This document shows, piece by piece, positions 1 to 37,618 of a DNA stretch of 37,618 bases (its first letter is position 1; each line of letters starts with the position of its first letter). Origin of the DNA: Nitrospiria bacterium. GTDB lineage: Bacteria; Nitrospirota; Nitrospiria; SBBL01; JAADHI01. The notes beneath the pieces were generated by a model. The model did no database searches, was not told where the DNA came from, and saw only the letters and a list, made by a program, of their open reading frames with translations. The DNA lies in contig CALZIJ010000037.1 in the NCBI GenBank assembly GCA_945787655.1, forward strand, positions 1 through 37,618. The letters run 5' to 3'. The position numbers and the translations under genes were made by a program.

Positions 1-399
1 AAACACAATCGGGATTTCAAGTCACTGACTCTTACGGACGCCTTGTTAATAGGACTTTCTCAGGCATTTGCCATTGTGCCGGGAGTTTCCAGGAGCGGAA
101 TCACCATGGCAACCGGATTGTTCCGCGGGATGAACCGCATGGCTGTTGCCAGGTTTTCCTTTCTCCTATCTGCCCCTATAATTTTTGGTGCCGGTGTCTA
201 CAATGTTCCGAAAATTTTGGAACAGGGCATGGGAGGCGGGCAGTTGGGGATTTATCTCTCCGGGTTCCTGTCTGCAGCTGTTTCCGGGTATTTTGTCATT
301 GCTTTCCTGCTTCGGTTTGTGCAGACAAGAAGCTTAGATGTGTTCGCATATTATCGCTTTATTTTAGCAGCTATTGTGGTTGCCTCGCTGATTTTGTAA
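1..399 (+). CDS. uppP: Undecaprenyl-diphosphatase, 3' part (UppP/BacA)
   Basis: The reading frame is open from base 1, so the gene begins upstream of the window and about the C-terminal half (132 residues) is visible; bacterial UppP proteins are usually near 270 residues. The second catalytic motif of the family is present as PGVSRSGIT, preceded by GLSQAFAIV, followed by three or four hydrophobic membrane segments up to the end. UppP is an integral inner-membrane enzyme that dephosphorylates undecaprenyl diphosphate so the lipid carrier can be reused in peptidoglycan and polysaccharide synthesis. A TTG at base 43 falls inside the protein and is not a start. The ArsM-like gene starts 31 bases downstream and may share the transcript. 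Confidence 0.93.
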   Translation, partial: KHNRDFKSLTLTDALLIGLSQAFAIVPGVSRSGITMATGLFRGMNRMAVARFSFLLSAPIIFGAGVYNVPKILEQGMGGGQLGIYLSGFLSAAVSGYFVIAFLLRFVQTRSLDVFAYYRFILAAIVVASLIL

Positions 400-430
400 T
401 GAATAAAAAACAATGGATTTGGGGAATAAT

Positions 431-1444
431 ATGAATGCCAATGATCTGCCGGGCAAGGCAGCGGAAATTTATAAAAAAATACGAAGGAAGCACAAGGTTG
501 CTTTCGAAACGCTCAAGCTGAACGATAAAGAAATTAAAATTCTCCAGGTTACCGACCTTGAATCACTGCTGGCCGGCAAGGACCCGTTCAAAGATGTATC
601 GGAGTTTCCTTTCTGGGTAAGGCTGTGGGAAGCCTCACTGATATTGTCCCATGTTGTGGCCGCTCTGCCGCCAGGAAACGGCACAAAATTTCTTGAGCTT
701 GGAGCCGGTCTCGGAGCTCCGGGGCTTACCGCGGCCGCCTGTGGCTATGATGTTACATTGAGTGACTATGAAAAGCATATCCTTGATTTCCAGAGGGTAA
801 GCGCTGCTGCCAATGGTTTTGACAATGTGGATTTTAAAAAAGGTTATTTGGAAGACATCCCTCTCCCTGAGCATTTCGCGGACCTGGTGACTTCTAATTG
901 CGTGATTAATCTTTCCCCGGATAAAAAACAGGTCTTTGTCGAAATTTGGCGAATTTTAAGAGACCACGGCCGGGTTGTCGTCTCCGATACTATTTCTGAG
1001 AAACCCGTGCCAAAAGGCATGCGGGCGAATCCGCGTCTTTGGGGGGAGTGCGTTTCAGGGGCTTTGACCGAGGCAGAGTATCTTTCAAAAATGGAACAGG
1101 CTGGTTTTTACGGGCTTTCTATTTTAAAACGCACCCTGTGGCGTGAAGTCGAAGGGTATAAATTTTTCTCCATCGTGGTGCGGGGCTATAAATTCGAAAA
1201 AAAATCAAGCTGCACCTATGTCGGCCAATACGCCACTTACCTGGGTCCAATGCAGGCCGTTGTGGATGAAGAAGGCCATTTATTTCCGAGAGATCAGGCG
1301 GTGGCAGTTTGTACAGACACGGCCGCAAAACTGCAAAAACCGCCTTATCAGTCCTCCTTTGTAGTAAGCACCGGGACGGACATGAACGAGCAGTCCATAA
1401 CCACCGAAGAAGACACCTGTCCTGTGGAAGGTGAGTGCTGTTAA
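431..1444 (+). CDS. ArsM-like SAM-dependent methyltransferase
   Basis: A class I methyltransferase of 337 residues. The SAM-binding motif I is LELGAGLGAPG at about residues 88-98, with an acidic motif (LSDYEKH) after strand 2. SNCVINLSPDK (Cys about 157) and GECVSGAL (Cys about 207) match two of the three arsenic-binding cysteines of ArsM arsenite methyltransferases; the N-terminal cysteine equivalent is not evident. The region before motif I (PFWVRLWEASLIL) is more like small-molecule or protein N-methyltransferases, so the substrate is uncertain. The protein ends in EGECC, also seen in some ArsM tails. The ATG at 431 is preferred because GGGGA lies 5 bases upstream; an in-frame ATG at 413 has no ribosome site. 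No other ars genes are nearby, so arsenic methylation is an inference. Confidence 0.8.
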   Translation: MNANDLPGKAAEIYKKIRRKHKVAFETLKLNDKEIKILQVTDLESLLAGKDPFKDVSEFPFWVRLWEASLILSHVVAALPPGNGTKFLELGAGLGAPGLTAAACGYDVTLSDYEKHILDFQRVSAAANGFDNVDFKKGYLEDIPLPEHFADLVTSNCVINLSPDKKQVFVEIWRILRDHGRVVVSDTISEKPVPKGMRANPRLWGECVSGALTEAEYLSKMEQAGFYGLSILKRTLWREVEGYKFFSIVVRGYKFEKKSSCTYVGQYATYLGPMQAVVDEEGHLFPRDQAVAVCTDTAAKLQKPPYQSSFVVSTGTDMNEQSITTEEDTCPVEGECC

Positions 1445-1511
1445 AGGTGGATCGGGCATCAGTTTTTTAAAGTTCAGGACAATCCACCCCAACCTCTCTC
1501 CTGTTTCCTAA

Positions 1512-1557
1512 AGGTTAAATGAGGGGAACCTGCTCTAAAAGGAGCAGCATTTAACCT
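1512..1557 (+). repeat. Two-part hairpin downstream of the methyltransferase
   Basis: A 10-bp stem, AGGTTAAATG (1512-1521) with CATTTAACCT (1548-1557), encloses a perfect 6-bp stem, CTGCTC (1530-1535) with GAGCAG (1542-1547); an 8-base bulge sits on the left side. Only a short CCTTTT follows, so it is a weak terminator candidate or an RNA-stabilising structure at the transcript end. Confidence 0.5.
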
Positions 1558-1658
1558 CCTTTTATTGGATCAAGCCCAGTGGCTTCATCCTTTTTTCGCC
1601 TTGCGTATCACGTCATTTCTGGTAAGCTTTTTTGGGGGTATTCTATTCCCAAGCGCAG

Positions 1659-1684
1659 AGAATCTCCCTGAGATTCTTCTTTTT
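1659..1684 (+). terminator. Intrinsic terminator
   Basis: AGAATCTC (1659-1666) and GAGATTCT (1670-1677) form a perfect 8-bp stem with a 3-base loop, followed by TCTTTTT. This is the shape of a Rho-independent terminator for the uppP/methyltransferase transcript, 215 bases past its last gene. A TATAAT box at 1699-1704, without a good -35, may start the next transcript. Confidence 0.65.
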
Positions 1685-1733
1685 GTAGAACGTTAAAATA
1701 TAATCTATTAACTGGATTCATCAGGTATTTTCA

Positions 1734-2186
1734 GTGAACCCGTTGGTGATCGAAAAAAAAGTCAGGAAAGCCTCGTTTTATTTAACAGACGGGAGCCAGG
1801 TTGACGGTGAAGTTTTTCTGAGTCTTTCAGAGGAAGGGCATTCCGGTCCGCAGAATTTGGGAGATTTACTCAACGATGAGGATCGTTTTATCCCTATCAA
1901 AACGGAAAAATCCATTTTTCTGCTTCACCTGAAACATGTTGTCCAGGCCAAAATCCGCATAGAAGAGGAGTTGGATGAAACCATGCGGGAGGGCAGTGGG
2001 TTTACGATTACAGTCAAAATGGAGATCGGGGGGAGCATTGAGGGGGATGTCTATATTTCACTTCAAAAGGGCGGTTTTGGTCGTGTAAAGGACTACGTCA
2101 ACCAAAACATACCGTTTTTCAGGCTCATTCAATCAGAATATATTGCCTATGTGAATGAGAGATATATTTTCTCTATTCATGAATAA
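1734..2186 (+). CDS. Hypothetical protein with two copies of a small domain
   Basis: The product is 150 residues, acidic, soluble, with no signal peptide. It consists of two related halves. The first (about 12-65) reads ASFYLTDGSQVDGEVFLSL, then GDLLNDEDRFIPI, then FLLHLKHVV. The second (about 88-148) reads TVKMEIGGSIEGDVYISL, then VKDYVNQNIPFFRLI, then AYVNERYIFSI. This looks like an internal duplication of a beta-rich domain resembling the DUF6812-type family, whose function is not known. The start is GTG at 1734 with AGG eight bases upstream; TTG at 1743 and GTG at 1746 are alternatives without a better ribosome site. The gene stands alone between a terminator and the next promoter region. 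Confidence 0.7.
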   Translation: MNPLVIEKKVRKASFYLTDGSQVDGEVFLSLSEEGHSGPQNLGDLLNDEDRFIPIKTEKSIFLLHLKHVVQAKIRIEEELDETMREGSGFTITVKMEIGGSIEGDVYISLQKGGFGRVKDYVNQNIPFFRLIQSEYIAYVNERYIFSIHE

Positions 2187-2378
2187 ACATTCCCTGATTA
2201 TTCACTCTACATTATAAGTGCATTCATCATAAAACCTTTAAACCCCGCGATACAGAGAACCGCTTTATCGGGCAATTTTCCCTGAAACCGGGGAAGGACA
2301 GAAGATTTCATTCCATTCAATGATATGATATGATCGTGGTCATATGTCTTTTTAACATGATTTCAGGAGGACTCTTTT

Positions 2379-2972
2379 ATGAAAAAAGTATTTCAGGATG
2401 CAGTTGATTTTCACCGGCACCTCTGCCTGGACATCGCAGTCGGGTATCGCGCGGCGGAAATTCTTGTCCGGGAAATGGGTGACGAATTAAAAAATATGAA
2501 AGAAGTCGTTGCGCTTGTCGGAAACGAAACCTGTGCCTTGGATGCCATTCAGGAAATTACCGGCTGCACTTTCGGAAAACGAAACCTGATTTTAACCCAT
2601 GTGGGCAAACCCGTTTATATTCTGCAAAATACGAAGACTGGCAACAGTGTTCGCGCCTATTGCCATTACTGGGACACCTTTGACCATACCGAATTCCGCC
2701 GACTTCGAAAAGCCGTCAAAAACCCGGATGTCAGTGAAGCGGATAAAGCCGCCCTTGAAAAAATGACGAAAGAAACAATTGATCACATTCTGGCCGCACC
2801 GGAATCAGCGCTTTTTAAAGTCACCCGCCTTGTCCTTCCAGCGCCAAAAATCGCAGGGAAATACCCTGCGGCCCCCTGCGAAGAATGCGGAGAACACGTC
2901 AATGAAGCCCTGTTGACTGAAACCGGGGGCCAAAAACTTTGTAAGGAATGTTTGGCCTTAACAGCCGCATAA
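2379..2972 (+). CDS. FmdE-family protein with C-terminal zinc ribbon
   Basis: A 197-residue protein of the FmdE family (named for subunit E of formylmethanofuran dehydrogenase but widespread in non-methanogens). The family core is visible as FHRHLCLDIAVGYRAAEIL (residues 11-29) and NETCALDAIQEITGCTFGK (about 50-68), which carry the conserved His and Cys residues. A four-cysteine zinc-ribbon knuckle, CEEC and CKEC, lies at about 167-193. The start is well supported by AGGAGG upstream of the ATG. Biochemical role in bacteria is poorly defined; a metal- or molybdopterin-linked function is usually assumed. Eight bases separate it from the thioredoxin-fold gene, suggesting one transcript with it and aroC. 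Confidence 0.85.
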   Translation: MKKVFQDAVDFHRHLCLDIAVGYRAAEILVREMGDELKNMKEVVALVGNETCALDAIQEITGCTFGKRNLILTHVGKPVYILQNTKTGNSVRAYCHYWDTFDHTEFRRLRKAVKNPDVSEADKAALEKMTKETIDHILAAPESALFKVTRLVLPAPKIAGKYPAAPCEECGEHVNEALLTETGGQKLCKECLALTAA

Positions 2973-2980
2973 ATGAATAA

Positions 2981-3529
2981 ATGAAGGATTCAAATCGTTT
3001 ACCCATCGGTGCAGTCGGGCCGGATTTTAATCTGCCTGGCGTGGAGGGTCAATCCTACGCTCTGGAGAGCTTCAAGGACAATACCATATTAATTGTCATT
3101 TTCACTTGCAATCACTGTCCTTATGCCCAGGCTTACGAAGACCGGTTGATCGACATCCAAGAGGATTATTCAGAGAAAAAAGTCGCTCTTGTGGCCATTA
3201 ATGCCAATGAAACAATGCATTACCCGGAAGATAATTTTTCTAATATGGTGCTTCGAGCTAAAGAAAAAAGGTTTAACTTCCCTTATCTTCGAGACGACGC
3301 CCAAACCGTAGCCGATGCCTATGGCGCGCACTACACTCCGGAGATTTTCTTACTCGATGACCAACGGCGCCTCCAGTACACAGGCCGAATCGATGACAAT
3401 TGGCAAGATGCCAGTGGCGCACGCTCGCATGACTTGCGATATGCGATTGATGCCGTGCTTTCTAAAAATCCCGTGCGTGCACCTGAAACCCACGCCATAG
3501 GCTGTACCATTAAATGGGCAAAAAGATAA
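2981..3529 (+). CDS. Thioredoxin-fold (AhpC/TSA-like) protein
   Basis: The 182-residue product has the redoxin layout: PDFNLPGVEG near the N-terminus, a beta strand, then TCNHCPYA with a redox CxxC pair at Cys43 and Cys46, and a cis-proline segment (YTPEIFLLD, about residue 122). The HCPYA variant of CxxC marks a distinct subgroup of cytosolic thioredoxin-like proteins of unclear target. There is no signal peptide. The C-terminus ends in IGCTIKWAKR, adding a third cysteine that is typical of this subgroup. No clear Shine-Dalgarno sequence precedes the ATG; translation may be coupled to the FmdE-like gene that ends eight bases earlier. Confidence 0.85.
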   Translation: MKDSNRLPIGAVGPDFNLPGVEGQSYALESFKDNTILIVIFTCNHCPYAQAYEDRLIDIQEDYSEKKVALVAINANETMHYPEDNFSNMVLRAKEKRFNFPYLRDDAQTVADAYGAHYTPEIFLLDDQRRLQYTGRIDDNWQDASGARSHDLRYAIDAVLSKNPVRAPETHAIGCTIKWAKR

Positions 3530-3576
3530 GTGTCTCCCCTAAATAAAAAAACGAATAGAAATTAAGCGAATCCCAC

Positions 3577-4635
3577 ATGGCAGGAAATATATTCGGACAG
3601 GTTTTTAGACTGACTTCCTTTGGAGAAAGTCACGGCCCCGCGCTTGGTGGAATCATTGACGGATGCCCGGCAGGGCTCGTACTTTCTGAAGCAGATTTGC
3701 AAAAAGACCTGGACCGGCGTAAACCGGGTCAAAACCGCTTACAGACCCAGCGAAAGGAATCGGATACCGTTCAAATCCTTTCCGGTGTCTTTGAAGGAAA
3801 AAGCACCGGCACCCCCATTGGCTTTATTATTCATAATGAAGACCAACGTTCACGGGATTACAGCGCCATTAAAGATCTCTTCAGGCCGGGACACGCGGAC
3901 TACACCTATTTTAAAAAATACGGGTTTCGTGATTATCGCGGCGGCGGACGGTCTTCCGCGCGTGAAACCGTTGCGCGTGTGGCCGCCGGGGCCGTTGCCC
4001 GGAAAATTCTGGCCGAAGAAGGCATTCACATAGTCGGCTATGTCACACAGGTCGGTTCTGTAAAAATCAATCAGATTGATTTCTCCCACATTGATCAAAA
4101 CCCGCTTTTCTGTCCAGATCCGGGCGCTGTTTCCGAAATGGAATCGACCATCCGAAAGGCCCAGGCCGACCATGACTCCATCGGGGCGAAGGTCGAAGTC
4201 GTGGCCAAAGGGGTTCCCGCAGGGCTTGGCGAGCCGGTTTTTGATAAACTGGATGCCGCTCTGGCAGGCGGTATGATGTCAATCAATGCCGTCAAAGGCG
4301 TGGAAATTGGGGACGGTTTTCAAGTCGTCGAAATGAAAGGCAGTGAAAATTGCGACCCGATTTCACCCAAGGGTTTTCAATCAAATCATGCAGGCGGTAT
4401 TTTAGGCGGCATCTCAAACGGGGACGCCATCGTCGTCCGTATCGCGTTAAAACCAACTTCCTCTATCACCATTGAGCAAGATACCGTTGATATCCACAAT
4501 CAACCGGCCAAAATTGCAACCAAGGGACGGCATGACCCCTGTGTCGGCATCCGTGCAGTCCCGATTGCGGAAGCCATGATGGCGCTGGTGCTGGTGGATT
4601 TTTTAATGCGCCACAAACTTTCCAGACTTTCCTGA
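3577..4635 (+). CDS. aroC: Chorismate synthase
   Basis: The 352-residue protein has the expected length and all the family landmarks: FGESHG at residues 15-20, [23 protein letters not shown] and [19 protein letters not shown]. Chorismate synthase converts 5-enolpyruvylshikimate-3-phosphate to chorismate with reduced FMN, the last step of the shikimate pathway in the cytoplasm. It lies 47 bases after the thioredoxin-fold gene. Other shikimate genes are not in the window. The ribosome site is weak, but the N-terminus [12 protein letters not shown] matches the family, so the start is reliable. Confidence 0.98.
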
Positions 4636-4819
4636 GTACTTGGATCTACCCTGTTTTCATCCTTTTTTCCGTCTATTTTTCCGTATTTTCAGGGCTTTTT
4701 TAGAATTCGTTTTAAAAACTGCTGTTCATTTTTTTTTATAAATGATACTATTTCAAACGGTTTTAAACTCAAAGGGGTGATTTTATTGTTTCCCATGTTC
4801 GGACAACGGACTGTTAATC

Positions 4820-5281
4820 ATGAAAACAAAGAAACATACCTCGTCGGGCGGTGTAGTTTATAAAGTTGAGGACGATGAACTCAGAGTTATCTTGATCTGC
4901 CATCATAACTTGAGAGGGAAGCTCATCTGGTGCCTGCCTAAAGGCTCTGTAGAACAAGGAGAAACCTTACCTCAAACCGCCTTGAGGGAAGTCCGGGAAG
5001 AAACAGGAACCAACGGAAAAATTCTGGAAAAAATCGATCATATTCAGTATTGGTTTTATTCAAGACAGGAAGAGATGAAGATTTTCAAGACCGTTCATTT
5101 TTACCTGCTTGAATACCTCAATGGCAATGTGGATGACCATGATGGGGAGGTAGATGAAGCCCGCTGGGTTCCCTTACAAAAAGGGCTGGACATGTTGACG
5201 CACAACAGCGAACGATCAATTCTCGAAAAAGCAGCACGGTATCTCTCCGCCCGTCTGGGCCACGACGTGACCAACAACTAA
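4820..5281 (+). CDS. Nudix hydrolase
   Basis: A 153-residue protein with a complete Nudix box: Gly42, Glu48 and REVREETGT at residues 56-64, fitting GX5EX7REUXEEXGU. The box lies after the strand LRVILICHH and the segment WCLPKGSVEQGE, which is the layout of the Ap4A/bis(5'-nucleosyl)-tetraphosphatase-like group. Nudix enzymes hydrolyse nucleoside diphosphates linked to another moiety, using Mg2+ bound by the box glutamates; the substrate here cannot be told from sequence. The ATG has no strong ribosome site and no better in-frame alternative was found. It is separate from aroC by 184 AT-rich bases that contain no gene. Confidence 0.93.
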   Translation: MKTKKHTSSGGVVYKVEDDELRVILICHHNLRGKLIWCLPKGSVEQGETLPQTALREVREETGTNGKILEKIDHIQYWFYSRQEEMKIFKTVHFYLLEYLNGNVDDHDGEVDEARWVPLQKGLDMLTHNSERSILEKAARYLSARLGHDVTNN

Positions 5282-5388
5282 TTTACACCGCCAAAAACCT
5301 CCCTGACTCCTTTTTCATTTGATTTCATCATGATTCGTTTTACGTGCTTTTCCAATGGTTTAGGATCAATCTCCTCCCCTTTGCTTGT

Positions 5389-5417
5389 TTGACAAGAACT
5401 CACTTATAAAATAGACT
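5389..5417 (+). promoter_or_regulatory. Candidate sigma-70 promoter for a leaderless FHA mRNA
   Basis: A perfect -35 TTGACA (5389-5394) and a -10-like TAGACT (5412-5417, 4 of 6) are separated by 17 bases. The expected start of transcription, about 7 bases on, falls at or next to the GTG start codon at 5425. Confidence 0.45.
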
Positions 5418-5424
5418 TTAAGTT

Positions 5425-6465
5425 GTGTTTAAACAACTTATTGAGAATGGGGAAAAGGTCTTTTCTTCCGATTTAGGCCCCACAAATTCAATTAGAACTG
5501 TCCTTCACGATCTCCATGAAAAAGGAGGACTTGATACTGCAATTTTGTTGATCGAGGGAGAGAAAAAGAATTTTCTTCTTTTCATTCTCGAAGACGAGTG
5601 CTACGCCCTTTATCAGCTTTTTCGAGAAACACTCGCAACCCTTGCATTTTCTGATTTTATAAAGCAAACAACCTCCTTTAAAGGCACTGTCTCCCTTTAC
5701 ACGCTTAGCCCGGTCTTATTTAAATCGCTGCTCATGATGGCCCAAAAGCCGGCGATGATTCTGCCGGCGGCATTAAATGATTCTGACCGTTTGTTTCACT
5801 TTCTTTCAAAAAAGAAAAAAGACAGTGTCCTTGCCTTGAAAAAGAAGGATCACTTGAATGTATTTTACTTTTACAAGGGCGATGTACGAGACAGCTATTT
5901 CGGGAAAAGCTCCAAGACCGTCAAAAAGGCCCTACCTCAGAAGAAAAAACTTGAAGCCGCCCTGTCCGAAGAAGACCTTCTATCTATTCTACTTTTTGAA
6001 CCCGAAAACATTCATGCGGCTCAGGACTGCAAAGAGGCCATGCACGAGATTGCAAATGTCCCTGAAACGGCTTTAGACGGACAGCATCATTTGGAAGATG
6101 ACGAAAAAACCCCGGTCCCCTTCGAAGTCCTTTCAGAAAAATCTTCCAAAACAGACTTCAAATCCGATGATCCTAAACATATTTGGGTTGAAGTTTTAAC
6201 AGGAAGCCGGGCAGGTTTTTTAATCCGCTTTTCCCGAAAACCGGTGAAACTGGGACGAGGGAAAGTCGATGTACAACTTAACGACCCACAAATCTCGCGG
6301 GTCCATGCTGAACTGGAATGGACCGCTTCAGGCCTCTTTATTAGAGACCACAACAGCACCAACGGCCTTTTCGTCAACGATGAAAAAGTAAAAGAAATGA
6401 AACTCACCCTGGAAGATGAAATCCGGCTCGGCGATATTTCGCTAAAGGCTGTCCCGGCATCATGA
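5425..6465 (+). CDS. FHA-domain protein, partner of the downstream kinase
   Basis: The product is 346 residues. The last 90 or so form an FHA phosphothreonine-binding domain with LGRG (Arg278), SRVH (Ser291, His294) and NSTNG (310-314), all the ligand-contacting positions. Residues 1-170 form an unassigned alpha/beta region without membrane segments, followed by a charged, Lys/Glu-rich linker. A stop codon (TAA at 5419-5421) sits two codons before the GTG at 5425, so this GTG is practically forced as the start although no ribosome site precedes it. The gene overlaps the kinase gene by four bases (ATGA), so the two are co-translated; the FHA domain probably binds the autophosphorylated kinase or a common substrate. 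Confidence 0.88.
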   Translation: MFKQLIENGEKVFSSDLGPTNSIRTVLHDLHEKGGLDTAILLIEGEKKNFLLFILEDECYALYQLFRETLATLAFSDFIKQTTSFKGTVSLYTLSPVLFKSLLMMAQKPAMILPAALNDSDRLFHFLSKKKKDSVLALKKKDHLNVFYFYKGDVRDSYFGKSSKTVKKALPQKKKLEAALSEEDLLSILLFEPENIHAAQDCKEAMHEIANVPETALDGQHHLEDDEKTPVPFEVLSEKSSKTDFKSDDPKHIWVEVLTGSRAGFLIRFSRKPVKLGRGKVDVQLNDPQISRVHAELEWTASGLFIRDHNSTNGLFVNDEKVKEMKLTLEDEIRLGDISLKAVPAS

Positions 6466-8876
6466 ATTTCTCCGATTGGCAAGATAAAATCCTCCCCCGA
6501 CTAAGCGCGCTCCCTGAACTTGCCCTGAACTACGTCCTAAATCTCTCCACCCTTTCCCTCGTGGCCTACATTTTACTGGCCGTACTGTTGGTCTGGGGGT
6601 TTTCCTTGTTTAAAAAATATCAATCAATGGATCTTGAACAATCTCACAGCACCTTTCGGGAAGCTGAACAAGCTGCAAAATCAAGCGACCCCCTGCTGGC
6701 CGGGGAGTTGTATGAACAAGCCCAGAATTATCAACGCGCCATTGAATCCTACAAATCCGCAAGGGCTTTTCAACAAGTGGGCCGAGTTTATGAAAAATTA
6801 AAACAATGGGACGACGCCGCTCAATTTTACAACCTTGCCGGCGATTCTGAAAAATCCGCCTTAATGTACCAGCGTGGAGGCAACTATCTGCAAGCAGCAG
6901 AAAGCTATCTCGCATGCAATAAAAATTTATTGGCCGCGGAAATGTATGAAAAGGGACGTGAGTATAAAAAAGCGGCGAGTCAATACGAAAACTTTGGCAA
7001 ACAATTAAAGTCGGCCCAGCTTTACAAACTATCAGAAGATTATGAACGGGCCGCGGAAAAATATGAAGCCTATTTTTTAAAACAAAAAATGGTTTCATCC
7101 AATCAATCCCCCGAAAAATGGGCCCAGGTCAAACAGGCCGCTTTTGAAAGCGGCGGGCTTTATATGAAAATGAAGCGCTACAAAAAAGCGATGGACATTT
7201 TTTCTTCCGCTGAATTTTTCGAACAGGCCGCAGACGCAGCGGTACAAGCCGGAGATATTGAGCATGCGGCCCAGTTTTATCTCTCTGCAAAAAACTTTGA
7301 AAAAGCCGCCAAAATATATGAGGCCATGGGGGATTTAAAACGAGGCCACTGGATTATGGCGAAAAAACATCAGGAAGACGGGAACCTCGCCTTGGCGGCG
7401 CAGGCCTTTGAATCGGGGGAAAGCTGGGTGGAAGCCGCTGAAATGTATGAAAAATCAGGGGACAAAACCAACGCAGGGAAGATGTATCAGCACGCAGGAG
7501 ATTATCATCGGTCGGCGGATTTATTTCTCTCCGTGGACAACCTCGAAGCGGCGGCCAACTCGTTTGAAAGGGGAGGCCGCCTGAATGAAGCCTCGGACCT
7601 TTATGTCCGGCTCAAACAATACGACCGCGCCGCCAAAGTTCAGGAATTAATTGGAAATTATTACGCCGCCGCCCTTTTATTTAAAGACGGGGGGGATACG
7701 GACCAATGCATCTCATATTTACAAAAGGTAGACCCGGATTCTGAAGATTTTTATACCGCAACGCAGCTTTTGGGAGACTTGCTTATTGAACGCAGAATGA
7801 TTCCCGCGGCCAAAGACTGTTTTTTTAAAGTGACCTCAAAAAAAACGATCACTCCGCAAAACATCGAAATCTATTACCGGCAGGCGACCTTACACGAATC
7901 TGAGAAAGAATTTGAAGAAGCAGAAACACTCTATGAACTGATATTACGAAAAGACTACACCTACAAAGATGTCAAACAACGCAGTACACTCCTGAAAAAA
8001 GCCTTGCAAGAAGTTCAAAAAGCATTGGATTCTCAAACCCCCTCTCCACAACAACCCGATGCACGCGGTTCAAACAATGAGAAACGATACAAGATGATTC
8101 GAAAAATTGGACAGGGTGGCATGGGCGTTGTTTACCTTGCGGAAGATTCTGTTTTGAAACGCTCGGTGGCTTACAAGATTCTACCCCAGTCCATCCGTGA
8201 AAACCCTTCCGTGCTGAAAAATTTTTTACAGGAAGCCAGAATTGCAGCCGCCCTGAACCATCCGAATATTGTCACCATTTTTGATACCGGTAAAAATGGT
8301 GATGACATCTATATCACGATGGAATATATCGATGGGATTAGTTTAAAACAATACCTCGAACGATACCGCTCTCCTTTGTCTGAACGGATCGAGATCATGA
8401 AATCGATCTGCCGGGGTGTGGATTATGCCCATCAGCGCAATGTGATTCACCGGGACTTAAAACCGGCGAATGTCATGCTGTTAAAAGACCGCACTGTAAA
8501 AATCATGGATTTTGGCCTGGCCAAAATGCTCACCGAAACGATGAAGGAAAAAACCTCGATTAAAGGCACCCCGCTTTATATGTCGCCGGAACAAATTGTG
8601 GGTGAAAAAGTAGATACTTTATCCGATGTCTATTCCCTGGGCTGTACTTTTTACCGGATGCTGACCGGCCGCCCTCCCTTTACAAAAGGGGATATCTACT
8701 ACCAGCATCTGCATACCCCGCCAACACCGCCGAAAATGGTGGTTTCAAAACTTCCAGCCGAATTAGACCAGATTATTTTAAAGTGCATTGAAAAAGAACG
8801 GGAGAACCGTTTTCAATCCGTAAATGCGCTTTATGAGGCTCTTTCTGCCCTCACGCATACGTCTGTGGTCTCTTAA
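6462..8876 (+). CDS. Membrane-anchored TPR protein with C-terminal Ser/Thr kinase
   Basis: The 804-residue protein has a single membrane helix at about 24-50 (VAYILLAVLLVWGFSLF), then about 480 residues of short helical repeats with a spacing near 20 residues (for example AAEMYEKG, AASQYENFG, SAQLYKLSE), then a Hanks-type kinase from about 541 to 795. Catalytic residues are complete: GQGGMG loop, Lys572, helix-C Glu591, HRD Asp665 and DFG Asp683, plus SPEQ in the activation segment. The positive-inside side suggests that repeats and kinase are cytoplasmic. The order (membrane, repeats, kinase) is the reverse of PknB-type kinases, which carry the kinase at the N-terminus. It overlaps the FHA gene by four bases, pointing to one signalling unit. 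Confidence 0.93.
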   Translation: MNFSDWQDKILPRLSALPELALNYVLNLSTLSLVAYILLAVLLVWGFSLFKKYQSMDLEQSHSTFREAEQAAKSSDPLLAGELYEQAQNYQRAIESYKSARAFQQVGRVYEKLKQWDDAAQFYNLAGDSEKSALMYQRGGNYLQAAESYLACNKNLLAAEMYEKGREYKKAASQYENFGKQLKSAQLYKLSEDYERAAEKYEAYFLKQKMVSSNQSPEKWAQVKQAAFESGGLYMKMKRYKKAMDIFSSAEFFEQAADAAVQAGDIEHAAQFYLSAKNFEKAAKIYEAMGDLKRGHWIMAKKHQEDGNLALAAQAFESGESWVEAAEMYEKSGDKTNAGKMYQHAGDYHRSADLFLSVDNLEAAANSFERGGRLNEASDLYVRLKQYDRAAKVQELIGNYYAAALLFKDGGDTDQCISYLQKVDPDSEDFYTATQLLGDLLIERRMIPAAKDCFFKVTSKKTITPQNIEIYYRQATLHESEKEFEEAETLYELILRKDYTYKDVKQRSTLLKKALQEVQKALDSQTPSPQQPDARGSNNEKRYKMIRKIGQGGMGVVYLAEDSVLKRSVAYKILPQSIRENPSVLKNFLQEARIAAALNHPNIVTIFDTGKNGDDIYITMEYIDGISLKQYLERYRSPLSERIEIMKSICRGVDYAHQRNVIHRDLKPANVMLLKDRTVKIMDFGLAKMLTETMKEKTSIKGTPLYMSPEQIVGEKVDTLSDVYSLGCTFYRMLTGRPPFTKGDIYYQHLHTPPTPPKMVVSKLPAELDQIILKCIEKERENRFQSVNALYEALSALTHTSVVS

Positions 8877-8962
8877 AATAACAGCAAAAACCAGCTTCTC
8901 GTAACAGCACAACCCTTTGTTCTCATTCAATTCAAGGGCTCCGCTACGACCACTTAAAGGAC

Positions 8963-8991
8963 TTGACACACTTTTCTTTAATTCTTATAGT
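8963..8991 (+). promoter_or_regulatory. Strong sigma-70 promoter for the cold-shock gene
   Basis: TTGACA (8963-8968), a 17-base spacer and TATAGT (8986-8991) make the best promoter in the window. Transcription should start near 8998, giving a leader of about 147 bases before the csp ATG. Long leaders of this kind are known in cspA-type mRNAs, where they fold differently with temperature. Confidence 0.8.
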
Positions 8992-9144
8992 GTCTTTACG
9001 TGCGAATATTATCTATCTCAATGACGTCATGGGTATTGTTGGTTAAGATCAATGTTTGTACGATTGGGAGCCCCTTTTTGAAACGTCTTTCCAGCAATCG
9101 AGGGGAAGTTGTAAGCAATACCCGTTAACAGGAGGATTTAAGAA

Positions 9145-9345
9145 ATGGTTAAAGGTCGTGTCAAGTGGTTCAATGCCAGCAAAGGTTACGGATTTATCAC
9201 TCAAGAAGACGGGAATGATATTTTCGTTCATTTTACGGCAATTCAGGGAGAAGGGTTCAAATCTCTTGAAGAAGGTGAAGAAGTCGAGTTTGAAGTGAGT
9301 TCTGGCGAAAAAGGACCACAGGCGGCTAATGTCGTAAAAGCCTAG
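9145..9345 (+). CDS. Cold-shock protein (CspA family)
   Basis: A 66-residue single-domain OB-fold protein. Both RNA-binding motifs are intact: KGYGFI (RNP1) and DIFVHF (RNP2), after the conserved [11 protein letters not shown] start. Such proteins bind single-stranded RNA or DNA and act as RNA chaperones. A strong ribosome site (AGGAGG, 8 to 9 bases before the ATG) and an excellent promoter indicate high expression. The final 20 bases overlap the end of the convergent pyk gene, and a terminator hairpin begins 17 bases after the stop. Confidence 0.97.
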
Positions 9346-10780
9346 TTTCTTTCATCGTTTTTAAAAAAGCCTCAAGATATCCATCTTGAGGCTTTTTTTG
9401 TGTCCATCCTCTTCCCTGTGAAACCAATACAATCAGCTCCCCTTTTTTCACCAGGGACTCCGCCTTAATCCGTCGAATCATCGCATCAAACAAGTCTTCT
9501 TTTTCATCCAGCATCGACATCGGGCTTGGGAACACCCCCCGATAAAGAGCCATTCTCCGTGCAACCGCTACAACAGGCGTAAACGCAAAAACCGGGAAAC
9601 CGGGCCGGTACTTCGAAAGACGGAGAGCTGAACCACCTGAAAGTGTCGACATCACAATCGCCTTGGCATTCATTTGCGTTGCCAGATGGCAGGCGGCCTG
9701 GCTGACCGCCTCGGGAATAGAAAGCCCTTTTTTCATGGTCGTATGAATTATTGGCAGCGCCTTCTCTGTAACCTTAATAATTCTCACCATCACCTGAACC
9801 ACACGGACAGGGTGTTTTCCGGAGGCCGTTTCAGCGGATAACATCACCGCATCGGTTCCATCAAAGATTGCATTTGCCACATCAGATGTTTCCGCCCGGG
9901 TAGGCCGCGTATGCTCTACCATCGACTCCAGCATTTGTGTCGCGGTAATCACGGGAATCCTGGCTTCGTTGGCCATCTTGATAATTTTTTTTTGAAGAAG
10001 CGGGACTTCCTCCAATGGAATTTCAACCCCAAGGTCCCCACGCGCCACCATCACACCATCGGAAACCCGAATAATCTCTTCCAAATGTTCAATGGCTTGC
10101 GCCTGTTCAAGTTTCGCAATCACCGGGATCTCTTTTCCGGCGTCCTGTACAATTTGCTTAACCGCCTTCACATCTTCTGCGCAGCGAACCATTGAAAGCC
10201 CGATGTAATCCACCCCATGAGACATGCCAAACTGAAGGTCTTCACGATCCTTCTCGGTTAAAACCGGGAAACCCAGGTCTCTTCCAGGCACATTAATACC
10301 TTTATGGGCGGTCAAAATGCCCCCTTCCATCACACGGCAAACGATCTCTTCCCCTTCAATCTGAAGGACTTTTAAAATGATTTTTCCATCATCAATTAAA
10401 ATCGTATCTCCGCAAACAAGCTTGCTAAAAAGGGGAGGATAATCCATTGATGCGAAGGCCTCCGTCCCTTGGACGGGCTGGTTCAATAAGCGAAAAATGG
10501 CATGCCGCTTCAGCCGAAAAGAGTCGGCCTTTAACGCGCCGACGCGCACCTTCGGCCCCTGCAAATCTTGCAAAATAGCGACAGAATGGCTCAGCTCTTT
10601 CGAAATCTCCCGAATTAATTGAATGGTCGATCCGTGACTTTGATGGGTACCATGTGAAAAATTAAGTCTGAAAACATTGACCCCGGCTTTGATTAAACGG
10701 CTCAGAATTGTTCTGGAATGAATCGCAGGCCCGAAAGTTGCGACAATCTTTGTCTTACGATATGAGGTTTTATCCGACAT
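9326..10780 (-). CDS. pyk: Pyruvate kinase
   Basis: The product is 484 residues and carries the family landmarks: [29 protein letters not shown], the active-site signature around [27 protein letters not shown] and the [14 protein letters not shown] region. It transfers phosphate from phosphoenolpyruvate to ADP at the end of glycolysis. The ATG at 10778-10780 is chosen because homology begins there and GGAGAG lies 11 bases upstream; the frame stays open for another 53 codons, but that extension is unlike the family and would overlap the divergent gene. The C-terminus is atypical: the usual final strand ends at [10 protein letters not shown] and is followed by about 25 unrelated residues that encode the terminator hairpin and the overlap with csp. 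Confidence 0.96.
9363..9398. terminator. Bidirectional terminator lying inside the pyk coding sequence
   Basis: A 16-bp perfect stem (9363-9378 with 9383-9398) has a 4-base loop; the G+C-rich core is GCCTCAAGAT. On + it is followed by seven Ts and on - by six, so it can stop transcripts from both sides. It serves csp on +. On - the release point would be about 33 bases before the pyk stop codon. Confidence 0.85.
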
Positions 10781-10867
10781 GGTTTTAAACACTCTCCAAA
10801 ACCACTTTATTATACCGCGGTTTCTAAAAAGATACAAAAAATAGATATATGAATATAAAAAATGAGA

Positions 10868-10897
10868 TTGCCGGAGTGATGACGAAGGTGATATAAT
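10868..10897 (+). promoter_or_regulatory. Promoter of the ATP-grasp/alpha-E operon
   Basis: TTGCCG (10868-10873), an 18-base spacer and a consensus TATAAT (10892-10897) place the transcription start near 10904, giving a leader of about 20 bases before the TTG start at 10925. Confidence 0.65.
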
Positions 10898-10924
10898 GCT
10901 TTCATTTTTGTATAGAGGCGATAC

Positions 10925-11539
10925 TTGAAATACATTCAATTCTGGCTGACATTATTTATACTGGCCTCTGCGTTTTTTACTTCCCCCGCTATTGCAGATT
11001 ATAGTGCGGATCAATTTGTGACCATCTCTCAGGGTGAAATCGGGGGCAATCCCCGCATTTTTTCAGCTAAAATATACTCCCAAAACAAAAAACTGAGGAT
11101 GGAGGTCGTCATCGCCGGCCGACGGTCAATCAACATCTCCCGCGGGGATAAACAGACCCCCATTTTCTGGACCCTCATGCCTGATGAAAAAATGTATATG
11201 GAATCCATTGGCGGGCCAAATGCCGGACCGGGTGGATTGCCCCCGGAAATGCATCAGGATTATGAAAAAACCTTTCTCACAAAAGAGCCGGTTGCCGGTA
11301 TTATGACCAATAAATTTAGATTATCATGGAAAGAGAAAGACGGCACCCGCAAGAGTGGTTTGGTGTGGGAAGCCATCGAATTTGAAAATGCCCCGATTCG
11401 TCAGGAATTTTTTAACAATAATGAACACCTCTTACTGCAATTGGCCAATATCAAAGTTAAAAAGCTGGACCCTGCGTTGTTTGAAGTCCCGCCGGATTAC
11501 AAAAAAATCACCCTGCCGGCTAAAAAACCAGGGAAATAG
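10925..11539 (+). CDS. Secreted hypothetical protein (DUF4412-like)
   Basis: The 204-residue protein has a clear Sec signal peptide: a hydrophobic stretch at about 5-22 and a likely cut after AIA near residue 24. The mature part is beta-rich, with an FSAKIYSQNKKLRMEV strand pair, a hydrophilic Gly/Pro loop (GGPNAGPGGLPPE) and a C-terminal KKLDPALFEVPPDYKKI ending. This pattern resembles DUF4412 and LolA/LppX-like periplasmic folds, but no function can be named. The start is TTG with GAGG six bases upstream. It is the first gene of the operon with the ATP-grasp enzyme, 36 bases away, so it may be the periplasmic substrate or partner of that pathway. Confidence 0.8.
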   Translation: MKYIQFWLTLFILASAFFTSPAIADYSADQFVTISQGEIGGNPRIFSAKIYSQNKKLRMEVVIAGRRSINISRGDKQTPIFWTLMPDEKMYMESIGGPNAGPGGLPPEMHQDYEKTFLTKEPVAGIMTNKFRLSWKEKDGTRKSGLVWEAIEFENAPIRQEFFNNNEHLLLQLANIKVKKLDPALFEVPPDYKKITLPAKKPGK

Positions 11540-11575
11540 CTCCCTGTTTCCCGATAAGAGAGATTAAAAACCCAA

Positions 11576-13039
11576 TTGAAAAACTTAATTGAAAACTATC
11601 AAACTGAAGGCTATTTTGACGAAATGTTCCAGAATCTGGAAGGCCCCCGCCCCCATTACCGCCAATTAAAGGACCGGCTGGCCCGACTCTCTATTGAAGC
11701 ATTTGATGCCCAGAGAAGACAAGCCGATCAAGTCTTTTTAAATCAAGGCACCACTTTTACCGTTTACGGCGACCCGGAACAAATTGAACGGATTTTCCCC
11801 TTTGATCTGATTCCACGGATTATTCCCAACAGCGAGTGGCAGCATATCGAAAGCGGCCTGAAACAGCGGGTTCATGCCTTAAACTTTTTTCTACGAGATA
11901 TTTACGGGAAACAACAAATTATAAAAGACAAAATCATTCCCCGTGAACTGATTGAAAGCTCTGCGCATTTTTTAAAGGACATGGTCGGCTTTCATCCGCC
12001 CCGAGGGATTTATACCCATATTTCAGGGATTGATCTCATCCGTGATCAAAACGGAGCCTACACCGTTTTGGAGGATAACCTGAGAACCCCTTCAGGGATA
12101 TCCTACGTCCTGGAAAACCGAATTGTCATGAAACAGGTTTTTCCAAACCTGTTTTCAAAAATGCGAGTACGCCCCGTAGACCACTACCCCAACCAGTTGT
12201 TACAAAATTTAAGATACCTTGCGCCATTGCCTCGAGAAAACCCCACTGTCGTGTTACTGACCCCCGGAGTCCATAACTCGGCGTATTTTGAGCATTCTTT
12301 TCTCGCCTTGCAAATGGGCATTGAGTTGGTCGAAGGGCAGGATCTTGTCGTTGAAGGAGACCGCGTTTACATGAAAACAACGGAAGGTCTTGAAATGGTG
12401 GATGTGATATACAGGCGGGTAGACGACGCCTTTATCGACCCCGAAGTCTTTCGCAGTGATTCTGTGCTGGGTGTGCCCGGACTGGTACGAGCCTATCGTG
12501 CGGGCAATGTTGCTTTAGTCAATGCCATCGGGAACGGGATCGCGGACGACAAGGCCACCTACGCCTACGTCCCTAAAATGATTAAATATTATCTGGACGA
12601 AGAGGCCATTTTGCCCAATGTTCCCACCTATCTTTGCAGTCACCCTGAAGAATGCACCTATGTCCTCGAACATCTTTCCGAACTGGTTGTAAAAGCGGTG
12701 AATGAGTCGGGCGGATACGGCATGCTCATGGGCCCGACTTCCACCCAGGCCGAGCAAGACGTCTTCCGTCAGAAAATATTGGCCAATCCGAGAAACTACA
12801 TTGCGCAGCCTGTCATTTCCCTTTCACGATCGCCTTCTGTTGTGACCAACAAGGGGCAGACGGGTTTTTCCCTAGAAGGCCGTCATATTGATTTTAGACC
12901 CTACGTTCTCTTTGGGCGGGATATCACTGTATCCCTGGGAGGATTGACCCGCGTCGCCCTTCGAAAAGGCTCCCTGGTGGTCAACTCTTCACAAGGTGGA
13001 GGCAGCAAGGATACCTGGGTTCTTTATGGAGAAGAATAA
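11576..13039 (+). CDS. Circularly permuted ATP-grasp type 2 protein (DUF404/DUF407)
   Basis: The 487-residue protein matches the circularly permuted ATP-grasp family. Diagnostic segments are YFDEMF and RPHYRQL at the start, [59 protein letters not shown] and the [15 protein letters not shown] end. ATP-grasp enzymes join a carboxylate to an amine or thiol through an acyl phosphate, and this family is predicted to make amide bonds in an unidentified peptide or small molecule. The start is TTG at 11576; the first ATG is inside the conserved YFDEMF segment and would truncate it. The ribosome site is poor. It lies between the secreted protein and the alpha-E/transglutaminase gene on the same strand. 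Confidence 0.92.
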
Positions 13040-13093
13040 CTCAAAACGCGGATGTTCATTGTTATCTTTTACGATTAAAAAAGGAATTTTCTG

Positions 13094-15037
13094 GTGTTAA
13101 GCCGTACCGCTGAAATGTTTTTTTGGATCGGACGCTATATTGAGCGTGCCGAATATACCGCACGTTTAACCAATGTGCATTATGATGTCGCCCTGGAAAG
13201 TGCAGACCGCGACATCCCTTCCGTTGACTGGGGCCGATATCTTGAAAGCCGGGGCGACCATGATTTATACAAGGAACTGTATAAAACCATCCAATCTCAG
13301 CATGTGCTGGAATTTTTGGTACTCGACCCCAATAACCCGAACGCCTTGTTTAACCTGATCAAGATTGCGCGAGAAAACGCCCGCTCGGTTCAGGATCAGT
13401 TAACCAGCGAGGTCTGGCATCACCTCAACGGATTTCACTTAAATCTGAAAACCAGAACCCCATCCGAATTAAAAGACAACCCCCATACCCTGCTACACTA
13501 CATCACCACCCAGTGTTACACTTTGGCCGGCGTTTTTCGAAGCACCATGCTCCGGGATGAAGGCTGGATTTTTTATTGTCTCGGACAAAATATAGAACGT
13601 GCCGGAGAAACCGCCAGTTTACTCATGCACCCGGTGTTTCTTTCAGCGGCACCCAACCCCCGCGCACTCCAGGAATATCAGCAATGCATCACCATTTTAA
13701 AATCAGCCAGCGCCTATCAAGGCTATCGCAGGGTGTACGGAGGGAATATTAACCCCAAAAAAATTGTGCAATTCCTTCTGTTTCATAACCGCTTTCCCCG
13801 TTCTGTACGATTCTCCGTCAATTTAGTCAACCGACTGCTTTCAGAACTTTCAGGGCCCGGACATCATCCCAAGCGAAAATCCACAGAACGTCTGGCCGGA
13901 CAGTTAGTAGCGGATTTGGAATACAGCAGTCTGGAAGAAGTCTACCAAGTGGGTTTATCTTCATTTATTACAGAAGTCACCACTTATCTGGACCAGGTCA
14001 GCAACGGGATCGGCAGTGTATTTTTCAGGGCAAGCGGGTTTACAGACCCGCCTGTTCCCGCCCCCCTAAGACGCCGACGGATTCATACTGAAATTGATGA
14101 AACAGAACTGAATGCCACCAAGGCGATTTTGACCGTCAAGCACCGCTTTACCTATCGTTACGCCTCTCTCGTCAAGCAAGTACGGACCTTGATGCGGCTT
14201 GCGCCGCCTCAACACTATGGACGGCAGAGCCGATTGGACATCGGATGGCACATGGAGCCTTCGGCGGATTATCGGCATTTCACCGATGCGTTTGGCAACC
14301 TGGTTTGGCAGCTCGACCATTCGGATATCAAACAAATCCAATGCCAAATTGATATGCAGATTGAAACCATTGCGCTTTATCAACAAAATGGAGAACTGGC
14401 CGTACAAGGCATCTTACCGCAAGAGTCGGACTGTACCGTGGACCCGATAGAATTCACGAAAATGACCAAGCTCACCGATGACGGAAACCCGACCATGGCC
14501 CAGTGGGCACAAAACCTGCGCGAGCGGGGGGTCGAAGCCACTGAAATGGTCGAAACCATTTTGTATCAGGTCGGAAATCACATGCAATATGAAAGCGGAC
14601 TCACCCATGTGAACACCACTGCATCAGAGGCCTTTACTTTGGGGAAAGGGGTCTGCCAAGACTATACTCATATCATGCTCTCTGTGTGCAGACAAGCCGG
14701 GCTTCCTGCCCGTTATGTCTCAGGTTATTTGCCCGGAGAAGGGCAAATGCATGCCTGGGTGGAAGTCTTGCTTGGTGTCGGCAGCGACCATGTCCCGACC
14801 TGGGTTGCCTACGACCCCACACATCAGTGCCGGTGTGACGAACGATATATCACCGTGGGGATTGGGCGGGATTATCAGGATATTGCCCCGACAAGCGGGT
14901 ATTATTCCGGAGAAGCAACCAGCGAGCTTTCCTCTGAAATCACCGTTATCATTGAATCTCAGGGCCCGGCAGACCGCGTCCCACGGCCGGTCAAATTAGG
15001 CTTGCCTTCAGATGCCCTATCACAACAGCAACAATAG
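13094..15037 (+). CDS. Alpha-E domain fused to a transglutaminase-like protease domain
   Basis: Residues 1 to about 320 form an all-helical alpha-E domain (DUF403), beginning MLSRTAEMFFWIGRYIERAE. Residues about 340-435 are a bacterial transglutaminase N-terminal domain, and about 450-600 a transglutaminase-like core with the triad Cys521 (GVCQDYTH), His553 (MHAWVE) and Asp574 (YDPTH). In most genomes these two parts are neighbouring separate genes; here they are one polypeptide of 647 residues. Family members are predicted to hydrolyse or form peptide or isopeptide bonds. GTG at 13094 is supported by AAGGAA seven to eight bases upstream. It is the last gene of the operon and meets aat head-on. 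Confidence 0.93.
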   Translation: MLSRTAEMFFWIGRYIERAEYTARLTNVHYDVALESADRDIPSVDWGRYLESRGDHDLYKELYKTIQSQHVLEFLVLDPNNPNALFNLIKIARENARSVQDQLTSEVWHHLNGFHLNLKTRTPSELKDNPHTLLHYITTQCYTLAGVFRSTMLRDEGWIFYCLGQNIERAGETASLLMHPVFLSAAPNPRALQEYQQCITILKSASAYQGYRRVYGGNINPKKIVQFLLFHNRFPRSVRFSVNLVNRLLSELSGPGHHPKRKSTERLAGQLVADLEYSSLEEVYQVGLSSFITEVTTYLDQVSNGIGSVFFRASGFTDPPVPAPLRRRRIHTEIDETELNATKAILTVKHRFTYRYASLVKQVRTLMRLAPPQHYGRQSRLDIGWHMEPSADYRHFTDAFGNLVWQLDHSDIKQIQCQIDMQIETIALYQQNGELAVQGILPQESDCTVDPIEFTKMTKLTDDGNPTMAQWAQNLRERGVEATEMVETILYQVGNHMQYESGLTHVNTTASEAFTLGKGVCQDYTHIMLSVCRQAGLPARYVSGYLPGEGQMHAWVEVLLGVGSDHVPTWVAYDPTHQCRCDERYITVGIGRDYQDIAPTSGYYSGEATSELSSEITVIIESQGPADRVPRPVKLGLPSDALSQQQQ

Positions 15038-15083
15038 CCGCGACTCAGAAAACCCACACATTCTTATCAACCTTGAACAGGCC

Positions 15084-15764
15084 TCAGGACATCCATTTCC
15101 CGACCCGCGAGGGCGACCGCAAGGCGTTCTTTAGTCTCGACATAAAAACAGGACGTTCCCACTCAATTGCACCCAAGCGCCTGACCAGAGGTGAAGTCAT
15201 TTGACAATCAACAAAGTGAAACCCCCATTTTCCAAGATATTGCAATAAGGCAATCAGCGCCACCTTTGATGCATTATCCTCACGTGTAAACATGGATTCT
15301 CCGAAAAAAGCGGCTCCCAGCGACACCCCGTAAAGCCCTCCGGCAAGGGCGCCATTTTTCCAGCATTCTATGGAATGGGCGTACCCTAACTGATGGAGAT
15401 GACAATAGGCTTCAATCATGTCCCGGGTAATCCATGTTCCGGCCTCTTCCTTTCTTTTAACCGAGGCACAAGACGTAATCACTTGAGAAAACGCAGAATC
15501 CATCCGAAGCACAAAGGTATGCTTTTTCATTAATCTTTTCAGGTTGAGGCTTAGACGAACATGGTCTGGCAATAACACGGTCCTGGGGTTTGGAGAAAAC
15601 CACAACAGGCGTTCCTGTTCGCCGTGCGGCCAAGGGAATATTCCCTGCGCATAAGCCGACAGAAGACGCTCTGGTCTTAAATCTCCACCACAGGCAATCA
15701 GTCCGCTTTCATCCGCATTTTCCGGATTCGGGAAGACAACCTCTTCTCCCAGGGAAAATACCAA
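15084..15764 (-). CDS. aat: Leucyl/phenylalanyl-tRNA-protein transferase
   Basis: A 226-residue protein with the family hallmarks: ESGLIACGGDLRPERLLSAYAQGIFPW, WFSPNPRTV, GTWITRDMIEAYCHLHQLGYAHSIE-type core and the GGLYGVSLGAAFFGESMF segment. The enzyme moves Leu or Phe from charged tRNA to the N-terminal Lys or Arg of proteins, marking them for ClpAP degradation. The start is TTG at 15762-15764, with GAGAGG five bases upstream. No clpS or bpt gene is next to it. It converges on the alpha-E/transglutaminase gene with 46 bases between stops. Confidence 0.96.
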   Translation of the reverse strand: MVFSLGEEVVFPNPENADESGLIACGGDLRPERLLSAYAQGIFPWPHGEQERLLWFSPNPRTVLLPDHVRLSLNLKRLMKKHTFVLRMDSAFSQVITSCASVKRKEEAGTWITRDMIEAYCHLHQLGYAHSIECWKNGALAGGLYGVSLGAAFFGESMFTREDNASKVALIALLQYLGKWGFHFVDCQMTSPLVRRLGAIEWERPVFMSRLKNALRSPSRVGKWMS

Positions 15765-15794
15765 ATGATCCTCTCAGTTTACGACTTTCATATA

Positions 15795-15821
15795 AATGTT
15801 TGTCATGATAAACCAAACATT
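15795..15821. promoter_or_regulatory. Inverted repeat in the aat upstream region
   Basis: AATGTTTG (15795-15802) and CAAACATT (15814-15821) form a perfect 8-bp inverted repeat around 11 bases. It lies 30 to 57 bases upstream of the aat start and overlaps a weak -35/-10 pair for the minus strand, so it is an operator candidate. Confidence 0.35.
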
Positions 15822-15955
15822 ATGCCTTCACATGCGTGATTTTGTAAGCAAAAAATCTAAAGGAACATCCCTTAAGGTCAAACCATCTTATCATTTTATC
15901 CTTTAATCTGAAGTTTTTTTATGCTTAGAATAAATACTAAACGGAGGTAATAGCA

Positions 15956-18223
15956 ATGTGGCTTAAATGGCTCCCTTGGCGTTTTCTAATAAAACAGGCC
16001 GCTCAGGCACATGATTTTTTAGACCCCATCGCCTTGCAATCCCGCTTGAATCGATTTGCCCAGCCTTCAGAAGTCACAGAGCCCATCGAACTTCTCCGGG
16101 CGGGTGTGCTCTTTCATGCCAGAGGCCTGATTAATACACGGGCGATTCAACACAACCTGGACTGGGTCTGGCCCTATTGGGTAGAACGGCAATTTAATCC
16201 TCTTGATGAATCTTTTATTCCTCGCGCCTTTTCCATCACCCATGTCAATCTCACTCATCGGAACTGGACAGCCGTCGGCCTGCCGGATGTGGATGCCCTG
16301 CCCATCATTGATCCTCGTGGTCTCGTCACACCGTTTCTTGATGGCTGGTCCCTGGATTTTTGGGTCATTACAAAAGAAGGCCGCATGCTTATTCCCTCCA
16401 AGCTTGCCACCGTGTCTCAAAAAATGTCTTTTGAAACGGGCCTCGGCGTGATCACGGACGTTTCACAGGAAGGACTTTCCTTAAACAGCCATCTTGAAGT
16501 ACTCACGAATGAAGACGGCCCATTTTGTCGAATTTCACTGCAGGCAAAGGCCACCACAGAAGCCGCCCTGGTGGTCACGCTCAGGCCTTATAACCCGGAA
16601 GGCATCAGTTTTATTCATGAGGCCGCGCTTTCGGAAGACCGTTCTTTTTGGCTCATCGACGACGATCATCAAGTTTTGTTCAGCACGCCTGTCGAACAAT
16701 CCTATTTTTCAAGCTATCGGCGTGGAGATGTCTTGGGCGAACTTTTTTCGGACCAAGAAGAAACCGCAATCAGTTGTGATGTCGGCATGGTCACCGCCGC
16801 TGCGATGTTTGAACTTGAACCCGGCAAAAATCGAAAAATCGATGTGGACGTTCTTTTGGAAGGAGAAAATGAATCGCGGCACAGCCATCCAGCATTGGGA
16901 AAATCCTCTGAAAAATCCGTTTGGGACCAAGCCCTGTCAGGACACTGCGTTTTAAAAATCCCGGATCAACAGATTCAGTTGCTCTATGATACCGCCCTTC
17001 GTTCGATTATTTTACATGCGCCTGATGAGGTCTACCCCGGCCCTTACACCTATAAGCGGTTTTGGTTTCGTGATGCGGCGTTTATTCTGCATGCCATGAT
17101 GTGCGCAGGCCTTTTTGACCGCGCTTGCCGCGTGCTGGACCGTTTTCACACACGCCAAACCCGTTCAGGTTATTTTCACTCACAAGACGGCGAGTGGGAC
17201 TCAAATGGCCAAGCCCTTTGGATTATGAACCGTTATTGTGAACTGAGAGGCCGCCGTCCAAAACCGGAATGGGAAAAACCGATCACCAAGGGGGCCGAAT
17301 GGATTATCAAAAAAAGACACCCGGAAAACCTTGATGCCGTTCACGCAGGCCTGCTGCCAGCCGGATTTAGTGCGGAACATCTTGGCCCGAATGACCATTA
17401 TTACTGGGACGACTTTTGGGGAGCCTCTGGACTTTTAGCGGCCGGAGACTTATGTCAGAAATATGGGCATGACAAAGCCGCATCCCGATTCCGGCAAGAA
17501 GCCAAAAGCCTGATGGCGGCAGTGGATCAGAGCCTGATCAAAAGTGCGCCGCTGAGAAGCTTGGACGGGATTCCTGCTTCTCCGTACAGACGGATGGATG
17601 GCGGCGCGGTCGGCTCTCTTGCCGCGGGTTATCCCTTACAGCTTCTGGAAGCAAATGATCCACGGCTTTTAGGGACCGTTGCCTTTTTATTAAAACATTG
17701 TTTTATCAAAGGCGGATTTTTTCAGGATATGATTCATTCCGGCATCAATCCTTATTTAACACTCCATGTGGCGCAAGTGCTGTTACGCGCAGAAGACATC
17801 CGGTTTCTTGATCTCATCCATTCCGTTGCCGAAAGCGCGTCTCCAACCGGGCAATGGCCCGAAGCGATCCACCCCAAAACAGGGGGGGGCTGTATGGGCG
17901 ATGGGCAGCATATATGGGCCGCCGCCGAATGGGTGCTTATGATTAGAAACTGCTTTATCCGTGAAGAGAAAGAAGGCCTGATTTTGTGTTCCGGCATCCC
18001 AAAACAGTGGTTGAAAAAGAATCGGGTGCTGTCCTTTGGTCCAGCCCCCACACCTTTTGGCCCGCTGAGTGTTTTTATTGAGGAAAAGGAAAATGATATT
18101 CATGTACGCTGGCGAGGCGACTGGCGAAAAAATCCACCGCATATCGAAATCCGGCTGCCCGCTTGCGTTTCAGTGACGCCTAAACCCGGTGCCACTGAAG
18201 TCTCTGTCAAGCGCAAGCCCTGA
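15956..18223 (+). CDS. Six-hairpin glycosidase-like protein
   Basis: The product is 755 residues without a signal peptide. Residues up to about 310 are beta-rich; from about 330 to 680 there is an (alpha/alpha)6-barrel with FWFRDAAF (Asp373), YYWDDFWG (Asp485, Asp486), GQWPEA (Glu636) and DGQHIWAAAEW, the arrangement of glucoamylase, trehalase and GH63-like enzymes; a small beta domain closes the protein. Acid and base residues are probably among Asp485/486 and Glu636. The substrate is unknown; alpha-glucan or trehalose-like glycosides are the best guesses. A good ribosome site (GGAGG) precedes the ATG. It is followed after 87 bases by the glycosyltransferase gene. Confidence 0.8.
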   Translation: MWLKWLPWRFLIKQAAQAHDFLDPIALQSRLNRFAQPSEVTEPIELLRAGVLFHARGLINTRAIQHNLDWVWPYWVERQFNPLDESFIPRAFSITHVNLTHRNWTAVGLPDVDALPIIDPRGLVTPFLDGWSLDFWVITKEGRMLIPSKLATVSQKMSFETGLGVITDVSQEGLSLNSHLEVLTNEDGPFCRISLQAKATTEAALVVTLRPYNPEGISFIHEAALSEDRSFWLIDDDHQVLFSTPVEQSYFSSYRRGDVLGELFSDQEETAISCDVGMVTAAAMFELEPGKNRKIDVDVLLEGENESRHSHPALGKSSEKSVWDQALSGHCVLKIPDQQIQLLYDTALRSIILHAPDEVYPGPYTYKRFWFRDAAFILHAMMCAGLFDRACRVLDRFHTRQTRSGYFHSQDGEWDSNGQALWIMNRYCELRGRRPKPEWEKPITKGAEWIIKKRHPENLDAVHAGLLPAGFSAEHLGPNDHYYWDDFWGASGLLAAGDLCQKYGHDKAASRFRQEAKSLMAAVDQSLIKSAPLRSLDGIPASPYRRMDGGAVGSLAAGYPLQLLEANDPRLLGTVAFLLKHCFIKGGFFQDMIHSGINPYLTLHVAQVLLRAEDIRFLDLIHSVAESASPTGQWPEAIHPKTGGGCMGDGQHIWAAAEWVLMIRNCFIREEKEGLILCSGIPKQWLKKNRVLSFGPAPTPFGPLSVFIEEKENDIHVRWRGDWRKNPPHIEIRLPACVSVTPKPGATEVSVKRKP

Positions 18224-18310
18224 TTAATGTTCCACAGCCAGGGCTAAAAAAATGAACGACCATATTCCCACTTGATAACCCATCCATGGTGGGGATGAAA
18301 GAGAGGCAGT

Positions 18311-19600
18311 ATGAATATACTCACGATGAGCAATACTTTCACACCCCATGTCGGGGGTGTTGCCCGATCATTAGAGCGGTTTCGCGTTGAATTCAGGAAA
18401 AGAGGACACCGGGATCTTGTGGTCGCTCCGACTTTTGAAGATCTCCCGGAAAAAGAAGTCGATGTGGTTCGTGTTCCCGCCATACAGAATTTTAATGGCA
18501 GTGACTTTTCCGTCCGGCTGCCCATCCCCGCGCTTTTATTTCCAGCGCTTGAAAAATTCAAACCGGATGTCGTACATGCGCATCATCCATTCTTGCTCGG
18601 TGACACGGCACTTCGCATCGCAGCCCTGCATCAAATCCCCCATATCTTTACGCACCACACGCTTTATGAACAATACACCCACTACGTCCCTGGAGATTCG
18701 TCCGCCATGAAACGTTTTGTGATGGAATTGTCAACCGGTTATGCAAATTTGTGTGATGCGGTCATCGCCCCCAGCGAAAGTGTCGCCTCGACCCTCCAAA
18801 AAAGGGGGGTCACCACCCCCATCGCAGTCATTCCGACAGGCATTGGAAAGGAATGGTTTTTTCAAAAAGACAGACAACGTTGTAAACAGGAAATGGGCCT
18901 TCCGGCAAAGGCTTTTGTGATTGGACATGTGGGACGGCTTGCGCCTGAAAAAAACCTGGATTTTTTGTGTGACGCAGTGATTGATTTCATGCGTCAACAT
19001 CCCGAATCACACTTTCTTCTTGTGGGGCATGGACCACTTGAAGATCATATCTCGGCAAATTTTGAAGCGGCGGGATTGGCACAGCGATACCATCCGATTG
19101 GCGAGGTCGGCCCTGAAAAACTGGTTATTGCCTATCAAGCCATGGATGCCTTTTTGTTTTCCTCTCAAAGCGAAACACAAGGAATGGTGCTTACCGAAGC
19201 GATGGCCGGAGGCACCCCTGTCGTCGCGATCGATGCGTCAGGCGTGCGTGAAGTCGTCCAGGATTGTGTCAATGGTCGGCTGATTCCCAAAGAAAACCGG
19301 GAACATTTTGTAGCATGCATCCGCTGGATATACGAACAATCCAATGATGCCCGGGAAAAAATCAGAACGGCCGCACGCGACACCGCCGAATCCTTTTCCA
19401 TCGTGCGGATGACCGCCCGTGTTCTGGGACTCTATGAAAACCTGATTCGAAAAGAACGCATCAATAAAAAAGTGGAAGACAGTGGGTGGCTTTCCTTACT
19501 GCCCCTCATCGAAACAGAATGGGACCTTTGGGCCAATCGCGCCAGTGCTGTCACTTCGGCATTGATAGATGAAGAGGACGACAATTCGGAGGAGGCATGA
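18311..19600 (+). CDS. GT4-family glycosyltransferase, glycolipid synthase-like
   Basis: A 429-residue GT-B glycosyltransferase. The N-terminal domain has the acceptor-side glycine loop PHVGGVARS and HAHHPFLLGDTA; the THHTLYEQYTHYVP segment is much like bacterial diacylglycerol alpha-glucosyltransferases. The C-terminal domain has GRLAPEKNLD and the E-x7-E motif (Glu288, Glu296). It most likely uses a nucleotide sugar at the cytoplasmic membrane face, with a lipid as probable acceptor. About 45 residues after the last family helix form an acidic tail ending in EEDDNSEEA. The ribosome site is GAGAGG. Its stop overlaps the next start by four bases, so the two are translationally coupled. Confidence 0.92.
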   Translation: MNILTMSNTFTPHVGGVARSLERFRVEFRKRGHRDLVVAPTFEDLPEKEVDVVRVPAIQNFNGSDFSVRLPIPALLFPALEKFKPDVVHAHHPFLLGDTALRIAALHQIPHIFTHHTLYEQYTHYVPGDSSAMKRFVMELSTGYANLCDAVIAPSESVASTLQKRGVTTPIAVIPTGIGKEWFFQKDRQRCKQEMGLPAKAFVIGHVGRLAPEKNLDFLCDAVIDFMRQHPESHFLLVGHGPLEDHISANFEAAGLAQRYHPIGEVGPEKLVIAYQAMDAFLFSSQSETQGMVLTEAMAGGTPVVAIDASGVREVVQDCVNGRLIPKENREHFVACIRWIYEQSNDAREKIRTAARDTAESFSIVRMTARVLGLYENLIRKERINKKVEDSGWLSLLPLIETEWDLWANRASAVTSALIDEEDDNSEEA

Positions 19601-21972
19601 TCGGAAAGATTGAAAGCTTTTTTCTAAAACTGCGGCGGGGGCTGAGCAGAAATGAATGGCTCGTACGCCTTTTAGGACTTTCCAGGGCCGAAGGGACTGA
19701 ATCCGAGGTCGGGATTGTCTTAATCCAAATCGACGGCCTGGCCCGACCTCAATTAGAAAAAGCCTTGTCCCATCGCCGAATGCCATTTCTCAAAAAATTG
19801 ATCAAAAAAGAACATTACGATTTACACACGCTATATACGGGCCTGCCCAGCAATACGCCTGCCTTTCAGGGTGAACTATTTTACGGTATTCGAACCTGTG
19901 TTCCGGCCTTTAGTTTTCGAAATCGAGAAACCGGAGAAATTATCAAAATGTTCGAACCGGGTTCTGCTTCAGCCATTCAGGAAAAACTTGAGAAAAAAGG
20001 CGAGGGCTTGTTGAAAGACGGCTGCGCCTATTCCAATATTTTTTCTGGTGGCGCAGCGGAAAGTACTTTTTGTGCCGCCACACTCGACTGGGGGAAAAGT
20101 TTACGGGGGGCCAATCCTCTTTCCATGGCGATCTTTATTTTCTGGAACATCTGGAGTTTTATCCGGGTGGGACTCCTTTTAGTGGTCGAAACCGTTTTGG
20201 CCGTGGTTGATTTTTTTAGAGGACTGATCGCAGGCCATGATTTATGGAAAGAATTGCGGTTTGTTCCCGCGCGGGTGGCGGTTTCAATCCTCCTTCGGGA
20301 GCTGGTGACCTTAAATGCCATGATGGATACCGCTCGCGGTCTCCCGGTGGTTCAACTCAATTTTATCGGTTACGACGAGCAGGCACACCGCCGTGGGCCT
20401 TCGTCTGCTTTTGCCCATTGGACATTAAAAGGGATCGACCAATCGATCAAGCGGGTCTGGAAAGCCGCTAAACGTTCGGGACGGCGCGACTATGAAATCT
20501 GGATTTATTCTGATCATGGACAAGAGGAATCCACCCCCTATGCTGAAATCACCGGCCGGTCCGTGGAAGAAGCCATTGACGAACTTTTTGACCAAGTCTC
20601 ACAACACCCCAAACCCACTCAAGGCATCGAGTTTCACCGTTCAGAATGGCTGAGCATTCCCTTTGGACGGTGGCTTTTTGGTGAAACGACACAGAAAGAA
20701 GAAGCCACACTGCTGGAACCTGTGGTAACGGCAATGGGTCCGGTCGGACATGTTTATGTCAATCGACCGCTTTCTTTGGAAATGCGCGTGCAAAAGGCAA
20801 AAGAAATGGTAGAGAAAGCCAAGATCCCCATGGTGGCGATTCCTGACCCGGAAGGGATCGTAAAAATTATGACCGCGGATGGACTTTTTCACCTGCCCGA
20901 ACATGAAAAGGATGTTTTTGGACTGGATCACCCCTTCATCGTTGAAGTCTCCGAGGACATGGTCAGACTCTGCCGCCACCCGGATTGTGGCGATTTTGTG
21001 CTTTTTGGCTGGGCCAAAAACGGCGTTTCGATTAGTTTTCCAGGAGAAAATGGTGCGCATGCCGGACCCGGTCCTAATGAAACAACCGGCTTTGCACTCT
21101 TGCCGGGTACTGCCCCGGTGACCCTGGCGGGTGACCGGACAATGCGGCCGCTGGATCTACGGGAAGGGATCCTCCAGTTTCTTGGCCGCTCCTCCAATGC
21201 ATTCCCCGGGCGACGACGAAAAAAAATACAGAAACAAGAGCACCTTCGCGTCATGACCTACAATGTACACAGTTGTATTGGAATGGATGGAAAATCCTCG
21301 CCGGAGCGGATAGCCCGTATCATCGCCCAATATGCCCCCGATATTGTCGCCCTGCAAGAGTTGGATGTCGGACGCCAGCGCACAGGGGAAGTTGATCAGG
21401 CAGAAGTCATCGCGCGAACACTTGAAATGGACTTTCATTTTCACCCTGCCATGCAAATGGCGGAAGAAAAATATGGCAACGCGATTTTAAGCCATCATCC
21501 GATCCGTTTGATCCGCGCCGCAGAACTTCCACGGCCGCCCAAAGCGCCTGGCCTGGAACCGAGAGGCGCCCTGTGGGTCAGTATCGAAATCAAGGGTGTC
21601 CCATATCAACTCATTAACACCCATTTAGGCCTTTCACGTTATGAAAGGCTGCTTCAATGTAACGCCTTATTGGGGGAAAACTGGCTGGGGCATTCAGACT
21701 GTCAAGGTCCGATCATCCTTTGCGGGGATTTCAACGCCAGTCCAAAATCCCGAGTCTGCCGGAAGCTGACCGTTCCGCTTCAAGATGCCCAGGACAGTTT
21801 GCCCAATCATCGCCCCAAACCCACCTGGTTTGGGCGGCTCCCGATTAATCGCATAGATCATATTTTTGTGGACCCCTCAATTGAGGTCCATGCGGTTGAT
21901 GTACCTCGAACAGTACTGACCCGCAATGCTTCAGATCACTTGCCTCTCATCGTCGATATCCGCCTGCCATAG
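19597..21972 (+). CDS. Fusion of alkaline-phosphatase-superfamily domain and EEP phosphodiesterase
   Basis: The 791-residue protein has two catalytic domains. Residues about 38-510 are of the type I phosphodiesterase/alkaline-phosphatase superfamily: Asp46 (IQIDGL), probable nucleophile Thr87 (SNTPAFQG), Asp260 and His264 (GYDEQAH), Asp306-His307 (SDHGQ) and a later GAHAGPG. A hydrophobic hairpin at about 175-213 interrupts it. Residues about 550-791 are an endonuclease/exonuclease/phosphatase (EEP) domain with TYNVHS, ALQELD, GDFNASP and SDHLPLI. Both folds cleave phosphodiesters or phosphomonoesters with metals. No signal peptide is seen. ATGA overlap with the glycosyltransferase implies a common product, perhaps a phospholipid or phosphoglycan. 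Confidence 0.88.
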   Translation: MIGKIESFFLKLRRGLSRNEWLVRLLGLSRAEGTESEVGIVLIQIDGLARPQLEKALSHRRMPFLKKLIKKEHYDLHTLYTGLPSNTPAFQGELFYGIRTCVPAFSFRNRETGEIIKMFEPGSASAIQEKLEKKGEGLLKDGCAYSNIFSGGAAESTFCAATLDWGKSLRGANPLSMAIFIFWNIWSFIRVGLLLVVETVLAVVDFFRGLIAGHDLWKELRFVPARVAVSILLRELVTLNAMMDTARGLPVVQLNFIGYDEQAHRRGPSSAFAHWTLKGIDQSIKRVWKAAKRSGRRDYEIWIYSDHGQEESTPYAEITGRSVEEAIDELFDQVSQHPKPTQGIEFHRSEWLSIPFGRWLFGETTQKEEATLLEPVVTAMGPVGHVYVNRPLSLEMRVQKAKEMVEKAKIPMVAIPDPEGIVKIMTADGLFHLPEHEKDVFGLDHPFIVEVSEDMVRLCRHPDCGDFVLFGWAKNGVSISFPGENGAHAGPGPNETTGFALLPGTAPVTLAGDRTMRPLDLREGILQFLGRSSNAFPGRRRKKIQKQEHLRVMTYNVHSCIGMDGKSSPERIARIIAQYAPDIVALQELDVGRQRTGEVDQAEVIARTLEMDFHFHPAMQMAEEKYGNAILSHHPIRLIRAAELPRPPKAPGLEPRGALWVSIEIKGVPYQLINTHLGLSRYERLLQCNALLGENWLGHSDCQGPIILCGDFNASPKSRVCRKLTVPLQDAQDSLPNHRPKPTWFGRLPINRIDHIFVDPSIEVHAVDVPRTVLTRNASDHLPLIVDIRLP

Positions 21973-22071
21973 CCGCAATATTCCCTTCTTCAATGTTCGA
22001 TCGCGCCCCGGAAAAAATAGATTTGCCTTTCATTCTTGATAGGCGTATTCATTAATTATGTCGTATTGATA

Positions 22072-22099
22072 TGGACACAAAAAAACGTTCAGGTATACT
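22072..22099 (+). promoter_or_regulatory. Promoter of the CBM48 gene
   Basis: TGGACA (22072-22077), a 16-base spacer and TATACT (22094-22099), each 5 of 6 to consensus. The start would be near 22106, leaving a leader of about 159 bases before the ATG. The rest of 21973-22264 shows nothing else clear. Confidence 0.55.
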
Positions 22100-22264
22100 C
22101 ATGAATCTATGGAACAGACAAGCCAATTTTTTTAAAAATGAGCCCTTTTAATTCAAAACGAAACTCTCTGTTGAAAAAAATCTCTCACTCGTTTTAGGGA
22201 TCGATGAAATCCCTTGAGTTGTCCATGTCATAAACCACGTTTCTAATATAAGGAGGACTTTCTC

Positions 22265-22570
22265 ATGGCTGCAAAAAAACAATACTTAAAATCAAAACCG
22301 ATCTGCAAAACAAAATTCATTATGCCAAAACAGGCTGTTGGTAATGCCCAGTCCGTCAATATCGTCGGAGACTTTAATCAGTGGGATATCCAGGCCACAC
22401 CCATGAAAAAGTTGAAAAACGGGTCTTTTTCGGTCGGAATCGACCTCCCCGCCGGCAAAGAATACCAATATCGCTATTTGATTGACGGGGAAAAATGGGA
22501 AAACGACTGGGCGGCTGATAAATATGTCCCTTCTTCGTTTGGCCCGGATAATTCCGTGATCGTCGTTTAA
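22265..22570 (+). CDS. Stand-alone CBM48/isoamylase N-terminal-like protein
   Basis: The 101-residue protein is nearly all one early-set beta-sandwich of the kind found at the N-terminus of isoamylase and glycogen branching enzyme and in AMPK beta subunits: VNIVGDFNQWD, a central strand FSVGIDLPAG and YQYRYLIDGEKWENDW, with the Trp and Tyr residues that stack on alpha-glucan. No catalytic domain is attached. A basic stretch (MAAKKQYLKSK) leads in. AAGGAGG precedes the ATG. It probably binds glycogen or a related glucan, or targets a partner to it; its position after the glycosidase and glycosyltransferase genes suits this. Confidence 0.87.
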   Translation: MAAKKQYLKSKPICKTKFIMPKQAVGNAQSVNIVGDFNQWDIQATPMKKLKNGSFSVGIDLPAGKEYQYRYLIDGEKWENDWAADKYVPSSFGPDNSVIVV

Positions 22571-22606
22571 TGAGCCATACACCCGCAGTCGGGACCCTGT
22601 TTTCAT

Positions 22607-23035
22607 TTACACCCAGGGCACCTTTCCTTCCACCAATTCGCCATCACTATGCGTCCCGGCTTCGAGGGCATCTGCGGGTGCCTGGATCACCACATAATAT
22701 AGGGCCTCTTTTCCGGTGTTCCACCATGCCCGCAGGGCATTGGGCAGAACGCGGACCACAGTGCCTTCTTTTATTTTAAAGCGCTCATTATCGATCATCA
22801 TCTCGCCTTCCCCGCCAATAAAAATATAAGTCTCTTCATTCCGAATGTGGCGGTGAAAAAAGTGCATCCCCGTGCCGGGTTCATCCTTGTTTAAAGAGAC
22901 TTCCACCGAGGTCAACCCCAGTAATGCCTTTAAAAATACTTTCCCTTCTAGCCGGATGGGAACGCCCTCCGGCGCAAATACATGCTCATTTAAATCCTGA
23001 AGTTTCCCAACTTCATATTTTTTGAAATACTCCAT
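22607..23035 (-). CDS. Cupin-domain protein
   Basis: A 142-residue single-cupin protein. Motif 1 is clear: FHRHIRNEETYIFIGGEGEM, giving two His and a Glu for metal binding. Motif 2, PNALRAWWNTG, has Arg where the usual His would be, so the metal site is incomplete or built differently. The rest is the usual jelly-roll. Activity cannot be assigned. AAGGAGG lies just before the ATG. It is divergent from a TetR gene across a dyad-rich 132-base region and is the probable target of that regulator. Confidence 0.88.
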   Translation of the reverse strand: MEYFKKYEVGKLQDLNEHVFAPEGVPIRLEGKVFLKALLGLTSVEVSLNKDEPGTGMHFFHRHIRNEETYIFIGGEGEMMIDNERFKIKEGTVVRVLPNALRAWWNTGKEALYYVVIQAPADALEAGTHSDGELVEGKVPWV

Positions 23036-23075
23036 GTCGCCTCCTTGAAATAAAATCAGCCCTATATTTTATACC

Positions 23076-23128
23076 GATCAGTACAGTATTATAAAAAATC
23101 CCCGGAGTCAAGATTTTTTGTACTGATC
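23076..23128. promoter_or_regulatory. Large dyad between cupin and tetR genes (operator candidate)
   Basis: GATCAGTACA (23076-23085) and TGTACTGATC (23119-23128) are perfect inverted copies; inside them AAAAAATC (23093-23100) and GATTTTTT (23112-23119) are inverted again. The right arm lies against a TATAAT (23133-23138) for the tetR gene, and a minus-strand TTGACT sits in the centre, so a bound repressor would cover promoters for both genes. Confidence 0.65.
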
Positions 23129-23167
23129 AGGATATAATAACGATACATTGGGTCACGCTGGAACCTT

Positions 23168-23773
23168 ATGGGACGAAAAAAACAATTTAAAAAAGAAGAG
23201 GCCCTGGATGCCGCCATGAGGGTGTTTTGGGAAAAAGGCTATGAAGCAACCTCCATGCAAGCCCTGGAAGATACGATGGGGCTTAAGCGAACAAGCATAT
23301 ACAACACCTTTGGCAACAAACGCGCGCTTTTTCAGTCTGTGCTGAAACATTATGTGCAAACGGTCCTCTACCATTTTGATCAGGCACTCAATAAAGCCCG
23401 CGACACGGAAGAGGCGGTGGACGCTCTGTTTCATGAAACAATCGCGCACAACTATAATCCGAAATACCCCGGCGGCTGCCTCGTTGTGCTTTCCGTACTG
23501 GAAAGCCATCAACACGATACCGGCACCTATCACATGCTGGAAGAGATCCTGCAAGGGATGAACCAAGCCCTGATTACACGCCTTAAACAAGGCGTGGCCG
23601 AAGGGGAACTCACCCCCGATACTCCGATACAACAGCTTGGGGAACAAATTAGCGCCATGCTAAACGGCATCACCGTCATGGCCAAAGCACGCTTTTCCGA
23701 AGCCAACCTCAGGAAAGTCGCCGCCTCTTCCACCAAGACGCTCCTGGATACATATCTCGTTTCTCCAAAATAA
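23168..23773 (+). CDS. TetR-family transcriptional regulator
   Basis: The 201-residue protein has a TetR helix-turn-helix at about 12-58 (ALDAAMRVFWEKGYEATSMQALEDTMGLKRTSIYNTFGNK) given here only as a stretch ending in the recognition helix RTSIYNTFGNK, followed by an all-helical ligand domain with PGGCLVVLS, a mark of one TetR subgroup. It should bind DNA as a dimer and release it on meeting a small ligand. It is divergent from the cupin gene and the intervening dyad is the likely site for control of both genes. The ligand is unknown. The ATG at 23168 has no strong ribosome site. Confidence 0.93.
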   Translation: MGRKKQFKKEEALDAAMRVFWEKGYEATSMQALEDTMGLKRTSIYNTFGNKRALFQSVLKHYVQTVLYHFDQALNKARDTEEAVDALFHETIAHNYNPKYPGGCLVVLSVLESHQHDTGTYHMLEEILQGMNQALITRLKQGVAEGELTPDTPIQQLGEQISAMLNGITVMAKARFSEANLRKVAASSTKTLLDTYLVSPK

Positions 23774-23912
23774 AAAACCGGACTACCTGTTTTTCTTGGA
23801 TAGGGCTCTTTTAAAAATACCGGGATAGGCATTGATCTTCACTTGCGTTCTTCCTTTGGTTTTCGTTACATTCATTCAGGACTGTTTGCATGATTTTTCC
23901 ATTTCTATTCCT

Positions 23913-23953
23913 GGGTCCGCCTAGGCTCTTTTTCATAAAGATCCGGCGGACCC
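23913..23953 (+). promoter_or_regulatory. Leader hairpin before the TPP enzyme
   Basis: GGGTCCGCC (23913-23921) and GGCGGACCC (23945-23953) are perfect 9-bp inverted repeats separated by 23 bases, ending 25 bases before the ATG. It could be an operator or a leader RNA hairpin. A T-rich run lies in the loop, not after the stem, so it is not a standard terminator. Confidence 0.45.
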
Positions 23954-23978
23954 GGAACAAATGAAAGAAAGGTAAAGC

Positions 23979-25622
23979 ATGAAAGCAAGTGACCTCTTTA
24001 TCAAATGCCTTGAAAATGAAGGTGTCGAATTCATTTTCGGCATTCCCGGAGAAGAAAACCTCGACCTCCTCGAGTCCATTCGTCATTCGTCTATCAAACT
24101 GGTTTTAACGCGGCATGAACAGGGTGCAGGTTTCATGGCTGCGACTTACGGCCGCCTGACAGGGAAGGCCGGTGTTTGTCTCGCCACACTCGGACCGGGC
24201 GCCACCAATTTTGTCACTTGTACATCCTATGCCCTTTTGGGCGGCATGCCGGTTTTGTTTATTACCGGGCAGAAACCCATCAAAAAAAGTAAACAGGGCC
24301 GGTTTCAAATCATTGACGTTGTTCAAATGATGAAGCCGATTACCAAGTTTTCAAAACAAATCGTGGATGCAAACAACATCCCGCACTTAATTCGTGATTC
24401 GTTCAGAATTGCACAATCAGAGAAACCGGGATCGGTTCACCTTGAGCTTCCCGAAGACATCGCAGCCGAAGAAACTCACCGACTGCCCTTTGAGGTCACC
24501 CAGGTCGATCCGCCACGGGCGGCATGGCACGCAGTGGAAATCGCAGCCAAAATGATTGAACAGGCTGAGCGGCCCCTCTTGCTGATCGCCTCCGGAGCGA
24601 ACCGAAATGAAATAAACGAGGAACTTCAACTGTTTTTAGAAAAAACAGGGATTTATTTTTGCAATACACAAATGGGAAAAGGGGTCGTGGATGAACGCCA
24701 CCCCCAGTTTTTAGGCACCGCGGCACTCTCCAATGATGACTACCTCCACTGCGCCATTAACCGGGCCGACCTGATTATCAATGTCGGTCATGATGTCACA
24801 GAAAAGCCTCCCTTTTTTATGGATGAAAGCGGGCGGCTAAAAGTCATTCATATCAGCTTTTACCCCGCTCAAATGGACGACATCTATTTCCCTCAGCATG
24901 AGGTGATCGGCTGCCTGAAAACCAATCTTGAAAAATTAACCCAAAAAATAAATCCCTCAGCAGAATGGAACTTTGACTACTATCAACGGATCAAGCTTGA
25001 AATCGAAAACCATGTCTACCACCCTGCGCCCAATGGAACCTTTCCAAACACGCCGCAGAAAATCGTCTCCGAAATCCGGGAAACGGTTGAAGACAATGCG
25101 ATTCTGGCCTTTGATAACGGGATGTACAAAATCTGGTTCGCCCGACATTACAAGGCATTTCATCCCAACACGGTTCTTTTGGATAACGCACTCGCCACCA
25201 TGGGAGCAGGGCTGCCGGTCGCTATCGGCGCAAAACTCGTTTATCCCCACCGGCAAGTCCTGGCCATCTGCGGCGACGGCGGCTTTATGATGAACAGTCA
25301 GGAAATGGAAACCGCCGTGCGCCTCAACCTCCATTTAGTTGTTATTATTTTAAGGGACAATGCCTATGGCATGATTAAATGGAAACAGGCCGGGGAGCAT
25401 TTTAGTGACTTCGGGCTTGATTTCGGCAATCCCGACTTTGTGTTATATGCGCAAAGTTACGGAGCCCAGGGCCACCGCATCACCCAAAACGGAGAGCTGC
25501 CCAAAACACTTCATGAATGCCTGAAAGTACGGGCGGTTCACCTGATCGAAGTCCCGATAGACTACACTGAAAACGCCAGGGTTTTTTACCAGGAACTCAA
25601 AGCAAAAACCTGTCTGCTGTAG
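23979..25622 (+). CDS. Acetolactate synthase large-subunit-like TPP enzyme
   Basis: A 547-residue thiamine-diphosphate enzyme with the usual three-domain order. The catalytic Glu47 is in TRHEQGAGFMA; GPGATNF and LLGGMPVLFITGQ follow; the TPP/Mg motif begins GDGGFMMNSQEM and closes at NAYGM about 30 residues later. The overall pattern is that of the acetolactate synthase group, but without a regulatory-subunit gene beside it, and the protein is shorter than typical IlvB. Possible activities are acetolactate synthesis (AlsS-like) or another 2-oxoacid decarboxylation/carboligation. The ribosome site GAAAGG is 7 bases before the ATG. The aldehyde dehydrogenase gene follows after 29 bases, suggesting that the enzyme makes an aldehyde oxidised by its neighbour. 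Confidence 0.88.
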   Translation: MKASDLFIKCLENEGVEFIFGIPGEENLDLLESIRHSSIKLVLTRHEQGAGFMAATYGRLTGKAGVCLATLGPGATNFVTCTSYALLGGMPVLFITGQKPIKKSKQGRFQIIDVVQMMKPITKFSKQIVDANNIPHLIRDSFRIAQSEKPGSVHLELPEDIAAEETHRLPFEVTQVDPPRAAWHAVEIAAKMIEQAERPLLLIASGANRNEINEELQLFLEKTGIYFCNTQMGKGVVDERHPQFLGTAALSNDDYLHCAINRADLIINVGHDVTEKPPFFMDESGRLKVIHISFYPAQMDDIYFPQHEVIGCLKTNLEKLTQKINPSAEWNFDYYQRIKLEIENHVYHPAPNGTFPNTPQKIVSEIRETVEDNAILAFDNGMYKIWFARHYKAFHPNTVLLDNALATMGAGLPVAIGAKLVYPHRQVLAICGDGGFMMNSQEMETAVRLNLHLVVIILRDNAYGMIKWKQAGEHFSDFGLDFGNPDFVLYAQSYGAQGHRITQNGELPKTLHECLKVRAVHLIEVPIDYTENARVFYQELKAKTCLL

Positions 25623-25651
25623 ACGGCTTTTAAACCATCAAGGAGATGCTC

Positions 25652-27043
25652 ATGGAAAAGATCGATATCCTGAATCCTTTCGATCAATCACTCATCGAAA
25701 CCCTTCCCTTTGAAAGCAAAGAATCTGTCTTCAAAAAATTAGAGACGGCAGACCAGCTTTTTCAAAACCCTTCAAAACAACTCCCCAAATATGAGCGGAT
25801 TCAAATCCTGCAAAACCTGGGAAAAAAAATAGAAGCTGATGCGGAGCGTTTTGCCCAGGAGGCTGCGGCCGAAGGCGGAAAACCCATCGTCGATTCCCGC
25901 GTGGAAATCGCCCGGGCCATCGACGGCATTCAAATCGCGATTCGGGAATTGACTCAACTCAAAGGGGAAGAAATCACCATGGGAATTACGCCTTCCTCTA
26001 CCCAGCGCATGGCAGTGACCATTCGGCAGCCCAGAGGGGTCGTGCTCTCCATCAGCGCATTTAATCATCCGTTTAATTTAATTATTCATCAAGTCATTCC
26101 CGCCATTGCCGTGGGTTGTCCTGTATTGGTCAAACCCGCTTTAACGACGCCGCTCTCCTGCCGCACCATTGTCGATTTACTCTATGAAGCGGGGCTACCC
26201 AAAGACTGGTGCGCCATGATATTTTGCGATAATGAGGTGACCGGCAAACTGGTATCCGACCCGCGTGTGTCCTTCCTCACGTTCATTGGTTCTGAAAAAG
26301 TCGGCTGGATGCTGCGTTCCCAGTTGGCGCCCGGCGCCACCTGTGCTCTGGAGCATGGCGGGCTGGCTCCTGTCATTTTTGACAAAACGGCGGATATGAC
26401 CACCAGCATCCCGCCGCTTGTGAAAGGGGGATACTATCACGCGGGCCAAGTCTGCGTCTCCGTGCAGCGGATTTACATTGAAAACAGCGTGGCAAAAGAT
26501 TTTATATCGCAATTCACAATGGCTGTCGAAAAACTTAAAACCGGCAGCCAACTGGATGATACGACCGAAGTCGGCCCGCTCATTTTACCTCGTGAAGTGG
26601 ATCGTGTGCAGACATGGGTGTCTGAAGCCGTGGCCGCGGGCGCTGAACTCACCATTGGCGGCAGCAAGATTTCGGAAAGTTGTTACCAACCCACGGTTTT
26701 GATCAATCCACCCGAAGACGCCAAGGTTTCGCAACAGGAAATTTTTGGTCCGGTCGTGTGTCTTTACACCTATGATACGCTGGACGAGGCCATTCGCCGC
26801 GCCAACGGTCCGGAGGTTTGCTTTCAATCCGCCATCTTTACCAAAGAAATTGACCCGGCTTTTGAAGCGGCGAGGCGCCTGAACGCGCTTGCGGTGATGG
26901 TCAATGACCACACGGCTTTCCGCGTCGACTGGATGCCCTTCGGAGGCGCAAAAAAATCCGGTCTCGGCATCGGAGGGATCGGCTATTCCATGAAAGACAT
27001 GACTTTGGAAAAATTGCTCGTATTTAAATCGGGAAGCTTGTGA
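25652..27043 (+). CDS. NAD(P)-dependent aldehyde dehydrogenase family protein
   Basis: The protein is 463 residues, slightly shorter than standard ALDHs. The Rossmann-side segment SAFNHPFNLIIHQVIPAI and GSEKVGWML are in place; Glu234 (LEHGG, where LELGG is usual) and the nucleophile Cys268 (GQVCVSVQR) are present, with EIFGPVVCLY and MPFGGAKKSGLG near the end. It should oxidise an aldehyde to an acid through a thioester. The ATG at 25652 is chosen: AGGAG ends 6 bases before it, whereas the ATG at 25646 directly abuts that site. It lies behind the TPP enzyme on one transcript. Confidence 0.93.
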   Translation: MEKIDILNPFDQSLIETLPFESKESVFKKLETADQLFQNPSKQLPKYERIQILQNLGKKIEADAERFAQEAAAEGGKPIVDSRVEIARAIDGIQIAIRELTQLKGEEITMGITPSSTQRMAVTIRQPRGVVLSISAFNHPFNLIIHQVIPAIAVGCPVLVKPALTTPLSCRTIVDLLYEAGLPKDWCAMIFCDNEVTGKLVSDPRVSFLTFIGSEKVGWMLRSQLAPGATCALEHGGLAPVIFDKTADMTTSIPPLVKGGYYHAGQVCVSVQRIYIENSVAKDFISQFTMAVEKLKTGSQLDDTTEVGPLILPREVDRVQTWVSEAVAAGAELTIGGSKISESCYQPTVLINPPEDAKVSQQEIFGPVVCLYTYDTLDEAIRRANGPEVCFQSAIFTKEIDPAFEAARRLNALAVMVNDHTAFRVDWMPFGGAKKSGLGIGGIGYSMKDMTLEKLLVFKSGSL

Positions 27044-27163
27044 GCAACTCCTGTCTTATCTGGGTTTGTACTCAAAATTGACCCTGAAGAGAGGCCCATG
27101 ATAAGCTGTGATCAGGTTTGTTCATAAACATCGCTCTTTTCAATTTAAGGAGAAAGACCCACA

Positions 27164-27781
27164 ATGATAGAAATTACCGAATTTGCAAAAAAAAGGATCG
27201 AAGTCTTAATGCAAGACCAGCACGACAATCACAACAAGGAAATTTCAGGGCTCAGGCTCACCATGAACGGCAGAGTTCCCGATGTTGAGTATGCCTTGTC
27301 CTTCGTTGAAAAAGGCAAAGAAGAGGCCGGAGATATTTCGGTTGAAACCAATGGCATTACTGTTTTCATGGAACTTAAAAATGGGAAATTCCTTGAAGAT
27401 GTGAAAATTGATTTCGTCCAAACCCTGCAACAAACCGGCTTTAAAGTTGAAAACCCCAAAGTCGTTCCGGTCAAGACTGCGGCCCCGGAAACGCCCCCGA
27501 AACTGGACACCCCTGAAGCCATGGCCGTGCAGAAAGTGCTCGACACGGAAATCAACCCCGGTGTCGCCTCACACGGCGGGCACATCAGCCTGATTGACGT
27601 AAAAGATGATGTCGCCTATGTTCAGCTGGGCGGCGGATGCCAGGGCTGCGGCATGGCCAGCGTGACCTTGCAGCAGGGCGTGATTACGGCCATACAAAAG
27701 GCCGTGCCTTCCATTAAAAACGTCATGGACGTGACAGACCATGCGGGCGGGACCAATCCCTATTATTCTCCGGGGAAATAA
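27164..27781 (+). CDS. nfuA: Fe-S biogenesis protein NfuA-type
   Basis: The 205-residue protein has an A-type (IscA/HesB-like) N-terminal domain at about 1-95 and a NifU-like C-terminal domain at about 115-195 with GGGCQGCGMA (Cys159, Cys162). The N-terminal domain lacks the three cysteines of true A-type carriers, as in Escherichia coli NfuA. The Nfu domain binds a [4Fe-4S] cluster across a dimer and delivers it to client enzymes. A Pro/Ala-rich linker (AAPETPPKLDTPEA) joins the domains. GGAG lies 11 bases before the ATG. It is six bases from the following ATP-grasp gene. Confidence 0.92.
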   Translation: MIEITEFAKKRIEVLMQDQHDNHNKEISGLRLTMNGRVPDVEYALSFVEKGKEEAGDISVETNGITVFMELKNGKFLEDVKIDFVQTLQQTGFKVENPKVVPVKTAAPETPPKLDTPEAMAVQKVLDTEINPGVASHGGHISLIDVKDDVAYVQLGGGCQGCGMASVTLQQGVITAIQKAVPSIKNVMDVTDHAGGTNPYYSPGK

Positions 27782-27786
27782 CCTCC

Positions 27787-29022
27787 TTGAGGTCGTACCT
27801 CCTGCTCCTGATTCCCAGTGATACCTACCGCGCGGCTGATTTTCTTTCCGCGGCCAATGCGGTTGGGATCGAGGTGATCGTTGCCTGCGACCAGCATCAA
27901 ACCCTGGAACAGACGGTCTCTGGTAAACTACTGACGCTTGATTTTCTGGATTTATCCGCTTCTATAAAACGGGTAACCGCTTTTTCTAAAGATTATCCAA
28001 TCGCGGCAGTTGTCCCCACCGAAGAGTCAGCGACCCTTCTGGCAACAGCCCTTTCTGAAGCCCTGCATTTGCCGCATAATCCCCTTTCTGCGGTGGAAGC
28101 CTCTGGCAATAAAAGAAAATTACGCGAATGCTTCAAAGACAAAGGGCTGCCCTGTCCTGATTTTCAGGTCCATCCGCTCAATCAGCCTCCCGAAACCATC
28201 GCCCAATCGCTGGCCTACCCTGTTGTATTGAAACCCACCAGTCTTTCAGGAAGCCAGGGCGTCATTCGAGCGGACAATCCGGCATCCTTTCTCGCCGCAT
28301 TCAAGCGCATTAAACATCTATTAAACCATCCCGATACAATCCGGCGAAAAGGCAAATCGCCTGAAGAAATCCTGATCGAACAGTATATTCCCGGTCAAGA
28401 AGTGGCTTTGGAAGGCCTTTTAAACAACGGAGTCCTTTCCTGCCTGGCCCTGTTTGACAAACCCGACCCGCTTGAAGGCCCTTATTTTGAGGAAACGCTT
28501 TATGTCACACCGTCCCGGCTGCCGCAAGCCCTTCAAGAAAAAGTGATCACCGCCGTGTCTGCGGGAACCAAAGCCCTGGGATTAAAAGAAGGACCAGTCC
28601 ATGCGGAAATCCGTGTAAACGGGAACACCCCTGTGGTGATTGAAATAGCAGCCCGCTCCATCGGAGGCCGCTGCGCCAGCGTATTACGTTTTGGCACGGG
28701 ATATTCTTTGGAACACATTATCCTCAACCATGCGCTGGGAAGCCCCATCCCCTCCCTTCAACGTGAAAAACAGGCCGCCGGTGTCATGATGATCCCGATT
28801 CCGAAAGCCGGTATTTTAAAAGAAATTCAGGGACTCACCACTGCGAAACAGGTCGAAGGGGTCATAGGAATTGAAATGACCTCACTCCTGGGGCAAACCC
28901 TGATTCCCTTGCCGGAAGGACGGCACTATCTCGGTTTTATTTTTGCCAAAGGGCCGTCTCCCGAACACGTGGAAGCCGCCCTGAGACAGGCTCACCAGGC
29001 CCTGAGTTTTGTCATCTCATGA
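27787..29022 (+). CDS. ATP-grasp carboxylate-amine ligase
   Basis: A 411-residue protein with the three-part ATP-grasp layout: an N-terminal pre-grasp region (LLLIPSDTYRAADFL), YPVVLKPTSLSGSQGV at about 148-163 with the ATP-binding Lys and flexible loop, EEILIEQYIPGQEVALEG and VHAEIRVNG, VVIEIAARSIGGR for Mg2+ and ATP binding. This is the pattern of L-amino-acid/dipeptide ligases and PurK/BacD-like enzymes. The substrates are unknown. The start is TTG at 27787, with GGGGAA about 9 bases upstream inside the end of nfuA, so translation may be coupled. It converges on a tetR gene 95 bases away. Confidence 0.9.
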   Translation: MRSYLLLLIPSDTYRAADFLSAANAVGIEVIVACDQHQTLEQTVSGKLLTLDFLDLSASIKRVTAFSKDYPIAAVVPTEESATLLATALSEALHLPHNPLSAVEASGNKRKLRECFKDKGLPCPDFQVHPLNQPPETIAQSLAYPVVLKPTSLSGSQGVIRADNPASFLAAFKRIKHLLNHPDTIRRKGKSPEEILIEQYIPGQEVALEGLLNNGVLSCLALFDKPDPLEGPYFEETLYVTPSRLPQALQEKVITAVSAGTKALGLKEGPVHAEIRVNGNTPVVIEIAARSIGGRCASVLRFGTGYSLEHIILNHALGSPIPSLQREKQAAGVMMIPIPKAGILKEIQGLTTAKQVEGVIGIEMTSLLGQTLIPLPEGRHYLGFIFAKGPSPEHVEAALRQAHQALSFVIS

Positions 29023-29117
29023 AACAAGCCGGGCAGCCTCCTGATCAACACCGTCCTTCATTCGCGCTGAGGACAAACGAGGGCGCTGAACAAAAACGCG
29101 GCCAAGCGCATCAAACC

Positions 29118-29702
29118 TTAATCTTCAAACACGTGAAAACCCTGCTCGGCAATGCTGCAAAGCATTGTCTCATCCGGACAAACTTTAGAAAGCAAACACA
29201 AACCGGCTTGCAGGGTAATGAGATACATCGCAATCGCTTTAAGGTCTTTTTCGGGGGAAAGCTCGCCTTGTCCGACGGCTCGCACAAGGACGGACTGAAA
29301 GAGTTCAATGATATCTTGCATACGTTTTTGCAAGATATCCTTCATAGGCGCATTGTTTTGATCCAGTCCGGCAATGTTGTTGACCATAAGACAGCCTTTG
29401 GCCTCCGGGTCAACCACCTTATTTTTACAGATATCTAAAAACATTTTTTTGATGGCCGGGATCACCGGATCACCGGGCTTGAGGTGTTCCAACGGGGCAC
29501 AAGGGGAAATGGGCATGTATGAAGCCACAACCTCATCAAAAACCGTGTCCTTGTCGGCAAAGCTGTTATAGAAACTGGAGCGGCTGATCCCCATTTCCTG
29601 GGCGAGTTCCTGGACGGATACCGCGTTGTAACCTTTTTTCCAAAAGAGATCCCGCGCTTTTTCAGTCACTTTTTTTCGATCAAATTTCTGTGGTCTTGCC
29701 AT
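29118..29702 (-). CDS. TetR-family regulator of the RND export operon
   Basis: The 194-residue protein has an N-terminal TetR helix-turn-helix with recognition segment ISRSSFYNSFADK at about 38-50 and an all-helical ligand domain with AKGCLMVNN. It is of the same subgroup as the regulator at 23168-23773. AGGA lies 9 bases before the ATG. It is divergent from the YgaP-like/RND operon, and two sites with a GTAC core sit in the shared upstream region, so repression of itself and the operon is likely. The ligand is unknown, but with a transporter target it may be a compound exported by the pump. Confidence 0.93.
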   Translation of the reverse strand: MARPQKFDRKKVTEKARDLFWKKGYNAVSVQELAQEMGISRSSFYNSFADKDTVFDEVVASYMPISPCAPLEHLKPGDPVIPAIKKMFLDICKNKVVDPEAKGCLMVNNIAGLDQNNAPMKDILQKRMQDIIELFQSVLVRAVGQGELSPEKDLKAIAMYLITLQAGLCLLSKVCPDETMLCSIAEQGFHVFED

Positions 29703-29767
29703 ATCAAATCATCCTGCTTTTTATGGGTTTTTAATCAATCCTTTTGTAAAGGATAACAAAATTTCTG

Positions 29768-29779
29768 TTTTGTACAAAA
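29768..29779. promoter_or_regulatory. Operator 1, 12-bp perfect palindrome
   Basis: TTTTGTACAAAA is a perfect palindrome in the tetR/RND upstream region. It lies downstream of a minus-strand TATAAT (complement of 29793-29798), a position that would block the tetR transcript, consistent with autoregulation. Confidence 0.65.
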
Positions 29780-29795
29780 TAGAACAAAATAATTA

Positions 29796-29824
29796 TAGAC
29801 AATAGTGTACAAAACCATTATACT
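29796..29824 (+). promoter_or_regulatory. Promoter of the RND export operon
   Basis: TAGACA (29796-29801, 5 of 6), a 17-base spacer and TATACT (29819-29824, 5 of 6). The start should be near 29831, which gives a leader of about 140 bases that contains the 32-bp palindrome. Confidence 0.65.
29803..29814. promoter_or_regulatory. Operator 2, same motif inside the operon promoter
   Basis: TAGTGTACAAAA matches the palindrome of operator 1 at 10 of 12 positions. It fills most of the spacer of the operon promoter, 35 bases centre to centre from operator 1. Confidence 0.6.
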
Positions 29825-29843
29825 GAACTTAACAACTGAGAGC

Positions 29844-29875
29844 AAACCAGGTTCAGAAATTTCTGAACCTGGTTT
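29844..29875. repeat. 32-bp perfect palindrome in the leader of the export operon
   Basis: All 16 bases on each side of the centre at 29859/29860 pair, with CCAGGTTCAGAA on the left arm; the right arm runs into TTTTT. As RNA it would be a stem of about 14 bp with a tiny loop and a U-run, beginning about 13 bases after the predicted start, so it can act as an attenuator. It could equally be a protein-binding palindrome. Confidence 0.7.
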
Positions 29876-29970
29876 TTCAGGAACCCGGTGTTGCCGTTCA
29901 AAGGATAAATCGCCGGGAAAAGGCCGTAAACTTATCAGGCTTGTTTTTTGGCAGAAAAGGAGAAGAGAAG

Positions 29971-30159
29971 ATGACCATTGAACGCACGCTTCGGTTGATT
30001 GCCGGAACATTCATCATTTTAAGTCTGACCCTGGCGCAGGTTCACAGCCCCTACTGGCTGTTATTCACTGCCTTTGTCGGATTAAATCTAGTTCAATCGG
30101 GGTTCACCAACATGTGGTTTTTAAAAAAGCTTGGCCTGCATCATACGGCCAGCGCATAA
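29971..30159 (+). CDS. Small YgaP-like membrane protein (DUF2892)
   Basis: A 62-residue protein with two hydrophobic helices (LIAGTFIILSLTLAQV and WLLFTAFVGLNLVQSGF), as in the DUF2892 membrane domain found at the end of rhodanese YgaP. The usual CP motif after the second helix is replaced by NMWFLKKLGL. ATG at 29971 is chosen because AAGGAG lies nine bases upstream; a TTG at 29941 in the same frame has no support. First gene of the export operon. Confidence 0.82.
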   Translation: MTIERTLRLIAGTFIILSLTLAQVHSPYWLLFTAFVGLNLVQSGFTNMWFLKKLGLHHTASA

Positions 30160-30177
30160 TGAAAAGGAGGAAAGATC

Positions 30178-30408
30178 ATGAAATGTAATGTCGGCAAAAA
30201 AGATAAAATCGCACGCATTATTTTGGGTGTTGTAGTCATCGGCGCCGGAGTCGTAACCGGCAGTTGGTGGGGCGCAATCGGTCTGGTGCCACTTTTGACC
30301 GGTTTGACGGGCCGGTGCCCGGCCTATCGCCTTTTCGGGTTTTCGACGTGTTCGAAAACGCGCGAGACATACGAAGACAGTACATTCTCCGGCCACAGCG
30401 TCGGCTAA
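30178..30408 (+). CDS. Second YgaP-like membrane protein (DUF2892)
   Basis: The 76-residue product starts MKCNVGKKDKIARIILG, which is the typical DUF2892 opening, then has two hydrophobic stretches (VVVIGAGVVTGSWWGAIGLVPLLTG is split by a short turn) and the conserved end GRCPAYRLFGFSTC. The three cysteines may bind metal or be redox-active. A strong AGGAGG precedes the ATG. It is paired with the related gene 18 bases upstream and followed after 24 bases by the RND gene. Function of the family is not known. Confidence 0.88.
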   Translation: MKCNVGKKDKIARIILGVVVIGAGVVTGSWWGAIGLVPLLTGLTGRCPAYRLFGFSTCSKTRETYEDSTFSGHSVG

Positions 30409-30432
30409 GCAGAAGTTGAGAAAGGGCGTCTC

Positions 30433-33123
30433 ATGAAGCGCATACTTGATCATCCCAAACTGATTACGGCATTCATGGCGCTGACCACCGTGGGATTTAT
30501 CGCGGTGGCGGCGCTGCCGAGTCTTTGGCCGGATACATTTCCGGCGCTCAATCCCGTCCGTGTCGACACAGATCCCGAAAACATGCTGCCTGCGGATGAG
30601 GCCGCGCGGGTTTTTCATACTGAGATGAAAAAGAAGATGTCCCTGCACGACATGGTCGTGCTGGGCGTCGTCAATGAACACCACCCGGAAGGGGTTTTTA
30701 ATCGTGCATCTCTGGAAAAAATCTTTGAGCTGACGGAGTATGCCAAGACCTTGCGTTGGCCCGATCCCGAAAATCCCGAAAAACAGATCGGCGTGGTGGA
30801 AGTCGATCTGTTGGCCCCGTCCACCGTGGACAACATGGAACAGGGCGGGCTGGGAATGGTGACCTTTGAATGGCTTATGCCGCAGCCGCCCGCGACCGAC
30901 GCTGCGGCCCTGGCCATTCGGCAAAAGGCGGCGCGTATTCCCTTTTTAAATGGCACACTGATTTCAGAGGACGGCAAGGCCGTCGCCCTTTACATTCCCA
31001 TCACCTCGAAAAAAGTCAGTCATCAAGTCGCCACGGCCCTGGAAGAAAAGATCGCTCAATTTTCCGGCGACGAGGAGTATCACATTACCGGCCTGCCCGT
31101 CGCGGAAGACACCTTCGGCGTGGAGATGTTTATTCAAATGGCGATCTCCGCACCGATTGCGATGGTGGTGATTTTTCTTTTGATGTACTTCTTTTTCCAG
31201 CGCATCGTCTTGATTATTTCTCCGATGATCGTCGCCATGGTTTCAGTGGTGTGGACGATGGGCCTGCTTATCGCCACGGGCAACACCATTCATATCATGA
31301 GTTCGATGATTCCGATCTTCATCATGCCGATCGCCGTGCTCGACGCCATCCATATCCTCTCCGATTTTTTTGATCATTACGACGCAAAACGGGACCGGAA
31401 AGAAACTGTCCTGGAGGTGATGAAGACCCTTTTCAGACCCATGCTCTACACAACGCTCACGACGATGGCGGGTTTTGCTTCGCTCGCTTTCACACCCATC
31501 CCGCCTGTGCAAACCTTCGGGCTGTTCATCGCCTTCGGGGTCTTTGCCGCCTGGTTTTGGACCATGGCCTTTATCCCGGCCTCAATCATGCTGATTCCAC
31601 AAAACATGTTGGAAAATTTTGGTTTGAAGCAGGAAAAGGCTCAGGAAGAGGCACGGCCCAAGTTGGTGCGCTTCCTTGAAGCGCTGGGCAAAATGACCTA
31701 TGCGCATCCGAAATACGTCATCGCCGTGTCCGTGCTGCTTGTCGTCGTCGCGGTCTACGGCATCCAGCGGATTCGCATCAACGACAACCCGATTAAGTGG
31801 TTCAATCCCTCGCATCCGATCCGGGTCGCGGACCGTGTCTTGAACGAACATTTCGGCGGGACCTACATGGCCTATTTGGCCTTGGAACCGGAGGTCGCCG
31901 AAACTGGAACGGGTCAACATGCCGAGGATTTTAGGGAAAGACTTTCCTCCCACACCAAGCAACTGGACGGCCTGGTTCCGATGATCGGCGAAACCGCCGT
32001 ACAGGTGAATACCGAAGCCCGACGCCTTCGAGATGCGCAGCTTTCGGAAAAGGCCTTCCTCGACGGCCTCGAAACCTTCGTGAATGACAAGCTGGAAACC
32101 GTCTCCTTTGATGAAATGGAAGCTTGGGAGGCTTTGTTGCTCGTGATCGACCAACAGCGACAGCAAAACCAGATTTTCAAACAGCCTGAGGTGCTGAGCT
32201 ACATGGGCCAACTTCAAGATCATCTGCTGACGACGGGCATTGTCGGGAAATCCAATTCCCTGGCCGATGTCGTGAAAACCGTACATCGTGAACTCTTCTT
32301 AGGAGAGGCGCAAGCCTATCGTATTCCTGATACCGCGAATGCCGTGGCGCAAACGCTGATCACCTATCAAAATAGCCATCGGCCGCAGGATCTGTGGCAT
32401 TTTGTGACGCCGGACTACCGGACTTCGTCTCTGTGGGTGCAGCTGAAAAGCGGGGATAATATCGACATGGCCCAGGTGGTTGAAAGCGTCGACCAATTTA
32501 TTCAAAACAATCCCCCGCCGGTGCCGCTCAAACATCAGTGGTTTGGGCTGACGTATATCAATGTCATCTGGCAGGAAAAGATGGTCAGCGGCATGTTAGA
32601 AGCCTTTATCGGCAGCTTCCTGATCGTACTGGTCATGATGATCGTGCTGTTTCGCTCTGTGATTTGGGGCATGCTTTCGATGCTGCCGCTGACCCTGACC
32701 ATCGGGTTGATTTACGGCATCATCGGCCTCATCGGGAAGGATTACGACATGCCCGTCGCCGTCCTGTCCGCTTTGAGTCTCGGTCTTTCTGTGGATTACG
32801 CCATTCATTTCCTGGCGCGCGCCCGGATGCTGCAAGCCCAGCACGGCACATGGGCCGCCGCGTGCATCCATGTCTTTGGTGAGCCGGTGCGGGCGATCTT
32901 CCGCAATGCCGTTGTGGTCGGATTCGGTTTTCTGCCCTTGCTGGCTGCGCCGCTGGTTCCCTATCAAACCGTCGGCATCTTTATCGCGGCCATCCTGCTC
33001 GCGGCGGGCGGCGCGACGATCCTGATTCTCCCGGCGCTGATTACACTCATGCAAAACTGGACTTTTCCTAAAACGCAGACAATGCCCCCAGCAAAACCGA
33101 CTTTAAAAGGAGGTGTGTCATGA
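30433..33123 (+). CDS. RND-superfamily transporter (MMPL/HpnN-like)
   Basis: An 896-residue inner-membrane protein with two-fold RND symmetry: a first membrane helix at about 9-30, a periplasmic loop to about 235, five helices to about 395, another helix at about 430-450, a second large loop, and five helices at about 725-885. Conserved LDAIHILSDF and SLGLSVDYAIHFL segments lie in the helix-4-like positions. The 896-residue length and loops resemble the hydrophobe/amphiphile MMPL-like group rather than AcrB. No adaptor protein gene is nearby; the LolA-like gene that overlaps its stop by four bases suggests lipid or lipoprotein-like cargo. DNA composition is visibly more GC-rich than the flanks. 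Confidence 0.92.
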   Translation: MKRILDHPKLITAFMALTTVGFIAVAALPSLWPDTFPALNPVRVDTDPENMLPADEAARVFHTEMKKKMSLHDMVVLGVVNEHHPEGVFNRASLEKIFELTEYAKTLRWPDPENPEKQIGVVEVDLLAPSTVDNMEQGGLGMVTFEWLMPQPPATDAAALAIRQKAARIPFLNGTLISEDGKAVALYIPITSKKVSHQVATALEEKIAQFSGDEEYHITGLPVAEDTFGVEMFIQMAISAPIAMVVIFLLMYFFFQRIVLIISPMIVAMVSVVWTMGLLIATGNTIHIMSSMIPIFIMPIAVLDAIHILSDFFDHYDAKRDRKETVLEVMKTLFRPMLYTTLTTMAGFASLAFTPIPPVQTFGLFIAFGVFAAWFWTMAFIPASIMLIPQNMLENFGLKQEKAQEEARPKLVRFLEALGKMTYAHPKYVIAVSVLLVVVAVYGIQRIRINDNPIKWFNPSHPIRVADRVLNEHFGGTYMAYLALEPEVAETGTGQHAEDFRERLSSHTKQLDGLVPMIGETAVQVNTEARRLRDAQLSEKAFLDGLETFVNDKLETVSFDEMEAWEALLLVIDQQRQQNQIFKQPEVLSYMGQLQDHLLTTGIVGKSNSLADVVKTVHRELFLGEAQAYRIPDTANAVAQTLITYQNSHRPQDLWHFVTPDYRTSSLWVQLKSGDNIDMAQVVESVDQFIQNNPPPVPLKHQWFGLTYINVIWQEKMVSGMLEAFIGSFLIVLVMMIVLFRSVIWGMLSMLPLTLTIGLIYGIIGLIGKDYDMPVAVLSALSLGLSVDYAIHFLARARMLQAQHGTWAAACIHVFGEPVRAIFRNAVVVGFGFLPLLAAPLVPYQTVGIFIAAILLAAGGATILILPALITLMQNWTFPKTQTMPPAKPTLKGGVS

Positions 33124-33932
33124 AAAAAAAATTATCTTCCCTCGGCCTCATTCTATTCTCCCTTTTAACCTATCCACTCACCGGTTTTTCTGCGGAGGCG
33201 GAATTAAGCGCCGATATGATTGTCAAAAAGGCCGTCCAGGCGGCGTATTACCAAGGCAAGGACGGCCGCGCCCAAGTCTCCATGACAATTAGCGACAGTC
33301 AGGGCCGCGCGCGGCAACGGCGATTCACCCTGTTGCGGCGCAATCTCTCCGATGCAGGCGTCATCGGCGATCAGCAATTTTATGTCTATTTTCATCGCCC
33401 GGCGGACGTGAATCAGACCGTCTTCATGGTTTGGAAAAATCTTGGCAAGGACGACGACCGTTGGCTTTACTTGCCCGCCCTGGACCTGGTCAAGCGCATC
33501 GCTGCCAGCGACGAGCGCACAAGCTTTGTCGGCTCCGACTTCTTTTATGAAGACGTTTCGGGACGCGGCACGGATGAAGACCATCACACATTGATCGAAA
33601 CCAATCAAAACTTCTACCTCATTGAGAGCCACCCGAAAGATCCTTCGCGGGTCGAATTTGAATCCTATACATCGTGGATTCATCGAAAGACCTTCATCCC
33701 GATAAAAATCAGCTATTTCAATAAAAACAAGGAACACTATCGCACCTATGAGGCGCTCAAGGTCGAAAAAATCCAAAACTTTCAAACCGTGGTGCAAGCC
33801 AGAATGACCGACCTTCGTACACAAAGCAAAACCGAGGTCCGCTACGACAAGGTTGAATACAACCTCAACCTGCCCGAGGAAATCTTCACGGAACGCTATT
33901 TGAGAAATCCCCCCAAGAGGCATCTCCGGTGA
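33120..33932 (+). CDS. Outer-membrane lipoprotein-sorting (LolA-like) periplasmic protein
   Basis: The 270-residue protein has a Sec signal peptide (KKKLSSLGLILFSLL, cut near residue 24 after GFSA). The mature part follows the family that pairs with RND genes: GKDGRAQVSMTISDSQGRARQ, a FHRPADVNQTVFMVW strand, WLYLPALDLVKRI and GSDFFYEDVSGR near the centre. Such proteins have a LolA/LolB-like half-barrel for a lipid chain. AAAGGAGG precedes the ATG. The start overlaps the RND stop and its stop overlaps the barrel gene start, so all three are coupled. Confidence 0.92.
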   Translation: MKKKLSSLGLILFSLLTYPLTGFSAEAELSADMIVKKAVQAAYYQGKDGRAQVSMTISDSQGRARQRRFTLLRRNLSDAGVIGDQQFYVYFHRPADVNQTVFMVWKNLGKDDDRWLYLPALDLVKRIAASDERTSFVGSDFFYEDVSGRGTDEDHHTLIETNQNFYLIESHPKDPSRVEFESYTSWIHRKTFIPIKISYFNKNKEHYRTYEALKVEKIQNFQTVVQARMTDLRTQSKTEVRYDKVEYNLNLPEEIFTERYLRNPPKRHLR

Positions 33933-35395
33933 AGCGCGGCACCCTTCAAAGCGTCCTCGCCTCCATCGGCGGCGCGAGTTTATTGTGTCTTTTATGCATC
34001 TCCTCTCCGCTCTTCGCGGCGGATGCCCCGGCGCTTCCGCCCGGGCTGGAAGACAAGGCACCCGAAGACAGCCCACCCGCGCTGCCTGAGGGCTTGGGAG
34101 CTACGTCCGACGCAGACACGCCGCCGCTGCCTTCGGGTTTGGACGATGCCCCACCGCCAGCCGAAGAACCGCCACAAGCCCACGATGGGATTCCGCCGGG
34201 ACTTTCCGGTTTTTTGGAAGGCCGCGCCGGGCTGAGAACGCAAAACGATCCCCACGAGAAAACGTCCTCCATCGGAGAAACGCGCCTGCAATTGCAACTG
34301 GAACGGTCTTTTCGCCGGACGAGTTTCAACCTCACCACGGATTTGATTTACGATCCGGTCTTGGACAAACATGAAATTGATCTTGAAAAAGGCGAAGGCT
34401 TTCTCGACCTTCGGGAAGCGAACATGCTTTTGCGTCCAGGCAGGGCCGTCGATCTCAAAGTCGGCCGGCAGATTCTGACTTGGGGCACCGGCGATCTCAT
34501 CTTTATCAATGATCTCTTTCCGAAAGACTGGAACGCCTTTTTTATCGGGCGCGACACGGAATATCTCAAAGCCCCTTCGGATGCCCTCAAGGCCTCGCTC
34601 TTCAGCGCCCTGGTCAATCTGGATATTGTGTACACCCCGCGTTTTGATGCCGATCGCTTTATCGACGGCCAACGTATTTCGTTTTACAACGGAGCCTTGG
34701 CACGGCGGAGCGGGCGCGATGCCGTCGTGAATGCTGACCGGCACAATGACTGGTTTAAGGACGACGAATTGGCTTGGCGGCTTTACAAAAACGTCGGCGG
34801 ACTCGAACTGGCCGTCTACGGTTACGACGGTTATTGGAAATCGCCCGGCGGCATGGATTCCGCTTCCGGCGCGGCAACTTTTCCGAAGTTGTCCGTCTAC
34901 GGTGCCAGTGGCCGGGGGGCGCTCGCAAAGGGCATCGGCAATATCGAGCTGGGGCTTTACAATTCGAGGGATGACCGGGACGGGAACAATGCCTTTGTTC
35001 GGAACAGCGAAGTGCGGTTTTTGGCGGGATACGAACAGGAAGCCGCACAGAATCTAACGGTCGGATTTCAATATTATCTGGAATACATGCTAGAGCACGA
35101 TGCGTATTTGAGCACGCTTCCAGCGGGAAGCCCCGTCGCTGACGAGGACCGGCATGTGATTACCCTCCGCCTCACACACCTCTTGATGCAGCAAAACCTC
35201 AGACTCTCCTTATTCACCTTTTATTCCCCCTCGGACCAAGACGCTTATCTTCGTCCAAAGGCGCACTACAAAATCGGTGACGCCTGGTCGGCGGAATTCG
35301 GCGGCAATGTATTTGTCGGAAAAGATCGACACACCTTCTTCGGCCAATTTGAAAACAACAGCAATGTGTACTTGGCCCTACGCTATAGTTTTTGA
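33929..35395 (+). CDS. Outer-membrane beta-barrel protein, DUF1302-like
   Basis: The 488-residue protein has a signal peptide (cut near AADA, about residue 31). Residues about 32-90 are a Pro-rich linker with four related units: ALPPGLE, ALPEGLG, PLPSGLD and GIPPGL. From about 92 to the end are amphipathic beta strands ending in LALRYSF, with the C-terminal Phe needed for barrel assembly. KVGRQILTWGTGDLIFINDLF is seen in pieces typical of DUF1302/alginate-export-like barrels. It should form the outer-membrane part of the export route with the RND and LolA-like proteins. The start is GTG, overlapping the preceding stop, with AGAGG nine bases upstream. Confidence 0.87.
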   Translation: MKRGTLQSVLASIGGASLLCLLCISSPLFAADAPALPPGLEDKAPEDSPPALPEGLGATSDADTPPLPSGLDDAPPPAEEPPQAHDGIPPGLSGFLEGRAGLRTQNDPHEKTSSIGETRLQLQLERSFRRTSFNLTTDLIYDPVLDKHEIDLEKGEGFLDLREANMLLRPGRAVDLKVGRQILTWGTGDLIFINDLFPKDWNAFFIGRDTEYLKAPSDALKASLFSALVNLDIVYTPRFDADRFIDGQRISFYNGALARRSGRDAVVNADRHNDWFKDDELAWRLYKNVGGLELAVYGYDGYWKSPGGMDSASGAATFPKLSVYGASGRGALAKGIGNIELGLYNSRDDRDGNNAFVRNSEVRFLAGYEQEAAQNLTVGFQYYLEYMLEHDAYLSTLPAGSPVADEDRHVITLRLTHLLMQQNLRLSLFTFYSPSDQDAYLRPKAHYKIGDAWSAEFGGNVFVGKDRHTFFGQFENNSNVYLALRYSF

Positions 35396-35416
35396 TTTTC
35401 ATCACAGGAAACCGAC

Positions 35417-35743
35417 ATGAGCAAAAACGAATTTGATGCAGCGCAATACAAACAAGGACAGCAGCAGGGCCGGGAAAGACTCGGAGAGGACGGTGGCGTG
35501 AGTCTTTATGTGGTGGGGGAAGGGGAGACATATCCCTTTTTACAGGTGGGGACGGAGCCTGTCGATTCGTCTTTCGCTCTTCATCATCAGAAAAAAATTT
35601 CTGCTTCCAGTGGCCGATGTTACCAAGATACTGGACTCGGTCATGCCGTTGAAGGTCACGATGTTCTCCGAAGGCCTTGGACGAAAGCCGAAGCCTTCGA
35701 TGGTGACTTCCGTTCCGACTGGCGCGCGATCGGGCAAGAGTAA
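35417..35743 (+). pseudogene. Probable truncated gene start after the barrel gene
   Basis: An ATG with AGGAA seven bases upstream lies 21 bases after the barrel gene and opens a frame of 108 codons. The first 20 residues (MSKNEFDAAQYKQGQQQGRE) look like the N-terminus of a soluble protein, perhaps a SAM-dependent methyltransferase. Past about codon 40 the frame runs antisense to the RHS/TIG fragment and is not protein-like. The best reading is an operon gene cut off by the event that brought in the RHS locus. No homology can be claimed, and it may not be translated usefully. Confidence 0.35.
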
Positions 35744-36028
35744 AAAGAGGCCGATACTGCCCGCCGTCGGAGAAAAATTGTCGATGGACAGCAGGTTGCC
35801 GACGGCGTCGTAGCGGTGCACGGCCATATTGCCGGCGTCGTCTTTTTCCGCAATGAGGCGGCCCTGGGCATCGTAGAAAAATTCAGCGGGGACGGCATCT
35901 CCCAGCGGGAAAAACAGGGAGAGAATGAGAAGGAAAGGTACAATCGTTTTCAAGGATTGATTTTTAATTTGATTGTTATTCAAGAATTTAAATGGCCTAT
36001 TAAGTATTTTTTGTTCAGTTGGATTCAT
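35540..36028 (-). pseudogene. N-terminal fragment of an RHS/TIG-domain protein
   Basis: The 162-codon frame begins with a hydrophobic signal or membrane stretch (TIVPFLLILSLFFPL), then YD repeats (FFYDAQGRLIAEKDDAGN, then RYDAVGNLLSI) and the first part of an IPT/TIG domain (APVGTEVTIEGFGFRP, then ENIVTFNGM). This is the usual opening of RHS proteins of more than 1000 residues, but the frame breaks inside the TIG domain near 35610 and ends in unrelated residues. Everything after that is missing. The start overlaps the preceding minus-strand gene by 14 bases and has no clear ribosome site. Confidence 0.75.
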
Positions 36029-36887
36029 AATAAGTAATTGTCCGCTTGATAATTTCTGGAGGTTCTGCCGTTAATTTTCCATCTTTGTTTGACCACTTTG
36101 TCGTGATTTTTTTAATCCAATTTCCCACAGGGTCGAATTCGTAAATGTAGGTCTGCTTTTCTTGTAATGTGCCCTCTTGGTCATAGTGAAGATCTTCCGA
36201 TATAGTGCCTGTTTTATCGTAGTTCATCTTTATTTTCGTCTTAAAGACACCATTTTTATAGACAGTCATCTCAATTTCTTTCCCCTGTTGATCAAACACC
36301 GTAATATATTTAATGTGATCTGAATCGACTGGTAATCCTGGCTCTTTTAAGATAGCTGTCGATGTGACCCTTCCTTGTTCATTTATCCTGTAATTGGTCC
36401 GCATATGGGAGAGAAGCGTTCCATCCCCTTTAATATACTTGCTATCGATTTCCCTGCCGTGTTCGTCATACTTTAGTTCTCTCTTGAATCTCTGTTTTCC
36501 GTTCGCACGATATGTTTTTATTTTCTTTATATTCCCCCTATCATCATAAACAACTAGCCGCTTTCCATATACAAATCCGTCACTATTGAAGGTTGTAATG
36601 GTTTCTGTTTTTGTCGTTGGATCATAAGAATGAGTATTCTTAGATCCCATTTTTTCATCATTTAAAACCCCTCCAACTTTATAGCTACTATGTATCGACT
36701 CGATCTTATGACCTTCTGGATCATAGGTCTCAACCGTTTGATGGATTTCATCGCCCATCTCCCATGTTCGGCCCATTTCAATTACAATAGTACGAACAGA
36801 ACCGATTAGTATATTCTCATCCAAAGAGGTTTTGGCACTCGCAGTTGATAAAAATATAATAATGAGTAATAACACTCTAAAAAGCAT
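36015..36887 (-). CDS. Secreted protein with YD-like repeats, in RHS immunity position
   Basis: The product is 290 residues with a signal peptide (LFRVLLLIIIFLSTASA, cut near residue 18). The mature part has repeated beta-hairpins with a YD-x2-G-type core: TYDPEGHKIE, VYDDRGNIKKI, KYDEHGREID, NYDKTGTISE, EFDPVGNWIKK. The ATG has AAAGG about 11 bases upstream, 31 bases after the RHS stop. A gene in this place is normally the immunity protein for the RHS tip, but this looks like a small secreted YD-repeat relative. A periplasmic immunity role, or an orphan secreted filament-like protein, are both open. The DNA is AT-rich compared with the rest of the window. Confidence 0.75.
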   Translation of the reverse strand: MLFRVLLLIIIFLSTASAKTSLDENILIGSVRTIVIEMGRTWEMGDEIHQTVETYDPEGHKIESIHSSYKVGGVLNDEKMGSKNTHSYDPTTKTETITTFNSDGFVYGKRLVVYDDRGNIKKIKTYRANGKQRFKRELKYDEHGREIDSKYIKGDGTLLSHMRTNYRINEQGRVTSTAILKEPGLPVDSDHIKYITVFDQQGKEIEMTVYKNGVFKTKIKMNYDKTGTISEDLHYDQEGTLQEKQTYIYEFDPVGNWIKKITTKWSNKDGKLTAEPPEIIKRTITYYESN

Positions 36888-36918
36888 TTGATATTTACAC
36901 CTTTACAAATTAGCCTTT

Positions 36919-37618
36919 TTAATCTTGTTTGCTAATACAAGCTCTCATGTCTTCTTTACATGATCTAGGTGGTCTTCTTCCCTTTTCTTTGAAACAAAAT
37001 TCGAGAGCATTTTCTAAATCTTTCATTCTACATTGTTTATTTGCATGGCTCTTTTCTTCACAATCATCACCTAATTCAAGGTATTCGGTGCCGACGCATG
37101 ATCGTACTTCTCTATCTTTATAAGATATATCGTTCAAGCATTTATTATAAACATCGTTGCAGCTACGATCTGTAAAAAACAAACCGAAAGGGTCTGTTTT
37201 CAGGATAGGCTTATTGCTCACATAAGCATAGCCATTCAAAAATTGTGTTATGTCAGCCCCCGGCGTATTGACTGTCCCAGGGAACGTCCAGATTGTGAAA
37301 TTAGTGAACTTACATTGCCCCAGAGAAAGAGGTGTATAAGGTGAAATGATTGGGTCCTCTCTGATAAATCTCTTCAAATTCTCGGAATAATACCGTGCCC
37401 GATAATAATACAGCCCCGTCCCGTCGTTCTCCCTCCCCGTGTACTGAAACGGATTCGTTGAAGTGCCGTTGATGGTGGTCTTCCCGAAGGCTTCGTATTC
37501 ATAGCTTGTCGTCACCGCTCCGGTATTGTCGGTTAAATCCAGGGTAGTGCCCAAAGCGTCCACATGAAAATATTCGTTTGTCTCGGCCTGCCGCACAAAG
37601 GGTTCGTCGATGCTTAAA
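36919..37618 (-). CDS. RHS-repeat protein, C-terminal part with Cys-rich tip
   Basis: The frame is open to the window edge, so the bulk of the gene is outside and 232 residues are visible. The RHS core end is unmistakable: DALGTTLDLTDNTGAV, YEYEAFGKTT, NPFQYTGRENDGTGLYYYRARYYS and the PILKTDPFGL boundary (P-x4-DPxGL). After it comes an 87-residue tip with eight cysteines and many charges, matching no family I can name. In RHS systems the shell encloses and releases a variable C-terminal toxin; this tip would be the toxin, perhaps disulfide-bonded outside the cytoplasm. A GTG at 37594-37596 is internal. The tip and following gene are AT-rich, the core is not. Confidence 0.9.
   Translation of the reverse strand, partial: LSIDEPFVRQAETNEYFHVDALGTTLDLTDNTGAVTTSYEYEAFGKTTINGTSTNPFQYTGRENDGTGLYYYRARYYSENLKRFIREDPIISPYTPLSLGQCKFTNFTIWTFPGTVNTPGADITQFLNGYAYVSNKPILKTDPFGLFFTDRSCNDVYNKCLNDISYKDREVRSCVGTEYLELGDDCEEKSHANKQCRMKDLENALEFCFKEKGRRPPRSCKEDMRACISKQD

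Follow-up and report, generated by a model that had tools for sequence, protein, structure and literature searches.

A conserved glycosidase, glycosyltransferase and fused phosphoesterase cassette that probably makes and trims a membrane glycolipid

Introduction

Which of four neighbouring genes in an uncultured bacterium belong to one pathway, and on what kind of molecule would that pathway act? The question is raised by a locus on contig C37 of a 3.04 Mb Nitrospirota genome. The window, i.e. the whole stretch of 37,618 nucleotides that was analysed, carries in succession genes for a six-hairpin glycosidase (GH), a GT4 glycosyltransferase (GT), a fused double phosphoesterase (PDE::EEP) and a lone CBM48 protein. 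The sequence-only reading had proposed that the four together synthesise, trim and recycle a glucosylated lipid or a storage glucan attached to lipid. Exchange of phospholipids for glycolipids is known from a few operons, for example PlcP-Agt.

Results

Gene layout and conservation

All four genes are intact open reading frames on the plus strand, and their coordinates were confirmed: GH at 15956-18223 (755 aa), GT at 18311-19600 (429 aa), PDE::EEP at 19597-21972 (791 aa) and the CBM48 gene at 22265-22570 (101 aa). GH and GT are spaced by 87 nt. The stop codon of GT and the start codon of PDE::EEP overlap in an ATGA at 19597-19600, indicative of translational coupling, as had been noticed before. 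The 292 nt between PDE::EEP and the CBM48 gene contain the top promoter-like match of the region (22072-22099); the promoter and terminator scan returned 10 matches for 8.3 expected, and promoter-like matches were not commoner than in shuffled sequences. A Pho-box scan that allowed up to 3 mismatches gave 3 matches where 1.9 were expected, which is not above chance; phosphate control of the cassette is thus unsupported and was rejected.

The order GH-GT-PDE::EEP is kept in 19 loci: 5 belong to Nitrospirota genomes and 14 to named metagenome-assembled genomes outside the phylum. Our search among 58 genomes of relatives found full-length PDE::EEP in four further genomes (G002, G003, G007 and G019), and GT and GH immediately precede it in all of them. 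The scan of named genomes yielded 26 loci, three of which repeated G003, G007 and G002 and were set aside. The 14 genomes outside the phylum are labelled Gammaproteobacteria (including Tenderia, Thiogranum and Methylobacter bins), Rhodospirillales, Desulfuromonadaceae, Omnitrophota and, in one doubtful case, Halobacteria. GH is cut by a contig end in 3 of these 14 loci, and contig ends also cut L041 and L049. Four-base overlaps link GH to GT and GT to PDE in several Gammaproteobacteria. Across 16 carriers the pairwise distances of GH, GT and PDE correlate with r=0.92-0.96, to which shared species history contributes, and the three trees are concordant in their main groups. GH, GT and PDE::EEP are one conserved, co-inherited cassette. 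The expectation that all four genes form a unit was therefore borne out for the first three, whose neighbourhood is conserved; the linkage of CBM48 was not kept.

One apparent separation of the cassette, in L046, was rejected: GT falls in a scaffold gap (a run of N) and GH and VTT, the partner described below, lie elsewhere in the same assembly (L162), which points to an assembly problem. Mariniblastus and 3 Nitrospirota genomes of other classes have PDE::EEP but neither GH nor GT; the fusion hence has a separate use. A genome of the same genus, G001, has kept GH intact together with a 21-codon remnant of GT, and PDE::EEP was not found in it; this locus (L118:6710-9097, on contig C40 of G001) is possibly a natural partial deletion of the cassette. 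The locus labelled 'Halobacteria archaeon' (L035, JABDRC010000274.1) groups with the gammaproteobacterial cassettes and probably stems from a mislabelled or contaminated bin.

CBM48 is a chance neighbour

The CBM48 assignment itself is sound (Pfam PF02922, 36.6 bits against a cut-off of 22.4). Orthologues with 77-82% identity exist in three congeneric genomes: in G002 and G003 they lie on contigs other than that of the cassette, and G004 has no cassette at all. In G003 the CBM48 gene is followed by cupin, ALS and ALDH genes, matching the window. G001, which has GH, lacks CBM48. Among the other carriers no CBM48 was found near the cassette, except in L048 at a distance of 8 kb. A conserved linkage with GH-GT-PDE::EEP was thus not found, and we rejected CBM48 as the fourth member that it had been thought to be; it stands beside the cassette by accident only. 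Small CBM48 genes in tandem (open frames of about 135 and 235 aa) were seen in L092, L094, L098 and others; such a pair occurs in many genomes of one family (f6) within the class.

A VTT protein as the fourth partner

A VTT-domain protein of about 240 aa (DedA/TMEM64-type) is encoded directly upstream of GH in 10 non-Nitrospirota loci and abuts or slightly overlaps GH in most of them. This membrane protein is a real fourth partner, which the sequence-only reading had missed. The Nitrospirota cassettes lack it; VTT homologues encoded at other sites of these genomes are more distantly related.

VTT proteins also accompany relatives of the EEP domain. In other Nitrospirota and in Deltaproteobacteria, free-standing EEP relatives (50-56% identity) adjoin VTT and PLD/cardiolipin-synthase-like genes, and in Rhizobium such a relative lies near a PLD gene. 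As free-standing members sit in these VTT-EEP-PLD modules, the EEP subfamily is likely tied to membrane-lipid chemistry. At one further locus (L137:6507-9558, G011:C16) an EEP gene adjoins a gene for a single protein in which a PLD cardiolipin-synthase-like part and a VTT domain are fused.

The glycosidase

GH found no family in Pfam, even at E=10, or in NCBIfam, and phmmer gave no match in the PDB. The top PDB sequence match of a GH profile was dextran dextrinase, at a weak E=0.035, with the WED of that enzyme aligned to W484-D485-D486. In the AlphaFold model of GH (mean pLDDT 71.9, pTM 0.77) a beta-sandwich precedes a helical (alpha/alpha)6 barrel. The label 'six-hairpin', given from sequence, is therefore right, and the predicted architecture is that of GH15. 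Foldseek placed GH15 glucodextranase, GH94 cellobiose phosphorylase, GH15 dextran dextrinase and a bacterial glucoamylase nearest (1ug9 with E=9e-15; 9ju0; 1lf6 with TMt 0.59). GH65 glucosylglycerol phosphorylase and GH94 phosphorylases were also close.

In a full-length alignment of 16 members, E413, D415, W484-D485, E636, D649 and H652 are invariant. The W-D-D and W-P-E motifs would occupy the acid and base places of GH15: E636 (in GQWPE) is at the position of the base, and the acid position aligns to D485 (in W-D-D), an Asp instead of the usual GH15 Glu. GH would be an inverting hydrolase with D485 as candidate acid and E636 as candidate base, an assignment that rests on sequence since the model loops around 463-484 and 635-650 are of low confidence. 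The N-terminus carries a conserved Trp-rich basic segment, MWLKWLPWRFLI, without signal-peptide features; the predicted location is cytoplasmic. Cytoplasmic prediction and Trp-rich N-terminus set GH apart from GH15, as does the lack of a significant family-model match from GH15, GH94 and GH65 alike. This group may deserve a family of its own.

Distant secreted relatives of 1040-1100 aa, in another family of the class, keep the R-D, E-W-D-S, W-D-[DN]-F-W, E636 and G-D...H-x-W positions, and they cluster with a GH1-like gene and genes for sugar ABC transporters. One such cluster (L117:3241-12288, G268:C6) encodes, besides sugar ABC transporters and a GH1-like protein, two secreted 1040-aa relatives with F5/8 type C domains; genomes of this family (that of G268) have at most 3 partial matches each.

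The glycosyltransferase

GT has the Pfam domains PF13439 and PF00534 and belongs to GT4. H116, R209, K214 and E288-x7-E296 are invariant in an alignment of 19 homologues; residues of the R209, K214 and E-x7-E type mark retaining GT4 enzymes. The best NCBIfam match over the full length is NF049988 (alpha-monoglucosyldiacylglycerol synthase, MGS), at 146 bits (145.8), and the second best is GlcNAc-phosphatidylglycerol synthase. GT is the sole MGS-like GT4 of the genome over full length, the next glycosyltransferase reaching 49 bits with NF049988. The motif noted in the sequence-only reading is of the HTxYExYxHY type and is shared with MGS, and the resemblance to diacylglycerol glucosyltransferases held up in so far as GT looks lipid-directed. 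Its 146 bits are far under the curated MGS cut-off of 400 and do not fix the acceptor; glucosylation of diacylglycerol is accordingly a putative activity of this diacylglycerol-glycosyltransferase-like GT4. GT also matches the GT4-conflict model PF20706 with 28.6 bits. PADLOC models found no match among the proteins of the locus, and an anti-phage system was rejected.

The fused phosphoesterase

PDE::EEP joins an N-terminal type I phosphodiesterase of the alkaline phosphatase superfamily (PF01663, residues about 1-540) to a C-terminal endonuclease/exonuclease/phosphatase domain (EEP, PF03372, about 547-791). Both catalytic sets are intact in a 22-member alignment. The metal-binding set D..T..D-H..D-H..H of PF01663 is present, with D46, T87 and D260 invariant and H264, D306, H307 and H488 nearly so. 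The EEP set of N, E, H, D-x-N and D-H is represented by invariant N556, E588, H676, D711, N713, D780 and H781. Hydropathy reveals a hydrophobic stretch at about 175-215 of the PDE domain, and the protein has no export signal.

Discussion

Taken together, the cassette probably makes and trims a sugar-bearing membrane lipid. In more specific terms, GH, GT and PDE::EEP, with VTT in most carriers outside Nitrospirota, may well act as a membrane-glycolipid cassette at the cytoplasmic face of the inner membrane. This is suggested by the lipid modules around the EEP relatives, the VTT partner, the diacylglycerol-type likeness of GT, the membrane features of PDE and GH, and the precedent of PlcP-Agt. 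In the order of steps that we infer, one or both phosphoesterase domains would strip the phospho-headgroup from a phospholipid and leave a diacylglycerol-type acceptor, to which GT would transfer a hexose from a nucleotide sugar. The Trp/Arg-rich N-terminus would hold GH close to the membrane, where it could hydrolyse or shorten the glycolipid and so set its amount or the length of its sugar. VTT, where present, might shift lipid between the leaflets. Against the glycolipid reading stand the low MGS score of GT, the functional diversity of the GT4 and EEP families, the modest confidence of the GH model near the active-site loops, the carriers that have PDE::EEP but no GH and GT, and the chance-level Pho-box matches. 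From the pathway first imagined, the three enzymes survive as one unit and the glycolipid as the best reading; the storage glucan and CBM48 do not.

The closest functional parallel may be found in Agrobacterium, SAR11 and the Roseobacter clade, where the phosphoesterase PlcP and the glycosyltransferase Agt, encoded in one operon, convert phospholipid to diacylglycerol and then to glycolipid (PMC4796936). There, as here, a phosphoesterase gene adjoins that of a glycolipid-type glycosyltransferase, and the best reading of the cassette is that it works like this lipid remodelling. It has no PlcP metallophosphoesterase beside an Agt; its type I phosphodiesterase-EEP fusion takes that place, a glycosidase and often a VTT protein are added, and a Pho-box was not found. 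We take PlcP to be a different enzyme from the PF01663 and PF03372 phosphoesterase and, given also the extra glycosidase, do not count the cassette as a PlcP-Agt member. The VTT-EEP-PLD modules (cf. the EEP protein YbhP and the cardiolipin synthase ClsB of E. coli) share with it the EEP subfamily and the VTT protein, but carry a PLD/cardiolipin-synthase-like enzyme where the cassette carries GH, GT and the PDE fusion. For GH a further likeness is offered by the non-lysosomal glucosylceramidase GBA2 of GH116, a six-hairpin enzyme that is associated with the membrane on its cytoplasmic side and acts on a glycolipid. A GH116 structure was among the fold matches of GH; the match is, however, weaker than to GH15, and there was no DUF608/GH116 Pfam match.

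Two other explanations appear unlikely to us, although each accounts for part of the data. The PDE domain might be a phospho-headgroup transferase that decorates the product of GT, with EEP removing or remodelling the group, in a phosphoglycolipid pathway. Precedents are LtaS and the GPI ethanolamine-phosphate transferases, which PF01663 also takes in; the match of EEP to the PGAP2IP nuclease-like model (36.7 bits, cut-off 27) and the GlcNAc-phosphatidylglycerol synthase that ranks second for GT fit as well. The known transferases of the LtaS and PIG-N type, however, are active on the outer or luminal face, whereas PDE::EEP has only its central hydrophobic stretch to bring it to a membrane and lacks an export signal. 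The product could instead be a soluble or polyprenyl-linked glucoside that is made and recycled, for instance glucosylglycerol or another osmolyte, or else a short glycan. We consider this improbable to a similar degree: the proximity of the GH fold to GH65 glucosylglycerol phosphorylase and the GH94 phosphorylases argues for it, as does the inclusion of sucrose-phosphate-synthase-like and MshA-type enzymes in GT4, but neither the lipid modules and VTT partner nor the membrane features of PDE and GH would be expected.

It is highly improbable that the genes make and recycle a lipid-attached storage glucan to which the CBM48 protein would bind. The genome does encode GlgX and GlgB, and CBM48 does adjoin the cassette in this single genome. 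The two glycogen genes lie on contig C92, away from the cassette, and with CBM48 excluded the idea loses its support; the synteny in the congeners and in the other carriers largely refutes it.

In searches of open-licence papers we found no description of the GH-GT-PDE::EEP set, and we know of none. Returning to the glycolipid reading, it is conceivable, if doubtful, that VTT, GH, GT4 and PDE::EEP constitute an undescribed, horizontally mobile glycolipid-editing operon shared across distant phyla, one that encodes both the making and the removal of a membrane glycolipid and whose GH founds a new CAZy family acting on a lipid-linked sugar at the cytoplasmic membrane. If true, this would be a second, unrelated gene set for the exchange of glycolipid and phospholipid, one that brings along a glycosidase and a membrane protein that moves lipid. 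It would reveal membrane tuning in uncultured Nitrospirota and in Gammaproteobacteria of the sulfur and methane cycles, and both the EEP-VTT-PLD modules and an unclassified group of glycosidases would gain a function.

Two other gene groups of the window deserve mention. At 11576-15037 a circularly permuted ATP-grasp gene lies beside an alpha-E::transglutaminase fusion; the pair resembles the predicted peptide-ligase/peptidase clusters described for ATP-grasp, alpha-E and transglutaminase domains. We rejected it as an upstream part of the cassette, to which it is adjacent only in G003 among the other carriers. At 5425-8876 an FHA-domain gene overlaps by 4 bases with the next gene, which encodes a TPR-protein kinase fusion.
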